NCBI GenBank assembly: GCA_028736075.1
Contig: CP117875.1
Location: forward strand, 3,038,001-3,102,000
Direction: 5' to 3'
DNA length: 64,000 nucleotides
Origin: Chryseobacterium sp. KACC 21268
Lineage (GTDB): Bacteria > Bacteroidota > Bacteroidia > Flavobacteriales > Weeksellaceae
The notes below the pieces were generated by a model. It was not told where the DNA came from and ran no database searches. It saw only the letters and a list, made by a program, of their open reading frames with translations. Within the stretch, counting starts at the first letter, position 1. The number at the start of each line of letters is the position of its first letter. Shown one piece after another: positions 1-64,000 of the stretch. A program made the translations under genes and the position numbers.

Positions 1-199
1 TTTTTGGGAATGTACCGCTCAGTTCAGTTATGTTGTACTAACTGACAGTCTACTTCGATTCCTGTATATATATGAACGTAGCATCTAATTCATATGCAGA
101 TTCTGAATATTTAAAATAAATAAAACCATGACGTTTGTTAGGTCTTTAATCTTTAGCAATAAGTTGAAAGGTTCGATTATTACATCCTTTTCTGATCTC

Positions 200-425
200 A
201 AACCTCCTGCACTATTCTGGTCGAAAATTCATTTATGAGTTGCATGGATTTCGGCATGGATGCCAGAAAATTATTGGATTCATCATGATACCCAATGATA
301 ATATAACAAAAGCATGAAGACCTTCTTCTGATAAACCTACAAAACTCATCAAACAGTTTGGAGTCAAAACCTTCCATAGGCGTAGCGTCGACTTTTTAAC
401 TCTACAGCAGCGATGAGGGCTGTAA
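200..425 (-). pseudogene. nitroreductase-family C-terminal remnant
   Basis: Reading the minus strand in shifting frames gives pieces that fit the C-terminal third of NfsB/YdgI-like FMN nitroreductases: an ALIAAVELK stretch, then DATPMEGFDSKLFDE, then GLSEEGLHAFVILSLGY, then HDESNNFLASMPK. Joining them needs at least two frameshifts, so no product is possible. No N-terminal half is visible. The family reduces nitro compounds or quinones with NAD(P)H; that function is lost here. The assignment rests on memory of family motifs, not on a search. Confidence 0.6.
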
Positions 426-451
426 AATGGGTAACCAAGTGCATAGTAGAA

Positions 452-1166
452 ATGGCCAATAATCGTAAATCAATTTACATTGCACTTGCCGCCAACCTGC
501 TGATCGCTTTGACCTATTTTATTGCAGGAGCTTTCACCAACAGTTATCTATGATCTCTGAGGAAATCTACTTTACCGTTGATATCCCCAATCGGCTGTTA
601 TTGCTTAATGGATTAAAAAGGAGCTAAAGCCGGCAAATGAATAACATCCTTTCCGCTATGGTAAATAATTATATTTTTGGTCGTTTGTATATTGATATTT
701 AGTCTTGGTGGTGCGTTATCCATTTATCACGGTATCTTACATATTCTGGAGCCTAGATTGATGAAAGACCCGTTCTTGAATTATATTGTAATGGTGCTCT
801 CAACTATTTTCGAGGGTACTTCTCTCTTTTATAGCCGTCAATGAATTCAACAAAACCCGTAATGGCCTGAATTGGTGGGATGTGATCATTAAAAGCAAAG
901 ATCTCGCAAGCTTTCTTGTAGTCTTTGAAGATGGTGCGACAGTCGCAGGTCTTATCGTTGTAATACTTTTGATGGGAATCAGCCATACCTTCAAAAGCCC
1001 TGAATCTGATGGGCCGCCTCTATCATTACTGGTATCTGTTTATTTTATTCTCGCCAGCGAAAGCAGAAACTTATTGATGGTTGAAGGAATAGAGCCGGAA
1101 ACGAGAGAAAAGATTGCAATACTGCGTGAAAAAGATGTTGCGGTGGTCAGAACAAAAAACAACTAA
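452..1166 (+). pseudogene. cation diffusion facilitator (CDF) transporter remnant
   Basis: The segment begins with ATG and MANNRKSIYIALAANLLIA, a typical first membrane helix of CDF metal exporters, and hits a stop after FTNSYL. Later frames give SLGGALSIYHGILHI, FLNYIVMVLSTIFEGTSL, then SFLVVFEDGATVAGLIVVI with LLMGISHTFK, and finally ETREKIAILREKDVAVVR. These appear in the order found in intact CDF proteins but in different frames, with several indels and stops. An intact relative would export Zn, Co or Cd ions. The last open piece starts at 882 and is not a gene of its own. Confidence 0.75.
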
Positions 1167-1179
1167 CAACAAACTGAAT

Positions 1180-1240
1180 AAAAAAGGAGAGCAAATAAAT
1201 GCTCTCCTTAATGATGTATTTATAACTTATGATGAATAAG
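1180..1240 (-). ncRNA. candidate leftward small RNA (copy A)
   Basis: On the minus strand a TATGTTTG motif (1254-1247) lies 20 nt after a TTG (1277-1275), matching the Bacteroidetes -7/-33 promoter pattern. About 60 nt downstream is a perfect 8-bp hairpin (GGAGAGCA 1186-1193, TGCTCTCC 1200-1207) followed by TTTTTT on this strand. A second small hairpin, ACTTA-TTCATCA-TAAGT (1224-1240), sits near the predicted 5' end. The ~60-nt transcript is predicted, not shown. Copy B keeps both hairpins. Confidence 0.5.
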
Positions 1241-1243
1241 TCA

Positions 1244-1277
1244 ATACAAACATACAAAATTTATATTAACTTTGCAA
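1244..1277. promoter_or_regulatory. overlapping divergent promoter motifs
   Basis: Leftward: TTG at 1277-1275 and TATGTTTG at 1254-1247 on the minus strand, spaced 20 nt. Rightward: TAACTTTG at 1267-1274, with no clear -33 TTG in this copy (copy B has TTG 22 nt upstream). The motifs overlap, so RNA polymerase could probably occupy only one direction at a time. Confidence 0.45.
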
Positions 1278-1280
1278 TGT

Positions 1281-1345
1281 TTTTTAGAAGACTAAATTAA
1301 TTTTTTTTAAGTTGAAGCTATCTCGATCAGATAGCTTCTTTTTTT
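1281..1345 (+). ncRNA. candidate rightward small RNA (copy A)
   Basis: Downstream of TAACTTTG a ~65-nt segment ends in a 10-bp perfect hairpin (GAAGCTATCT 1314-1323, AGATAGCTTC 1329-1338) and a run of seven T (1339-1345), a textbook intrinsic terminator. The block TTAGAAGACTA in the transcript body is conserved in copy B. There is no gene upstream on this strand except the CDF pseudogene, so the terminator otherwise has no obvious client. Confidence 0.5.
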
Positions 1346-1781
1346 ATAACTTAACATGAAATGTGTATTGTTGCCTTATCTTTTATGCAGCAATGATTTT
1401 AAGAGAGGCATTTGCTTGATTTGGTACAGTTAAATGGCGGGGTTTTATCTTTATTAGTTGATAGTGACACTGTACTTTGATACCTCTTATCACTCACTGG
1501 TTTTGTTATGATCACGTAATATACATTAATATACTCCAGGTAATCATAAAAATATTCATGTGATCTCCAATCTTTATCTAAAAGCTTTTGCAAATCAACA
1601 ATTTGTGAAAAATAATATACTAAGAAAATAAGAATAAATTTGTAAAATATTTTTCATTTTTATAATATTTTAATGAATGCTTCACGGCGAGTAATATAGC
1701 AATAATTTATCAGGAACCTTATACTTTAATTAAGGATGATCGTATTAAGGCTTCCATTTAAGTTGTAAATTCCAGTGATAG
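1346..1781. other. gene-poor stretch
   Basis: AT-rich DNA with only one short minus-strand frame (1399-1593, 64 codons) that shows no recognisable motif and no convincing coding character. I see nothing else here. Confidence 0.5.
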
Positions 1782-1990
1782 TGACCACCCAATTTCAATT
1801 CAAATTGACCAGGTGATTTAGGTTTAAATTGACCACATTAATTTTGATAAAACTCTTGCTTATCATTACTTTCCATTCACTGTTAACACCTCTCTTCTTC
1901 TCATAAATTCCCTCTGGCGTTCCACGCTGTGAGACTGTCTAGAATAGCATCAGCGAGGAAACTGGGTTAAGAAAACAAGCAACAACAGAT
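1782..1990 (-). mobile_element. IS21-family end with IstB tail remnant
   Basis: Three TGACCA motifs occur at 1782, 1806 and 1830, exactly 24 bp apart, the multiple terminal repeats typical of IS21 ends. Just inside, the minus strand encodes SHSVERQREFMRRREVL ending at a TAA (1868-1866), resembling the IstB C-terminus (usually ...RIELKGESMRKKR...). Farther inside, another frame gives LADAILDS, also an IstB C-terminal motif, so a frameshift separates them. No istA and no other end are visible; the element is dead. Confidence 0.6.
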
Positions 1991-2690
1991 TTAACAAATG
2001 TATCTATGTGCATAATCAAACATTTGAAAAATTAACTCGTCAGATCAAGAACGGGAAGTTGTGTATTATAAGTTTGCGCTTGGAATCTTGAATATTTAGA
2101 TAAAACTTTTGGTTATATAACACCTTCCTACGCAGTAAGGCAATACTGTATAGAGAAGGATGCGATAATACACCTTTTGCCTACGACAAGTGGTAATCAA
2201 GACGCTATTTCGATTAGTGAAAATACTAACTGGTGTTTACAATGCATTATAATATAGAAAATCTATGCTAAACATACTTATATCATCTGGATTTTAGCGA
2301 CGTAATTATTAAAAGAATTACTTTTGCAACCCTTTATTCAAAGCAAAACACAAGTGATTTAAACGAAATGGTAACATTACTTGTTATCATTTTTTTTTAT
2401 TAAAATAGAGAATGTAAAAACATTCTCTATCAAAAAGTCAGTTGCCGAAAAATGAAGTTCGGAATTCAAATATACACTTTTTTGTCAAAAAAAATGCGAT
2501 AAGATTCATTATCACATAAATAATCTATAAGATAAGCAAAAAGTACTGCTCGTAAAGGTTTCTTTGGCTTTTTTTTAAGCCTCAAATTCAGCTAACACTT
2601 TCTGAAAGGAAACAGGCTACTATTTGTTACAAAGAAGACGTGGAAAACTACTAGATATTGATAATTATACTCCGATTACTAAAACTTTTT
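1991..2690. other. gene-poor stretch with hairpins
   Basis: A plus-strand stretch around 2080-2250 reads open for about 55 codons (including the segment NLEYLDKTFGYITPSYAVRQ) but has upstream stops and no family I recognise; it may be a gene fragment. A 10-bp hairpin ATAGAGAATG / CATTCTCTAT lies at 2405-2430 and a small GGCTT/AAGCC hairpin near 2569-2585. Confidence 0.4.
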
Positions 2691-2915
2691 ATGGCGGATG
2701 AATCAAAAGATCTGAATCCGGAGACTGAATCTAAAACTGCATTGCAGCTTGGAAAATCAAAGCTTTTAGGCTCAGAAAAACATTTGAGAGAAGTCAATTT
2801 TATCATTAATCGATTTTGTAAAGGACTGGATGAAAAAAAAATTCTTTTATTAACCTCGGATGAAGATTATCTCTCTCCCACTAATCAAGTTTCTGGATTA
2901 AAAAAATATCTGTAA
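2691..2915 (+). CDS. short hypothetical ORF, possibly a fragment
   Basis: The frame begins MADESKDLNPETESK and runs 74 residues, charged and helix-prone, to TAA. It can also be read from a non-ATG start at 2658. Just after the stop, the next frame continues open for about 38 codons (RVTRKCYHYVKNDNN...), which suggests a frameshifted longer gene. I recognise no family. It lies among pseudogenes and may be non-functional. Confidence 0.3.
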   Translation: MADESKDLNPETESKTALQLGKSKLLGSEKHLREVNFIINRFCKGLDEKKILLLTSDEDYLSPTNQVSGLKKYL

Positions 2916-3198
2916 AAAGAGTTACTAGGAAATGTTACCACTATGTAAAGAATGATAATAATATTAGGGATGATGATGGAAAAGTCATTACAGCAAGTGA
3001 AGATTTTATACCGTCAAATATATGTATCTGGATAAATTAGTTGCAAATTAATATTCAGCCAAAGTCATTCCACTTTATTTTAATATGGCTCAGGCAGCGC
3101 GTTCGCATACAATTAACAAAACAACTTTAATATATGTACTTAAAAGAAATCAAAGACAACTCTCTTATAAAAAAAATGTAAAAATAATTTAATCAATA

Positions 3199-3222
3199 AA
3201 AGCCAGCGTGAGAGCTGGCTTT
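3199..3222. terminator. bidirectional intrinsic terminator
   Basis: AAAGCCAGC (3199-3207) pairs with GCTGGCTTT (3214-3222) around a 6-nt loop, with A and T tracts on the flanks. It would end transcripts from the left or from the decayed gene at 3281-4093. Confidence 0.6.
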
Positions 3223-3280
3223 TATCTTACCTTCAGTTCTTTCAATAATGATTTGAACTTGTGGCAAAGGTAAATATTTT

Positions 3281-4093
3281 TTATTCAGAATTACTAATCG
3301 TCTCGTAAATTCCATCTCTTAGATCATCTTCTAAAAGTTCATATAATTTATCATATTTCTTATTCCAAGCAAATTTTGAGATCTCTTTGTATTCTTCAAA
3401 CTTATTAGTCCTAATTGCAAAAACTTCGTAACCCCCATAAACTTCAATAATAAATTCTATTACAACTGTTTCATCACCAATAAAGTGGGAATTTGCACTG
3501 TATATTTCCAATTGATGATCTTAAATCTCAAAGAAATGACGGAGATTAAGCTTTCCAGGATTATTTTGTGAATAATCATCATTTTCGTCCAGCTTTTTGA
3601 TTACAACATATTCGGTTGTCCATAAAGGCCAATAGATTTTATTCAATCGTATATATTATCTCGTGATAATTGATCATCTTGGGTGGAGTTGTACAAACTG
3701 CAACCATTCCAAAACGTCATTATCGAGTAAGGCAGAATACAAAACAAAATGCTCGTCATACTAACCATAATCAAAAAAACCTTCATCGAAGACCATTGGG
3801 TTATCTTCTGAAATATCATATTTCTCTTTAAACTCTGGAGTGAAGACAATAGCTTTATTATTAGATATCGGATGGATGTAAGCAAGCATTTTCCTATGAT
3901 ATAAAATCTCATTTGTTACTGTGACAAAGTCCTTAAATGAATCGATACTGTACGCAATATCATCAGTTGTAGGTAATTCCATAAATTTGGAAGCTAATTC
4001 TTTTGCTACATCCAAGTATATCTACAATATTGGACTTCCCAATTTATAATTATTAGCTAACATTTTTCGCCAGCCACAATCATCAGACATCAT
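3281..4093 (-). pseudogene. hypothetical protein gene broken by in-frame stops
   Basis: Starting at ATG 4093 (MMSDDCGWRKMLANNYKL...), one single reading frame of about 270 codons runs to 3281 with no frameshift but five stop codons: after SPIL, after FFDYG (3763-3761), after LHPR, after IITR and after FFEI. Between them the frame looks strongly coding: MELPTTDDIAYSIDSFKDF, IYWPLWTTEYVVIKKLDEND, HFIGDETVVIEFIIEVYGGY. The family is unknown to me. The 76-codon and 84-codon open pieces (3281-3511 and 3761-4015) are parts of this one gene rather than separate genes. Confidence 0.65.
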
Positions 4094-4209
4094 AGGTATA
4101 CCCTATTCTTATTTATAGAAAGACCGCACATCTCCAATGAATTTTGCTGATAATCTTCTCTAGTTCAAATAAATCTTTTATTCCCATATTACCGGTTTCT
4201 AACTATCGT

Positions 4210-7200
4210 TTAATTTATTATTTTCTTACTGATTGTCACTCCTCCAATTGAAGTAATTCTGAAAATTAAAACTTGATTCGCCTGTCCTACATTGAGCGAG
4301 AGGACTTTTGAATTAATATTTTTAGCAACAACTAATAACCTTCCGTTCATATCAAAAACCTCTACATGATCTAAAGTAGCCTGTTTTGAACTGACGACAA
4401 TATCCTTATCTTTCTTATAGAGCACCACACTGTTCGATTCAAGTCCGCTAGTATTCTCACTTGCTAAAAAATTGGAAGTATAGACCAACTCGAAACGTGA
4501 ATTATAAATACCGGCCTCCGTGGAAAAAGTGTAAGATGCATTTTTTAAATTCTGATCAATATTTGTTATTTTGTCCCGAAGATAAATGTCTTGGCTTTCT
4601 GAGAATATGCCATCTACATGATCAATAGCAATGGTATATGTCCCGGCAGATAATGTACGGAAATTGAGTGGAACGATATCTGAGGAAACGAAAGGCTCCC
4701 TGCCCTGAATAATATATTCACCGTTGTCTAGCCAAGAGGTCAATGCCGTAGATCCGTCGCCCAGATATTTTCCGTCGGATTGGTCGATACCATTGCTTGC
4801 TGAAGACATGTAAGCGATCAGCGTTTGGCCGAATACACCAGCTGGGTTGGTTACGTTCAGCCAGATGCGGCTTCGATTAGCTCCAGATATGTTTCTGAAA
4901 AACTGGTCAGCATCATTAGCCGACGTTCGCATTTTGTTGCTGAATAGCAGGTTTGCAGAGCCACCGGCCGTTTTCTTCTGTACAATAAAGCCCTGCCCTA
5001 TCTGGATAAAGCCGTTAGGTATATCGCTAGTTGCTGATGGAGTTCCTGAACCCGATGGAACACCTGTACCGCCAGCTGTAGTATATGTCGCATAATATGC
5101 GCTGGCATCTGGAACCGCGTTACGCCTTCTCCAGAAGTAAATAGTGCCGTCTATTGCCGCTGCGTTGGCAGCAAGAAAAAGGTCGGCATTCATCATAGAA
5201 GCGTATGGATTAGAGACCAGATTAAATCCTTCACTACCATAAACTAAAGGCACAGTTACAGATCCATTGTTTGGTGTACCGGTAAAGATACCAGTCCACC
5301 GCTGAGGGAGATTTGACCCGCCAGAAGGAATATGATTGTCAGGCATTCTGATAAGATATCCCATCCCTGCAGTAAAACCGGTCACCAGAGGATCGACTAC
5401 GTTGAAAAGATCTGTAACAGGATTGTAGGTATAAAAACGGTTGGACAGTGTTTGAGGAGAGAAATTCTTCAATTTCTGAGATCCATTCAGCGGTGATCCC
5501 CACATCGTATAATCTAATTTATACAGGGCAGCACTACTTCTCTTTAGGATAATATTACCAAAATTCTGCTCATTGCTAAGCTGCACTAGATTGGTATTGC
5601 TCTCCATGGTCAAAGTAGAGCCTGAAGCTACAGTCAACGTACCGTCTAGAGTCAGATCAAAATTATCCGGTACGTATACGTTTGAGCCGTTTGTAATCGT
5701 TAGACTGCATGCATTTAAATTTGTATCTAAAGAATAATTGCCTCCCGAAACAACGGCTGCAGTTCTGATGTCCGGGATTCCATTGGTCCAGGACTTACCA
5801 TTCCATACAGTCGTTCTGGTATCAATTATGGCTGTTTCAGTGAACACAGTTCCACAAGAGGAGTTACCAACGGCAGCCCTGAAATAGGTAGTTCCAATGA
5901 TTTCACCAGCTTCTCTGCTAGTTAATGTATTAGTAGTATTATTAATAGTTATCGGATTAGCAAAGTTCGGAAGATCCGAACGCTGCCAGTAAAGTACCGG
6001 CGCTGTGTTTCCGGTAAGGCTGATTGTTTCAGGCTCAAAAGCGAAGCACACGGTTTGGTTTGCAGATAATATTCCGGCAATAGGAGCGGGGTTGATAGTG
6101 ACAGATGTCTCACCCGTCGCACTAATTCCGTTAGCGTCTTTCACTGTTACAGTATAAGTACCTGTCTGTGTTGGTATTGCCGTGGCAGCGTTTCCCAACC
6201 CACCTGACCATTCATAAGTGTAAGGCATATCACCACCCGTAACATTTGACGCCAAAGCAACAGTCTCATTAGCACAGAATGTTCCACCATTTAAGACGGC
6301 TGCCGTAAAAGCCCCACCTTTAATTCCTGTAAAATAAGACGTCTTTGAAGGCTCTAAAATAGCACCCTCCGCAGTTAATGTTAAATTATTTAATGGAGAA
6401 AAGCGTTTCCAAGGGTTTGTCTGCTGACTGAACGTACCACTCAACTGTGCCGCATACATTGGTTCTACGGAAACCAGGATTTCGGCAGCTACAACATTTG
6501 CTGTGACTGTAGCCAAAGATCCTGTTATTCCTGTCTGTCTTACACTCCAATATCTGCTTAAATAATTTGTTAAACTTTGATTTCCAGGATGCTTCATATC
6601 AGTGACTGATACTTCCACGAAGGCATTTGAAAAAGTTCCTGAAGTGACATCAACAGTTATCGGACTATAAGCAGGAGTACTGGTAAGTTCTCCAATAGGG
6701 AAAAAATAGGAATCAGTTGTAGTAAACGGCCTTCGGACAAAGCCTGTTCCTTCAGCAACAATCATATTTTTAAGGCTAAAAGTTCCTGCTACAGCAGCTG
6801 CTCCAAGTGTAAGATCAAAGTTTCCTATGTTAATTCTACCGGCTGTCAGGGTAAGTAGCCCGTTAACTGTCACAGTACTTGAAAGCGATAGACCGGTATC
6901 AGAATTGTTAACCGTAAGATTGTGAAAGTGTGGATTTCCTGTTCCGCCGATACGCTGCGGTTCCAATCCTGTCATCACAATTGTTTTTCCTGAAAAATCT
7001 ACAGCCTCATTAACTGTAAAATCACCGCTAATTTGAAGAGATGAAGGGAAGACCGCACCTGTTCCGCTTATAATAAGATCATGATAGGCCGCTGATGCCC
7101 CGTTTGGTAGGGCAATCTGTTGGTTTATTCCGGTATATTCTACCGTATTGTGGATGGCTGCCGACGTAAAATTGCCCAGCCTCACAAAAGAACCCGAAAT

Positions 7201-10200
7201 CCGCATAATGTTATCCGTCAGCGGCCTGAGTCCTGCATTACTATTTATAGTTATGTTATTGAAATTTGTCACTCCCGCAATGGTCGCATCAAGATTGGTG
7301 AAGACGACACGGCTTGTTCCCGTTCCTGGATTAAAAGTTCCGTTGTTGATCCATGCACCTGCGCCGTTATTAACGGTTAATTGAGAATCAGCGGGCGCAT
7401 TTAGAATTCCCCCCGTATCAATTTGAATCGAGCCGATAAGGGTAGATAAATTAAGGCTTGGGTCATTCAAGGTTGTAGCAGCATCCGGAATAAATACGGC
7501 CGTTTGGTCGGAAGGAGTTGCGGAAGGTGTCCAATTGTCTGCTGTAGTCCAGGAATTACTTACCGAACCGTTCCAGATTAAATAAGCAGCAGAGGATTCA
7601 TCTAATGTTAGATTTACCTGATCAAAGTTACTGGTAAAGTATAAACCAACATTTACATTGGTGAGCTCAACCCAATTGTCCGTTGTGCTATAGTTGGACC
7701 GACCCTGCTCCAAGGTAGTTCCGCTTGCGTTTATACGTGCCCAGTCTACGAGCTTTTCCTCGTCATTACCATTAAGCTCCGAATCAAGATAATGTCCTTT
7801 TATAATAGCTTTAGTTCCCGCTGCACCAGTTTGTATAAAATCGAAGGTCCTTTTTATTGCACCCGGTCTCCATGCAGGTGCAGTTCCGGTTAATGTCTTC
7901 AGACTTAATGATGTCGGTAGTGTCCCTACGGCTGGAAATATAATTGAAGTGTTTGGATTTCCGAAGGTGTACAGTACGTTGGGCAAAATACTGTTTCTGG
8001 TAGTGATGCCTGTAACATCACCCTGCCCTATGTTTGTCGCATTGGGACCCATCGTCAAAACGTAACTTCCCATATCGAGACTTCCCCTCACACCATTAGA
8101 AGGATTGGCCTGAGGAAGAAAAAGAACGCCATTTACGTTAACTGCGCCACCGGCTGATGTTCCCTCTGGTGAATTTAAGGTCAAGTGATTATAAGTGCCG
8201 GTTACCAGGGTCTGGGCCGCTATAGCATCATATGTCACCTTACCGGTTCCCAGAAAAGTTTTTCCAGAAGGGAAAGGAAGAGATGTCGTATTCTGTGTTC
8301 TTAAATTTCCGTTGACTATGATTGTCGAAAGGAGACCTGTCAGTGCATTTGTTCCAAGATTCAGCGTGTGGTCAATTCCTACATTTAAAATACCATTGAT
8401 GACGACCGGGTTACTCAGAAATACTTCATTTTCAGGCGCATCAAAAGGAACCCGAAGATCATTTAAAAGGTTTGTTGTTCCTGATATTGTCTGATCAAAA
8501 CTCAAGGTTGGATTGCTGCTTCCCATCACAGAAAGATTTGAGGCGGCGCTACCTTGCAGTCCGCCGGCAATCGTATTGGTCACTGTGCCACCCAAAGTAA
8601 GCGTATGGCTGCCGATGGAAAGTTTTCCGGCGGTCAATTTCAAATCTTCGGCGACGGTAGTGTTTCCTGAAAGACTCGTGTTTCCGTGTACATAAAATGT
8701 CTGTGCAAGTCCTTCAAAAGCGGCAAAATTACTGGTTGGATTTGCCGATAAAACTATATCATCAAGCGCAAATTCGTCGTAAGCAGATCCTGTTGCCGTC
8801 GCACCGCTCCATCTTAGATAATACACACCCTTTGCTGGAATGTTTAGTCCTGTAATTGTTGCCACGCGGTAACTTGATTTCCAAAAAGGACTGACGTCCG
8901 CCTGACCAGATGAAACTACATTCAATTGTGAAATTCCTGTAAATGTAACATTGTCAGCAGAATGGCTGAAATTGAAACTGCTGGAAGTCGCTTGGTCATT
9001 GTAAACATAAACTTTATAACCGATACTCAGAGAGGTAATCGGTACTGAAGTCTGGTTTTGAAAGCGAAGTGTAACAGTTCCGGGATTAAAATCCTTCGTT
9101 GAAGGCTGTATTCCCAGCGCTTTATTATTTGCCGAGGTTTCGAAAGCATAAATCCCGCCTGCGCTTACACCTCCGGATGAAATGCCGCGCCCAAAGTCAG
9201 GATTGCTGTTAATGCCTCCGAACGGAATTGCCCCGTCCTCAAAGCCGGTAAGTGACCACGCATTTGAATTAAGTTGTCCTGCTGCAGTTGCTGGGTCAAA
9301 GCCGGCACCTGTAAACGGTCCGTTGTTGACACCACTCACTGTCTCATCAAAATTAATTTTATCGACCGTGTTTGTATTGCTGATCTGCCAACCCAAGCTG
9401 GAAGTACTTTGGTTGCCTTTCAACGGATTCGCCGTTAAGTATCTTGTTGTAGCTGCCGTTCCGTTGTATTCGAAAACTGCTGCATAATAGGTAGTAGAAG
9501 ATGACAATCCAGTGACTGAAACAGTATTGCCCGATCCGGCATATACAACATAATTCCCGGAACCTATTTGTGATCCGGAACCGAAGGCAGTATTTGCTGT
9601 ATAGCCAGTCCCGTCCGCAGGTGATGAAGTAATATCAGTTGCGGCCCTGATCACGACCAGGCTGTTCAGACCAGTTCCTGTTCCTTTTGTCCAGCCTATA
9701 TTGAAACTGTTTGAGGTAACGTTGGTAAACGTTAATAAGGTAGATTGGGCGGTTGGTGCTAAAACAGTCACTGCTGAAAATTCGTCAGCGCCCATATCAG
9801 GTCCCATATTTGGACTGGAATCTGTGCTTCGCACCTGTCCGTCGATGTCGGCAGGAACAGCTGGAATCACCTGTCCTTTTTTCGAAAGTTCTAGGTTGGT
9901 GCCCGCATTTAGATGCAAATCAGACACTGATGTGAAAACGGGCAGGACATTTAGAGAATTGACGTCGCCTCCCGTAGCGGTTCTCCATTGTGCAAGTGTT
10001 GTAGAAACTGCCTCTCCCGATCTTCCTACGTACGTTGCATAATAATCATTATAATTTAACGCCGAAAAAGTAACGCCTGTCGCTATCTGAATAGCATACG
10101 GTCCAAAATAGGTTTCTGTCCCTGTTTTGCCGGTATTTGTAAAGATGTTGTTCCGAACGTCCAGATTGGTTCCTCCGCTAAAATATATAGCAGCCGAAGT

Positions 10201-11439
10201 CCCGGTTTGTGCCGCATTCATGGCAACGGTATTGTGGTAAAATCTGGAACCGACACCGTTTGCGACCACAATTCCCATTCCTGTATTTCCAAAAGAACCG
10301 CTGGAAGCGACATCCGAAATGAAATTATTGGCAAGCAATATTTGCGAAGATTCAATAGTGACGTCCAGATGAATTCCATAGATGGATCCACCGACTGTAT
10401 TTTTAGCATTTGAAATCTTGTTCGCTGAAATTTCAAGAGTTTTAGCAGATCCTTTAATCCAAATGGCGCGGCCGTTATAAGTCCCGGATGCTTTTACATC
10501 CTGAAGTAAATTTCTCCTGATAACCGTGTTTTCTGAGTTTTCGAGCACGATTCCCAGATTGGCATCGGAACTGTTTGTATTGGCAATGGCAATCATACTA
10601 TTGTCGAGGATATTAACATTCCTGACATTAGAAAATAAGATGGGTGTCGAAGTTTTCTGCGCATCGGTTGTACCTCCTCCAAGATTGTTGGCAGAGAAAA
10701 GGATGTTTGAACTTCGCAGTTCGGCTGTATTACCTCCTTTGACAATCATCCCCTGACGCACGTTTGAAAATAAATTGTTTTTTACATTTATATCTGAAAT
10801 CAGTGCGGTAGCTGTTGTACCGCTGAGTGCATTGTTACCATTACGGCTGTTACTTCCGCAGAAGATTCCTGCGAGTATAGATTCGCCACCGTTGGGAGAA
10901 TTCATCTGAAGGTTAGCATTCGAAATACTAATATTGTTTGCAGCGTTGGCGCCATTTGAGGAAATCCAGACCACTGTTCTCGCTGTATAACCAATATTAT
11001 CATTGTTGACAATTGTGAGATTACGGGTATTTCCGTTGGCTGTATTACTGCCGTCGATAATGATGTTATCAGCACCGTCCACCTGCAGTACACCCGGGAC
11101 ACCGGTCCAGTCGTTCTCTTTTGATGCTGTAATGATAACGTTCTTATTTCTGTTCGGCTTTATAGTCAATGTATTCATAGTGCTGGTTCCAGGGAATTGA
11201 ACGATCCTAATAGGAAAAATTTCACCTGGTCCGTAAGTGGTATTGTCCAGCAGAAACGTTACAGGTCCCGCCACACCATCCGTATTTATCCGTGCAATCG
11301 CGGTGGTAAGCTTATCAAAAGGAGCAGGCTGCCCGCTTCCAATAACGTACGTCCCGGAAAGTGCTGAACTTGAGGGCGACTGCTGTGCGATTGATGAAGA
11401 TACTAACAGAAATGCAAAAAACAGTAATAATTTTTTCAT
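4210..11439 (-). CDS. giant secreted beta-helix/FN3 protein with T9SS signal
   Basis: 2409 residues. An N-terminal signal peptide (MKKLLLFFAFLLVSSSIAQ) sends it through Sec; the C-terminal ~75 residues (LDHVEVFDMNGRLLVVAKNI ... ISKKIIN) form a type A T9SS sorting domain, so the product should be exported across the outer membrane and kept on the surface or released. Residues ~20-555 look like a right-handed parallel beta-helix rich in N-x-I repeats (NIIIDGSNT, NNISISNANL). Residues ~560-680 form a fibronectin III-like domain. The middle holds more beta-helical repeats, residues ~1716-1790 a PKD/Ig-like domain (TQTGTYTVTVKDANG). The role is probably adhesion or polysaccharide contact; no catalytic site is evident. 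It is monocistronic, with 320 bp of AT-rich DNA upstream. Confidence 0.9.
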   Translation of the reverse strand: MKKLLLFFAFLLVSSSIAQQSPSSSALSGTYVIGSGQPAPFDKLTTAIARINTDGVAGPVTFLLDNTTYGPGEIFPIRIVQFPGTSTMNTLTIKPNRNKNVIITASKENDWTGVPGVLQVDGADNIIIDGSNTANGNTRNLTIVNNDNIGYTARTVVWISSNGANAANNISISNANLQMNSPNGGESILAGIFCGSNSRNGNNALSGTTATALISDINVKNNLFSNVRQGMIVKGGNTAELRSSNILFSANNLGGGTTDAQKTSTPILFSNVRNVNILDNSMIAIANTNSSDANLGIVLENSENTVIRRNLLQDVKASGTYNGRAIWIKGSAKTLEISANKISNAKNTVGGSIYGIHLDVTIESSQILLANNFISDVASSGSFGNTGMGIVVANGVGSRFYHNTVAMNAAQTGTSAAIYFSGGTNLDVRNNIFTNTGKTGTETYFGPYAIQIATGVTFSALNYNDYYATYVGRSGEAVSTTLAQWRTATGGDVNSLNVLPVFTSVSDLHLNAGTNLELSKKGQVIPAVPADIDGQVRSTDSSPNMGPDMGADEFSAVTVLAPTAQSTLLTFTNVTSNSFNIGWTKGTGTGLNSLVVIRAATDITSSPADGTGYTANTAFGSGSQIGSGNYVVYAGSGNTVSVTGLSSSTTYYAAVFEYNGTAATTRYLTANPLKGNQSTSSLGWQISNTNTVDKINFDETVSGVNNGPFTGAGFDPATAAGQLNSNAWSLTGFEDGAIPFGGINSNPDFGRGISSGGVSAGGIYAFETSANNKALGIQPSTKDFNPGTVTLRFQNQTSVPITSLSIGYKVYVYNDQATSSSFNFSHSADNVTFTGISQLNVVSSGQADVSPFWKSSYRVATITGLNIPAKGVYYLRWSGATATGSAYDEFALDDIVLSANPTSNFAAFEGLAQTFYVHGNTSLSGNTTVAEDLKLTAGKLSIGSHTLTLGGTVTNTIAGGLQGSAASNLSVMGSSNPTLSFDQTISGTTNLLNDLRVPFDAPENEVFLSNPVVINGILNVGIDHTLNLGTNALTGLLSTIIVNGNLRTQNTTSLPFPSGKTFLGTGKVTYDAIAAQTLVTGTYNHLTLNSPEGTSAGGAVNVNGVLFLPQANPSNGVRGSLDMGSYVLTMGPNATNIGQGDVTGITTRNSILPNVLYTFGNPNTSIIFPAVGTLPTSLSLKTLTGTAPAWRPGAIKRTFDFIQTGAAGTKAIIKGHYLDSELNGNDEEKLVDWARINASGTTLEQGRSNYSTTDNWVELTNVNVGLYFTSNFDQVNLTLDESSAAYLIWNGSVSNSWTTADNWTPSATPSDQTAVFIPDAATTLNDPSLNLSTLIGSIQIDTGGILNAPADSQLTVNNGAGAWINNGTFNPGTGTSRVVFTNLDATIAGVTNFNNITINSNAGLRPLTDNIMRISGSFVRLGNFTSAAIHNTVEYTGINQQIALPNGASAAYHDLIISGTGAVFPSSLQISGDFTVNEAVDFSGKTIVMTGLEPQRIGGTGNPHFHNLTVNNSDTGLSLSSTVTVNGLLTLTAGRINIGNFDLTLGAAAVAGTFSLKNMIVAEGTGFVRRPFTTTDSYFFPIGELTSTPAYSPITVDVTSGTFSNAFVEVSVTDMKHPGNQSLTNYLSRYWSVRQTGITGSLATVTANVVAAEILVSVEPMYAAQLSGTFSQQTNPWKRFSPLNNLTLTAEGAILEPSKTSYFTGIKGGAFTAAVLNGGTFCANETVALASNVTGGDMPYTYEWSGGLGNAATAIPTQTGTYTVTVKDANGISATGETSVTINPAPIAGILSANQTVCFAFEPETISLTGNTAPVLYWQRSDLPNFANPITINNTTNTLTSREAGEIIGTTYFRAAVGNSSCGTVFTETAIIDTRTTVWNGKSWTNGIPDIRTAAVVSGGNYSLDTNLNACSLTITNGSNVYVPDNFDLTLDGTLTVASGSTLTMESNTNLVQLSNEQNFGNIILKRSSAALYKLDYTMWGSPLNGSQKLKNFSPQTLSNRFYTYNPVTDLFNVVDPLVTGFTAGMGYLIRMPDNHIPSGGSNLPQRWTGIFTGTPNNGSVTVPLVYGSEGFNLVSNPYASMMNADLFLAANAAAIDGTIYFWRRRNAVPDASAYYATYTTAGGTGVPSGSGTPSATSDIPNGFIQIGQGFIVQKKTAGGSANLLFSNKMRTSANDADQFFRNISGANRSRIWLNVTNPAGVFGQTLIAYMSSASNGIDQSDGKYLGDGSTALTSWLDNGEYIIQGREPFVSSDIVPLNFRTLSAGTYTIAIDHVDGIFSESQDIYLRDKITNIDQNLKNASYTFSTEAGIYNSRFELVYTSNFLASENTSGLESNSVVLYKKDKDIVVSSKQATLDHVEVFDMNGRLLVVAKNINSKVLSLNVGQANQVLIFRITSIGGVTISKKIIN

Positions 11440-11759
11440 AAAAATGAATGTAAAAATATTTGACTTAAAAAACTAAATCCATCAACTTCTGAGTAAAAGC
11501 AGATCGACAATACAAAATTTTTGCTGATAATAAAATACTTAGCCATTTACATTTTTTCAGACTTAATACGTTATATTAGAAATACGGTGCATCATGCAAT
11601 ATGATAGATTTATTGTGATTAAATATGTGAAATATATTACCATATTTAAATATCATTTTATAATTGATAAATATATTTATTTATTTGGATATAATACACA
11701 TTTATATTAACTTTATATTAAATAATATACTTTTATAAATTGTACAAAAAAAATATAAA
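11440..11759. other. divergent intergenic region
   Basis: Very AT-rich DNA between the giant surface-protein gene (minus) and a small exported protein gene (plus); it must hold both promoters. I see no exact TAnnTTTG box that I would defend. Confidence 0.4.
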
Positions 11760-12050
11760 ATGAGAAACTTACTCATAATATTTACGCTCATAGCAGGATC
11801 TTTTACCCTCGCTCAACAGCGTGACAACGTCTTTGGTGATAGAGAGAATCATAAATTATTTGATCAGGAAGAGAATAGACAGGAAGAGATCGGTCCCAGC
11901 CAACGCGGTCCGGGTACAAATACGCCAGATGGTGATCTTGAAGATGCAGAGCCGGTACCTATTGATAAGAACAAAGGTTGGTTATTGATTATCGCCGTGG
12001 CAATTATCGTTTACTACACAGTTATAAGAAAAAGGTCGCTAGGTAAATAG
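11760..12050 (+). CDS. small exported single-helix membrane protein
   Basis: 96 residues: a signal peptide (MRNLLIIFTLIAGSFTLAQQ), an acidic, Gly/Pro-rich linker (GPSQRGPGTNTPDGDLEDAE, PVPIDK), and one C-terminal membrane helix (GWLLIIAVAIIVYYTVI) followed by RKRSLGK. The basic tail suggests that the C-terminus is cytoplasmic and the linker periplasmic. Proteins of this shape are common in Chryseobacterium and are uncharacterised; I do not infer a function. It stands alone and ends with TAG. Confidence 0.75.
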   Translation: MRNLLIIFTLIAGSFTLAQQRDNVFGDRENHKLFDQEENRQEEIGPSQRGPGTNTPDGDLEDAEPVPIDKNKGWLLIIAVAIIVYYTVIRKRSLGK

Positions 12051-12362
12051 TTGTACTAAAATCTCTTAAAATTTTTATGTCAATTTTCATATCATCTATC
12101 AGACGTTACTTAAATTAATGATGCTATTTTAGTTATTTTACACTACATCTATTTGCATTTTTCTATGTTATTAACTTTTTTGCGCGGACCATTATATTAT
12201 GGTATTCACAAAGTGAATCGTAATAAAAAAAAATTACCAACGAACAATGGTATCTGTCCAGGATGCTGTTGAAGAAAAATGAAAATTGCTCATCCTATTT
12301 ACATTTTCCGAGAAACCCAAGCATATCAAACAGATTTAAAAAGGAATCAATGGGATTACTAA
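12051..12362. other. intergenic stretch, no gene seen
   Basis: AT-rich DNA between convergent genes. I see no ORF, repeat or strong terminator hairpin. Confidence 0.4.
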
Positions 12363-12614
12363 TCAAACGTTGTCGTAAGAATTTAAGACGCTCCAATCAA
12401 TAATAATGATCTCTACTAATGATGCACTACTGCTGTTAGCCGGGAACCACGCTATGTGTTTAATTATAAAGTAATCTTGATTTTTGCATAATTGATCATT
12501 CTTTCTCTCGGAGATGATTTCAGATACAGATATTGATTCCCCAATTCGTGGAAAAAAGGGAATATTCCATTTAATCGTGACTGATGAAAGATTATAACAT
12601 AACTTTACTTCCAT
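12363..12614 (-). CDS. hypothetical small protein
   Basis: 83 codons from an ATG (MEVKLCYNLSSVTIKWNIPF...). The amphipathic beta-strand pattern and the balanced use of charged residues look coding, but no domain is recognised. It lies 57 bp downstream of the CheR remnant on the same strand and so at the end of the phosphorelay cluster. It may be an intact small gene or a fragment. Confidence 0.45.
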   Translation of the reverse strand: MEVKLCYNLSSVTIKWNIPFFPRIGESISVSEIISERKNDQLCKNQDYFIIKHIAWFPANSSSASLVEIIIIDWSVLNSYDNV

Positions 12615-12671
12615 AATTTTTATCCTAAGATAACAATAAAAAATTATTAAAATGTCTCTAATTCAAGACAG

Positions 12672-12971
12672 CTATCTTAGCCCTTGAAAATTTGAAAACC
12701 AAAAGAAGTTAACATGGATAGGAATCAGTACATCAAATCTTGTTTTTTCTTGAATCAACCTTTGGATCAGAAATTTGTGATATAATTGAATTTCTTTCAA
12801 TAATATTGCTATCGAATATGCTTCTTTTCCTGTTGAACAACCTGCAAAGCAAATTCTGATCAGTGGATAGTTTATTAATTGATGCAAAATTTCTTCTCTC
12901 AAAACTTTAAAGAAATGAGTATTTCGGAACATTTCTATACCGTATCTCTGTAAAACTTGTGAAATAGTCAT
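12672..12971 (-). pseudogene. CheR-type methyltransferase fragment
   Basis: The centre of this frame reads MFRNTHFFKVLREEILHQL then PLIRICFAGCSTGKEAYSI and AILLKE, the SAM-binding core of CheR (family form: ...EMFRDP.F...WSAGCSTGEEAYSIAILLKE). The N-terminal domain is reduced to a few residues, and after LYHKFLI the sequence no longer resembles CheR, so both ends are lost. Intact CheR proteins methylate chemoreceptors or sensor kinases, and in Bacteroidetes often sit with CheB beside CHASE3 kinases. Here it follows the broken response regulator and the CHASE3 kinase; no CheB is present. Confidence 0.75.
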
Positions 12972-13021
12972 TCATACAAATCCGGATGACCCGTCTTTTG
13001 AACGAATCTCTTCTGTATCAT

Positions 13022-13387
13022 CTACAGTAATTTTTCAATAGACTTCAACAATAGGTCAACATCGATCGGCTTTTTAACATACGCTTGTGCTCCGGCATCG
13101 AGACATTTCTGTCGGTCTTCTTACATTGCCTTCGCAGTGACTGCAACAATCGGTATCGTATTGATTGATGGCGTTTGACGTATGATCTTTAACGCAGTAT
13201 AACCATCCATATCCGGCATCATCATATCCATCAATACGATCCCGATATCAGGATCACTTTTTAAAATCTCGATAGCATCCTTTGCTGTCGTCGACGTTTC
13301 TATCCGAAAATCACGTGCCTTTAATGTCAACTTAAGCGCAAATATGTTTCGGGGATCATCATCAACGATCAAAATTTTTTTTTTCAT
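13022..13387 (-). pseudogene. CheY-like response regulator with a premature stop
   Basis: The frame MKKKILIVDDDPRNIFALKL carries the acidic pocket (DDD), phosphoacceptor Asp in VLMDMMMPDMDG and the switch Thr in VAVTAKAM. Then TAA (13123-13121) interrupts it. The same frame continues EDRQKCLDAGAQAYVKKPID to its natural TAG at 13024-13022, including the conserved Lys of KKP. One stop codon is therefore the only lesion in a 121-codon receiver. A product truncated at VTAKAM would lack the final helix and the catalytic Lys. It lies 106 bp downstream of the CHASE3 hybrid kinase and was probably its partner. Confidence 0.8.
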
Positions 13388-13493
13388 ATTTCGGATAATT
13401 AGTTTTTTTTGGTCTTATGCATTATGCAGCCTTAGAACTTATAGTTTCAAGATACTGTACTTAAGAAAGAACATTCATCAATTTGACCGTTAT

Positions 13494-16400
13494 TTAACTT
13501 TGATAGAGCCAGACACGAAGCAAAGAAAGAAGTTGATCCATATCAACAGGTTTCGTAATATAATCCGAAGCCCCTGCATCAAGACATTTCTGTCGATCTC
13601 CCATCATCGATTTGGCAGTTACAGCAATGATCGGCATCCTAAAGTATTTCGGAATTTTTCTAATCTCCTTTATCGATTCATACCCATCCATATTTGGCAT
13701 CATCATATCCATCAAAACGACATCTACATCAGGATTCTCAGCAATCTTTTCCAACGCCTGAACGCCGTCCATTGCCACAATGACCTCTACATTATATTTC
13801 TCCAATGCTTTCGTTAAGGAGAAGATATTTCGAACATCATCATCGGTAACGAGAATTTTCTTTCCACTCAACACTTCCGTCAGTGAACCCAGAGTTCTGT
13901 TTCGTATGTTTTCGGGCGAACCGTTCTTTTCTTCGACCAGATGCAGGAATAATCCGACCTCATCCAAGATCCTCTGATAAGAATGTGCGGTCTTTACAAC
14001 AATCGAATCAGCGTATTGTTTGATTTTCAATTCTTCGGCCGTAGATAAATTTTGTTCTGTAAAAATAATGATCGGTAGATCTTCCAGACCTTCATGGCTT
14101 TTTATCGACTCTATAATTTTATAGGAATTTCTTCTGTTAGCACCGATGTCAAAGATCACACAGTCCACCCCATTTTGATTGAAAGCTTTAACACTGTCCT
14201 CCACCGTATCTTCTACTGACATCGAAATATCAAAATTACCGAGGAAATAAGAAAGCGCACTGGCATGTTTGGCATTTTCTTCTACGATCAAAACTTTCTG
14301 TGGCGATCTTTTTAGGGCTTCCTCAATCTTCCTGAAAACATCCGTCATCTGCTCAATGGCTACAGGCTTATTAATAAAATCGATAGCACCTTTCATCAAA
14401 CTTTCCTTTCTTACTTGTAGTGAAGACATCATATGAACAGGAATTGGTTTTGTCTGAGGCTCAGACTTTAATTGATCCATCACTTTCCAACCGTCCATAA
14501 CAGGAAGTTGTACATCCAGTAAAATAGCATTGGGATGGAATTCCATTGCCGCTGATAATGCCTGATCCCCTCTCACGACTACTACTCCCTTGTAGTTCTG
14601 CATTCGTGCAAATTTTAGTAATGCCTTGGCAAAATTGGTATCATCCTCGACGATAAGAATTACTTTGTCATCTTTTGAAATGACGTCTCTGTCGTCCTCA
14701 ACATCATCAGGAATCTCCAGGTGACTGGAAACCGCTGTCACATCATTTTCCTCATAGTAAATAATGTTTTTGATCTCTTCGTCATCATCCAAAATGACAT
14801 CAACCAAATTCTGATCTGAGTGCCCGCCTCCATTGACAAGAGTCCGTCGTGAACTTGCACTCATTGGGATGACCAGTCTGAATTCACTTCCTTTGCCGAC
14901 TTTACTTGTAAGACTTAGATAACCACCTAATAATTTGGCAATTTCCCGGCTTATGGACAATCCAAGACCGGTCCCTCCAAATTGACGCTGCGTCGATCCG
15001 TCAGCTTGCTGGAATGCTTCAAAGATGATCTTCTGTTTATCTTCAGGAATTCCGATTCCTGAATCCTTGACAGAGAAAATAATGAAATCTTTATTATCCG
15101 GATCTATTCTAATGTTCAATGCAACACTTCCCTCTTTTGTAAACTTCAGAGCATTGGAAAGGAGATTCCTAAGAACCTGATCCAATCGCAGACGGTCCGT
15201 CTCGACGCTATCAGATAAGCTTTTGTCGATATTGATACTAAATTCAATTCCTTTTTCTTTGACCAAGGGATCCATTAAATTTTTCAGGTCCCTCACCACT
15301 TCAATGATCACTACATCTTCATACTCCAAAGACATTTTTCCGGATTCGATTTTAGCCAGATCTAAAATTTCGTCGATCAGCGTCAATAAACTGCTTCCTG
15401 CACTTTGAATGACCTTCGCTGATTCTATCTGATCTTCAGTAAGGTTTTCCTCATGATTCTCCCCCATCAGACGGGATAAAAGTAGGATCGAATTCAACGG
15501 CGTTCGTAGTTCGTGTGACATGTTCGCCAAGAACTCTGATTTATACTGTGTACTTAAGGCCAGCTCTTCAGCTTTTTTCTGAATCTCGATATTACGTTCG
15601 GCGATCAGCTGATTTTTTTCTTCCAATGATTTCGAACGTTCTTCCAGTTCCGTATTGGTATGCATAAGTTCCTCTTGCTGTACTTTCAGCTCTTCTTCCG
15701 ATGACTGAAGTTTCTGAGTCTGCGCTTCGAGTTCTGAATTCAAGTTTTCCAATTCAGAGTGCTGAACCTGAAGTTCTTCTGACTGTGCCTGTGTTTCCTC
15801 CAAAAGACGCTGCTCTTTTTCACGGCCTCTCGCTGCGCGGAGTGCGATGGCAATATTCCTTGAGCTTTCAACAAAATAATCTATTTTATCCTGATCAAAG
15901 TTCTCGTTTGAGCTTACCTCTATTACTCCAAATGTGAGTCTGTCCAGTATAATAGGTATCAAAAGAATAGCTTTGATCTTAATTGTACTGCTAGCAAAAG
16001 TTATCGCAAAATCATCTTCATTTAGATCATTGTATGCTTTCGGTTCTTTCTGAACAAAGACCTGACCTACCATTCCCTCTCCTGGATCGAAGGTCTGTTT
16101 CATATTATTCTCCAGACCGGATGCAATGCTCAGTTTCAGTTTTCCATCGTCCATCAGGTAAATAGCACCGTTGATACAGTCTCCATAGTCGATCAACTGG
16201 TGGAGAGCTTCGGCCGTGACCTGTTTTACCAATTTGTTCCCTACCAGGGATTCATTCAAAAGAGCCATACCTTTCTGTCTCCAATCGCTTTTATTGATCT
16301 TCTCGAAAGAAATTTTAAGGGAGTCCGTCATATGATTGAGGGAATCGACAAGATCTCCTAGCTCACCATTATATTCATCAGTTATTCTTTGACTATAATC

Positions 16401-17117
16401 TCCATTCGATACCCGTCCTGCTACCTGCTGGATCACAGTGACACGTCTTGATATCTCAAGATCTTTATCCTGTAGTTCCTTTTCCAATTTATCCCTGCGA
16501 TGCAGATCATTACTTAGTTTAACATAGAAGAATAGTGTAACAATTACTGCTGCCAGTGACGAAAAGACGATAAATAAAATGGTCGTAGCCGATGAGCTAT
16601 CAAGATCCCTGTTTTTCTTCTCAAGGCGTTTTTCCTCATATTGAATGAAATCTTTGACGATCCTTCTACAGTTGTCCATATAGTTCTTACCCGTCAGCAT
16701 TTCGTCCTGCGTCATCAAAATACCTTTGCGTCTGTTCTCAACAAACAACTTGATCGTCTTAATATTTTTATCTGCATTATTCTGCAACATTGCAAGCCTC
16801 TCAAGTTGGGATCCATCACTCAAACCAACGTATTGCGCACGAGCTAATGCTTTAGAATATTCCCTTATTCCTCGGTCATAGGGTTCAAGGAAATTATATT
16901 TTCCAGTGATCTGGTAACCCCTGTTTCCAGTTTCGGCATCAATGAGGGAAATAAGAACGTCCTTTACCGCGATCATCGATTTTCTGCTTTTCACGACACT
17001 GTCACGATAGGCCATCTGATTCTGGATGCTCAGGTAAGATGCGGCTGAACTGGCAATTAATATAAGCAAGGAAAACCCAATCCCGAATTGAAGATTTCTT
17101 TTAATTTTTTTAGGCAT
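13494..17117 (-). CDS. CHASE3-HAMP-GAF hybrid histidine kinase with three receivers
   Basis: 1207 residues. A first membrane helix (~10-28), a CHASE3 sensor domain (~30-170; the DAETGNRGYQITGKYNFLEP signature), a second helix (~178-200), HAMP (~230-285), GAF (~300-425), a long coiled coil (~430-520), HisKA with the phospho-His in SHELRTPLNS (~534), HATPase with the DSGIGIPEDK and FGGTGLGLS boxes, then three receivers. Receivers 1 (~830-950) and 3 (~1085-1207, VLMDMMMPNMDGYE) have full pockets. The middle one has IVEEN in place of the usual acidic pair but keeps FDIG and a Lys. This is a BarA-like inner-membrane phosphorelay kinase; the stimulus is unknown. It lies 4 bp from the upstream kinase gene and is probably co-transcribed. 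Confidence 0.9.
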   Translation of the reverse strand: MPKKIKRNLQFGIGFSLLILIASSAASYLSIQNQMAYRDSVVKSRKSMIAVKDVLISLIDAETGNRGYQITGKYNFLEPYDRGIREYSKALARAQYVGLSDGSQLERLAMLQNNADKNIKTIKLFVENRRKGILMTQDEMLTGKNYMDNCRRIVKDFIQYEEKRLEKKNRDLDSSSATTILFIVFSSLAAVIVTLFFYVKLSNDLHRRDKLEKELQDKDLEISRRVTVIQQVAGRVSNGDYSQRITDEYNGELGDLVDSLNHMTDSLKISFEKINKSDWRQKGMALLNESLVGNKLVKQVTAEALHQLIDYGDCINGAIYLMDDGKLKLSIASGLENNMKQTFDPGEGMVGQVFVQKEPKAYNDLNEDDFAITFASSTIKIKAILLIPIILDRLTFGVIEVSSNENFDQDKIDYFVESSRNIAIALRAARGREKEQRLLEETQAQSEELQVQHSELENLNSELEAQTQKLQSSEEELKVQQEELMHTNTELEERSKSLEEKNQLIAERNIEIQKKAEELALSTQYKSEFLANMSHELRTPLNSILLLSRLMGENHEENLTEDQIESAKVIQSAGSSLLTLIDEILDLAKIESGKMSLEYEDVVIIEVVRDLKNLMDPLVKEKGIEFSINIDKSLSDSVETDRLRLDQVLRNLLSNALKFTKEGSVALNIRIDPDNKDFIIFSVKDSGIGIPEDKQKIIFEAFQQADGSTQRQFGGTGLGLSISREIAKLLGGYLSLTSKVGKGSEFRLVIPMSASSRRTLVNGGGHSDQNLVDVILDDDEEIKNIIYYEENDVTAVSSHLEIPDDVEDDRDVISKDDKVILIVEDDTNFAKALLKFARMQNYKGVVVVRGDQALSAAMEFHPNAILLDVQLPVMDGWKVMDQLKSEPQTKPIPVHMMSSLQVRKESLMKGAIDFINKPVAIEQMTDVFRKIEEALKRSPQKVLIVEENAKHASALSYFLGNFDISMSVEDTVEDSVKAFNQNGVDCVIFDIGANRRNSYKIIESIKSHEGLEDLPIIIFTEQNLSTAEELKIKQYADSIVVKTAHSYQRILDEVGLFLHLVEEKNGSPENIRNRTLGSLTEVLSGKKILVTDDDVRNIFSLTKALEKYNVEVIVAMDGVQALEKIAENPDVDVVLMDMMMPNMDGYESIKEIRKIPKYFRMPIIAVTAKSMMGDRQKCLDAGASDYITKPVDMDQLLSLLRVWLYQS

Positions 17118-17121
17118 AAAA

Positions 17122-18591
17122 TTAATTTAATGGTAATGTAAAATAAAATGTTGAACCTTCGTTAACTTTACTTAGAACACCAATGGTCCCTTTATGTTCT
17201 TTAATAATTTCAGAACAAATGAACAGCCCTATCCCCATCCCCTGAAACTGCACAGAAGATTCTTCGACACGATAGAATTTACGGAACACCGCATCCTGTT
17301 TAATAGCAGGGATCCCGATCCCAAAATCGGTAACACTTACCTTCACTTCATTTTCAGTCGTAGCTGTCGTTATAATAATTTGATTATTTTCCGGGGAGTA
17401 TTTGATGGCATTGGTCAAGAAATTGATCAACACCTGCTCTATACGTATCGTATCAAAATGAATCAGTTGATTGCTGCTTTCGAAGTTGCGATCAATTTTG
17501 ACATTGCGATCGTTGCTGGTCTGCAGAATGGTCTCAACCGTACTATTGATCAATTGTTCGAGATCTGACGGCTCTTTGTTAATCTTAAGCTTTCCGTTTT
17601 CAATTTTGGAGACATCCAACAGGTCGGTTATCAATGTATTGAGCTTCTCGATCTGATCCAATGCCTTTGTTACGAATACTACGTCGATATTTTCCTTGCT
17701 TCTTTTCATTTTACGTTCAAGAAGCTGGATATAGGCCTTGATGCTTGTTAAAGGCGTTTTCAATTCATGGCTGGCAATACTCAAGAACTCATCCTTCTCT
17801 TTCTCAACCTTTTTCTGATCATCTATATCTGTGAAAGTCCCTACCCAGTTTTTGACCTTTTCGTTTTGATAAACAGGCGACATTCTCAGCAAATGGTATC
17901 TGTGATCTTCTGTATACCGGTTTTTGATTCGTATCTCCAGCTCAAGTGGTTTTCCTATGGAAATACATCGATGAAACTCTTCATCAATATTCACATCGTC
18001 GATATGCGTTTTGGGAAATTCCTTGTCGGAATGAGAATATTGAAACCACTTTTTATTGACAAAATTGACAATTCCATTTTCATTTGTTGTAAATGCGATC
18101 TGGGGCAATGCTTCCAACATCAGATGGAAGTGATCGATCTCCGACCTCATATAGGCCTGAGCTTCCTTTCTCTCTTGAACCTCCAGTTCCAAACTTATTT
18201 GCGACGTTTTCAACGCCAATTTCTTTTCCTGCAGATCGTAGAAGGTCTTTACTTTCAGCATCAGAATTTCCGGTTCAATAGGTTTCGTCACATAATCTAT
18301 ACCACCTGACCTGTACCCTTTGGTAATAAACCTTTTGTCTGTATTGACTGCAGATAGAAATATGATGGGAATCTCCTTTGTCTTGCTATAGGCTGCCAAT
18401 GTTTCTGCAACTTCGAATCCATCCATCCCTGGCATCTGTACATCCAAAATAATTAAAAAATAGTCATTTTGTAAAGCTTTTGCCAAAGCCGCTTCGCCGG
18501 AATTTGCAGCATGTACATAAAAACCTTCGGACTCCAGTAATTTTTTTAATGAATAGATATTATTTTCGTTATCATCAACAATTAAGATCAT
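17122..18591 (-). CDS. receiver-PAS histidine kinase
   Basis: About 489 residues from ATG 18591 (MILIVDDNENNIYSLKKLLE); a longer frame from 18642 exists, but receivers normally start at this Met. Domains: receiver (1-~120; phosphoacceptor in IILDVQMPGMDG, Lys in VTKPIEPE), coiled coil, PAS (~165-275; WVGTFTDIDDQK at its end), HisKA with SHELKTPLTS, HATPase with VTDFGIGIPA and GMGIGLFI. There is no membrane helix, so it is cytosolic. A kinase with an N-terminal receiver usually takes its signal by phosphotransfer from another kinase, plausibly the CHASE3 kinase encoded 4 bp downstream. Confidence 0.9.
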   Translation of the reverse strand: MILIVDDNENNIYSLKKLLESEGFYVHAANSGEAALAKALQNDYFLIILDVQMPGMDGFEVAETLAAYSKTKEIPIIFLSAVNTDKRFITKGYRSGGIDYVTKPIEPEILMLKVKTFYDLQEKKLALKTSQISLELEVQERKEAQAYMRSEIDHFHLMLEALPQIAFTTNENGIVNFVNKKWFQYSHSDKEFPKTHIDDVNIDEEFHRCISIGKPLELEIRIKNRYTEDHRYHLLRMSPVYQNEKVKNWVGTFTDIDDQKKVEKEKDEFLSIASHELKTPLTSIKAYIQLLERKMKRSKENIDVVFVTKALDQIEKLNTLITDLLDVSKIENGKLKINKEPSDLEQLINSTVETILQTSNDRNVKIDRNFESSNQLIHFDTIRIEQVLINFLTNAIKYSPENNQIIITTATTENEVKVSVTDFGIGIPAIKQDAVFRKFYRVEESSVQFQGMGIGLFICSEIIKEHKGTIGVLSKVNEGSTFYFTLPLN

Positions 18592-18877
18592 AATTCGCAG
18601 AATAAATTTTAAAAAAAGGTTTATATCGATTTGAGCTAGCAAAAATACTCACAAAATGTCAAAAAAAATTATTTAGATAATAAACCTGCATAAACATATA
18701 AGCTGACTATGGAAACAATAATATACTAAGGTGGAGTCATATAATTAATATGTGTAAAAGCTTTTATTAACTTTAACCTGATTAACCCCACTAGTTAAAA
18801 AGGTTTTGTCTGATGATTAATCGGTAAGGACAATGAGAAAGAACATTGATGAAAGTTTAAACCAAGTATAAAAGAGA

Positions 18878-19171
18878 CTACAAAAATTTGTCAGGCATTG
18901 GTATCTTACTTTTCTTCATAAACTCAACTAGTTCCTTATATTTGGTCTCATAATGGCCGCCACCGCATTGGCCATTGATACTGCATACATCCGATGGTTT
19001 AATTCTCAATATCGTAGAAATTTTATTCAAAATATCAAGGTTGATTTTGACCTTTGAATTCTCTATATCCGAATATGCTTTCTGGGAGATTCCCATTTCA
19101 AAAGCCATATATTCCTGGGTAAAATCTTTTTCCCTTCTAATTTTCCTGATGCTTTTGCCACATGAGTTCAT
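18878..19171 (-). CDS. XRE-family helix-turn-helix regulator
   Basis: 97 residues from an ATG. Residues ~6-62 form a Cro/C1-type HTH: SIRKIRREKDFTQEYMAFEM, GISQKAYSDIENSKVKI, then LDILNKISTILRI. The C-terminal 35 residues (GQCGGGHYETKYKELVEF...) are unique. It is divergent from, and 183 bp away from, the cbb3 oxidase genes; control of that operon is possible but only inferred from position. Confidence 0.85.
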   Translation of the reverse strand: MNSCGKSIRKIRREKDFTQEYMAFEMGISQKAYSDIENSKVKINLDILNKISTILRIKPSDVCSINGQCGGGHYETKYKELVEFMKKSKIPMPDKFL

Positions 19172-19240
19172 TATCTGCGTTTTAGTAGTTTTCAGTATAC
19201 TTTAGAACTTTATCTAATAGTATCAGACAAAGTTACCAAA

Positions 19241-19248
19241 TACCTTTG
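19241..19248 (+). promoter_or_regulatory. candidate -7 element for the cbb3 oxidase operon
   Basis: TACCTTTG matches the TAnnTTTG consensus of Bacteroidetes sigma factors and lies 107 nt upstream of the CcoNO start. No clear TTG is seen ~20 nt upstream and no FNR-type TTGAT-N4-ATCAA site is visible. Confidence 0.3.
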
Positions 19249-19354
19249 TAAAAACATAGAAACCGACTACGATATTTAATACACTTTGGAAACCTTTAAT
19301 CTGGTATATTCCATTGAGACAATATCATTTTTCAAGTTTTAAGAAAAAGGAATT

Positions 19355-21634
19355 ATGGAGACACAAAAATTTAATTACGACAATCAAATTGTCAGGGCAT
19401 TTCTCTATGCGACTGTTACATTTGGGATCATTGGTTTTATCTTGGGGCTTACCGCTGCTCTGATGCTGTTCTATCCGGAATTACCAGAATTTTTATTCGG
19501 GACAGATGACACGACCATTCAAAGTTTAAAAAGCGGCAATATACAAGGATTAATCAACTCGCAGGGAGCTATGGGCTTTGGCAGGATAAGAATGCTTCAC
19601 ACCAGTGCTGTGATTTTTGCATTTGTCTGCAATTCTTTTTTCTGTGGTGTGTACTACAGCATGCAGAGGCTGCTGAAAACCAGAATGTACAGCGACACGC
19701 TTTCCTGGATACATTTCTGGAGCTGGCAATTAATGATCATCGCTGTGGTGATAACATTTCTTATGGGTATCAATACTTCAAAAGAATATGCGGAACACGA
19801 ATGGCCGATCGACATTCTGATTACTGTTTCTTGGGTTATCTTCGGGATCAATATGTTCGGAACGATTATGAAACGGCGTGTAAGACATCTGTATGTCGCC
19901 ATTTGGTTCTACATTGCGACCTGGATCGCGGTGGCAATGCTTCATATTTTCAATAATCTGGAAGTTCCGCTTTCCTTCACCGGCTGGAAATCATATTCTG
20001 CTTACTCAGGTGTCAAAGATGCGCTGGTACAATGGTGGTACGGTCATAATGCGGTTGCATTTGTTCTTACAACACCGGTTTTAGGGCTAATGTATTATTT
20101 CCTTCCAAAAGCTGCGAATCGTCCCGTGTTTTCATATAAACTGTCCATCATCCATTTCTGGTCCTTGATCTTTGTTTATCTTTGGGCAGGGCCTCACCAT
20201 CTGCAATATACCGCGTTGCCAGCTTGGGCGCAGGCCGTGGGAACCGGATTCTCGATTATGCTGATCGCGCCGTCCTGGGGTGGAATGCTCAACGGCCTGC
20301 TGACCTTGAGAGGTGCATGGGACAAAGTGCGGGAAGATCCTATCCTCAAATTTTTTGTTGTAGCAGTTACATGCTACGGTATGGCAACTTTTGAAGGTCC
20401 TTTGCTCGCCACAAAATCCCTGAACAAGATCGGACATTACACCGATTGGGTGATCGGCCACGTTCACCTGGGAGCACTTGGATGGAATGGTTTGATGGCA
20501 TTTGGAGTTATTTACTACTTAGTTCCTGTAATGTGGAGAACAAAAATATGGTCCATCAAACTTGCAAACTGGCACTTCTGGCTGGGAACTATGGGAATTA
20601 TCTTTTATGCCGTACCGATGTACATTGCAGGCTTTACCCAAGGACTGATGTGGAAGCAGTTCAACGCGGATGGAACATTGGTCTACAAAAACTGGCTGGA
20701 TACGGTTACTGCCATTCTACCCTACTTCAAAATGCGGTTCTTAGGTGGATTATTCTATCTTAGTGGTGCCATAATTATGGTAGTCAACATTTATAAAACG
20801 ATCAAGGCCGGTTCTTTTCAAAAAGATGTTCCTGCCGAGGCTGTGGCTTTAGCCAACGTCGGAAACTCCAGAAGACAGGGAGAAGGATGGCATATTTGGC
20901 TGGAAAGAACACCACACCTTTTATCTGCCCTTGCATTTGTTGCAATAGCAATCGGCGGATTTGTAGAGATTGTTCCTACACTGACCATAAAAAGCAATGT
21001 AACTCAGCTGGCATCTGTGAAACCCTATTCGCCCTTAGAGTTGGAAGGCAGAGACCTTTACATAAGAGAGGGATGTAATTCCTGCCATTCACAGATGATC
21101 CGCCCTTTCCGGGATGAAGTAATGAGGTTTGACAGTAAGAACGGGCAATACTCCAAAGCTGGAGAATTTATTTATGACCGGCCTTTCCTTTGGGGTTCAA
21201 AAAGAACCGGGCCCGATCTTCAGCGGGAAGGCCAAAAGAATCCCGATTCCTGGCATTTCAAACATATGTACAACCCAAGGATCACTTCCGCAGGATCCAT
21301 AATGCCCCGTTTTCCGTGGTTGATAGCGAACACATTGAATCGCAGTCAAATGGTTGAAAAGGTCAAATTGATGAAAAATACTTTTGATATGCCTTACACA
21401 AAATCAGAAATTGATTCTGCTGATCAGTGGGCAAACAATCAATCAAAAGCCATTGTTAAAAGGATTTATTCTGAAGCCGCAGACCTGAAAGATCAGATGG
21501 AAAAAGAAAAAATCTCAAAAGGAAACGCTTTTGTTCCACTTGAGAAACGGGAGATCATTGCTTTGATTGCCTATCTGCAAAGACTTGGTACAGATATCAG
21601 AACGACAGAAATTAAAACTGCTTCCATCAAATAA
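19355..21634 (+). CDS. ccoNO: cbb3-type cytochrome c oxidase, fused CcoN-CcoO
   Basis: 759 residues. Residues ~1-480 are CcoN, the heme-copper oxidase subunit with about 12 membrane helices; the histidines in WWYGHNAVAFVLTTP, WAGPHHLQYTALP and GHVHLGALGWNG are the expected heme b and Cu(B) ligands. Residues ~510-759 are CcoO: a membrane helix (HLLSALAFVAIAIGGFVEIV), then one heme c site C574-NS-C577-H578, with PGSIMPRFPW-type Met ligand (AGSIMPRFPW). The fusion is common in Bacteroidetes. The enzyme reduces O2 to water at low oxygen and pumps protons in the inner membrane. It is followed after 25 bp by CcoP. Confidence 0.95.
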   Translation: METQKFNYDNQIVRAFLYATVTFGIIGFILGLTAALMLFYPELPEFLFGTDDTTIQSLKSGNIQGLINSQGAMGFGRIRMLHTSAVIFAFVCNSFFCGVYYSMQRLLKTRMYSDTLSWIHFWSWQLMIIAVVITFLMGINTSKEYAEHEWPIDILITVSWVIFGINMFGTIMKRRVRHLYVAIWFYIATWIAVAMLHIFNNLEVPLSFTGWKSYSAYSGVKDALVQWWYGHNAVAFVLTTPVLGLMYYFLPKAANRPVFSYKLSIIHFWSLIFVYLWAGPHHLQYTALPAWAQAVGTGFSIMLIAPSWGGMLNGLLTLRGAWDKVREDPILKFFVVAVTCYGMATFEGPLLATKSLNKIGHYTDWVIGHVHLGALGWNGLMAFGVIYYLVPVMWRTKIWSIKLANWHFWLGTMGIIFYAVPMYIAGFTQGLMWKQFNADGTLVYKNWLDTVTAILPYFKMRFLGGLFYLSGAIIMVVNIYKTIKAGSFQKDVPAEAVALANVGNSRRQGEGWHIWLERTPHLLSALAFVAIAIGGFVEIVPTLTIKSNVTQLASVKPYSPLELEGRDLYIREGCNSCHSQMIRPFRDEVMRFDSKNGQYSKAGEFIYDRPFLWGSKRTGPDLQREGQKNPDSWHFKHMYNPRITSAGSIMPRFPWLIANTLNRSQMVEKVKLMKNTFDMPYTKSEIDSADQWANNQSKAIVKRIYSEAADLKDQMEKEKISKGNAFVPLEKREIIALIAYLQRLGTDIRTTEIKTASIK

Positions 21635-21659
21635 TTAACCTTGAAATCTCAACAGAAAA

Positions 21660-22535
21660 ATGAAAACGAGAACACCGATTTCAATTTACATTACCCTTAC
21701 TGTGGTATTAATGTTTGCCAGCTTCCAGATGTTCGCTGCTGAAGGCTACTTAAAAACCCCATTTTTCTAGGGACTGCTTGTAGTCGTCTCCCTTCTTCTG
21801 CTCATCATGAATTCCATCGGAGACTTAGTGGAAAACGCCAAATTCAAACTTTTGTCTGCCGAGGAGAAACAGTCTTATTTGAATGACAAAGCCATTCCCT
21901 ATTTCCAGAAATTGTGGAATTCCGCTTTCAGAAAACAGTCACCTACCGAGGAAAAGCAACTGCTGATAGACCATGGTTTCGATGGCATCACGGAACTGGA
22001 CAATGCTTTGCCGAAATGGTGGCTCGGATTGTTTTATTTCACGATCGGTTCCTGCGCATTGTATCTGATTGCCTTCGCTTTTACAGATTATGCGCATCCT
22101 GAAGCGGAATATCAGAACGAAAGCAGAATGCAATTAGCATCAATTAAGGATTATGAAAAGACCGCACCACCAATAGATCTGGAAACAGCTACCTACAATT
22201 CTGAAAACATTGCAGAGGGTGAGCAGATCTTTAAAACCAACTGTATCTCATGCCATTCTGAATCTGGAAAGGGCGGAATCGGTCCGAATCTGACAGATAA
22301 GCAGTGGATCAACATCAAACAAAAAACACTTTTTAAAAACGTTTTCTGGATGTTGGAAAACGGATCTCCAAACAATCCCGCTATGCGCCCGTTTATTAAG
22401 GAAGGTACAATTTCCGGCAGAGAAGCAGAGAAAGTAGCAGCCTACATTTATCATATCAATCAGGAAAAAGCTACCATCACAGAGGCGCAAGGTGGTGCTG
22501 CACCTCAGGGTGAGACAGCAAATTGGCAACAGTAA
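21660..22535 (+). pseudogene. ccoP: cbb3 oxidase subunit CcoP interrupted by an in-frame TAG
   Basis: The natural frame starts at ATG 21660 (MKTRTPISIYITLTVVLMFA) and reaches TAG at 21768-21770 after YLKTPFF; relatives have Trp there (FFWG), so a single TGG to TAG change fits. The frame then continues unbroken to 22535, and translation could restart at ATG 21807 (MNSIGDLVENAKF). That shorter 242-residue product would keep the anchor helix (WWLGLFYFTIGSCALYLIAF) and one heme c site C195-IS-C198-H199 with a Met ligand in NNPAMRPF, losing only the first one or two N-terminal helices. It may therefore still work. Cytochrome c donates electrons through this subunit. CcoQ, CcoS, CcoG and CcoH are not found nearby. 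Confidence 0.8.
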
Positions 22536-22572
22536 TCCATAATAATACATTGACCCATATAATTCTAATAGA

Positions 22573-24357
22573 ATGAACAATAGATCTATACACAATTTTC
22601 ATATCCCCGTAATGGGCATCGCTTTTACGATAGATACTCCTATCCGTGTGGCGCAGTTTGGAATTTCCTCGGTCATATCAATCATAGATGACGAGATCAC
22701 TGAAAAGATGCGGAAATTCTACAGCCAGAAATTCAGTTTGAGCTTTACAGAAATCTCAATTAAAGCTGAGGACCATCGCGCAAAAAGAATCACGGCATAT
22801 CTGAATATGGTAGACGATATCGTCTCTGAAAAATTTAAAGCATTCAAGGAAGAACTTGTTAGTCAGAAGCAGTCTTTGATCGATTTTACAGACATGCTTC
22901 CAAATACTTCAAAACTGAGATCCGAACTGAAGAATTTTCTTTCTGCCAGACAAAATACAGAATTAAGTTTGCCAGATTATCTTGACCGCCACCTATCGCC
23001 GGGGAACATTGATGTCAATATAATGACCAAGATTGATAAAGATAATTATAGGAATAAGGAAAAATTACCTATCATTTACAACGATGCCCACGCATCCCTG
23101 CGCGGATTTGCACAAAGTAAACTTTCCTCCTCCGTCGTACTTTCTGCAGGTATGAATCCCAGATTATACAGCTACATTGAGCAGTTTGAAGATTTCTATC
23201 CTGATTCCGAAAATCAACTTAAGAAGAAGATTATTCTAAAGGTCAGCGACTTTCGTTCTGCGATGATCCAAGGTCAGTTTTTGGCTAAAAAAGGGCTTTG
23301 GGTTTCGGAATACAGAATCGAGTCCGGTTTGAATTGCGGAGGACATGCTTTCGCCACAGAAGGACATCTGTTGGGACCTATCTTAGAAGAATTCAAAAGA
23401 AGAAAAAATGAATTGACAGACAGTGCCCATGATCTTATGATTGCTGCTTTAAAAAAGAGGTTGAGAACTGTTCCATTAAAACCATATGAAATCAAGATCA
23501 CAGTTCAGGGCGGCGTCGGAACATCTGAGGAACATCAGTTTCTTATAAGTCGTTATGGTATAGATAGTGTTGGATGGGGATCACCTTTCCTGCTGGTTCC
23601 CGAAGCAACATCCTTAGATCCAGAAACAAGGCAATTGCTCGCAGGATCTGAAGAATCAGATTTTTATTTGAGCAACCTATCACCATTGGGTACGCTATTC
23701 AATACGATCAAAGGAACTTCCAATGAAAGAATTAGGAGATCAAAGCCAGACGACAAGCACTCCGGGAGCTCCTGTCCTAAAAAGTTTTTGGCATTGAACA
23801 AAGAATTTTCTTCTGATGGCCTATGTACAGCATCTGCAAAATACCAGACTTTGAAGTTCGAAAAATTAACCAAGGATAAAATGGCATTGGGTTCTTCCCA
23901 ATCAAGGACAAAAGAAAATGTGATCAGCGAAAAAGCTTGTTTGTGCGTGGGATTGGCAAATTCAGCTTATATTGAAAACAAAATAGAGGTCAAAGGAGTG
24001 GATCAGGGTGTCATTATTTGTCCAGGACCAAATCTTGCGTATTTCGACAAGGAGATATCGTTATCAAAAATGGTGAAACATATTTATGGATATATAAATG
24101 TGCTCTCAAATAGCTACCGACCAAATATGTTCATCAATGAACTTAAAATGTACGTAGAGTTTCTTAAAACGGGTATGTTAGAATCCCATAAAGATACGAC
24201 GGTCGCCAACCAGAAAAAATGGGAAGTATTCCGACAAAATCTCGTGAACGGGATAGCCTACTACGAGGATCTTTTTATGGAGCCATCATTTCCTCAACTA
24301 AATATTTTAAAAAATAGTCATAACCTTCAACGATCTAAGTCGTCATTGATATTATAA
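22573..24357 (+). CDS. uncharacterised ~600-residue protein downstream of cbb3 oxidase
   Basis: 594 residues, no signal peptide, no membrane helix. It starts 37 bp after ccoP on the same strand, so an operon is likely. The N-terminus (HIPVMGIAFTIDTPIRVAQF, GISSVISIIDD) and the middle (ESGLNCGGHAFATEGHLLGP ... VQGGVGTSEEHQFLISRYGI ... VGWGSPFLL) resemble the phosphate/FMN-binding loops of 2-nitropropane dioxygenase/FabK-type TIM barrels: GGHA near the middle, GGVGT then GxG-F. This is a motif-level resemblance only. Several Cys occur late (KACLCVGLANSAY, GVIICPGPN, SGSSCPKKF, DGLCTAS), which could bind a metal or cluster. I do not assign a reaction. Confidence 0.8.
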   Translation: MNNRSIHNFHIPVMGIAFTIDTPIRVAQFGISSVISIIDDEITEKMRKFYSQKFSLSFTEISIKAEDHRAKRITAYLNMVDDIVSEKFKAFKEELVSQKQSLIDFTDMLPNTSKLRSELKNFLSARQNTELSLPDYLDRHLSPGNIDVNIMTKIDKDNYRNKEKLPIIYNDAHASLRGFAQSKLSSSVVLSAGMNPRLYSYIEQFEDFYPDSENQLKKKIILKVSDFRSAMIQGQFLAKKGLWVSEYRIESGLNCGGHAFATEGHLLGPILEEFKRRKNELTDSAHDLMIAALKKRLRTVPLKPYEIKITVQGGVGTSEEHQFLISRYGIDSVGWGSPFLLVPEATSLDPETRQLLAGSEESDFYLSNLSPLGTLFNTIKGTSNERIRRSKPDDKHSGSSCPKKFLALNKEFSSDGLCTASAKYQTLKFEKLTKDKMALGSSQSRTKENVISEKACLCVGLANSAYIENKIEVKGVDQGVIICPGPNLAYFDKEISLSKMVKHIYGYINVLSNSYRPNMFINELKMYVEFLKTGMLESHKDTTVANQKKWEVFRQNLVNGIAYYEDLFMEPSFPQLNILKNSHNLQRSKSSLIL

Positions 24358-24981
24358 TTTTCTTTAAAGAAAAGATTGATGGAAGTTTTTTGAATCTTTA
24401 CTAATAATTCTGTAGTAACTAAAATAAAAGGTTTGCAAGATCCTATATTTGTAAAAGAAGATGCATTGAGATCTTTTAGAAAAAATATGAAGGAAATGAG
24501 GTTGATTAGGTCATCGACCACGTTAGAAAAAAGAGCAAAATATTAACTCATTGATCAATACTAATCTGATCTTAACGATCGCATACCAATATTGTAGCTA
24601 ATAATCATCAGAAACAGGATCTGTAAATCCTCACACTTACTATTCATCTATTCTTGAATAGTTGGAATGCTTATAACTACAAATTCTACTATCACTAAAC
24701 ATCCGTTTCCACTACGTAGAGAGCACATAATATCAGCTTTAGCAAGCATCATTAATATAGTATTACTTGACTTTTGATAAAAGAATATTCATTAAAACAT
24801 AATGCTAATCTAACACAAAGTTTTGTTTCAATGCTTTCGTCATCCACTAATAAAAAAGGTGATAAGAATTCATTCAATTTTTGAATAAAAAAGTTGCCTA
24901 ACTTGTTGTTGAGCAACGCATATGAAAAAGTAAATTTCACTAGCAAAATTACTTTTTATGTTAAATGATAAGATTAAACTT
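24358..24981. other. gene-poor stretch
   Basis: A plus-strand segment near 24379-24546 reads about 54 codons with one stop after the fourth (GLQDPIFVKEDALRSFRKNM...), perhaps a decayed small gene. The rest shows no ORF of note and no repeat that I can see. Confidence 0.35.
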
Positions 24982-25338
24982 TTACTTTATCACACTTTTT
25001 ATGCTTGAAAGTAAGCTATCCAGATCAAAAGGCTTTGGAATAAGCTCGTCCGGCTGGCATTGATCTGCCAGCGTCTGTAAATTGGCGTGCGCACTCATTA
25101 TGATCACAGGGATATCTTCACTTTTGGTATCTTTTTTTATCTGATTGCATAATTCAACACCTGACCCGTCAGGGAGGTTGACATCAAATAAATATATGTC
25201 AGGTGTGACATTTCTATCTCTTTCTCCGAACTGTTTTATGGATAAAAAAGAATACACCTCAAAATTTTCAAGATTGAGAAAAATCTCAAGAACTTCCATA
25301 ATATTATTATCGTCTTCAACTATGTAAATCTTTCGCAT
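24982..25338 (-). CDS. single-domain response regulator (receiver only)
   Basis: 118 residues from ATG 25338 (MRKIYIVEDDNNIMEVLEIF); a 5-residue longer frame is possible. The acidic pair EDD, phosphoacceptor Asp in IYLFDVNLPDGSG, the Ser/Thr switch in VIIMSAHA and Lys in IPKPFDLD are all present. There is no output domain, so it passes or buffers phosphate. It lies 71 bp downstream of the multi-PAS kinase on the same strand. A closely related receiver at 59407-59766 also follows a piece of the same kinase type. Confidence 0.9.
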   Translation of the reverse strand: MRKIYIVEDDNNIMEVLEIFLNLENFEVYSFLSIKQFGERDRNVTPDIYLFDVNLPDGSGVELCNQIKKDTKSEDIPVIIMSAHANLQTLADQCQPDELIPKPFDLDSLLSSIKSVIK

Positions 25339-25409
25339 ATATACGTTTAGCAATTATAGCACCAACTTTCAGTCAGTTCATTGTTATTTTTATGACTCAA
25401 AAAAAATCT

Positions 25410-28136
25410 TTACAATGGAAGGGTAAACCAGAATGCAGTACCAATTCCCAATTCACTGTCTACACCGATCTTTCCTCCGTGATTCTTTATAATATCGGAA
25501 CTTATGTAAAGCCCAAGCCCAAGTCCAGTGAACTTCTGTCCCTGATAGTTTGTGCGATAGTAGCGGTCGAACAGATGAGTAAGCTTGTCCTTGGGAATTC
25601 CAGGGCCTGAATCGTGGACGCTGATCATCATTTCATTACCATCTGTCTTCTTAGCTTCTATCCTGATGTCTGAATCCGGAGCGTATTTTATGGCATTGGT
25701 GATGAAGTTGACCATCACCTGCCCGATCTGCATATTGTCAGCCTCAACGATCTGACCGGTATCACCTTCGAAGATAATTCTCTTTCCTGAAGGGTGTGTC
25801 AGGCTTGAACAGCAGTCGTCAAAAAGTTCAGCAACAGAAAATGTGCTTTTCTCGATCTTCAGCTGCCCCTGTTCCAGTCTGCTGGTATCCAAGAGGTCGT
25901 TGATCAGACGGGTAAGTTTGTCGAGGGTGCCGACAGATTGGTCCAGCAGTCTGTTCCTGGTCTCGTTCGTCAACCTGTCGCTTGACCTTTGGAGGAGTTG
26001 CAATGTTGCCTTGAGAGATGTTACAGGCGTCTTTAATTCGTGACTTGCGATACTAATGAAGTCATCCTTGCCTTGGGAGATCATCCTTCTGGCGGTCACG
26101 TCCATAAATGTACCGATGCCCCCGGACAGATTTCCATCATCATCGAAAAGAGGTGCTGCGTTGATCGATATATACATCCTATCCCTGCCAGGTGGTTGCA
26201 CGCCTATCTCGCGGTCGAAGACTGGCTTTTGGGTTGTCATCATTATAGACATCGGGTGTTCCTCGGAAGGAAGTGGTGAGCCATCCAATCGAAGGTTCTG
26301 CCATTGAGGATCATCGTATGTCCTGTCCTTTATCCTACTCTCGCTGAGGCCAAGTATTTGCTGTGCCATAGGGTTTGCATAGACCAGGTTCCCCTCTGCA
26401 TCCGTTACGCCGACACCCTCTGCCATCGTTTCAAGGATACTGCGCAGACGCTGTTCACTGTTCCGGATGGTCTTTTCCAACTCGCTTTTTTCTATAATGG
26501 TCTCTTCTTTTTCCTGGATCGCCAAGACCTGGGATGTGACCTCCACTGCAATATCGATGACCCCTACCACTTTTCCGTCTTCAATGTAGGGAGTATAGCT
26601 GAAGTTGAAAAATCCTTTTTCCAGATTTCCGTTGCGATTGAGCGTAACCGGGTTGGAAAGATCAGAGTTGAATTTTCCCTTCTCATAGGTCTCGATGAGC
26701 AGATCAGCAGCATTTTGTCCCCTTAGTTCAGGGATCTCCTCGAACAGAGGCTTACCAATTACGCTCTCATCCTTGCCGAGAAGTTCCAGCATCGATGAAT
26801 TGATCATACTAATAATAAAATCATCGCCTTTGACCAACAACATCGCTACAGGCGACTGCGAAACGATATTGCTGAAGCTAACCTCCCTGTCGTACAATTT
26901 TCCATTGAGCCGGGTTATGGTGTCATTAAGTTCCTTTAATTCCGTGTTGCGTGATTCAAGATCTTTATTCGAGCTGGTCAGGCCTCTAATATCGCCTTTG
27001 AATCCACTATTTTCAGAATTTAATTGTGCATTGTCCTTATTAAGCTGCTCATTGAGAAGGTCTATCTTTTGATTCGCCGTCTCTAAATAATCATTGGTGG
27101 CTGAATACTCTTCGTTGAGCGCTCCCAGTTCTTCATTGGCACTTTGGATCTCCTCATTGAGTGCCGTCAGCTCCTCGGAGTATTCTTGCGCTCTTTTTTC
27201 ACTGGCCTCCAGGGCTTTTCTGGAATTGACATTCTCTGTCACATCCACAGTAGTTGCCATCACCGCATCAACATTTCCTTCATTATTTAGTAAAGCGTGG
27301 AAATTGATATCAATGTATTTGTCAATGATCTGTCCGTCAAGATATGATCTGAATGATACGGACTCAAAATTAACCGTCTTTCCAGAATCAAATACCTGAT
27401 CGAGCTGATCTGAAAATACCTGTCCCTTTAAAAGTGGGAAGACCTCCAACAGTGGTCTGCCTTGAGCGCTGTCCTCACTTTCTCCCCATATCTCCAACAT
27501 CTCGGGATTGGCGGTCTCAACGATCATATCAGCACCTCTCAGGAGTGATAATCCTATAGGGGTTGTCCTGAGCACCTCATGCATCCTGCTCTCTGTCATT
27601 TCCAGTTTTTGGAAAGTTTTTGTCAGAAGAGAATTTGTCTCGTTCAATTCTTCATTCGTTGCCCTGTACTCTTCATTTGCGGCCGCAAGCTCCTCATTGA
27701 TCTTTTGTTCAAGTGCTTCCTTTTCACGGATAAGTTCCCAGGCCTTTACCTTTTCAGTCACGTCGGTCGCAGTGTGGAGAATGCAATATATCTTACCATC
27801 TGCGTCAATGATGGGTCTGTAGATGAAATCAAAATAGGAGGTGACCATTTCCCCATCGATCTCCAAGGTTGCCTGAGTGTTTGTGGCCTCATAGACCTTT
27901 CCTGTTGTCCAAACATCCTTGAGAAGCTGTGTAAATGGCTGGCCTTTCATCTCAGGCAGTGCATCCTCAAATCTCCATCCCTTGATCGAGTCATCTTTGC
28001 CCCATATCTTGAGCATTGCATCGTTGACAAATTGGATATTCAGGTCAGGTCCGGTATAGATGGCTGTAGCATCACTGGATTGTTTAAGGATCCCGAAGAT
28101 GGCCTCAGTACCTAATGCCGAAAAGTAATTGATCAT
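25410..28136 (-). CDS. multi-PAS histidine kinase
   Basis: 908 residues, cytosolic. PAS domains at ~10-140, ~180-300, ~430-550 and ~560-680. Each ends in a PAC-like strand: LHTATDVTEK, MATTVDVTEN, IDIAVEVTSQ and IGTFMDVTAR. Two coiled-coil stretches lie between them: ~140-180 (EEYRATNEELNETNS) and ~310-425 (IQSANEELGALNEEYSATND). HisKA has SHELKTPVTS (His ~699), HATPase has VHDSGPGIPKDK and TGLGLGLYISS. There is no receiver on the protein; receivers are encoded on both sides (28283-28645 and 24982-25338), making a three-gene phosphorelay unit. Ligands of the PAS domains cannot be told. Parts of this gene are duplicated at 45863-46043 and 58505-59332. Confidence 0.92.
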   Translation of the reverse strand: MINYFSALGTEAIFGILKQSSDATAIYTGPDLNIQFVNDAMLKIWGKDDSIKGWRFEDALPEMKGQPFTQLLKDVWTTGKVYEATNTQATLEIDGEMVTSYFDFIYRPIIDADGKIYCILHTATDVTEKVKAWELIREKEALEQKINEELAAANEEYRATNEELNETNSLLTKTFQKLEMTESRMHEVLRTTPIGLSLLRGADMIVETANPEMLEIWGESEDSAQGRPLLEVFPLLKGQVFSDQLDQVFDSGKTVNFESVSFRSYLDGQIIDKYIDINFHALLNNEGNVDAVMATTVDVTENVNSRKALEASEKRAQEYSEELTALNEEIQSANEELGALNEEYSATNDYLETANQKIDLLNEQLNKDNAQLNSENSGFKGDIRGLTSSNKDLESRNTELKELNDTITRLNGKLYDREVSFSNIVSQSPVAMLLVKGDDFIISMINSSMLELLGKDESVIGKPLFEEIPELRGQNAADLLIETYEKGKFNSDLSNPVTLNRNGNLEKGFFNFSYTPYIEDGKVVGVIDIAVEVTSQVLAIQEKEETIIEKSELEKTIRNSEQRLRSILETMAEGVGVTDAEGNLVYANPMAQQILGLSESRIKDRTYDDPQWQNLRLDGSPLPSEEHPMSIMMTTQKPVFDREIGVQPPGRDRMYISINAAPLFDDDGNLSGGIGTFMDVTARRMISQGKDDFISIASHELKTPVTSLKATLQLLQRSSDRLTNETRNRLLDQSVGTLDKLTRLINDLLDTSRLEQGQLKIEKSTFSVAELFDDCCSSLTHPSGKRIIFEGDTGQIVEADNMQIGQVMVNFITNAIKYAPDSDIRIEAKKTDGNEMMISVHDSGPGIPKDKLTHLFDRYYRTNYQGQKFTGLGLGLYISSDIIKNHGGKIGVDSELGIGTAFWFTLPL

Positions 28137-28282
28137 ATTGTAAAAGCTGATTAAATGTGATCATCCGCTCATAGGAAAGAGAAATACTGACAGCCAGCTT
28201 AATATTTACTATAGCAACAGATCTAGAGTATATTGTTGTTGGAGTTTAAAAAACTAAATTATTTTAAAATAACCGGAATGAT

Positions 28283-28645
28283 CTACAGGACATATCTATT
28301 GATGGTAGACACAAGCTCGTCAAGATCGAACGGTTTCTTGATGTGATCTTCAGCTTCACAATCATTTTGCAATGAAGCAATATGATTGCTGGCGCTGATC
28401 AGGAGAACGGGTATGTTCTTAAATTCTCCGTTGTCCTTTAGCAATTTGATTGCAGCAACACCGCCGATATCAGGAATTTGATTGTCCATTAAAATAAGAT
28501 CGGGCAGAAAAACTGAAACCCTCTCTAAGATATCGTGTGAGGTCTTTGAGATCTCAATATCGAAACCACTATCGATGAGGATGATCTGGATAACTTCAAG
28601 TATCGCTTCATCGTCATCGAAGATCAAGATTTTTTTCTTTGGCAT
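28283..28645 (-). CDS. single-domain response regulator
   Basis: 120 residues from ATG 28645 (MPKKKILIFDDDEAILEVIQ). The DDD pocket, phosphoacceptor Asp in LILMDNQIPD, Ser switch in VLLISASNH and Lys in IKKPFDLDE are intact. It lies 146 bp upstream of the multi-PAS kinase, same strand. Degenerate copies of this gene lie at ~46189-46340 and ~50135-50500; the intergenic sequence between it and the kinase is also copied in the first of these. Confidence 0.9.
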   Translation of the reverse strand: MPKKKILIFDDDEAILEVIQIILIDSGFDIEISKTSHDILERVSVFLPDLILMDNQIPDIGGVAAIKLLKDNGEFKNIPVLLISASNHIASLQNDCEAEDHIKKPFDLDELVSTINRYVL

Positions 28646-29106
28646 TAATTATTTATCATTCAAAATTATACGAGATACTTTTTGACAATTGCCATAATCA
28701 GATCCATTAAATGATGATGCAAATATACTATATTTTAATTACTAATTACGATGAAAATCTGTCCTCTAAGATACCTATCCGGTCAGCAGCTATCCTTTAA
28801 TAATACAACCTTAAAATCTGAATCCAATGTGTCTAAAAATCTTCAATATTAGTTTTTGTACATGTGTAAAAAAATGATCTTCTGATCACAATATTTTTGA
28901 AGTTTACATTACCTAAAATATTGTTATACGGAATATGCACCATACTACATTTTGAACGTGTAAATAATATTAATAATAATAATAATAATATATTTCATAT
29001 CAAAATGACGGATTAATATCAATTCATCTTCTAATGAATCAGAGAGCAGTACATTTATTTTAATTATAAAGATTAAAAATTTTTGTATTATGAAACAACC
29101 CAAATA
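28646..29106. other. intergenic stretch upstream of the kinase operon
   Basis: AT-rich DNA between convergent-looking transcription units; it holds the promoter of the response regulator at 28645 and a TAA microsatellite. No ORF. Confidence 0.4.
28971..28990. repeat. TAA trinucleotide microsatellite
   Basis: About 6.7 perfect TAA units in non-coding DNA, ~325 bp upstream of the response regulator start. Length change by slippage is possible. Confidence 0.85.
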
Positions 29107-29604
29107 TCACAGGTGGATAAAAATTATTCTCCATGACAATAGAATAAGTATAGATGCAACAAAAAGATAGATATTGGTGCACTTATAAATATTTTTATTC
29201 CTTCTGTTAAGATGTTGTAACATAAGAACAATAACAGAACTTACAATTATATTGATATTGTGGTCCCTTAACAAAATAACATTTACATTAGCACTTGGGT
29301 TAAATATTAATCCCTTTAAAAAAAATAGAAGGTAAATAATCCACGAGGAAAAGAATATATTCAGATATTTAATCAGATCTAATTCTCCGAATATTGACGT
29401 TTTTTGTTGGAGGAACATCAAAATTAAAAAATTCAGACAAAAACCGATAACGATTATTGTAAATCCTACAAAAGGAGTTTTGCCCAATAAAATTTTATTC
29501 AACAAAAAATTAGTGGCAATAACAAAAGTTGCAACTGCAAGCAACTGTGAGATGGAAATGATGAAATTTCTCATTTTGGGATTAGTTTTTTTGTTAAAAT
29601 ACAT
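29107..29604 (-). CDS. hypothetical multi-pass membrane protein
   Basis: 165 residues from ATG 29604 (MYFNKKTNPKMRNFIIS); a longer frame from a TTG at 29646 exists but is less likely. Four or five hydrophobic segments are visible: SISQLLAVATFVIATNFLL, GFTIIVIGFCLNFLILMFL, YLNIFFSSWIIYLLFFL, NIIVSSVIVLML and FVASILILLSWRII. No conserved polar motif or family is recognised. It is isolated. Confidence 0.6.
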   Translation of the reverse strand: MYFNKKTNPKMRNFIISISQLLAVATFVIATNFLLNKILLGKTPFVGFTIIVIGFCLNFLILMFLQQKTSIFGELDLIKYLNIFFSSWIIYLLFFLKGLIFNPSANVNVILLRDHNINIIVSSVIVLMLQHLNRRNKNIYKCTNIYLFVASILILLSWRIIFIHL

Positions 29605-29888
29605 CTTGATCAATACTCTTTGAAGTAGAACACATAGCAGGATCAAAGATTATGACAATTTACTAATAATATTTCAATATTTTTTATGATTTGAATCACA
29701 TACTATATTTTTGTTGAAAATTTAATAATGATTAAACCATAAAAAATAAAAAAAATCGCTTACAATAAGTGTTTAAAAAAAACAGTTGCTGTCGTCTGAA
29801 TGTAGAAATTCTAAGGATGATATTCTTTGAATTGGTGTCTATAATAATTATAATATCGTAAAAATAAACTTTTAAAACGGCGATCTAA

Positions 29889-30203
29889 TTAATTTTTAAT
29901 ATTAATTACTTTAATTATCAGATTAACAAAAAAGAGTTTTAAATATTTTTTTAATATAAAGATTATGACTGCAAGTAATAAATAAAAACTTGCAACAATT
30001 AGAAAACCAAAGGATAATTTATTCAACTCTTCGCCTATCCAAAAGGCTATTCCAAGATTTAACAAGAGGAAGAAAAAAGATATAAATGTACCAGCAACTG
30101 CAATTATTATCACTGAACCAGCTGTATGAGCTGATTTTTCAATAACTTCAATTTTGATAAGTTCAATTTTTTTTGAAATATATCGCTTTACTAAATCTAT
30201 CAT
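29889..30203 (-). CDS. phage holin family (Holin-X-like) membrane protein
   Basis: 104 residues from ATG 30203. An N-terminal amphipathic helix (MIDLVKRYISKKIELIKIEV) precedes two membrane helices (VIIIAVAGTFISFFFLLLNL and LIVASFYLLLAVIIFIL) with a G-I-A-F-W-I-G-E loop between them. This is the layout of PF07332-type proteins, which in Bacteroidetes are ordinary chromosomal envelope-stress proteins often near YtxH; despite the name there is no prophage here. The role is unproven. Confidence 0.75.
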   Translation of the reverse strand: MIDLVKRYISKKIELIKIEVIEKSAHTAGSVIIIAVAGTFISFFFLLLNLGIAFWIGEELNKLSFGFLIVASFYLLLAVIIFILKKYLKLFFVNLIIKVINIKN

Positions 30204-30680
30204 AGTCTTTCTATTGGGTTATTAAGATGAAAGATCCACATTTTTATTAACTTGCTTCACTCTCATCCAATACGTTTCATAGAAAAATAGGAGAACCATA
30301 ATTGGTACTCCTAGATTTCAAGATAAAACTTGTTTATAATAAGGATTAAATGATTATTTTGATTGATCAAAAACTTTGCCAATTAGGAATCAATGAGCGA
30401 TAGAAAAATAAAACATTAGATATCACTTAATTATAAGTAATTATAATTATAAGATGTGGTGTGATATCTTAAATATGTGTGATCGTGCGATTATTATGGA
30501 TAATCGTGCTATTTAATTACTCCTATTTGGGCGTAATTTAGCCTTGTCAGAAATCTTCATTAGGGGATAAAAGATAGGTAGTTGTATAATTGATAATTTT
30601 TTCATTTAAATAATTATGTTTTTTAAGAAGGTTTACAATTCTTTGTAACGACGAGATAAAAATCAATTAAATATTATATT
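30204..30680. other. divergent intergenic region with hairpins
   Basis: It separates the holin-like gene (minus) from adhP (plus). A hairpin at 30485-30509 (CGATTAT / ATAATCG core, extended by G-U pairs) lies ~170 bp upstream of adhP and could be an operator or transcript structure. A separate terminator-like hairpin at 30289-30312 is listed on its own. Confidence 0.4.
30289..30312 (-). terminator. minus-strand terminator-like hairpin without a clear gene
   Basis: AGGAG-A-ACCA / TGGT-A-CTCCT forms a 9-bp stem with one internal A-A mismatch; on the minus strand it is followed by TATTTTTC. No minus-strand gene ends here; a short upstream transcript from ~30320-30480 would be needed. Confidence 0.45.
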
Positions 30681-31712
30681 ATGATTCCAAAAACAATGAA
30701 AGCGGCAGTTGTACATGGTTATGGACAGCCATTAAAAATCATGGAAGTTCCTGTGAAAACACCGGGACGATATGAGGTTTTAGTAAAAGTTATCGCTTGC
30801 GGGGTCTGCCATACTGATCTTCATGCTGTTGATGGTGATTGGCCTGCGAAACCAAAGATGCCCCTGATCCCGGGACACGAAGGTGTTGGGATTGTTGTAG
30901 CGTGCGGACCGGAAGCAATGGTAAAAGAAGGTGATGCGGTAGGTGTTCCATGGCTTTATTCGGCTTGCGGATGTTGTGACTACTGTATCACAGGATGGGA
31001 AACGCTTTGTGAAGTACAGCAAAACGGAGGTTATAGTGTCGATGGTGGATTTGCAGAGTATGTTATTGCAGATTCACGTTATGTGGGACATCTTAAATCC
31101 AATGTCAATTTTATTGAGATAGCTCCGATCCTATGCGCTGGTGTAACTGTTTACAAGGGGCTGAAGGAAACTGAGACAAAACCTGGAGAATGGGTTGCCA
31201 TTTCAGGAATCGGGGGATTAGGTCACGTAGCTGTACAGTATGCAAAGGCTATGGGCATGCATGTTGCAGCGATCGATGTATCAGATGACAAATTAGCGAT
31301 GGCGAAAAAGCTGGGCGCAGATCTCGTTGTAAATGCAAAGGACACCGATCCGGGACAATACCTTCATAAGGAAGTCGGAGGAATGCACGGTTCACTTATC
31401 ACTGCTGTATCTCCCATTGCATTCAAACAAGGAATAGATGTATTGAGGAGAAAAGGAACCATTGCACTAAACGGCCTTCCTCCAGGATCTTTCCCACTAC
31501 CAATATTTGAAACAGTTATAAAAAGAATTACAGTGAGAGGTTCCATCGTCGGAACCAGAAAAGATCTGCAGGAAGCACTGGACTTCGCCAATGAAGGTTT
31601 GGTAAAAGCAACTGTCACATCTGCAAAACTAGAAGATATCAATGATGTTTTTGATAAAATGAAAGCTGGTCAGATCGATGGAAGGATTGTTTTAGATATA
31701 GCAAGTGCTTAA
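30681..31712 (+). CDS. adhP: zinc-dependent alcohol dehydrogenase AdhP
   Basis: 343 residues, the usual AdhP length. Catalytic zinc ligands are C43 (in [10 protein letters not shown]) and H66 (GHEGVG), with a Cys in [11 protein letters not shown]; the structural zinc uses C96, C99, C102 and C110. The Rossmann NAD site is [18 protein letters not shown], with the Asp of AAIDVSDDK selecting NAD. The enzyme interconverts primary alcohols (ethanol) and aldehydes with NAD(H) in the cytosol. It stands alone; the start at 30681 is preferred, but Met6 is possible. Confidence 0.95.
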
Positions 31713-32370
31713 ATCAACAAATAAAATTTCACTATTTTTATTTAGTTCGTAAGAACGAAAAATATTAACAAATGATGGAAAAATTAATATTTCGAGGTAT
31801 TACTCATTAGAGTGAGATGGGTAATACTAAAAAATTTTAGTTGCTAGCTTGAAGCTGTCGACGCGAATACTGTACGTGGATTAGAAAAAAATTGATCGAC
31901 TTGCTGACCAAACCATATCTTCAATAATTTACGATATTAAATATCAACTTGACCATTGATAGGTAAATGAATAAAATTTAACTGTTGATGGTGTGACAGC
32001 AGAACCCAGTTACTCCGTTTGGATATTGCTGTTGTTGCATTAGCTGCAAAGAAAGAACTACGTCATCCCAACTTAGTGTTTTTCAATCTTATTCATAGAA
32101 AAGATAACAAAAATTAGAAATGGATCGTATACTGGAAAACCAATAAACTATCTAGATTGAGATAACTATATATTGCGTGGACAACAGCATCAATATTAAC
32201 AATAAAAAAAAAAATAATGTTTATTTTGGTGAACATTATTTTACTATTTTAGGCATAATAGTTGATGTGATTTTTGTACCAGACTATAGATTATACAAAT
32301 CACAAAATAATAATGACTGAAAAAATCCCCTTCATTTAATGAAACCGGGGATATTCTAGTTAACAATACC
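31713..32370. other. gene-poor stretch
   Basis: A plus-strand reading around 32010-32118 (RLDIAVVALAAKKELRHPNL...) looks coding-like for ~35 codons but has no start and no family that I know, perhaps a gene scrap. Nothing else is recognised. Confidence 0.35.
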
Positions 32371-32730
32371 ATGAATTACAAACTTGAACTCAATGTACAG
32401 CCCAACGGCACCAAAACTATTTTTAATTCGATAACGTTTGCAACCTTTAAGATCAATATCATCGATAGGTATAAAGGAAACATGATACAGAATCCTATTC
32501 ATTTGGAAACAATATTCAAAGTAAGAACATCGGACAACCAGCTTATAGAGAACAAAAGGGGAAATACCAGAGTCTTTTTAAAAGATACCGATCTGGAGCA
32601 CTACAGAAAACTTATAAATACAATCAATTCTCATCAATACAAAACAAAAAAAATTGATCAGATTATTGCAGATGAGAAATATGTAAACTTTATGATAAGT
32701 TTGTTGTTAAGCAACTACAATCTAAACTAA
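32371..32730 (+). CDS. hypothetical protein
   Basis: 119 residues from ATG (MNYKLELNVQPNGTKTIFNS). Mixed alpha/beta composition, no signal peptide or membrane segment. The first ~70 residues look beta-rich and the last 50 helical (YRKLINTINSHQYKTKKIDQ). No family is recognised. The frame is free of stops and well balanced in charge, so I take it as a likely real gene in an otherwise barren region. Confidence 0.55.
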   Translation: MNYKLELNVQPNGTKTIFNSITFATFKINIIDRYKGNMIQNPIHLETIFKVRTSDNQLIENKRGNTRVFLKDTDLEHYRKLINTINSHQYKTKKIDQIIADEKYVNFMISLLLSNYNLN

Positions 32731-33460
32731 ATTTTAAGAAATTTGTCAGCAAAAATGTACCTCCAGAGAATAGTATGATCTTAAATATATAAAATCTAGT
32801 ATTCTGCCACTTTGGTTATTTTAGCAGGGTCTATTAAACTAATATGGTCTGAAATGAGCAAAAAAAAGATTTGGCCAATGTCGTTTGTTAAGATAATTTA
32901 AAAGTGCTGCATTGCAATTATTCAATTGGAATAGTACATTGCTTGCAATCGTAAAGAATGCATCGCTATTAGTGCGTAGGTATAATGTAACTTTCTCAAT
33001 ATTTCTATTCAGCACTAAACAATTAATCTAGTGATTTTTGTCATTTTTAGAATTAAAATTTACAGCGTAATACAATTAATAAAATTATTTGCTATTAATT
33101 TGTCTACCATTATTCATTGATGGAATGAACTATAACTACTAGACCTAAATTATGATGCTGTCTGAATTCATTTTGATTCTTTCAATTGCAACAAAATATG
33201 CACTATCCTTCCAAAAAAAACATATCCTTTTTGAACATTCTGAAACTAAGATCTCCAAAGAGATCGTGCTGGAAAGTGATGACAAAACATTTTATTATAG
33301 GAATTCACCAGGAAGAGGCAAAAGGAGGAATTATCGAGTATCAAGATAAAGATCAATACAATTTAAAGTGTAATGTGATCTTAAAAATGCTTTAGATTTT
33401 AGTATGACTGCTCGGTATCACATATTAAATAATCTATTTGATCGTGCGACTTCTGGGATT
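32731..33460. other. gene-poor stretch with a possible frameshifted ORF
   Basis: Two overlapping plus-strand frames at 33152-33349 and 33186-33395 look like one small gene split by a frameshift (ISKEIVLESDDKTFYY in one; GGIIEYQDKDQYNLKCNVIL in the other). No family is recognised. The rest is AT-rich and empty. Confidence 0.35.
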
Positions 33461-33811
33461 TTACCATTTCTGACCCCAGTTGTGCAGATCCAAAATCAGC
33501 TTCAAAAGCTCCTTACCTTTTGCACTTGTCTCATAATGTACCTATGGAGGAATCCCATCATCGATATTTCTGGAAATAATCAATGACTCATCCTACAGCA
33601 CCTTCAAACGTCTTCCCAGAAACTGATCAGAGAGCGTAGGAAATTCCCTTTTCAATTTGCTGAACAGTGCGATGTCATTGTCGATACAATATAAGATCTG
33701 CATTTTCCAGCGCAGGGAGATATTGGCAGGGATCTCGTTCACATCACAAGCTTCTGCAAGTTTCTCCTTGTTTTCTGTATTGGATGACAGTGTTTTTCTA
33801 ATTGCTCCCAT
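33461..33811 (-). pseudogene. HxlR-family regulator with two in-frame stops
   Basis: One unbroken frame of 116 codons from ATG 33811 to TAA 33463-33461 reads as a full-length HxlR winged-helix regulator: ISLRWKMQILYCIDNDIALF, LKREFPTLSDQFLGRRLKVL, ESLIISRNIDDGIPP, VHYETSAKGKELLKLILDLH, NWGQKW. Two TAG codons interrupt it, at 33595-33593 and 33544-33542; in relatives the second site is usually Gln (PPQVHY), so CAG to TAG fits. There is no frameshift. HxlR proteins usually sense reactive aldehydes, quinones or other electrophiles and control a nearby oxidoreductase; no such target remains next door. Confidence 0.8.
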
Positions 33812-33827
33812 AATATCATCATCTGTA

Positions 33828-33847
33828 GACTCACCTTAGGGTGAGTC
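33828..33847. promoter_or_regulatory. palindrome upstream of the HxlR pseudogene
   Basis: GACTCACC (33828-33835) and GGTGAGTC (33840-33847) form a perfect 8-bp inverted repeat around TTAG, 16 bp upstream of the HxlR start codon. This fits a dimer-binding operator for autoregulation by the HxlR protein, a family habit. No T run follows, so a terminator is unlikely. Confidence 0.45.
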
Positions 33848-34063
33848 ATTGCAGTCTTTAGGGTCTATCATTACTTTTGACCCATCGTTAACAATACAAA
33901 TTTAACTTGTTGAATCGATTCTATAATTTTGATTACATCTTTTGTTTTCAAGCTTTCCGATATAGTAAATATTTATCAGCGTATTGTAGGATTTGTTAAA
34001 TTAAATGCGAAATTTGCAGACTATCTATTTTTTAATAATCCTGCCCCAAACATCGAATAGCTT

Positions 34064-36268
34064 ATGCGTACAATAGAGTGTCATGAAGAAAAGATCCATC
34101 TCTGTGGAAACATCCAGGACCTGGGCTATCTGATTGTATTCGATGATTACAGTTGTATTGCTGCAAGCGAAAATATATCCGAGATCACATCTTTCACAGC
34201 CGCGACAATCGTTGGAAATTTTTTGGAGGATATCCTAAATGATATAGTGCCAAAACTTGAACTCACCCATGCGGTCATTGAGAAGGAAATTTCAGGAAAC
34301 TTGTTCTATCGTTATGTTGAAAGGATCCTCCTTAACGAACAACACTACTACATCAGCATATACAGACACAATAACAAGTTATATGTAGAGATCGAACTCG
34401 CTCATAGGGAGCAAATCAAAAGTACAAGCCTTTATTATTACGCAAAATTTATAGAAGATAGAGAACTGGAAAGTACTTGGCAGTCCCTGACGCATCTGAT
34501 AAGAGAGATTATCGGTTTTGACCGTGTCCTGGTCTACCAATTTCTTGAAGATAAAGGAGGAAAGGTCGTAGCCGAATCCAAGAATGACAATATAGAATCT
34601 TTGATGGGATTTCGCTACCCGGAATTTGACATTCCGAAGCAGGCCCGCGAACTTTACAAGATCTTCCATGCAAGGCATACGGCAGACGTAGATGCTCCAG
34701 TATTCAAGATATTAGGGCGTTCAGCAGAAGAGATCGACCTGACCAGGTGCAGTATCAGGGCACTCTCTCCCACCCATCTTCAATACATTAGGAATTCAGG
34801 CATGCGGGCAAGCGCTAGCTTTTCAATTATTGTGGAGGGCGAGCTATGGGGAATGGTTACTTGTCAGCATCATACGCCTATACACGTAGACCTGTCTCAA
34901 AGACATCTATGTGTATTTCTGACACAGTATGCAGTCAACTACTATCTGGCGGAATTTCAGAAAGAAAAGCTTATTTCCCAGACGGTAATGGGCATTTTGG
35001 AAAGAGACTTGAAGGCAGAACTGCTGATCACGAGGGACAAATATGGAGTACTGGAAAGATTTGGCGGTCAGATCATGGAGATCATATCTGCTAATGGTCT
35101 GGTAATTAAGCACGATTATGGTAAGTACACGTTCGGACAGATCCCAGATGATGAGAAATTACAGGAAATTGAAAAATTTATTTCAGAAAGATTGTATGAA
35201 ACTATTTATTTCACGGATGCCTATGATCAGGTCAGCAGAGTATCTATAGATGATAAAAATCCATTTCTCCCAGGAATTTTGAGACTTGACCTTATGCCAG
35301 CAACAGGGTGGTATCTGTATGCTTTCAGAAAAGAAAGGATCGTGCAGGAGACCTGGGCCGGAAAACCCGAAAAGGTAATCCGATATGATCCGCATAATAA
35401 TGTGAACTATGCTTCCCCAAGAAATTCGTTTCAAGCTTGGATCGAGATCACAAAAGGGAAAGCAGAAGCCTGGAAACACTCGGACATTCAATTCTTAAAA
35501 GATGTAGCAAACATTGTCCAGCATTCCATTGCTCAGCGTGGAGGAGAGATCGAAGAGCTAAACAAAGAACTAATCCGCTCGAATAACGCCTTGGAAACTT
35601 TCGGGTACACCTTAACCCATGATCTTAAAAATCCATTGACATCGATTCAGCTCTCAGCTCAGATGTTCATTCGTAAAAAGGACATGCCAGATGCGCTGAG
35701 ATTAAAGCTGGCAGAAAATATCATTGAAAGTTCTAAACTGATCAATGACATGATGGACAAGGTCTACAAAATGTCTCAGGTAACGAATATTGAGTTTGAG
35801 CTTGAGTTGATCGATCCCACACCTAAGATAGAAGCTATTGCGGAAAACTCGAAATATCAGTATGAGGTCACAAATCTTCTATTCGATCTAGGTCCTTGCT
35901 TGCCTATCTGGGGTGAGAGAACACTTATATATCAGCTATTTTTAAATATCGTCGGAAACGCTATCAAATATAGTAGCAAAAACCAGTCACCGAAAGTAGA
36001 AGTATACAGCAAAAATGAGGGGGAGGGTAAGATTATTTATTATATAAAAGATAATGGTATCGGTATGGACCTGAGCGATCAATCCAATATTTTCGAGATT
36101 TTCAAGAGGATGCCTAATACTCAAGGTTTTGAAGGTTCGGGGATTGGTCTTTCTATTGTGAAGAGAATAGCAGATAAGCTTGGTGCAAAAATATTTGTAG
36201 AAAGTGAGCTTAATATTGGTACGGTATTTATGATCGAGTTTTCTGAAAGTATTTCTTTGCAGCTTTAA
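34064..36268 (+). CDS. bacteriophytochrome histidine kinase
   Basis: 734 residues. PAS (~1-115), GAF (~130-300), PHY (~310-490), HisKA (~510-580), HATPase (~620-730). Cys5 in MRTIECHEEKIHLCGNIQDLG lies where bacteriophytochromes attach biliverdin (family CxxExIHxPGxIQxxG). The GAF pocket keeps DIP (in YPEFDIPKQAREL, usually PxSDIPxQAR), the SPTHLQYIRNSGMRAS helix and CQHHTP (usually CHHYxP). The PHY tongue has SPRNSFQAW (PRxSF). Phospho-His is in TLTHDLKNPLTS; HATPase has DNGIGMDLSD and GSGIGLSIV. It should sense red/far-red light in the cytosol. There is no response regulator or heme oxygenase next to it. Confidence 0.9.
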   Translation: MRTIECHEEKIHLCGNIQDLGYLIVFDDYSCIAASENISEITSFTAATIVGNFLEDILNDIVPKLELTHAVIEKEISGNLFYRYVERILLNEQHYYISIYRHNNKLYVEIELAHREQIKSTSLYYYAKFIEDRELESTWQSLTHLIREIIGFDRVLVYQFLEDKGGKVVAESKNDNIESLMGFRYPEFDIPKQARELYKIFHARHTADVDAPVFKILGRSAEEIDLTRCSIRALSPTHLQYIRNSGMRASASFSIIVEGELWGMVTCQHHTPIHVDLSQRHLCVFLTQYAVNYYLAEFQKEKLISQTVMGILERDLKAELLITRDKYGVLERFGGQIMEIISANGLVIKHDYGKYTFGQIPDDEKLQEIEKFISERLYETIYFTDAYDQVSRVSIDDKNPFLPGILRLDLMPATGWYLYAFRKERIVQETWAGKPEKVIRYDPHNNVNYASPRNSFQAWIEITKGKAEAWKHSDIQFLKDVANIVQHSIAQRGGEIEELNKELIRSNNALETFGYTLTHDLKNPLTSIQLSAQMFIRKKDMPDALRLKLAENIIESSKLINDMMDKVYKMSQVTNIEFELELIDPTPKIEAIAENSKYQYEVTNLLFDLGPCLPIWGERTLIYQLFLNIVGNAIKYSSKNQSPKVEVYSKNEGEGKIIYYIKDNGIGMDLSDQSNIFEIFKRMPNTQGFEGSGIGLSIVKRIADKLGAKIFVESELNIGTVFMIEFSESISLQL

Positions 36269-36502
36269 GGATTGAAACTGCTTTAACTATACGATGATCT
36301 TGATTTGTCATCATAAAGTCAAATGATATTCATTGCATCTTATAAATTAATGCTGAAAACTATATCTGTATTTCACTCACAACTTTAATGATAAAGTCCT
36401 GGAATAGAGAAATTGGCGCTAGCAAGAATAGCTGTCTCAGTACCCAGATCGCGCGCTCATCTCCATTTTAAATCGACCTTAGTTCTAATATTATTGTTGT
36501 TT

Positions 36503-38872
36503 TTAAAAAGGATAGCCGATCGCAATATTCAATATCAAATTATCCTTTCTCCAAGCGCTATCTCCGAATTTCACTCTATCCAGCACCCAACGGTCACCTT
36601 TTTCGTAGTAAGGAACCTTCAAAGGCATTGCAAGATCCAATCTCAAAACCAAGATCGAGAAATCCAATCGCAAACCGACTCCAGCGCCGACTGCTACTTC
36701 ACTCAAGAAATCTTTGGAGAATTTTCCGCCAGGTCTGGTATTGACGCCTTGTTCATTGATATCATCATTCACCAACCAGATATTTCCTGCATCTACGAAG
36801 GCCGCTACATTTAGGAATTTGTAGATATTGGCTCTGTATTCTGCATTCATTTCTAGTTTGATGTCACCTGACTGGTCAAAGTAGAAACTTGCATTCTGAA
36901 CTCTCGGATCATAACTTCCCGGTCCTAACGTTCTGGCTCGGAAAGCTCGAATACTATTACTTCCGCCGACAAAGAACTGTCTGGAGTAAGGCACAAACTC
37001 TGAGTTTCCATATGGATAGGCAATTCCGGCAATGATTCGGGAAGCAAAATTTGTCTTCTCATTGAACTTATGATAGAACCTGAAATCGTGTTCCATCTTC
37101 GCATATTGACTGAATGGAACGCCGAAAATATTTTTCTGATCACCTTTTTTCGCATTCGCTCCGGTTACAAGTCCAGTGATATTTCCTGCCAGATCCAACA
37201 TTCCACGGTAATAGATCGTGTTGGTCTTTGGCGAAGTTGTATTGGTATAAGTATAAGTGTAAGTTGGTCCAAAGATCAATTGTTTGTCCACTACCCTTTG
37301 TAAAGTTGGATTCGCAGGAATTCCATTTTCAGGGTCTCCGTTGATTTGTTGGCGGTATTTATCGGTTATCGTTTGAGGCGCGACCATCGTGATATCAATG
37401 ACCTTCAGATCGTGTTCTTTTCTGACGTTCTCTTTCCAAACGTAACCAAATGACGCATTGAAGTTGTGAAGCGTGTACAATTCCGTACGGCTTTGATATT
37501 CATATCCAAGGTTGATGTTGGTCCTAGGAACGAATGCACTGGAAGAATTAAATCTAAAAGGCGCCACAATTCTCGGAATGGAAAGTTGGGTGTTCGCCCC
37601 AACTCGGATGATGTTGTTCGCATCTTTTGGTCCACCCAACTGAACATCGAAAGCACCATATACAGCCGCTTTGAACTGCTCAGCGCCTCGGAAGAAGTTT
37701 CTGTGCGTCCAGTTCAGGTTCACCTCGCCTCCACCATAATTGGCCGAGTTGGTTCGTCCCAAAGTTTCCAAACGCAACGACTGGATCTGTCTTGGTGTCA
37801 ATAAGTAATAGGCATCGAATTTATGATTCAAAGAATCTGAAACGACAAATTCATTTTTCACAAATTTGAAAACGCCTAAACTGATCAATCTGCTCAAAGT
37901 CAAGTTGTGGTCTTTACGGTTGTAGACATCGCCTTTTTTAAAGTACAAAGCGCGGTCAAAGATCCTTGGTTTGAATTTATGATCCGGGTCGATCACGTAG
38001 ATATCTTCGTAAGCATATTTGGAAAGGGAATCTGCGTTCATCGGAACAGTGTATTTGCCGTCTTTCACATCACGAATGTTGTAATTGGGGAAAACCACCA
38101 CTTTATCAATGGAAAATTGCTGCGTTGCAAGGTCTGGCGTTTGTTCTTTCAGTTTGACATTCAGTTCCACCTTGTGATTTTTTGCCACGGTGCTGTCTGC
38201 CTGGACGATGATATTATCTGGATGAAAATAGTAGAAACCTTTCTCCTTTAGTCCATTGTCGATCCTTTCCCGTTCGGCTTTGATGACGCCGAGATCAAAT
38301 GGATTTCCGACTTTCAAAAGAGATTTGTCTTTCAAATTTTGAATTTCCTGATTGACCAAAGTCGAATCTTCCTGGAATTTGACCTGACTGATCAAATACT
38401 GATTTCCAGGTCTTACCGTGTAAATGACCTGTGCTTTTTTATTCTTCGAAACCGTGTCGTACTTCGCTTGCGCATTGAAATAGCCTTTGTTCTCAGAATA
38501 ATTGACCAAGATATCTTTGTTGAATTCCTTATCGACATCGCCCAACAAGACAGGTTTTTCACCAAATTTATACTTCAACCAATAGTTGAATCCTTTCTCC
38601 TTCTTAGGTTCTTTGGCAATATTGTACGCATATAATTTTGGTCTCAGACCAAGAAAACTTGAGTTGGGTTTTGGCGTCAGATTTTCTTCGAGTTCAGCCT
38701 TTAAAGCTTTCCTTTGCTTCTTCGGAATGCTGTCGTTTTCGATCTTAACTTCGGCGCCTGTGTAAAGCATTTGTCCATCTTTCAGAAATTTGGTATTGCT
38801 GCAAGATGAGATGATCGCGATGGACGACAAGGCAATGACTGGCTTAAAATGGATTGGAAATCGGCTCTTCAT
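36503..38872 (-). CDS. tamL: TamL-type outer-membrane assembly lipoprotein (BamA/TamA family)
   Basis: 789 residues. The N-terminal signal ends in a lipobox (AIISSCS), so the mature protein is a lipoprotein, the mark of Bacteroidetes TamL as opposed to TamA. POTRA-like domains occupy ~40-370 (repeated GLKEKGFYYFHPD-type motifs: ENKGYFNAQAKYD). Residues ~400-789 form the Omp85 barrel, with the late motifs RQFFVGGSNSIRAFRARTLG (VRGF/Y equivalent) and FLNVAAFVDAGNIW. It inserts proteins into the outer membrane together with TamB. Its start is 2 bp after the TamB stop, same strand, so the two are translated as one operon with tamB first. Confidence 0.92.
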   Translation of the reverse strand: MKSRFPIHFKPVIALSSIAIISSCSNTKFLKDGQMLYTGAEVKIENDSIPKKQRKALKAELEENLTPKPNSSFLGLRPKLYAYNIAKEPKKEKGFNYWLKYKFGEKPVLLGDVDKEFNKDILVNYSENKGYFNAQAKYDTVSKNKKAQVIYTVRPGNQYLISQVKFQEDSTLVNQEIQNLKDKSLLKVGNPFDLGVIKAERERIDNGLKEKGFYYFHPDNIIVQADSTVAKNHKVELNVKLKEQTPDLATQQFSIDKVVVFPNYNIRDVKDGKYTVPMNADSLSKYAYEDIYVIDPDHKFKPRIFDRALYFKKGDVYNRKDHNLTLSRLISLGVFKFVKNEFVVSDSLNHKFDAYYLLTPRQIQSLRLETLGRTNSANYGGGEVNLNWTHRNFFRGAEQFKAAVYGAFDVQLGGPKDANNIIRVGANTQLSIPRIVAPFRFNSSSAFVPRTNINLGYEYQSRTELYTLHNFNASFGYVWKENVRKEHDLKVIDITMVAPQTITDKYRQQINGDPENGIPANPTLQRVVDKQLIFGPTYTYTYTNTTSPKTNTIYYRGMLDLAGNITGLVTGANAKKGDQKNIFGVPFSQYAKMEHDFRFYHKFNEKTNFASRIIAGIAYPYGNSEFVPYSRQFFVGGSNSIRAFRARTLGPGSYDPRVQNASFYFDQSGDIKLEMNAEYRANIYKFLNVAAFVDAGNIWLVNDDINEQGVNTRPGGKFSKDFLSEVAVGAGVGLRLDFSILVLRLDLAMPLKVPYYEKGDRWVLDRVKFGDSAWRKDNLILNIAIGYPF

Positions 38873-38874
38873 TA

Positions 38875-41800
38875 TTATTTAAAATCTACTACTTGGTTAT
38901 TGTTTTTTTGTCTTTCTAATTTTCTTTTCTCACGCTTGGAACTCTGGAAAATCTCACGGAATTTATCATAATCCAAAGTGATGATGAAACCAACGCCTGT
39001 TTCCACGATCTGTCCTTGCAAAGCGACTTGATATTCGTTCTTACGGTAAGCTCTCAACATATATCTGCCATCTCTGGAGAGGCTGTAGTCGATTGTGACA
39101 TCACCTGCGATATTGGTCGTATTCTCGTTTTGTCTGGCATCGCCTTCCAATCCGAAGTTACTTCCTACAGATACTTTCAATCGGTCATTCAGTAGTTTTT
39201 TGCTTAAGCCGACATTCAGGTCTGTTCTGGTGTTTTGAGCTCCTGTGGAATAATCTTCGGAGGATTCCAGATCGAAATTAAGGTCAACACCTTTTATCAA
39301 ATCGGAAGCCAAATTATTCAATTGTTGCGATAGGATCTTGCTCACACTTTGTCTCGCCAAAGTTTCGGTGGAAAGTCCCGCACTATTTTCAAACGGATTT
39401 TCACCGATAAATCTATTTAATAAAAGCAATGCGAAAACCTGCTTATTCATTTCGTTTTCTTCCGTTCTTAGTTGTGCTAATTTTTGATCCACAACATCTT
39501 TTACGTTGGAAGAAATAGAGTTATTTTTTTCATCCGTCGTAATATCAAACGTGATGACCGGTTTCAACAGTTCGCCTTTCATTTGAAGCAAAGTATTGAA
39601 TTCCATTCTCTGTTTATACTGATTGAGCATTGCGGCACTTTCTCCACTGATCTGCTGTTCCACAAGATCCAGCGGCGCGGTTTGGGTTTTATAAACTGCC
39701 GTGATGTCAAGCGTTGCTGCGGTCGGTTCGCCCGTCCAGGTGATTGTACTTCCTTTTTGGATCTCGAATTTACGTTTCAGAAGGCTCACGGTCATATCGT
39801 AGCTTCCCTGCTCTACTTCGTAAACGCCGACCAAAGTGGTTTTTCCGGATGGGTCGATTCCGCCGGTCAATTCTGCTTCACCTTGAAGTTTCACAAAATC
39901 ACCGTTGGCTTTGTCTATGACCACAGACATTTTGGCTTCTTTGCTCACTTCAATATTGACACTCACGTCCATTCCTTTGATCTGGTTTTTGGCAGCCAAA
40001 GAATCTGTAACGATGGTTTTGTTCAATGCGATCTGGTCTTGGTCAATGAATTCTACAATGCCGTCTCTTTCCTGCAACGATGGACTTGATTGAGGCAACA
40101 CAAATGTAAAATCTGTATCATCCGAAACCGCCAGTCTACCATCGACTTTTGGAAGGTCTAGGTTTCCTCTTACCTTCAAAGCAGCGTCGATAGACAAGAT
40201 CCCGTACATCAAAGCGTCATTTGATTTTTCTGAATTCACGACTTTGAAATCTTTGGCATTGATGTCAAGATTGAAGGCAAAATCCCTGTAGGTCTGAGTC
40301 AAAACCTGACCGTCGATCTTAAGCGAATTTCCGTCCTTATCATTGATTTTGAAATCATCAAACTCGATTCCTCGGTTGGTGAACGCGATTTTATCATTGA
40401 TCTTTCTGAAATCACTTCCAGTTTGCGCAATCATCAATCCGACATTATTCATTTTCACATCGCCGAGAATTTTCGGTTCAGTCGTTGTGCCTGTAATTTT
40501 CAGATCACCTGAGAGATAACCTTCTGTGTTGGTGATTGCATTCATAGAAAAGCCTTGTAGCGTTTTCATCTGAAGTTGATTCATCGCCAGATTCAGGTCA
40601 AAACTACTTGCTGCAGTGTTGTAATTTCCAGTGATCTTCACATCATTTTCGTTTCCGGAAAGCGCAATATCTGCATTGATGATATCGGCCGAAGTATTAT
40701 TGGCCTTCAAAGCTAGATTCCCAACTGGACTTCCGTAAACAAAAAGGTCGGAAACATTGATGTCTGCATTGAAATTCATTTTTTTGTTCAAGTCTCTCAA
40801 CTGCGCTGTTCCGTTGATCGTTCCTTTTGCCAACAGCGAATCTTTCTTGATGATCTCTGTAATGGTTTCGATTTTGAAATCTTTCAAAGTGACATTCAAA
40901 GGACTGTTTGGCGACGTGTTTTCTGATTGAACCAAGATCTCGCTTCCAGAATTTGACAGTCTGAAATTATCCGCAAAAATCCCCTGACTTCCGATCTGGA
41001 TCTTGTTACCGTCAGCAACGGCCCAATCCATATAATTCAACTTCAAACCATTCGGGTTCAAAGAGATCTCTGTAATGTCATTCATCGATTTGGCGTTACC
41101 AGCAATCAGGAATTGTGTAGCGTCTTTATCGTCTTTGGTCGTGATGTTATAATTAATGATATTATCGGCGACATCACCATTGATATTGACTTTGTTCAAA
41201 GCAAAACTTTCGCTCTTCAAAGCTGCAACATCCAGATTATATTGTAGAGCTTGATTTTCGTTGGTTATCTTCAGGTTTGTATTTTCAAGCGAATTGGTGC
41301 CATACAAAACCTGCGGGATTTTTGCATCGAGTTCTATTTTTTGAGAATCAGCGTTGTAGTTTCCAGTGATATTGATGGTTTCAAAGCTTTTCAATTCCGG
41401 AACGAACTTTCTGATCAAGTCGTCGTTTTTGATCGTAGCATTGACCGTGAAATATTGTCCAGCATCGATTTTCGCTGCCTTTCCTGGTTTTTGGAATTGA
41501 TAATATTGATTCATCGTTTGCGACAAAGCCCCGAAGATTTGGGTCAATTTGTATTTTCCATTCAGTTCCACATCCGCAATCTGAGAATTGAATTTGATCT
41601 GCGTTGAATCCGCTGTAGAAACGGCCAACAAATTCACTTCCTGGATCGGATAAACTTCCTTCGTATCAGAAATTGCGAAGTTTTTCAGATTCAAATAACC
41701 ATTCAGATTATCCGGATCAAGGCTTTTAAAATCACCATCGATTGCGCCAGCCAAGATCATTGGCGAACTGTAAAAACCAAGTTTGTTCAAATCTAATTTA

Positions 41801-43908
41801 TTGATATTCCCATTGACTTTCACCGTTGGATTCTTGTCGTCGTAAACACCAGAAGCTGTCAGTTTAAGATTCGCATTTGGGTCTTTGGAATTGAGAACAA
41901 TGTTGTAAGCGCCACGATTGATCTTGCCTACCAAATTCATATTTTGATAACGATAACCTTTGTAAGTCGCCGATTGCACGTTTCCTACAAGGTTCGCATT
42001 TGCATTTTTGAAATCAAAACTTTCACCTTTCGCAGAGATCTGCGCCGTAATTGCACCCAGATCTTTGTTCTGAATGAACTTCCCGATCTGTAGATTTTGC
42101 AAGTTGGCTTTCAAATCGTACAACTCACGGTTTTTTCTACGCATATCAACTTGCGCTTTGATTCCCGCGTTTCCGAGTGTGGAATACAAACTAAGATTAG
42201 TATTCACAACTTTCGTCGTGCCTTTCGCAAAGCCTTTGATGCTGAAATGCGAAGGCAAAGAAATATTGGATGGAATCGTGCCTTTTGGAACCAAATTGAA
42301 AATTGTTCTTCCAGATGAAGCCAGTTCGCCAATCTTCAAATCGTAATACAGATTGTCAGGATTCATCGCATTTCTGATTCTACCTGAGGCATTGACGCGC
42401 AATTGATCCAGACCAGAAACTCTCAGTTCGTTGATCAAAAGGTCATTTACCAAACCTTTTACGTTGGCATTAACGGACAGAATTGCGTTTGGATATTTGT
42501 TGAATGGCGCGGTATTTCTAAGCGTAGGAACCAAATTCAGAATATCAGCAAAACCAATTTTGGAATCTTTGATATTTGCAGAGATCTTGACGGCGCCAGG
42601 ATTTGCAGATAATTGCTCGATGGAATTATAATTAAGGACAACCTCATTTCGCAAAATGGTTTTCGAAGTCTGAAGATAAAGGTCTTTCAAGTAAGCTTCT
42701 TTGTCCGAGTAAACAAAATCCGTATTGAATTTTTGAATATCCAAACCTCGCGCTTCCTGGATCTCAGCCGATCTCACACTTCCTGCAAAACCATTGTTTT
42801 CCATTTTGAAATCACGAACGTCGACATTCAGTTTTCCAAAATTAAGATGGTTGAAATCCATTCCAGTTTTGGTTGGCGCCACCGCTGTATTGTTGTAAGT
42901 GACTTTCACGTCATTGAAAATCAACTTTCCGAGAAGGACTTTCATCGCTTTTTCCTGCGCACTATTTTTTGAAACTTCAGGCGTTTTTTCCTCTTTCGGA
43001 TTCGCATTTGAAGCTGGAAGGAACAAGTTGGCATTGATGTTTGCGCCTGTCAAATAAACATTTCCAACATCATAAGCATTATTTTGAAGGTCGAGATTGT
43101 TGACTTTGGTGCTCAATTCCTTAAATAAAACCTTCGCGAAAGTTTTAGAATTATCGTCACCGTAATCGATATTGAAATTCGTCAGTTTGATTCCGCTCAA
43201 GCCCAACTGCATTGGTTTTTTCTGATTGAGAGAATCCACTTTTTCCTCCACATTTTTGGAAACTTCTTCGATCAGATCTTGTTTCAATTTTAATTTTAAA
43301 CCATCCAGATTGATATCGTTGACCGCGTATTTGTTATTTTGAAGGTCGAAAGTTTTCACCCGCGTATCAAATGAATTGAAGTAGACCTTGATGTCATTTT
43401 TCGACTGTTGGTCGTTGAATGTAACACCGATATCTTTAAGATTAATTTTATCAAGAGAAATAATAAAAGGCTTGGATGGACTTTCCTCTTTTTCCGAAGT
43501 CGCAAACGCATCCATTATGTAATCAAAGTTGAATTTCCCTTGCGGATCACGCACCACATTGGCACGAACACCTTCCAGATCAATTGAAGTCAGATCCGCT
43601 TTTGATTTGATCAATTGCCACATATCCAATCCGACATCGAATTTTCTCACCGCCAAAAGTGTATCAACCTTTTGACCTTTCAAGTATAGATTTTCGATGA
43701 CCAAGCTGTTTGGGAAACCGATGTAAACCTTTTCCAGACTTACTTTGGTCTTGATCTTACCTTCAAGGTAGACAATCAATTTATCTTTAATAAAATTCTG
43801 AACGAATGGCAGCCTTAAACTAAATATGAGCAACACAAAAAAAACCACAATCGCAATGATGGTTCTGATGATACGTCTAAATAGTTTTCCTTTATTGAGT
43901 TTTTTCAA
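38875..43908 (-). CDS. tamB: translocation and assembly module protein TamB
   Basis: 1677 residues. One N-terminal membrane helix (IIRTIIAIVVFFVLLIFSL) anchors it in the inner membrane; the rest is a long series of beta-strand repeats spanning the periplasm, ending in the conserved TamB/DUF490 domain (~1290-1640; KTQTAPLDLVEQQISGES ... LLLNRFIGENPF). It links inner membrane to TamL for outer-membrane protein and probably phospholipid transport. The only plausible start is TTG at 43908 (LKKLNKGKLFRR...): an in-frame stop lies three codons upstream and no ATG precedes the membrane helix. Confidence 0.93.
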   Translation of the reverse strand: MKKLNKGKLFRRIIRTIIAIVVFFVLLIFSLRLPFVQNFIKDKLIVYLEGKIKTKVSLEKVYIGFPNSLVIENLYLKGQKVDTLLAVRKFDVGLDMWQLIKSKADLTSIDLEGVRANVVRDPQGKFNFDYIMDAFATSEKEESPSKPFIISLDKINLKDIGVTFNDQQSKNDIKVYFNSFDTRVKTFDLQNNKYAVNDINLDGLKLKLKQDLIEEVSKNVEEKVDSLNQKKPMQLGLSGIKLTNFNIDYGDDNSKTFAKVLFKELSTKVNNLDLQNNAYDVGNVYLTGANINANLFLPASNANPKEEKTPEVSKNSAQEKAMKVLLGKLIFNDVKVTYNNTAVAPTKTGMDFNHLNFGKLNVDVRDFKMENNGFAGSVRSAEIQEARGLDIQKFNTDFVYSDKEAYLKDLYLQTSKTILRNEVVLNYNSIEQLSANPGAVKISANIKDSKIGFADILNLVPTLRNTAPFNKYPNAILSVNANVKGLVNDLLINELRVSGLDQLRVNASGRIRNAMNPDNLYYDLKIGELASSGRTIFNLVPKGTIPSNISLPSHFSIKGFAKGTTKVVNTNLSLYSTLGNAGIKAQVDMRRKNRELYDLKANLQNLQIGKFIQNKDLGAITAQISAKGESFDFKNANANLVGNVQSATYKGYRYQNMNLVGKINRGAYNIVLNSKDPNANLKLTASGVYDDKNPTVKVNGNINKLDLNKLGFYSSPMILAGAIDGDFKSLDPDNLNGYLNLKNFAISDTKEVYPIQEVNLLAVSTADSTQIKFNSQIADVELNGKYKLTQIFGALSQTMNQYYQFQKPGKAAKIDAGQYFTVNATIKNDDLIRKFVPELKSFETINITGNYNADSQKIELDAKIPQVLYGTNSLENTNLKITNENQALQYNLDVAALKSESFALNKVNINGDVADNIINYNITTKDDKDATQFLIAGNAKSMNDITEISLNPNGLKLNYMDWAVADGNKIQIGSQGIFADNFRLSNSGSEILVQSENTSPNSPLNVTLKDFKIETITEIIKKDSLLAKGTINGTAQLRDLNKKMNFNADINVSDLFVYGSPVGNLALKANNTSADIINADIALSGNENDVKITGNYNTAASSFDLNLAMNQLQMKTLQGFSMNAITNTEGYLSGDLKITGTTTEPKILGDVKMNNVGLMIAQTGSDFRKINDKIAFTNRGIEFDDFKINDKDGNSLKIDGQVLTQTYRDFAFNLDINAKDFKVVNSEKSNDALMYGILSIDAALKVRGNLDLPKVDGRLAVSDDTDFTFVLPQSSPSLQERDGIVEFIDQDQIALNKTIVTDSLAAKNQIKGMDVSVNIEVSKEAKMSVVIDKANGDFVKLQGEAELTGGIDPSGKTTLVGVYEVEQGSYDMTVSLLKRKFEIQKGSTITWTGEPTAATLDITAVYKTQTAPLDLVEQQISGESAAMLNQYKQRMEFNTLLQMKGELLKPVITFDITTDEKNNSISSNVKDVVDQKLAQLRTEENEMNKQVFALLLLNRFIGENPFENSAGLSTETLARQSVSKILSQQLNNLASDLIKGVDLNFDLESSEDYSTGAQNTRTDLNVGLSKKLLNDRLKVSVGSNFGLEGDARQNENTTNIAGDVTIDYSLSRDGRYMLRAYRKNEYQVALQGQIVETGVGFIITLDYDKFREIFQSSKREKRKLERQKNNNQVVDFK

Positions 43909-44210
43909 ATCTTAAAATTTAAAATTTAATTTCTTGAAAGAATGTAGTATGGCGTGTGAAGTTCATTATACTAAAAAAAAACAATTTAATCAATATATAA
44001 ACTACAAATTTTTTAACATCATCTGATAATAGAAGTTAATCACACTCTGCAATATTAGCTACGTAATATTGTGATAAAATCTATGCTAGAGTTATCACAA
44101 CAGTTTTCACTATGATAATAAGGATTTTCTAATAATCATAAACTCACAAATGTAACATAAAATGGTCTAAAATTGATCTTGGAATGTTAAATTTCATTCC
44201 ATGATTGAGC
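43909..44210. other. intergenic stretch, no gene seen
   Basis: AT-rich DNA upstream of tamB; it should hold the tamBL promoter. No ORF or repeat seen. Confidence 0.4.
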
Positions 44211-44241
44211 AAAAAAAAAAGACTGCCACGAGTGACAGCCT
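44211..44241 (-). terminator. intrinsic terminator of the OmpA gene
   Basis: On the minus strand AGGCTGTCAC pairs with GTGGCAGTCT (two G-U pairs) and is followed by ten T. It starts 22 bp after the OmpA stop codon. Confidence 0.8.
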
Positions 44242-44262
44242 TCGAATATAGAATTGTAAAAT

Positions 44263-45693
44263 TTATTTTGCTTTAAAATACACTCTTCTATTAGCTTTGT
44301 TTTTCCATTCAGGACATTTTGAAGCAGGATCACATTCTGGATATTTCAGATCTGTTTTTCCATTTCCAATGGCATCCAATTTTGAAGAGCTTGCGCCATT
44401 CGTAATTAAATATTGTTTTACATTGTCCGCTCTTCTTTGAGAAAGTGCTTGGTTATAAGCCTCTGTTCCTCTCGTATCAGTTGCTCCTACAACAGTGTAA
44501 GAACCGCTGGTAGAATTGATGTAACTGATGGCGCTGTTAAGAATCGGCGTGTTGTTTGGCAAGATTCTGTCTGAGTTAAGATCGAATTCGATTGCACTCA
44601 TTGCAGTTTCGTCAGATGATACCATACCATTGTCTGAATTCGTTACAGGACAACCATTGTTTTCTACCGGACCTGGAACTGTTACACATTTATCATTAAG
44701 ATCGATTACACCATCCATATCAACGTCCAATGCTACACCTGCACCATCCACTCTAGCACCTGCCGGAGTATCAAGCTGTCTGTCCCAGTCGTCGCAAACT
44801 CCATCATTGTCAGCATCTCCTGTTTTACACAATTTGATGTTATCGATTTTTGTTTCAAGTTCGTCAATTTTTGTGTAAGCCTCATCCAATGGGTCATGCC
44901 ACATTAGGTTTGGTCTGTTTTTGCCCAAGTTGATGGTAAGACCCAACGTCGGGTTGAAGAAGTTATCAGAAGTATGAGAACTGATTCTGTTCACAGCACT
45001 GTATTGATCACTTCCACCACCGTCAAATGCTTCGTCTCCGGTTACAACGTACATTACTCTACCTTCGATATCAACTCTATTACTGATTTTATATTTCAAA
45101 CCAACACCAGCCTGTCCGAATAGTGAGTTGAACTTAAATGGTTTGTTTTCTGTCATTAATCTTTGTCCAGTTTCATCTTTTTGGTAAGCTCTGTAAGCTA
45201 ATACACCTACACCAGCATATCCGTGGATTGCCCATCTGTAGTCTGCATTGCTATCAACTCTTCTAAGAAGGTTTGAGAAATTGATGTCTCCCAAGAGTGA
45301 GATTGCATCATATTGTGTTCTTGCTCCAACTTGTAAAGAAATTGATGCATTGGCAGGTGCTGCATCTTTAGTATTGAAATAACCTTGTCTTGTCTCACCA
45401 CGGTCGTATTGTAACTTCAAACCAAATGAATGCGAAAGAGCCTTGTCTATACTGAAATAAGCTGAATAGCCTACAAGCGTGTTACCACTTTGGATAGATT
45501 TCAAATCTGCGTTTTGCATCAATGGAATACCACCACCAAATGAAACAGACCAGCTGTTGAATCTTGTAGAGTCTGATTTTAAAGTAGTTCTTTCAACAGA
45601 GTTAGTGTTTGTGGTTGTCTGCATCATTTCTTGCGAGAACATCACTGCCGGGCACGCAAAGGCCAACGACAAAATGGTTAATTTTGATTTCAT
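44263..45693 (-). CDS. OmpA-family outer-membrane protein
   Basis: 476 residues. Signal peptide (MKSKLTILSLAFACPAVMFS), an eight-stranded barrel-like region (~45-270; aromatic-rich strands such as WSVSFGGGIPLMQNADL), a short coiled segment (LDEAYTKIDELETKIDNIKL), a calcium-binding thrombospondin type 3 region (~295-345; DADNDGVCDDWD, DVDMDGVIDLNDKC), then the peptidoglycan-binding OmpA C-domain (~365-476; FDLNSDRILPNN, TDTRGTEAYNQALSQRRADN, the last with NxxLSxxRA). It ties the outer membrane to the cell wall. Single gene with its own terminator. Confidence 0.93.
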   Translation of the reverse strand: MKSKLTILSLAFACPAVMFSQEMMQTTTNTNSVERTTLKSDSTRFNSWSVSFGGGIPLMQNADLKSIQSGNTLVGYSAYFSIDKALSHSFGLKLQYDRGETRQGYFNTKDAAPANASISLQVGARTQYDAISLLGDINFSNLLRRVDSNADYRWAIHGYAGVGVLAYRAYQKDETGQRLMTENKPFKFNSLFGQAGVGLKYKISNRVDIEGRVMYVVTGDEAFDGGGSDQYSAVNRISSHTSDNFFNPTLGLTINLGKNRPNLMWHDPLDEAYTKIDELETKIDNIKLCKTGDADNDGVCDDWDRQLDTPAGARVDGAGVALDVDMDGVIDLNDKCVTVPGPVENNGCPVTNSDNGMVSSDETAMSAIEFDLNSDRILPNNTPILNSAISYINSTSGSYTVVGATDTRGTEAYNQALSQRRADNVKQYLITNGASSSKLDAIGNGKTDLKYPECDPASKCPEWKNKANRRVYFKAK

Positions 45694-45862
45694 AAAATAT
45701 AATTTTAAATTGTTTTATTAAAATTGAATGTAAGTTTTGGAAGTAATAGATACTTCCTCAGAAAAGGAAATTTCTACCAGGTGCGTCCTAGTAAACAACA
45801 ATTATACCAGATATGATTTATAAATAATTATTTAGAAGCTGTAAGGGGTTGCTCTTTATATT

Positions 45863-46465
45863 TGGCAGTGCACCCTCAAATCTCAATCCCTTGATCGAGT
45901 CACCTTTGCCCCATATTGAGCACTGCATCGTTAACAAATTGGATATTCAGATCTCGTCCGATACAGATCACTGTAGGATTATTGGATTGTTTAAGGATCC
46001 CGAAGATCGCCTCAGTACCTAATGCCGAAAAGTAATTGATCATAATGTAAAAGCTGATTAAATGTGATCATCCGCTCGTAGGAAAGAGAAATGCTGAAAG
46101 CCAGCTCAATATTTACTATAACAACAGATCTAGAAGATATTGTTGCTGGAGGTAAAAAACTGACTTATTTTAAAATAACCGGAATGATCTACAGGACATA
46201 TTTATTAACGGAACACACAAGCTCCTTAAGATCGAACGGTTTCTTGATGTGATCCTCAGCTTCACAATCACTTTGAAGGGAAGCAATATGATTGCTGGCA
46301 CTGATCAGGAGAACGGGTATGTTCTTAAATTCTTCGATGCCTTTTTGCAATTTAATTGCAACTGTTACATCAGATCTGATTATTTTGATAAGGCTTTTAA
46401 GATCCAAACCATCAATTATGTATAAAACAGTTCTCACAGTATGTATCTCATATATCAACTCCAAT
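45863..46465 (-). pseudogene. decayed partial copy of kinase start, spacer and response regulator
   Basis: 45863-46345 aligns nearly base for base with 27957-28430: the 5' end of the multi-PAS kinase gene, the non-coding spacer and the 3' half of the response regulator. The kinase copy (MINYFSALGTEAIFGILKQS) shifts frame after about 46 codons through a 2-nt deletion. The regulator copy keeps EFKNIPVLLISASNH and HIKKPFDL but its N-terminal half (46346-46464) is unrelated or highly diverged and lacks the acidic pocket and phosphoacceptor Asp. A 91-codon open frame (46189-46464) remains but cannot be a working receiver. Confidence 0.85.
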
Positions 46466-46598
46466 AAATTCGGACGAAAAAGAAACTGTTCTTTGGGTTG
46501 TAATTCTTAAATAATACTTTAAAAGAAGTTGACATACAGCAAATTAATTAACTTACAACTATTTGTAAACTAAAAGCTTTCATTTTTTACAAAAGAAA

Positions 46599-46621
46599 GG
46601 ACTATCTTTTTAAGACAGCCC
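46599..46621 (-). terminator. intrinsic terminator of the T9SS cargo gene
   Basis: On the minus strand GGGCTGTCTT pairs with AAGATAGTCC using two G-U pairs, followed by TTTCTTTT. It lies 27 bp after the stop of the gene at 46649-47518. Confidence 0.65.
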
Positions 46622-46648
46622 CAACTTAATTATATAATAAACAAAAAA

Positions 46649-47518
46649 TTAATCTTTAATAATTTTTTGTATATGGACTTTGCCATCATTGGCCTTAACT
46701 CGAAGAATGTAATTACCTTTTATCAAATTGGACACATTTATAGAAGACACCAATCTAGAGTTTTTCACATTTAACTGTTTACCTGAAAGATCATAAATTT
46801 CAACGGATTCCACTTTCAATCCGTCAGATAATTTGAAGTTCAAAATATCCTTAACTGGATTCGGATAAATCTGCAATTGTCTGGAATTGACAACATCAAT
46901 CGTTCCAAGTGTGGCATTTACCCCAGTTATGCTCATCACCCATCGAGCCGTTGCAAAAGCTGCAAGCCCTCCGGTTCCAGTTGCTGTGGGAGTAGTAATG
47001 CCACAGGTTTCCGAAGACAAATAAGAAGGCCCTGTTTGAGATGCAGTATTGGTTCCCATGTAGAATGCCTGAGGAGGAGTTACATCGCCATCATGATAAA
47101 TTTCAACAACAAATGTTGAACCTGCTGTTACAGTAGTACTTAAGTTTGTACCTGTACTTACAACTGTTACTGCGCTCGATGCGGTGAGATCAACATTTGA
47201 TGTACCGAGTAACGTAGCGTTACCGGTAGGAAATCCACCCCCTGTCCAATTGTAAATGTTGACTTCTACCGGGAATGAAGAATTTACTGTCTGAACACCA
47301 AATGAAACATTAGTAATCTTATAGTCGTTCGCTATACCATAATCTGATAATTTAAAAACTCTAATATAAGAATTATCGGCAGTGTAGCCGTTAGCCTGGC
47401 TACCACAGGCAACGGATCCCGTAGGTGAAACAGTCTGGGATCCACTCTGAGTAATAACTTGTCCAAAGGAGTTGGTTGCAACTATAGCAACTCCTAACAA
47501 AGTAAAGATTTTTTTCAT
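46649..47518 (-). CDS. secreted T9SS cargo protein
   Basis: 289 residues. Signal peptide MKKIFTLLGVAIVATNSFGQ; a beta-rich domain (~25-205) with the motif YIRVFKLSDYGIANDYKITN and FVVEIYHDGD, which resembles the single lectin/CUB-like modules of flavobacterial secreted proteins; then a type A T9SS sorting domain (~215-289; QIYPNPVKDILNFKL, VEIYDLSGKQLNV, LIKGNYILRVKANDGK). It is exported to the cell surface. No catalytic motif seen, so function is open. Confidence 0.85.
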   Translation of the reverse strand: MKKIFTLLGVAIVATNSFGQVITQSGSQTVSPTGSVACGSQANGYTADNSYIRVFKLSDYGIANDYKITNVSFGVQTVNSSFPVEVNIYNWTGGGFPTGNATLLGTSNVDLTASSAVTVVSTGTNLSTTVTAGSTFVVEIYHDGDVTPPQAFYMGTNTASQTGPSYLSSETCGITTPTATGTGGLAAFATARWVMSITGVNATLGTIDVVNSRQLQIYPNPVKDILNFKLSDGLKVESVEIYDLSGKQLNVKNSRLVSSINVSNLIKGNYILRVKANDGKVHIQKIIKD

Positions 47519-47769
47519 AAGATAAAATTTTAATAATTAAAATACGACAAATATGTCATAAATTTAATGATAATGAATTATGCTTGACAAATAAAAACAA
47601 TATTTAATATTTCGAAAAGCTTAAACGAAAACTCTTACGCTTTAATTCCATTTTGCAAAGTCAGCAAGCTTTTTCTACTGCTTAATAGGCAACATCAAGT
47701 GATTAGCCATTTCAAGGAAAGCAATTCCGTAATATAAAGTTGGCAAAATCTAAATTGTTTGGAGGTTCA

Positions 47770-48190
47770 AGAAGATAATTTTTATCTCAAGGAACTGAGA
47801 AAACTAAAATATTGTCAAAATTATTATTACTTCCAGTGATTATGATCATCGATAAGATAGTGTTGATGCTTAACTACGTAAATCGATTTTACAAACGCCA
47901 GTTAATAAGTTAAAAATCTGTCAATGGTGACATTGTTGCGAGGCTGCAAAATTTACTGGATCATCATCTCAATTAGAAAATGCAATAACGTATTCTGACG
48001 GTACAATATCTATCCGATTGTTTGAATATTTCGTAAACTTACTTATGAGATTTACGCTAAATCTCTAGTAAAACATAGAGCAATATATCTATCGAAAACT
48101 CATTGAAAAGCAAAAGAAAGATCATATTAGTAGAAAATAATAGTAAAGGTAGATCGCCTATGACTGGGTTATTAATATTCGCGCTCGGTG
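47770..48190 (+). pseudogene. AraC-family regulator remnant
   Basis: The plus strand reads ...IDKIVLMLNYVNRFYKRQLI, then KSVNGDIVARLQNLLDHHLN, then ILTVQYLSDCLNIS with TYL and DL, in one frame broken by stops at about eight positions. A frame change then gives EQYIYRKLIEKQKK. This matches the end of the sensor domain and first HTH of Bacteroidetes AraC regulators (form: DRFYxRQF-T-RK-VNxDxLxxLExLL, LPTVQYLADxLNISPNYLSDLL, QQHIHxKLIEKAKE). The second HTH is missing. Confidence 0.7.
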
Positions 48191-48601
48191 AGTAAATTTT
48201 TTAAAGCAAAGATCAAAACTGCTTACTTGAAATGTAAATTTCTTTCATTTTAAATGAATTCGACAAGATGTATTAAGATTTGGACCATCGAGCTTAAAGC
48301 TCGTTTTCCTTAAATTCCATTAACTGGTTGATGAAAGTCTTACCTTTCATATCATTAAATACAGCAATAAATAGTATCTCAAGAATTTAATAAAATTAGA
48401 ATAGTCATAAACATAAATGTTATAAATTATCAAAAATGTGTATTTTGAAGCTGTGTTTTATTATAATATATCGTGAAAATACTTGTAGAATTATAATCGG
48501 TTTATCCCAATAATATAAAACATATGGTTGCAAGTGTAGCCCCAAAAAAAACCAGTAAAGTTTAAAATTATAAATTTATTAACTTTAATTGAAAAAAGGA
48601 T
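48191..48601. other. gene-poor stretch
   Basis: AT-rich DNA between the AraC and IS3 remnants; nothing recognised. Confidence 0.4.
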
Positions 48602-49330
48602 ATGGAAAGAGCAGATTCGGTACGGAGCAGATTGCAAAGATAGTGAAGAACTACGATGGACGTAGAATTGTGCCGGGTAAACGGTACCTGTCGCCAGGCT
48701 TTCTATATATTGCGGAGTAAATCCGGTCGGATAATTCGGGGGGGCTAAAACGATACAAACAATTGAAAGAAGAGAAAGTGAAGATGAAGAATGTACGCGT
48801 ACCCTGCCTTTGACTGAGAAGCTATGCTGTATATTATCGAATATAAGGCTTTAAAACCGGCTACAAAAGAAGTTTAATAAAGAAATACAAAAGAAATTAG
48901 AATTGTTATTAGCAAGGCGCTCCTACAATTTAGGATCAGCAGAATTTCTATGGCTTACAAAAGTCCGTGAGAATGCGGTGCTTTACAGCCTGCTGCTATC
49001 ATTGACGGAAGCTTCTGCCTGCGTTGGAATGTTACCACCAACTTCGCAACTAAGGTGATAGAAGCTGATCATTCCATTAAAACAGACGTGGGGTTTGAAT
49101 TCTCAAAAATTGATAAACCATTACGGAATATCAAAAAGCATAAGAATGGACAACAGACTGGTATTTATCTTTCACGTAATTCAGAACTGGCGTTTATTAG
49201 ACGATATTATGTTTGCTTACAACCATCCGATAAAGCATACGCATAACTTTCTGATTAAAAAGTATAATTAAAATCATCATCCGCACGATGAGTTGTATGG
49301 TTTAGCATCGGTGAGAAAAAAAACAGCAAG
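48602..49330 (+). mobile_element. IS3-family insertion sequence remnant
   Basis: OrfA pieces appear first: KSRFGTEQIAKIVKNYDG, then in another frame GTCRQAFYILRSKSG, then LKRYKQLKEEKVKMKN and the segment YIIEYKALKPATK, all in the order of IS3 OrfA. OrfB pieces follow: ATKVIEADHSIKTDVG (family: ...AIEADHSL...) and IRMDNRLVFIFHVIQNW (family: IRMDNGPEFI...W), the region of the second catalytic Asp. Frames change at least three times and stops are frequent, so it is dead. Ends and target duplication could not be defined. Confidence 0.75.
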
Positions 49331-49548
49331 CTAAAGCATTCGAGTGTTTTTTCGTGACCACTTTCCCATACTAGAAACAGCAAACTATTAATAGAAATTA
49401 CCACTTTTGACTCGTACATAAAATTGTGGGCCTATAAAAATACAGCACCATGCTTTATTTGTAATAGAATTTCCTCATAAGAATAATTTTAATCTTTAAA
49501 ACTTTTACAACAGTTTACGATCTCTATGATAAAGCTCCCCTTAAATCT

Positions 49549-49983
49549 TTATTTTTTAGTCAGATCTTCACCAGGGGAACAGGTTATTATGTTATTCTCC
49601 ATCAGCTTATCAAAAAGGACTTGCCTGCAATGTACATCGTATGTCCTATATATATTACTTATATGATATTTGACCGTGGAAACCTCGATGCAGAGAGACT
49701 CCGCAATCTGCTTATTTCCTAATCCATCAAGCATGAGTGTCAAAACTTCCCGCTGCCTTCGATTCAGATTCTGATCATCTTCAATTACCGCCCTATCAAA
49801 TATCGAAAAACCTCGAATCTCATTATATTGTTGAATATGCTTTTGCAAGTCCCCGATCAACTGCTTTTTTCTTGATGCCCTCTTTTTAAAGGAGATCATC
49901 TCCATATAAAAATATACGCTCAGGCAAAAGAAAAATAATGTGGCAATACCATTTGCCAGCCCAATGTTTAATGAAAAGTCCAC
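49549..49983 (-). CDS. membrane-anchored LuxR-type regulator
   Basis: 144 residues. The only upstream start in frame is GTG 49983 (VDFSLNIGLANGIATLFFF); this includes a membrane helix (~8-27) followed by a basic stretch (SFKKRASRKK) and a coil. Residues ~75-130 form a LuxR/FixJ HTH: LNRRQREVLTLMLDGLGNKQ, IAESLCIEVSTVKYHISNIY. No receiver is present. An anchored HTH of this kind is common among small Bacteroidetes regulators; the target is unknown. It sits among decayed genes but is itself intact. Confidence 0.75.
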   Translation of the reverse strand: MDFSLNIGLANGIATLFFFCLSVYFYMEMISFKKRASRKKQLIGDLQKHIQQYNEIRGFSIFDRAVIEDDQNLNRRQREVLTLMLDGLGNKQIAESLCIEVSTVKYHISNIYRTYDVHCRQVLFDKLMENNIITCSPGEDLTKK

Positions 49984-50134
49984 TATTTTTGTTTTTATTT
50001 AGATCTTAATAATTAACGACGAAGAGAAAGACATATATTAAGTCCGTAGTAAATTTTTATGCCAACTAATTATGCTGTATATCGATTAATCGAAGATAAG
50101 TTATCACGATGGAAAATCTCAGGTTATATTCTAT

Positions 50135-50500
50135 AAATATATTTATTTATCGCAGACAAAAGTTCGTTTAATCGAACAGTTTCTTTAAGTGATCCTCTGC
50201 TTTACAATTATATTGTAATGAAACAATATGATAATTGGTAATATACGGCAAAAGGGGGAATATGTTCTTAAAATTTTCATTTTTCTTTACAAATTTATTG
50301 CAGCAACACCACAAATATCAGCGATTGGATCTTTCATTAAAATAAGATTAGGCAAAATTCCGATGCCTTTTCCAGATATCATTTGAGTTCTTTGAGATTA
50401 ACACGATCCATTAGAATGATATCAATAACCTCTAGTATGTCTTATCGTCATTAAAAATATTTCTTTCTTTTTTTGTATTAATTATTTATGATTCAAAAAA
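50135..50500 (-). pseudogene. decayed third copy of the response regulator
   Basis: This stretch aligns over its length with the gene at 28283-28645: it shares the pattern of ATCGAACxGTTTCTT near the 3' end, the CACCxCxxATATCAG block in the middle and TATTAATTATTTATxATTCA around the start. The start codon is lost (CAT changed to GTA on the plus strand), and many stops and indels are present. It is more diverged than the copy at 45863-46465. Confidence 0.75.
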
Positions 50501-50589
50501 TTATACAGTATTATTTTCATAATTAAATCGCTTAGTAATGCAAATAATATGTCATTTAATATAGCTTCACGTATTGTAACTTTAATTAA

Positions 50590-50653
50590 TAAAAAGAAGC
50601 TATCTTATAAAAAAGACAGCTTCATTTTGAAAATTATTGTAGTCTTCTAACAG
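50590..50653 (-). ncRNA. candidate rightward-type small RNA (copy B)
   Basis: Minus-strand TAACTTTG (50667-50660) has a TTG 22 nt upstream. The predicted ~64-nt transcript keeps TTAGAAGACTA and ends in GAAGCTGTCTT / AAGATAGCTTC plus TTTTTATT. Compared with copy A, one stem base changed A to G, keeping pairing as G-U, while the loop is unrelated in sequence. Confidence 0.5.
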
Positions 50654-50693
50654 ACATTACAAAGTTAATACAAATATTGTATACTTGTACAAC

Positions 50694-50753
50694 TTATTCA
50701 TCATAAGTTAGAAGTACATCTTTAAGGAGAGCATTTATTTGTTCTCCTTTTTT
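50694..50753 (+). ncRNA. candidate leftward-type small RNA (copy B)
   Basis: TATACTTG (50680-50687; one mismatch to TAnnTTTG) precedes a ~60-nt segment with the hairpin AACTTA-TTCATCA-TAAGTT and the terminator GGAGAGCA / TGTTCTCC followed by TTTTTT. The stem differs from copy A by one C to T change, which keeps pairing as G-U. Confidence 0.5.
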
Positions 50754-50760
50754 AGGTTTG

Positions 50761-51801
50761 TTATGGGAATATCGTTAAATTAAAACTAAATGCAAAGCAG
50801 ATTAGTACATTCAAATTAACGTTGTGAAATTAGATAATCCTCTTTTAAACATTACTTTACACTGGCATATTATGTTATCTATCAAACTCAACTAATTCTA
50901 AGCTTTCTGTTACATAAATTTATAGAGACTCGGATGTGGGTTCATATTTATATCTTTGGAAAATCTCATATTATCGAATGTCAATAGATAATAAACTAAT
51001 AAATAATTAGGATTCGCCAGGTTAAGATTGTTTTGTTCTAGTTTGAACAATTCTAGAATAAATTAATATAAAATATAGTTATTAATTTGTTATATACAAA
51101 ATACTTTCAAATCGAAATCTAGCTTATCTAAAAGTTTTATTAGCGAACTGCTTTAACATTAAAATTTTAAATTTACATGAAATTTTAATGGTAAAAAAAC
51201 TTATCAAATTAGTCATAATAATACCTTTTGCAAATGCTCTTTCCTAATTTATTTTTGATGAAGCAGTGTAAAATTTGTTTTACGAAAAAAATATAACCTC
51301 CTATGTTTTAGTAACTAATACATATTCCTAACCGAAATAAAATTATATTTAAATTATTCACTCCGATCGACACTAAAATATGTAAATTTTAATTTTTCAA
51401 ATATTAAAAAAAATAAGCCTTGAAAATTGTTAAGTAGAGATATAAGCCCCTAACATTTTACGCCAACGCAATTGTGATCGTGCTTGTACTTAGGTAAAAT
51501 ATATAATTTTCTGAATACTAATTGGTAAGATTACTTTAATACAACCTTACCAATTATTTAGATTCTTCATTGTAACACAATATATATAGTCACTAGTATT
51601 TCCTCCCCGACTAATAGCAAAACCTGTAGAAATCAACATCTTTAATTCAAAGATTTCTATAATAAGAGCATGTTGAATGATGAATCAAGTTGCATTCTAT
51701 TATAACGAATATTTATATTTAACGGTAGATGTTATTCAAATAACCATATTTGCAAGACAAAACTTTTCCCGATAAAATAATATATCATCTTATCACAAAA
51801 A
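50761..51801. other. 1-kb gene-free stretch with an inverted repeat
   Basis: No ORF of note. A perfect 11-bp inverted repeat (TAATTGGTAAG 51519-51529, CTTACCAATTA 51546-51556) surrounds a 16-nt spacer ~245 bp downstream of the BrkB-family stop codon; it may be a transcript hairpin or a protein site. Confidence 0.4.
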
Positions 51802-52752
51802 TTATACAATTTTATCATTTCTAGGTTCGGCACCAGATACTATATTCTCCGAATCTTCCATAGATGCTAACTGAGGGCTCCACTTAGCATGCTTTGACGG
51901 CTTTATTGCATGCCCCATTTTCTTAGCGTATACCTTTGTAAATTCAACACCAAAGAAAATGATCTGGCAGGTATAATTAATCCATAACAATAGTAATATG
52001 ATTGTGCCAGCAGTTCCAAATGCAGAACTAGGATTAAACTTGTCAAAATAAAATGTCAAAAGATATTTTCCTAAAGTAAAAAGTCCTGCTGTGACAACTG
52101 CTCCGAACCACACTGACCTCCACTCTATTTCTACATCTGGGAGTATTTTGAACATTGCTGCGAAAAGGAAGAATGTTATTAAAAATCCAACTAATATGTT
52201 AATGATGTTTACAATAACAAGCGTTTCAAGACTGAAACGACGAATTACCCAATCATTAGCTAAACCGATGAAAGAACTCAACATCAATGTGATCAATAAA
52301 AGAAAAGCTATAACTATAATCATTCCAAGCGAATTTGCACGATCTAATAAATATTTCTCCCAAGCTTTTTTGGGTGCTGCGATAACATCCCATAATTTAT
52401 TCAATGACTTTTGAAATTGAAAGAATAGAGATGTAGCACCGAACACTAAGGTGACCACACCAACTATTTTCATAATTACGTTTTCTTTATCAACCATACC
52501 ACCAATTACCATTTCCTCAAGGCTTTTGCCAACATCTTTCCCCATCATACTACCAATTACCTTTGTTATTTCGCCTCTTACAGCCTCTTCACCAAAGAAA
52601 ATTCCTGTGATCCAAATAATGATAATAAGAAGGCCAGGAATTGAAAAAATTGCACTGTATGCTAAACTCGCAGCCTCTGTACCGAGATCTCTTGCACTCC
52701 AGTCTCTGTAAGTATCTTTGAGTATATCCCAAAAGTTGATAAGTTTTTTCAT
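51802..52752 (-). CDS. YihY/BrkB-family inner-membrane protein
   Basis: 316 residues, six predicted membrane helices. Family features seen: WSARDLGTEAASLAYSAIFS near the N-terminus, VIAAPKKAWEKYLLDRANSL, LPDVEIEWRSVWFGAVVTAG, and the late FNPSSAFGTAGTIILLLLWI followed by YTCQIIFFGVEFTKVYAK. The length fits the family (~280-330). Older names as ribonuclease BN are wrong; the role is unproven, possibly transport or envelope-related. Single gene; its promoter lies in 52753-53067. Confidence 0.9.
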   Translation of the reverse strand: MKKLINFWDILKDTYRDWSARDLGTEAASLAYSAIFSIPGLLIIIIWITGIFFGEEAVRGEITKVIGSMMGKDVGKSLEEMVIGGMVDKENVIMKIVGVVTLVFGATSLFFQFQKSLNKLWDVIAAPKKAWEKYLLDRANSLGMIIVIAFLLLITLMLSSFIGLANDWVIRRFSLETLVIVNIINILVGFLITFFLFAAMFKILPDVEIEWRSVWFGAVVTAGLFTLGKYLLTFYFDKFNPSSAFGTAGTIILLLLWINYTCQIIFFGVEFTKVYAKKMGHAIKPSKHAKWSPQLASMEDSENIVSGAEPRNDKIV

Positions 52753-53067
52753 AGTTTATTAGAAAATAATGGTGATATTATTAAATTCAAAATTCATACC
52801 TTCTTACAGAGATATGCAAAAAATATTCTTGTGCTCTTTCAATAATATTATATTTAGATTACAAACACAGAGTATAAAGTAACGATGTAAAAATAAGATT
52901 AGTTTACATATATTCGCAATTTATATAAGTAATTGAAATAAAAAATATATTCTTGCCCACTCTACAATTTTGTAAAAACCAATACTAGAAATTGATCGTA
53001 TATAGTGTGGCTTTGACTGAAATATTAATTACCTATTTATAACAAGGCCTTATTTAATAATTATATT
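52753..53067. other. divergent intergenic region
   Basis: AT-rich DNA between the BrkB-family gene and the YadA-head-like gene; it should hold both promoters. No feature resolved. Confidence 0.35.
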
Positions 53068-54918
53068 ATGAAGAAAATTTTATCTTTATGTTGTTTTACC
53101 ATAACATTGTCTGCATATTGCCAGATGGGCATCAATACTACTGCACCACAAGCAGTATTGGATATTACAGGTATGGACATATCAAATCCTACAAATATGG
53201 ATGGTCTTTTAATACCAAGGATCAATCAATTTCCAGCCATAAATCCTACTGCAACGCAAAACAGTATGCTTGTTTATCTATCGATTCCTACACCAGCGGC
53301 ATCTACATTTGGTATCAACGATACAGGATTCTATTACTGGAATTATTCACAGCTAAAATGGATAGGTCTGGACTCTTCAAAAACAACTTGGCTATTAAGT
53401 GGAAATGGCTCAACAGTCGATGGTATCAATTATATTGGTACTTCAGATGACGTACCACTTAGCTTCAGGATCAATAGCCAGAAAGCCGGCAGGCTATCTT
53501 CTACTGAAACTTTTTATGGATACAAGGCAGGAAATAGCAATGTGGGAAATTTTAACACGGCCATCGGAGAGAGTTCATTATTTTCAAACTCAACTGGTAA
53601 TCATATTGTAGCCATAGGATCGAATTCAATGCACTCCAATTTGACAGGTACTGAGAATACTGCAGTTGGGGCAAATGCTATGCATGATAACACGACGGCC
53701 TCCGCAAACACAGCCATTGGTTATGAGGCATTATATTCAAATACTAAGTCAGGCGAAAATGTCGCTGTAGGATATCAGGCTCTCAAAAGCAATCAAAAGG
53801 ATTCCAATACTGGTGTAGGCTACCAATCCTTATTTTCCAATACTAACGGTGACTCCAATACAGGGATAGGTAAAGAATCATTGAGAAATTCAACCACCGG
53901 CAATGCCAATACCGGCCTTGGAAGGGAGGCGCTAAGAATGAATACATCCGGAAATAATAACAGTGGTTTTGGAACAAATTCTCTGCGCAACAACACAATA
54001 GGAAATGACAATACGGCAGGTGGTTACATTTCATTATTTTCAAATGAGGTGGGATCAGGTAATTCGGCCTACGGTATCAATTCTTTATTCCATAATTTGT
54101 CTGGAAACTTTAATGCGGGATTCGGTAAAGAGACGCTATATAATAATACGACTGGAAATCATAATGTTGCAATGGGTTTTGCCTCACTGTATTCCAATAC
54201 AACCGGAGACCAAAACATCGCAATAGGAATGGAAGCTGCACGGGATAACATTTCAGGCACAGGTAACATCATCATTGGCAATGAAGCCTCGCGGACTAAT
54301 CAGACAGGGAACAATAATGTTGCAATTGGAAATTCAGCGCTATACAACAATAATAGTGGTAGCAATAACACAGCGATAGGTCACCAGGCAGATGTTTTGT
54401 ATGGAAACCTGACCAATTCAATGGCATTGGGAAATGGTGCTCAAGTAAATCAGTCCAACAAAGTAAGAATTGGAAACAATGACATCACCATTATCGAGGG
54501 CTTCGTCGCTATGACTGTCGCTTCTGACAGAAGATATAAGAAAAATATAAAAACGATCTCACTGGGGTTAGATTTTATCAATCGTCTGAATCCGGTTGAA
54601 TATATAAAGACTAATAATTCTGAAAAAACCAAAGAATGGGGACTGATAGCACAGGAACTTCAAGAAACGCTTAAATCTGTTGATTACAACAATGCAGGGT
54701 TAATTAGCAGTGATAAAACAAAGGAAAATTTTCTGTCAGTACGATATACTGATCTGCTGGCACCGATGATCAGAAGTATCCAGGAGCTATCTGAGATGTA
54801 TAAAATTAATGAGACGTTACAAAAAACTATAAAAGATCAGCAAAGAAAAATAGACGAATTGTGTATTAAACTTGAAGACCTGGAAAATAGATTAAATGCT
54901 CTATCCTCATCGAAATAA
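53068..54918 (+). CDS. secreted YadA-head-like repeat protein with S74 chaperone domain
   Basis: 616 residues. Signal peptide (MKKILSLCCFTITLSAYCQ); a short N-domain starting MGINTTAPQAVLDITG; then residues ~163-440 form 16 units of a 17-residue repeat with consensus N-T-A-I-G-x-x-S-L-x-x-N-T-T-G-N-x (one unit is 16 long), the left-handed beta-roll of YadA-type trimeric heads. The C-terminus (~483-616) is an endosialidase-type intramolecular chaperone (peptidase S74): SDRRYKKNIKTISLGLDFIN, GLIAQELQETLK, with Ser and Lys of the self-cleaving dyad in SDxRxK, ending in a coiled coil. It probably trimerises, is self-trimmed, and acts in surface attachment. No T9SS tail is visible. Confidence 0.88.
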   Translation: MKKILSLCCFTITLSAYCQMGINTTAPQAVLDITGMDISNPTNMDGLLIPRINQFPAINPTATQNSMLVYLSIPTPAASTFGINDTGFYYWNYSQLKWIGLDSSKTTWLLSGNGSTVDGINYIGTSDDVPLSFRINSQKAGRLSSTETFYGYKAGNSNVGNFNTAIGESSLFSNSTGNHIVAIGSNSMHSNLTGTENTAVGANAMHDNTTASANTAIGYEALYSNTKSGENVAVGYQALKSNQKDSNTGVGYQSLFSNTNGDSNTGIGKESLRNSTTGNANTGLGREALRMNTSGNNNSGFGTNSLRNNTIGNDNTAGGYISLFSNEVGSGNSAYGINSLFHNLSGNFNAGFGKETLYNNTTGNHNVAMGFASLYSNTTGDQNIAIGMEAARDNISGTGNIIIGNEASRTNQTGNNNVAIGNSALYNNNSGSNNTAIGHQADVLYGNLTNSMALGNGAQVNQSNKVRIGNNDITIIEGFVAMTVASDRRYKKNIKTISLGLDFINRLNPVEYIKTNNSEKTKEWGLIAQELQETLKSVDYNNAGLISSDKTKENFLSVRYTDLLAPMIRSIQELSEMYKINETLQKTIKDQQRKIDELCIKLEDLENRLNALSSSK

Positions 54919-55340
54919 TAAAATAGAGAATCTTATCATTATGTGGGAAGAGACAGCATCAGGGAAACATCGGTTATATTATTACAGCTATTAGCCGAAA
55001 GAATTAGGTATAAAATGAAGCATTGATTGACTTGGTTATCAATCGATGCTTTATAAATTACTAATAATTCCCTATCGTTAACATTAACAAATGTTGAGAT
55101 AATCTTTTGTTTTAAATTCCCCTTTATTGAACTTCCAAATTTCAATCCGAGACCACCCTTTATAATATTATTATTAAGCATGTTTTAATCGGGGGAAAAT
55201 CGACCTTCTAAGGATATATGGGCAACCTCTTCGAAGATCTTAACCAAATTTTTATATAAATAGATCGTTATAGTTTATATAAAGATTTTATAATTTTAGT
55301 AGTTTTTGTAGTCTAAATATCTAATTTCGTAGGTTTATTG
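54919..55340. other. gene-poor stretch
   Basis: An 80-codon minus-strand frame (54939-55181) ends close to the upstream gene; it has no recognised motif and I do not call it. The rest is AT-rich non-coding DNA leading to the next promoter. Confidence 0.35.
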
Positions 55341-55348
55341 TATATTTG
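55341..55348 (+). promoter_or_regulatory. candidate -7 element of the first surface module
   Basis: TATATTTG matches TAnnTTTG and lies ~120 nt upstream of the first gene of the two-gene module. A TTG at a fitting -33 distance is not clear. Confidence 0.35.
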
Positions 55349-55470
55349 CATAGTATTTATCTGAATTAATTGATTGACAATAATTAATATTTTAATTCTC
55401 GACGATTATTCACAATACTAATTATAATATTTTTTATGCAATAATCTTTTGGTTTTAAACATAATTATTT

Positions 55471-57243
55471 ATGCTCAAGACAATGGAAAAATTATCAAAG
55501 TTATTGTGCTGTAATATGCTTATATTATCAAGCATTATATTAGCACAGACACCTTCAGGCTTTACTGTAGTGAACAGTTCGGCAGCGGTTCAGCAAAATT
55601 TTACGCGAAGAGGCGTTAGGGATTTTCCTGCAGCTAATAATTACATTTTACATTTTGGGCAGATAAGCTCAGGGAATGGCACATCCGTTCCTGTCCTTTC
55701 TGGCTTCAATTATAATTCACAACATTTCATTCCTTACAATCATTCAAGCACAACACCATATACTCGCATTAAATTAAATAGGATAGCCAATGCGAATGTT
55801 AGAAATCTTAATAGATTTACAGGTTTTTTCGAGCGCTCTTTGCCTACAGGTACAGGTAATTCTGGTACCTTGGAAAGATATTATAAAGCAGAATATATTG
55901 ACAATTTAGAAAGTCTAATAAATAGCTATGGTATTAACAGAGGTGTTGACAATTTGTTTGCTAATGCTGGAGGAACAGTGAACAACGTAGAAAGAATAGA
56001 TTTAATTATTGATAATGGTGTTACTGTTCCAGTTGGTATTTCACTTGCTAAAATAGGAACTATGATTTTGGAGAGAGGCGGTAATGACAGATATAAGGTA
56101 GCCTTAATTACATCATTAGATTCAGCTGGAAATGTTGCAAGTCTCGGAAATTTAGTATCAAGAGCAACTTCAAATTTTGGTGCTACCGGTTACTCAATGG
56201 AGTCGGATGTCTTTCAGAATTCCAGTGCTGTACCTACCACTGCAGATGATAGCATAATAAAACCTGCAACAATAATCCCTTCACAATCTGTTTCTGGGGA
56301 CTTTGTAGATTTTTCCACACTTGGGGCAAGCAATGGACAAGTCGTATATGGAATTTGTCTGTTTCCAGGAGATGTTACAGCGAGTATGGATTTGATTGGT
56401 CTTAGTGACGTACCGACGAATACTGATGATACAACCAACGGTGGACTTGATCTAATGGGTGGAGGAACTTTCTTTTTAGCAGACGATATTGTTCCAGGCC
56501 AGGTAAGCGGAAATGTTTTTATTGATAGGGACGGTAATTCTATTATCAATGGCACTGGCATTGGTTCAATAAAAGGAAATCCTTTATTTGCTTACTTAAT
56601 CAGAATTACAACAGGTGAAATACTTGCAAAAACAACAGTCAATAGTAACGGTGTCTATAATATTCCGTCAACTATTCTAGATGCTGGCGAAACCAATTAT
56701 CGTATAATTGTTGACACAAGAAATATTAGTACAAATTATAATTTTACATCATCAAATATTCCGTCCGGATGGACTTTAGTAGGCGAAGATTTTGGTGTTG
56801 GAAATTTAGCAGGGTCTGGTGTCGAAACGGGTACTGCTGACCTGAGAATTCCTGCGAGATTTAATGCTAGCAATCCTATAATTACGAATGTTAACTTTGG
56901 AGTTGCACCTCCTGTATGTGTAAAACCAGGAGCTTCAGGAACTCCCACTGTATTCACAAAAGTGGGAATTTTGACTAAGCAATCTATCACCAACTCGAAT
57001 GCTCAAAACGTTCGATGGCCAGAGAATGTCCCCAATGGACATATTGTGATGGATAGTGATAGTAAAGGATTTGTAATAACACATATGACTACTGCACAAA
57101 GAAATCTATTGGTTCCAGTTGTCGGTATGTTAATTTATAACACTGACTTAAAGTGTGTCCAACTTTATCGCGGTACAAGCCCAAGTGTGGATTCGACAAG
57201 AACAGGATGGAACTGTCTAGAAAGAGGTTGTAACGAGGATTAA
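55471..57243 (+). CDS. secreted surface protein with prealbumin-like domain (module 1, gene A)
   Basis: 590 residues. A signal sequence lies at ~12-28 (LCCNMLILSSIILAQ); Met5 (MEKLSK) could also be the start. Residues ~30-335 are a beta-rich domain that I cannot name. Residues ~344-440 (VSGNVFIDRDGNSIINGTGI ... TTVNSNGVYNIPS) resemble SdrD/SpaA-type B domains of surface adhesins. The end (~540-590) has the pattern L-x-P-V-x-G-M-L-I-Y-x-T ... C ... Y ... GW-x-C-x-x-R-x-x-C, shared with the gene at 62389. The partner gene follows after 35 bp. It is probably a cell-surface or fibre subunit; no enzyme motif seen. Confidence 0.75.
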   Translation: MLKTMEKLSKLLCCNMLILSSIILAQTPSGFTVVNSSAAVQQNFTRRGVRDFPAANNYILHFGQISSGNGTSVPVLSGFNYNSQHFIPYNHSSTTPYTRIKLNRIANANVRNLNRFTGFFERSLPTGTGNSGTLERYYKAEYIDNLESLINSYGINRGVDNLFANAGGTVNNVERIDLIIDNGVTVPVGISLAKIGTMILERGGNDRYKVALITSLDSAGNVASLGNLVSRATSNFGATGYSMESDVFQNSSAVPTTADDSIIKPATIIPSQSVSGDFVDFSTLGASNGQVVYGICLFPGDVTASMDLIGLSDVPTNTDDTTNGGLDLMGGGTFFLADDIVPGQVSGNVFIDRDGNSIINGTGIGSIKGNPLFAYLIRITTGEILAKTTVNSNGVYNIPSTILDAGETNYRIIVDTRNISTNYNFTSSNIPSGWTLVGEDFGVGNLAGSGVETGTADLRIPARFNASNPIITNVNFGVAPPVCVKPGASGTPTVFTKVGILTKQSITNSNAQNVRWPENVPNGHIVMDSDSKGFVITHMTTAQRNLLVPVVGMLIYNTDLKCVQLYRGTSPSVDSTRTGWNCLERGCNED

Positions 57244-57278
57244 AATCAGAAGCTATCGAAGTTGTTAATAAATATGAA

Positions 57279-57812
57279 ATGAATAGAATTATTAAGCTTA
57301 TACTTGTTGTTTTAGTGTTCTCTAAAGCAAGTTTTTTAAGTGCTCAATTAGCTATTGGTAAAACATCAGTTACAAACAGTAGTGTCTTGATAGAGTTTTC
57401 TAATGAAAATAAAGGAATTATTATTCCACAGATCGCTACTCCTAATGCTTCATCCGGTGGGACATTTGTATACAACTCATCCGAGAGAAGTGTTGAGGTC
57501 TGGGAGGGAAGAACTAACAATGATGCTGGAGGTTGGGTAAGTCTGACAAAAAACGGGACGCCTGGTGTAAATCATACCTTCACAAATTTGGGATCTGATG
57601 TAAATACAAATACTGGTGCTGTAATAGGTGCAGCAAATAGTAGTAAAATAGGAATATTGGTTTTGGAATCCACTACTAGAGCACTCGTTTTACCTAATGT
57701 CGCTAATCCTCAATTGAATATGAGAGGAACTATAGCAGGTACTTTGGTTTATGACAGTATATCCAATACATTTGCCATCTATGACGGCGTAAACTGGAGT
57801 TACTGGAAATAA
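57279..57812 (+). CDS. secreted head-domain protein (module 1, gene B)
   Basis: 177 residues. Signal peptide (IIKLILVVLVFSKASFLSAQ), then LAIGKTSVTNSSVLIEFSNE and NKGIIIPQIATPN, the short N-domain that in many flavobacterial proteins precedes S74 or beta-roll regions (form: xxIGT...ASAMLDVSSxxKGFLxPRM). Two similar repeats follow, each ending near FVYNSSERSVEVWEG and LVYDSISNTFAIYDG, closing with VNWSYWK. Its partner gene A lies 35 bp upstream. It is homologous to the truncated gene at 63732. Confidence 0.75.
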   Translation: MNRIIKLILVVLVFSKASFLSAQLAIGKTSVTNSSVLIEFSNENKGIIIPQIATPNASSGGTFVYNSSERSVEVWEGRTNNDAGGWVSLTKNGTPGVNHTFTNLGSDVNTNTGAVIGAANSSKIGILVLESTTRALVLPNVANPQLNMRGTIAGTLVYDSISNTFAIYDGVNWSYWK

Positions 57813-58504
57813 TTGTATCGATTTTTATCAGCATTAGTAAAGCTAGCACAAGATAAATGATAATTAAATTTTTCATTGTAAGCTTTATTAGCAAACAATT
57901 CCTTTACTCTTAATATGTTAGAACAAAAAAGTTAAAAAGGTTCAGTTTAGTGGGTAACAATTTAGGTGCTCTTGAAGTAAGTAGAAATGTCTACTCGTTA
58001 ACTCATTAATTTGGGATCTGAAAGAAAGTTTATATAAAAGAAGATAAATTTTTTATGGCAGGCGAAAAGACTGATGAAAAACATATAACTTTTGATCCCT
58101 TTAGAAAGAACTTTAAGGGCAACTCAGGAATTAAGAGTTGTTAAGCTTGAAAGTGATTCTTTGAAAGCCGGTTAGATTTACGGGTAAAATTTAGTTTATT
58201 CCTAATTCAGAGTAATTATAAACAAAATACCGACTTGTATCTATATAACTGACTTTTACAACTTTGGAAAAGTAGACGTTTTAGCATATTTTTTACCAAC
58301 CACCCTCTGGTCTATAATTACTGCAGGTATTTTTTTGGAGACATTCTATATCTTATTAGAAAATTACTTTCTAGTACCTCATAGGTTTAAATCAGATAAG
58401 TATTGTTGGTCATGAGAATTATATTATTAAAGGTATAGTACTTGATCTAAGTGGCTTGAGGTTATTTTTATGAAAACATTCGCAAAATAATCAATAGTTG
58501 AAAA
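57813..58504. other. decayed stretch, no intact gene
   Basis: A plus-strand scrap from ATG 58055 (MAGEKTDEKHITFDPF...) runs ~30 codons and then changes frame (RTLRATQELRVVKLESDSLK), perhaps the 5' end of a lost sensor gene. The rest is AT-rich. It leads into the truncated kinase copy. Confidence 0.4.
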
Positions 58505-59332
58505 ATCCCTCTTCAGGTGATGAATCAGGAGGCTTTTCAGTCATCCGCTGGACATTGAGCGTATTTAATATCCATAAACGCTGCCCCTATATTTGATAGT
58601 GAGGGGCAACTAACCGGTGGCATCGGAACATTTATGGATGTAACGGCAAGAAGAATGATCACCCAGGGAAAGGATGATTTTATCAGTATTGCCAGCCATG
58701 AGCTTAAGACACCAGTTACTGCCCTTAAGATAGCACTTCAGCTTCTTGAAAGGTCACATGAGAAATTGTCTTCAGAGGTGAGAGGCAAATTAATTGACCA
58801 GTCTGTAAAAAGCCTCGATAAGCTTTTCAAACTGATCGACGAACTGCTTGATACCAGTCGAATGGAGCAAGGCCATATGAAACTTCACAAAACCATTTTT
58901 TCATTAGCTGAATTATTTGATGAATGCTTATCGATTTTATCCCAAAAAACTGATCGAAAAATCACTTTCGAAGGTGATACATCCATAATGGTAGAAGCAG
59001 ACAATCAGCAAATCGGACAGGTCTTAATAAATTTCATTTCTAATGCGATCAAATACGCGCCTGCTTCGAATGTAACTGTGAGAGTACAAATATTAAATAA
59101 TGATAAGCTCAAAATAACCATAAAACATAATGGGCCGGGAATTCCTGAAGAAAAAATTGGAAATTTATTTGAAAGGTATTACAGGACCGATTATAAGGGA
59201 CAAAAATTTACCGGTCTTGGACTGGGACTATATATCAGTGCAGAAATTATCAGAAATCACGGTGGAAATATCGGGGTTGAAAGTCAATTACGGAAAGGGA
59301 GTGAGTTTTGGTTTACTCTGCCTCTACAATGA
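58505..59332 (+). pseudogene. truncated copy of the multi-PAS kinase (C-terminal part)
   Basis: From ~58580 the frame reads ISINAAPIFDSEGQLTGGIG then TFMDVTARRMITQGKDDFIS, matching the last PAS end of the kinase at 25410-28136. HisKA (SHELKTPVTALKIALQLLER) and HATPase (IKHNGPGIPEEK, TGLGLGLYISAEI) follow intact to 59332. Upstream, GxQPPGR-like sequence is present but broken by a stop and frameshift, and PAS 1-3 are gone. A 232-codon frame from ATG 58634 could still give a soluble kinase core without a sensor. The usual Asp of the DSGPGIP box is His-Asn here (KHNGPG), which removes the conserved ADP-binding Asp and suggests lost activity. Confidence 0.8.
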
Positions 59333-59406
59333 TCCCTTCATTTTAATTTTTGAATCATAATTTTTGGTCTTTTTTTACAGTGGTTCTGTAATTGCTAAGT
59401 GTAAGT

Positions 59407-59766
59407 ATGAGAAAAATTATTTTGGTAGAAGACGATCAGGCAATTAGAGAATTTTTAGTAATTTTCTTGGAATCAGAAAATTATACAGTGAGGTCTTTTT
59501 CAACAGTAAATGAATTTTTAAATCGTGATCAGAATGATTTACCAGACCTTTACCTTTTCGATGTGATGCTACCCGATGGGTCAGGAATCGATCTTTGTAA
59601 AGAAATAAAAAGAAGCGATAACAATAACGGTATCCCAGTCATTATTATGAGTGCCCATGCACAGCTGAGTCAGTTAGAAGACTTTTGTGATCCTAAGCAT
59701 TTTATCGCCAAACCTTTTGATATTGATGTGGTTCTCAATAGGATAAAAGTTGCAATCAAAAAGTAA
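59407..59766 (+). CDS. single-domain response regulator
   Basis: 119 residues from ATG 59407 (MRKIILVEDDQAIREFLVIF). Pocket EDD, phosphoacceptor Asp in LYLFDVMLPDGSG, switch Ser in VIIMSAHAQ, Lys in FIAKPFDIDV: all intact. Paralogue of the receiver at 24982-25338, and in the same place relative to its kinase copy (75 bp downstream). It appears functional even though the kinase next to it is truncated, so it may now be served by the intact kinase at 25410-28136. Confidence 0.85.
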   Translation: MRKIILVEDDQAIREFLVIFLESENYTVRSFSTVNEFLNRDQNDLPDLYLFDVMLPDGSGIDLCKEIKRSDNNNGIPVIIMSAHAQLSQLEDFCDPKHFIAKPFDIDVVLNRIKVAIKK

Positions 59767-60060
59767 TTTAAAAAAAATCTTGAACTGTTAACATAAAAGC
59801 TTTGATCAGGCTCGTCTTAAAGAATATAAAATTAAAAATCTATGTGCTTCGAGGACATCACTTCGCAGTACCCTGTCAAGGGTCATTTTATAAGTTCATT
59901 TACATCGTCAATTAAGGCAACTACACTGTTTCAACATACATATTGATGAACTATCAAAGATAGAAATGCAGTACCATATCATTTTGGTATATTTGCAATT
60001 ACCTCTAAAAATGGCATATTCTAATTAAGATCCGCGCATCAATCAAAGCGACTAAAACCA

Positions 60061-61908
60061 GTGAACATCCATAACAAAAAAAGATACATAAGCTTTCTCA
60101 AGTTCAAGAGAGATTTTCAACAGTATGGCCTTGAAAAAGCCCGCAGTTATGAATTGATTCTCCACTGGCTTAACAACAGGCTTAGTAGGAGCCAATTTCT
60201 TCTTCTCTCCGGAATTCTTGTGGGTTGTACGGCTGGTATGGCGGGTGTTTTATTGAAAACGATCGTACATAGTATTCATTTTTTTATAACCAATAACATT
60301 CATTTTGAATATCAGATACTCTTCTATATTGTTTTCCCATTTTTGGGTATCGTCTTAACAACCACAATAGTGTTGACAATATTTAAGGGTCAGGATAGAA
60401 AAGGGATTGGTGCAATATTATATGAGATTGCTCAAAATTCGAGTATTGTTTCATCGGTCAAAACCTATTCTCAGATCGTTCAAAGCGCAGTTACCGTAGG
60501 CCTTGGAGGATCTGCGGGTCTTGAGAGCCCAATTGCCGTGACCGGCGCCGCTATTGGTTCAAACTTTGCCCAAACTTATCGGCTCAATTATAAGGAAAGA
60601 ACTCTTCTACTGGCTGCTGGTGCCACGGCGGGCGTAGCCTCGGCTTTTAACGCGCCTGTAGCAGGTGTAATGTTTGCCTTTGAAATTCTGCTGACAGGAG
60701 TGGTTTTTACAGATTTTATCCCACTGGTAGTTGCTGCAGTATGTGGAAGTCTTTTGTCAAGGATTTTGCTTCAGGAAGATATTCTCTTTAGGTTTCACAC
60801 CAGAGAGGCTTTTAATTACCGGAATGTACCTTACTATCTTGTTTTAGGTATTGTGACAGGGCTGTATGCAAGGTATTTCCTGATCATTTCCCACCAAGTT
60901 GAACATTTTATCAAAGGACTGAAAATATCGCGGCTGCGTAAAGCAATGCTTGGTGGTGCCGTATTGTCATTGCTGTGCGTGCTTTTTCCACCGCTATTCG
61001 GAGAAGGATATGAAACCGTAAAAGCTTATACCAATGGCAATACAAATTCTATTATAGAAAATAGCCTTTTTAGGTATGTAGACATTAAGGAATGGACAAT
61101 TATAGTCTTTTTGGTTTTGGTTTGTCTTTTAAAGGCATTTGCCACTTCATTTACCATTTTCAGTGGGGGTAATGGTGGTAATTTTGCACCTTCGCTATTT
61201 GCAGGTGGAAGCGTTGGGTTTCTATTCGCTATTATCTGTCAACAGATCGGGTTTAAGCAAGTTCCTGTGTCCAACTTAGTTCTTGTAGGAATGGCCGGTG
61301 CTATGAGCGGTATTTTATATGCACCACTTACTGCAATATTCCTGATCGCCGAGTCCAGTTTTGGATATGATCTTTTCATACCTTTAATGATCGTTTCTGT
61401 AATTTCCTATCTGATAGCCAAGTGGTTTTCACCTATATCTCCTGAACTGAAATCTTTGGCCGACCAAGGTAAGATCTTTACGAATGGGCATGACAAAAAT
61501 CTGCTTTTCTCGCTTCATACAGAAGACTTTATTGATAAATATTCCCAAACGATTAATCAGAACGCTTCGATAACAGAACTGTCTGATATAGTGAAAAAAG
61601 GAAATAAGAATATTTTTGCAGTTATTGATGATGACAAGAAGTTGAGAGGTATTCTTACTTTGGATGATATCAGACCATACTTTTTCCTTAATGACAATGA
61701 CCTGGCGCCTTCAATAACAAAAATAATGAAGGCTCCTGCTGCGTTTATCCATCCCGATGATAAGCCTAGAGACATCCTTCAGATCTTTGACAATACCGGT
61801 ACCTGGAGTTTGCCTGTGGTTGATCAAATGAATGTATTTATTGGCTTTATTTCTAAATCATCGATCCTGACGAGCTACAGACAACTGCTGAAAGATTATT
61901 CTGACTGA
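60061..61908 (+). CDS. ClC-family chloride channel/antiporter with CBS domains
   Basis: 615 residues; GTG start at 60061 (VNIHNKKRYISFLKF). Residues ~45-460 are the ClC membrane domain with the family boxes GLGGSAGLESPIAVTGAAIG (the gating Glu in GLESP), AGVASAFNAPVAGVMFAFE and SGGNGGNFAPSLFAGGSVG. Residues ~490-612 form a CBS pair (ITELSDIVKKGNKNIFAVID and IFDNTGTWSLPVVDQMN), which in relatives binds adenine nucleotides. It moves chloride, possibly in exchange for protons, across the inner membrane. Single gene. Confidence 0.92.
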   Translation: MNIHNKKRYISFLKFKRDFQQYGLEKARSYELILHWLNNRLSRSQFLLLSGILVGCTAGMAGVLLKTIVHSIHFFITNNIHFEYQILFYIVFPFLGIVLTTTIVLTIFKGQDRKGIGAILYEIAQNSSIVSSVKTYSQIVQSAVTVGLGGSAGLESPIAVTGAAIGSNFAQTYRLNYKERTLLLAAGATAGVASAFNAPVAGVMFAFEILLTGVVFTDFIPLVVAAVCGSLLSRILLQEDILFRFHTREAFNYRNVPYYLVLGIVTGLYARYFLIISHQVEHFIKGLKISRLRKAMLGGAVLSLLCVLFPPLFGEGYETVKAYTNGNTNSIIENSLFRYVDIKEWTIIVFLVLVCLLKAFATSFTIFSGGNGGNFAPSLFAGGSVGFLFAIICQQIGFKQVPVSNLVLVGMAGAMSGILYAPLTAIFLIAESSFGYDLFIPLMIVSVISYLIAKWFSPISPELKSLADQGKIFTNGHDKNLLFSLHTEDFIDKYSQTINQNASITELSDIVKKGNKNIFAVIDDDKKLRGILTLDDIRPYFFLNDNDLAPSITKIMKAPAAFIHPDDKPRDILQIFDNTGTWSLPVVDQMNVFIGFISKSSILTSYRQLLKDYSD

Positions 61909-62330
61909 TCATAATATTCGCTAAAATACTACTAAAAAGTAAGTACCATTGACTTCTGGAGATAGTAATTTAGGTTTCAATAAAGTTAAGAATAATCCTC
62001 AATCTGAACTTCTAAAATCAGAACGACTTATCCATGATTCTGCTTTTATAAACAAGACTGATAACTAGTTAATTAGATTAATAAAATCTTCGAGCTTTTA
62101 ACCCGCATTTTTTTCCAATGCACAAATCTTAGAAATTTTAAATAATATCATTCAGTTTAAAATTATATCAACCGAATCTTATCGTCTAATCAAATCAGCA
62201 TTTAATTATTTCTCATTTCACCTTTTAAGATATACTTGAAAACTGAAATTTCGTGAATTAAGTTTGTTCAAATAAGTTTTAATCAATTATCTATGACATC
62301 GCAAGATTATTTTTTTCTAAAATAATTGTT
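61909..62330. other. intergenic stretch, no gene seen
   Basis: AT-rich DNA between the ClC gene and the second surface module. No ORF or repeat seen. Confidence 0.4.
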
Positions 62331-62338
62331 TACTTTTG
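62331..62338 (+). promoter_or_regulatory. candidate -7 element of the second surface module
   Basis: TACTTTTG matches TAnnTTTG. Its predicted start of transcription near 62345 lies after the TTG at 62326, which rules that TTG out as the translation start of the following gene and favours ATG 62389 (or 62365). Confidence 0.4.
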
Positions 62339-62388
62339 TCAAATTAAATATTTTGTCAAAGATAATGTCGTTAATATATATAAAATTA

Positions 62389-63732
62389 ATGCGAGGAAAA
62401 ATAATAACTTGTTCATTCCTTTTATTTACAATGCTTTTTTGTTGTGAATCAAATGCGCAAACCCCAGCTACTGAAGCATATGGTTTCTGTCCAAAGTGTA
62501 CTACAAATATGGATGACGCTCCTCCTATTTACCTAACGGACGGATATTGGTTCTCCAATAATAATACCAATAACTCCAGAATCGCAAATGCAACCAATCA
62601 GCTAATTGGATTTAAGACAAATACTACAGTATATTCTACGGGTGTTAATGATGCTCTGCTTACTTCCAAGAGTGTTTCCTATTCTGCTCAGAACTATAAA
62701 GCTTTTCCGATACGAGTAAACACAACGACATCTAGTAATCATTTCATAGGTCTTCCGAAATGGGATGAAAACGGAGTATATCGGACCAGCTATAATGTCG
62801 GTGGTGTAAATACAACTTTTGGGTCCTCCCCACCTTGCAATGTTCCAAGAGAGAATTATATGAGGGATGGAACAAACGGTTTGGATATAAGTACATTGCT
62901 CTTTAATATTCCTTCTCAGGAGATGACCTTCAACGTTGACGTCCTTGCTGACATCAATCCTTCCTGCATCAGCGATGACATACCAGATATCGTTGTAACA
63001 CAAATGGGAGCACCACCTACTGGCACTGGTCAGGATAAGTTTAAATTCACAGATGCCTTAGGAAATTTAGTTGGCACAGAGATAACAGTCACTCTTAGCG
63101 GTGTATTCCAAGTAGGAAGAGGGCGATATGCACTCTACAACACGGATGGGTTATGTAGCTCTCCAACAGGAAATTATTCATTCAATACAGGTTATGAACC
63201 GTGGACAGAGAGACCTGCACCTAACAATACACAGAGAAACAGTACTGCATCCTCGGGTAATGGTGATGTCCGCGATACTAGAATTTTAACCTTTAAGCTC
63301 AGTGATTTTGGAATAAACGTTATACCCTCATCTTCTGGTTATTATGCAAAAGCAGTAAAATTTGTACATGTCTTGTCGGGTGACAGCGATCCTGCTTTTA
63401 CCGCATATAATACAGGATCGCTCAACGTCTATTGCTATGAGGACCCTACCACATTAGGAATTGAATTGGATACCAATATGGGAATTAGTGCGATGGGACG
63501 AGCTGGAAATGCAGATGCTGACAACTGGCCAATGGAAAGAAAAGGTGGTTGGATAGCATTGGAATCAAATAAAAAACCGATGGTCATAACACGGGCTACG
63601 ACCACTGAGATCAACAACATCACTAATCCCGTAGAAGGAATGCTAATATTTGACACTGTAGAACACTGCTTAAAAATGTATGTGAATTCGACAACGGGAT
63701 GGCGTTGCTTTAATCGAAAAACCTGCCCTTAA
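62389..63732 (+). CDS. secreted surface protein (module 2, gene A)
   Basis: 447 residues from ATG 62389 (MRGKIITCSFLLFTMLFCC, a signal peptide ending near SNAQ). The body begins with GFCPKCTTNMDDAPPIYLTD, a paired-Cys motif, and is beta-rich to ~395; I do not recognise the fold. The end (NPVEGMLIFDTVEHCLKMYV then GWRCFNRKTC) matches the C-terminus of the gene at 55471, with the same Cys-W-C-R-C spacing. The start of gene B overlaps its stop codon (TAATG), so the two are translationally coupled. Probably an exported adhesion or fibre component. Confidence 0.75.
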   Translation: MRGKIITCSFLLFTMLFCCESNAQTPATEAYGFCPKCTTNMDDAPPIYLTDGYWFSNNNTNNSRIANATNQLIGFKTNTTVYSTGVNDALLTSKSVSYSAQNYKAFPIRVNTTTSSNHFIGLPKWDENGVYRTSYNVGGVNTTFGSSPPCNVPRENYMRDGTNGLDISTLLFNIPSQEMTFNVDVLADINPSCISDDIPDIVVTQMGAPPTGTGQDKFKFTDALGNLVGTEITVTLSGVFQVGRGRYALYNTDGLCSSPTGNYSFNTGYEPWTERPAPNNTQRNSTASSGNGDVRDTRILTFKLSDFGINVIPSSSGYYAKAVKFVHVLSGDSDPAFTAYNTGSLNVYCYEDPTTLGIELDTNMGISAMGRAGNADADNWPMERKGGWIALESNKKPMVITRATTTEINNITNPVEGMLIFDTVEHCLKMYVNSTTGWRCFNRKTCP

Positions 63733-64000
63733 TGAAAAATATAATTTTATGCCTATTCACAGCTGTTTCAAATGTATTATTTTCTCAAGTTATCATAGGC
63801 GATAATGTAGGAACAGCGACAAACAAAACATCCGTATTAATGGAATTTTCATCAACCCAGAGAAAAGGTATTATCTTACCTTATCTTACAGATATAAGTG
63901 ATGTAAATACTCCAGGTAGCATATTTTTGAGAATATCAAATCCTACTACCGCGCCAATAGCAAAAATCGTATACTACGATTATGATGGTACGTTCAAAGA
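63732..64000 (+). CDS. secreted head-domain protein, truncated by window end (module 2, gene B)
   Basis: 89 residues visible. Signal peptide MKNIILCLFTAVSNVLFSQ, then VIIGDNVGTATNKTSVLMEF and RKGIILPYLTDISDVNTPGS, matching the N-terminus of the gene at 57279 (IGKTSVTNSSVLIEFSNENK then GIIIPQI). Its ATG shares one base with the stop of gene A. The 3' end lies beyond the window. Confidence 0.75.
   Translation, partial: MKNIILCLFTAVSNVLFSQVIIGDNVGTATNKTSVLMEFSSTQRKGIILPYLTDISDVNTPGSIFLRISNPTTAPIAKIVYYDYDGTFK

Follow-up and report, generated by a model that had tools for sequence, protein, structure and literature searches.

The window, the whole stretch of 64,000 nucleotides that was analysed, contains two copies of a compact element that probably unites two divergent small RNA genes, in which the housekeeping sigma factor would read one -7 box in each direction. 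Divergent sRNA genes fit the anatomy of the element better than any rival tested; of the two predicted RNAs, the leftward one has the better support. The element is a plausible addition to a familiar kind of small-RNA locus, an orphan candidate among the intergenic sRNAs of Bacteroidota. Knowledge of small RNAs in this family is sparse, and comparative searches cannot pick up those confined to one species. The element is a well-delimited and easily tested candidate, and its back-to-back layout would permit a direct test of exclusion between overlapping promoters. As the evidence stands, it is a neat local finding that leaves the understanding of such systems unchanged.

Two inverted copies with outward-facing terminators

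Copy A (1168..1345) and copy B (50591..50754, minus strand), which is inverted relative to A, were aligned by blastn with an identity of 83% across ~165-168 nt and an E value of 2e-42, in agreement with the inverted duplicate reported in a preliminary description of this DNA. The left edge of the homology may reach AACAAAC (1168-1174), a few bases beyond the start first noted. A third copy is absent from the whole genome of 4,067,423 bases, in which the next matches are pieces of ~14-33 nt. The flanks of A and B share no homology beyond weak AT-rich matches; therefore, either the unit was duplicated on its own or the flanks were altered past recognition. The element has no conserved ORF.

Each end of both copies carries an intrinsic terminator that points outward, so that the claimed arrangement is present at all four ends. 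In copy A, the left terminator (1184..1209, minus strand) and the right terminator (1314..1338, plus strand) both have a 10-bp stem. In copy B, one G-C pair of the left-type terminator (50726..50747, plus strand) is changed to G-U, whereas the right-type terminator (50596..50623, minus strand) has one A-U pair changed to G-U and a replaced loop; the two pairing-preserving changes and the freely changing right loop were thus described correctly at the outset. All background statistics are based on a sample of twenty 20-kb genome stretches together with the window, 464 kb in total (~11% of the genome), and a strict scan of this sample detected 113 terminators. Outward-facing pairs within 260 nt occur three times in these 464 kb, namely in A, in B and at one site overlapping a coding gene. 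The outward pairing of terminators in the element is not a product of chance.

Comparison of the two copies further revealed that substitutions affect 2 of 52 stem sites (terminators and hairpin) and 23 of 119 sites elsewhere (Fisher p = 0.009), in a count that compares two sequences only, with stem positions picked from these same sequences and the right stem realigned by hand. Both stem substitutions retain G-U pairing. The lower number of changes in the stems is no more than suggestive. The 5' hairpin of the predicted leftward RNA (1225..1241 in copy A, minus strand) is identical at 17 of 17 positions, as had been claimed. Between the copies, identity is 92% (58/63) in the region of the leftward RNA and 80% (51/64) in that of the rightward RNA; the two values do not differ significantly (p = 0.07).

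The same terminators could simply be a spacer, which ends long crossing transcripts of the flanking genes and whose centre makes nothing. Copy A indeed lies directly downstream of a plus-strand transporter remnant, and in the family many genes end in an intrinsic terminator with a similar hairpin. However, B does not sit between convergent genes, as the adjoining response-regulator remnant reads away from it, and the 464-kb sample has no further outward pair of crossing terminators in non-coding DNA. Moreover, a spacer would need neither the centre nor the 5' hairpin, yet both are conserved in A and B. We consider this explanation rather unlikely.

Genomic surroundings and search for relatives

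Both copies are surrounded by gene-poor stretches with pseudogenes. Copy A starts ~8 nt past the point where a transporter gene stops resembling its orthologues; the truncation may reflect either the element's arrival or a deletion ending there. This cation-transporter-like gene (window 413-1160, plus strand, ending near 1160) is broken upstream into several short ORFs and truncated beside A; some of the congeners have intact orthologues, and there is another partial relative at genome position 2299023. On the side of copy B, a response-regulator remnant (50139-50506) is 72% identical to 28292-28671, and no such remnant was found when looked for near copy A. This remnant is the third and far more decayed member (72%) of a group in which a histidine-kinase/response-regulator pair (window 27934-28509) has a broken second copy at 45843-46360 with ~90% identity, all three being located within 23 kb. 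In addition, window 51802-52752 encodes a YihY/BrkB-family membrane protein; a second one at genome position 934706 is only 59% identical, and one of the two is probably a paralogue or acquired.

A covariance model of the leftward RNA, run against 197 genomes of the family, found no homologue outside the source genome; the matches examined from the other genomes resemble ordinary terminators, and many of these follow a protein gene. No homologue was detected in 22 congeners, and a BLAST search with copy B in 320 family genomes returned only pieces of ~28-54 nt, mostly at the two terminator ends. The hairpin 19-mer has one match in 84,980 species genomes, in Lachnospiraceae, which is compatible with chance, and an 18-mer has four matches in viral contigs, with similarity confined to the 18-19-mer. 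A mismatch search with the hairpin in the genus yielded, outside A and B, only matches with 2-3 mismatches, little above the control with the reversed pattern. No Rfam family matched at the gathering score. Plasmids gave no match, and phages gave one 45-nt piece (E 4e-3) and no convincing relative. Separately, a conserved stretch, AGACAATATTGTATAGCCATATAATGA, is common to two genomes of a different genus, where it directly precedes a terminator. The orphan status of the element is not unusual, because 27 of the 49 high-confidence intergenic sRNAs of Bacteroides thetaiotaomicron are strain-specific (PMC7366714), as the element appears to be.

These surroundings bring in a second alternative, a small non-autonomous mobile element with hairpin ends, whose RNA-like look would be incidental. 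It would be consistent with a discrete unit at two unrelated places, one of which abuts the point where the transporter is truncated relative to its orthologues. By contrast, there are only two copies, already 17% diverged, and neither terminal inverted repeats nor target duplications were seen in the flanks inspected by eye. The two hairpins differ from each other and both have outward U-tracts, and the search found neither a plasmid relative nor a convincing phage relative. A mobile element is unlikely in our judgement.

Promoter motifs in the two copies

The centre of copy A carries promoter motifs in both directions. The leftward -7 box TATGTTTG (1247..1254, minus strand) has a score of 9.8 and lies 20 nt from a -33 TTG (1275..1277, minus strand), exactly the gap given in the preliminary description; this TTG-N20 spacing has little weight as promoter support. 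The rightward -7 box TAACTTTG (1267..1274, plus strand) scores 14.1, which equals the median of the training sites, and a fraction of 2.7e-5 of genome positions score at least 14. In copy B, the rightward-type box TAACTTTG (50660..50667, minus strand, score 7.9) is unchanged, whereas the leftward-type box is degraded to TATACTTG (50680..50687, plus strand, score 6.5) and its -33 TTG has become TTA. The proposal of motifs facing both ways thus holds in full for A alone, with TATGTTTG to the left and TAACTTTG to the right. As motifs, two good promoters per copy are shown only in A. With the -33 TTG lost and the box reduced to TATACTTG, copy B may have a leftward gene that is weak or being lost, its promoter perhaps fading.

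The 21 nt around the rightward box of A (AAAATTTATATTAACTTTGCA) match a promoter conserved in the genus, that of the gene starting MSCGCKTSGDSSHSC in the same genome, with identity in 8 of the 16 congeners examined and one mismatch in the other 8. The start codon of the MSCGCKTSGDSSHSC gene is located 30-34 nt downstream of the start of the box; the gene probably resembles RicT/PSP1. The 16-nt promoter core upstream of it, TTATATTAACTTTGCA, is invariant in the source genome and the 16 congeners examined.

In the source genome, TAnnTTTG occurs 59 times within 50 nt upstream of start codons, compared to 16 times on the opposite strand (~3.7-fold), whereas no spacing shows an enrichment of a -33 TTG. 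Published work agrees with both results: the -7 box of Flavobacterium psychrophilum, located at -12 to -5, has the sequence TAnnTTTG (PMC9723704), and for F. johnsoniae, as cited in PMC7366714, a -33 motif could not be found.

The degraded leftward promoter of B, together with the gene-poor, pseudogene-bearing stretches around both copies, would also suit a former sRNA pair that is now a decaying relic and no longer expressed. The stems and the 5' hairpin, which are intact while other sites change, argue against such decay, and we regard a relic as very unlikely.

Predicted RNAs and comparison with known systems

Starts of the RNAs were predicted by placing the -7 box at -12 to -5, following the rule in PMC9723704. 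In copy A, the predicted leftward RNA of ~63 nt (1180..1242, minus strand) folds at -20.1 kcal/mol, and the predicted rightward RNA spans ~60-67 nt (1279..1345, plus strand); their counterparts in copy B are a leftward-type RNA (50692..50753, plus strand) and a rightward-type RNA (50591..50655, minus strand). Against dinucleotide shuffles, the folding z values are -6.5 for A left, -5.0 for B left, -2.35 for A right and -4.8 for B right, an advantage to which the terminators themselves contribute much. The predicted leftward RNA comprises a stable 5' hairpin, a single-stranded linker of ~15 nt (AUAAAUACAUCAUU in A, AGAAGUACAUCUUU in B) and the terminator, whereas the predicted rightward RNA has an AU-rich, mostly unpaired 5' part followed by its terminator. 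In both copies, the predicted leftward start (1242 in A, 50692 in B) coincides with the base of the 5' hairpin, a coincidence that formed no part of how the start was predicted. Among the claims for two RNA genes of ~60 nt, the leftward one is supported by this start at the hairpin base, by its folding z and by the stems kept between copies; the weak leftward promoter of B counts against it.

Taken as divergent sRNA genes, the element probably works as follows. We propose that the sigma factor would fire outward from a shared centre of ~36 bp, with one -7 box per direction, and that two RNAs of ~60-67 nt would be made outward, each ending at its intrinsic terminator. Base pairing in trans may be how these RNAs act, with the linker and the hairpin loop of the leftward RNA as the most likely contact segments, and the pair was duplicated as a unit. 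The predicted start sites of the two RNAs are 36-37 bp apart; polymerases seated at both promoters would overlap, which makes competition plausible, and we infer from this geometry that the promoters may exclude each other. A full two-way RNA switch, with a shared centre from which polymerase fires in one direction at a time, duplicated and moved within the species, seems doubtful and on balance unlikely. As to targets, a limited scan of 365 start regions in the 11% genome sample revealed no preference for start codons. The two RNAs of one copy do not overlap and do not pair beyond chance: the left-right pairing in A (-10.7 kcal/mol) is weaker than the shuffle mean, and that in B is matched by 19 of 200 shuffles.

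Alternatively, the rightward RNA could serve a response-regulator gene downstream of it as leader or attenuator. In copy B it points at the decayed response-regulator gene (50139-50506) ~85 bp away, but copy A has no such gene downstream, and the intact response-regulator paralogue (28283-28645) has no copy of the element, which makes this role highly improbable. A tiny peptide or a type I toxin-antitoxin pair is hardly tenable: a 7-codon frame (ATG ... TAA) in the rightward direction is kept in both copies, but its amino acids are altered (MFFRRLN and MSVRRLQ) and the predicted rightward start coincides with the G of this ATG, the only conserved one, so the peptide is unlikely and was rejected, while a toxin-antitoxin pair is disfavoured by RNAs that neither overlap nor pair consistently better than shuffles.

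Comparison with known systems places the putative sRNA genes near several described groups. The intergenic sRNAs of Bacteroidota, for example GibS of B. thetaiotaomicron (PMC7366714), are likewise short and AU-rich, with TAnnTTTG, an intrinsic terminator and no ORF; those of B. thetaiotaomicron were seen by RNA-seq, whereas the element is known from sequence alone. The type I toxin-antitoxin candidates of the same species (PMC7366714) are also paired, oppositely directed small genes, but they are antisense pairs with small ORFs, in contrast to the non-overlapping predicted RNAs of the element with no conserved ORF. By description only, the FopS family of B. thetaiotaomicron (PMC11697453) resembles the element in having multicopy sRNA genes in one genome and housekeeping promoters, and differs in its fourteen members, its conservation across Bacteroidaceae and its demonstrated action. 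The Rfp sRNAs of F. psychrophilum (PMC9723704), again compared by description only, are small independent flavobacterial transcripts with the same -7 box, while the RNAs of the element are predicted; their median length is 176 bp, compared to ~60 nt here. What sets the element apart from the sRNAs of B. thetaiotaomicron (PMC7366714) is the back-to-back joining of its two predicted genes.
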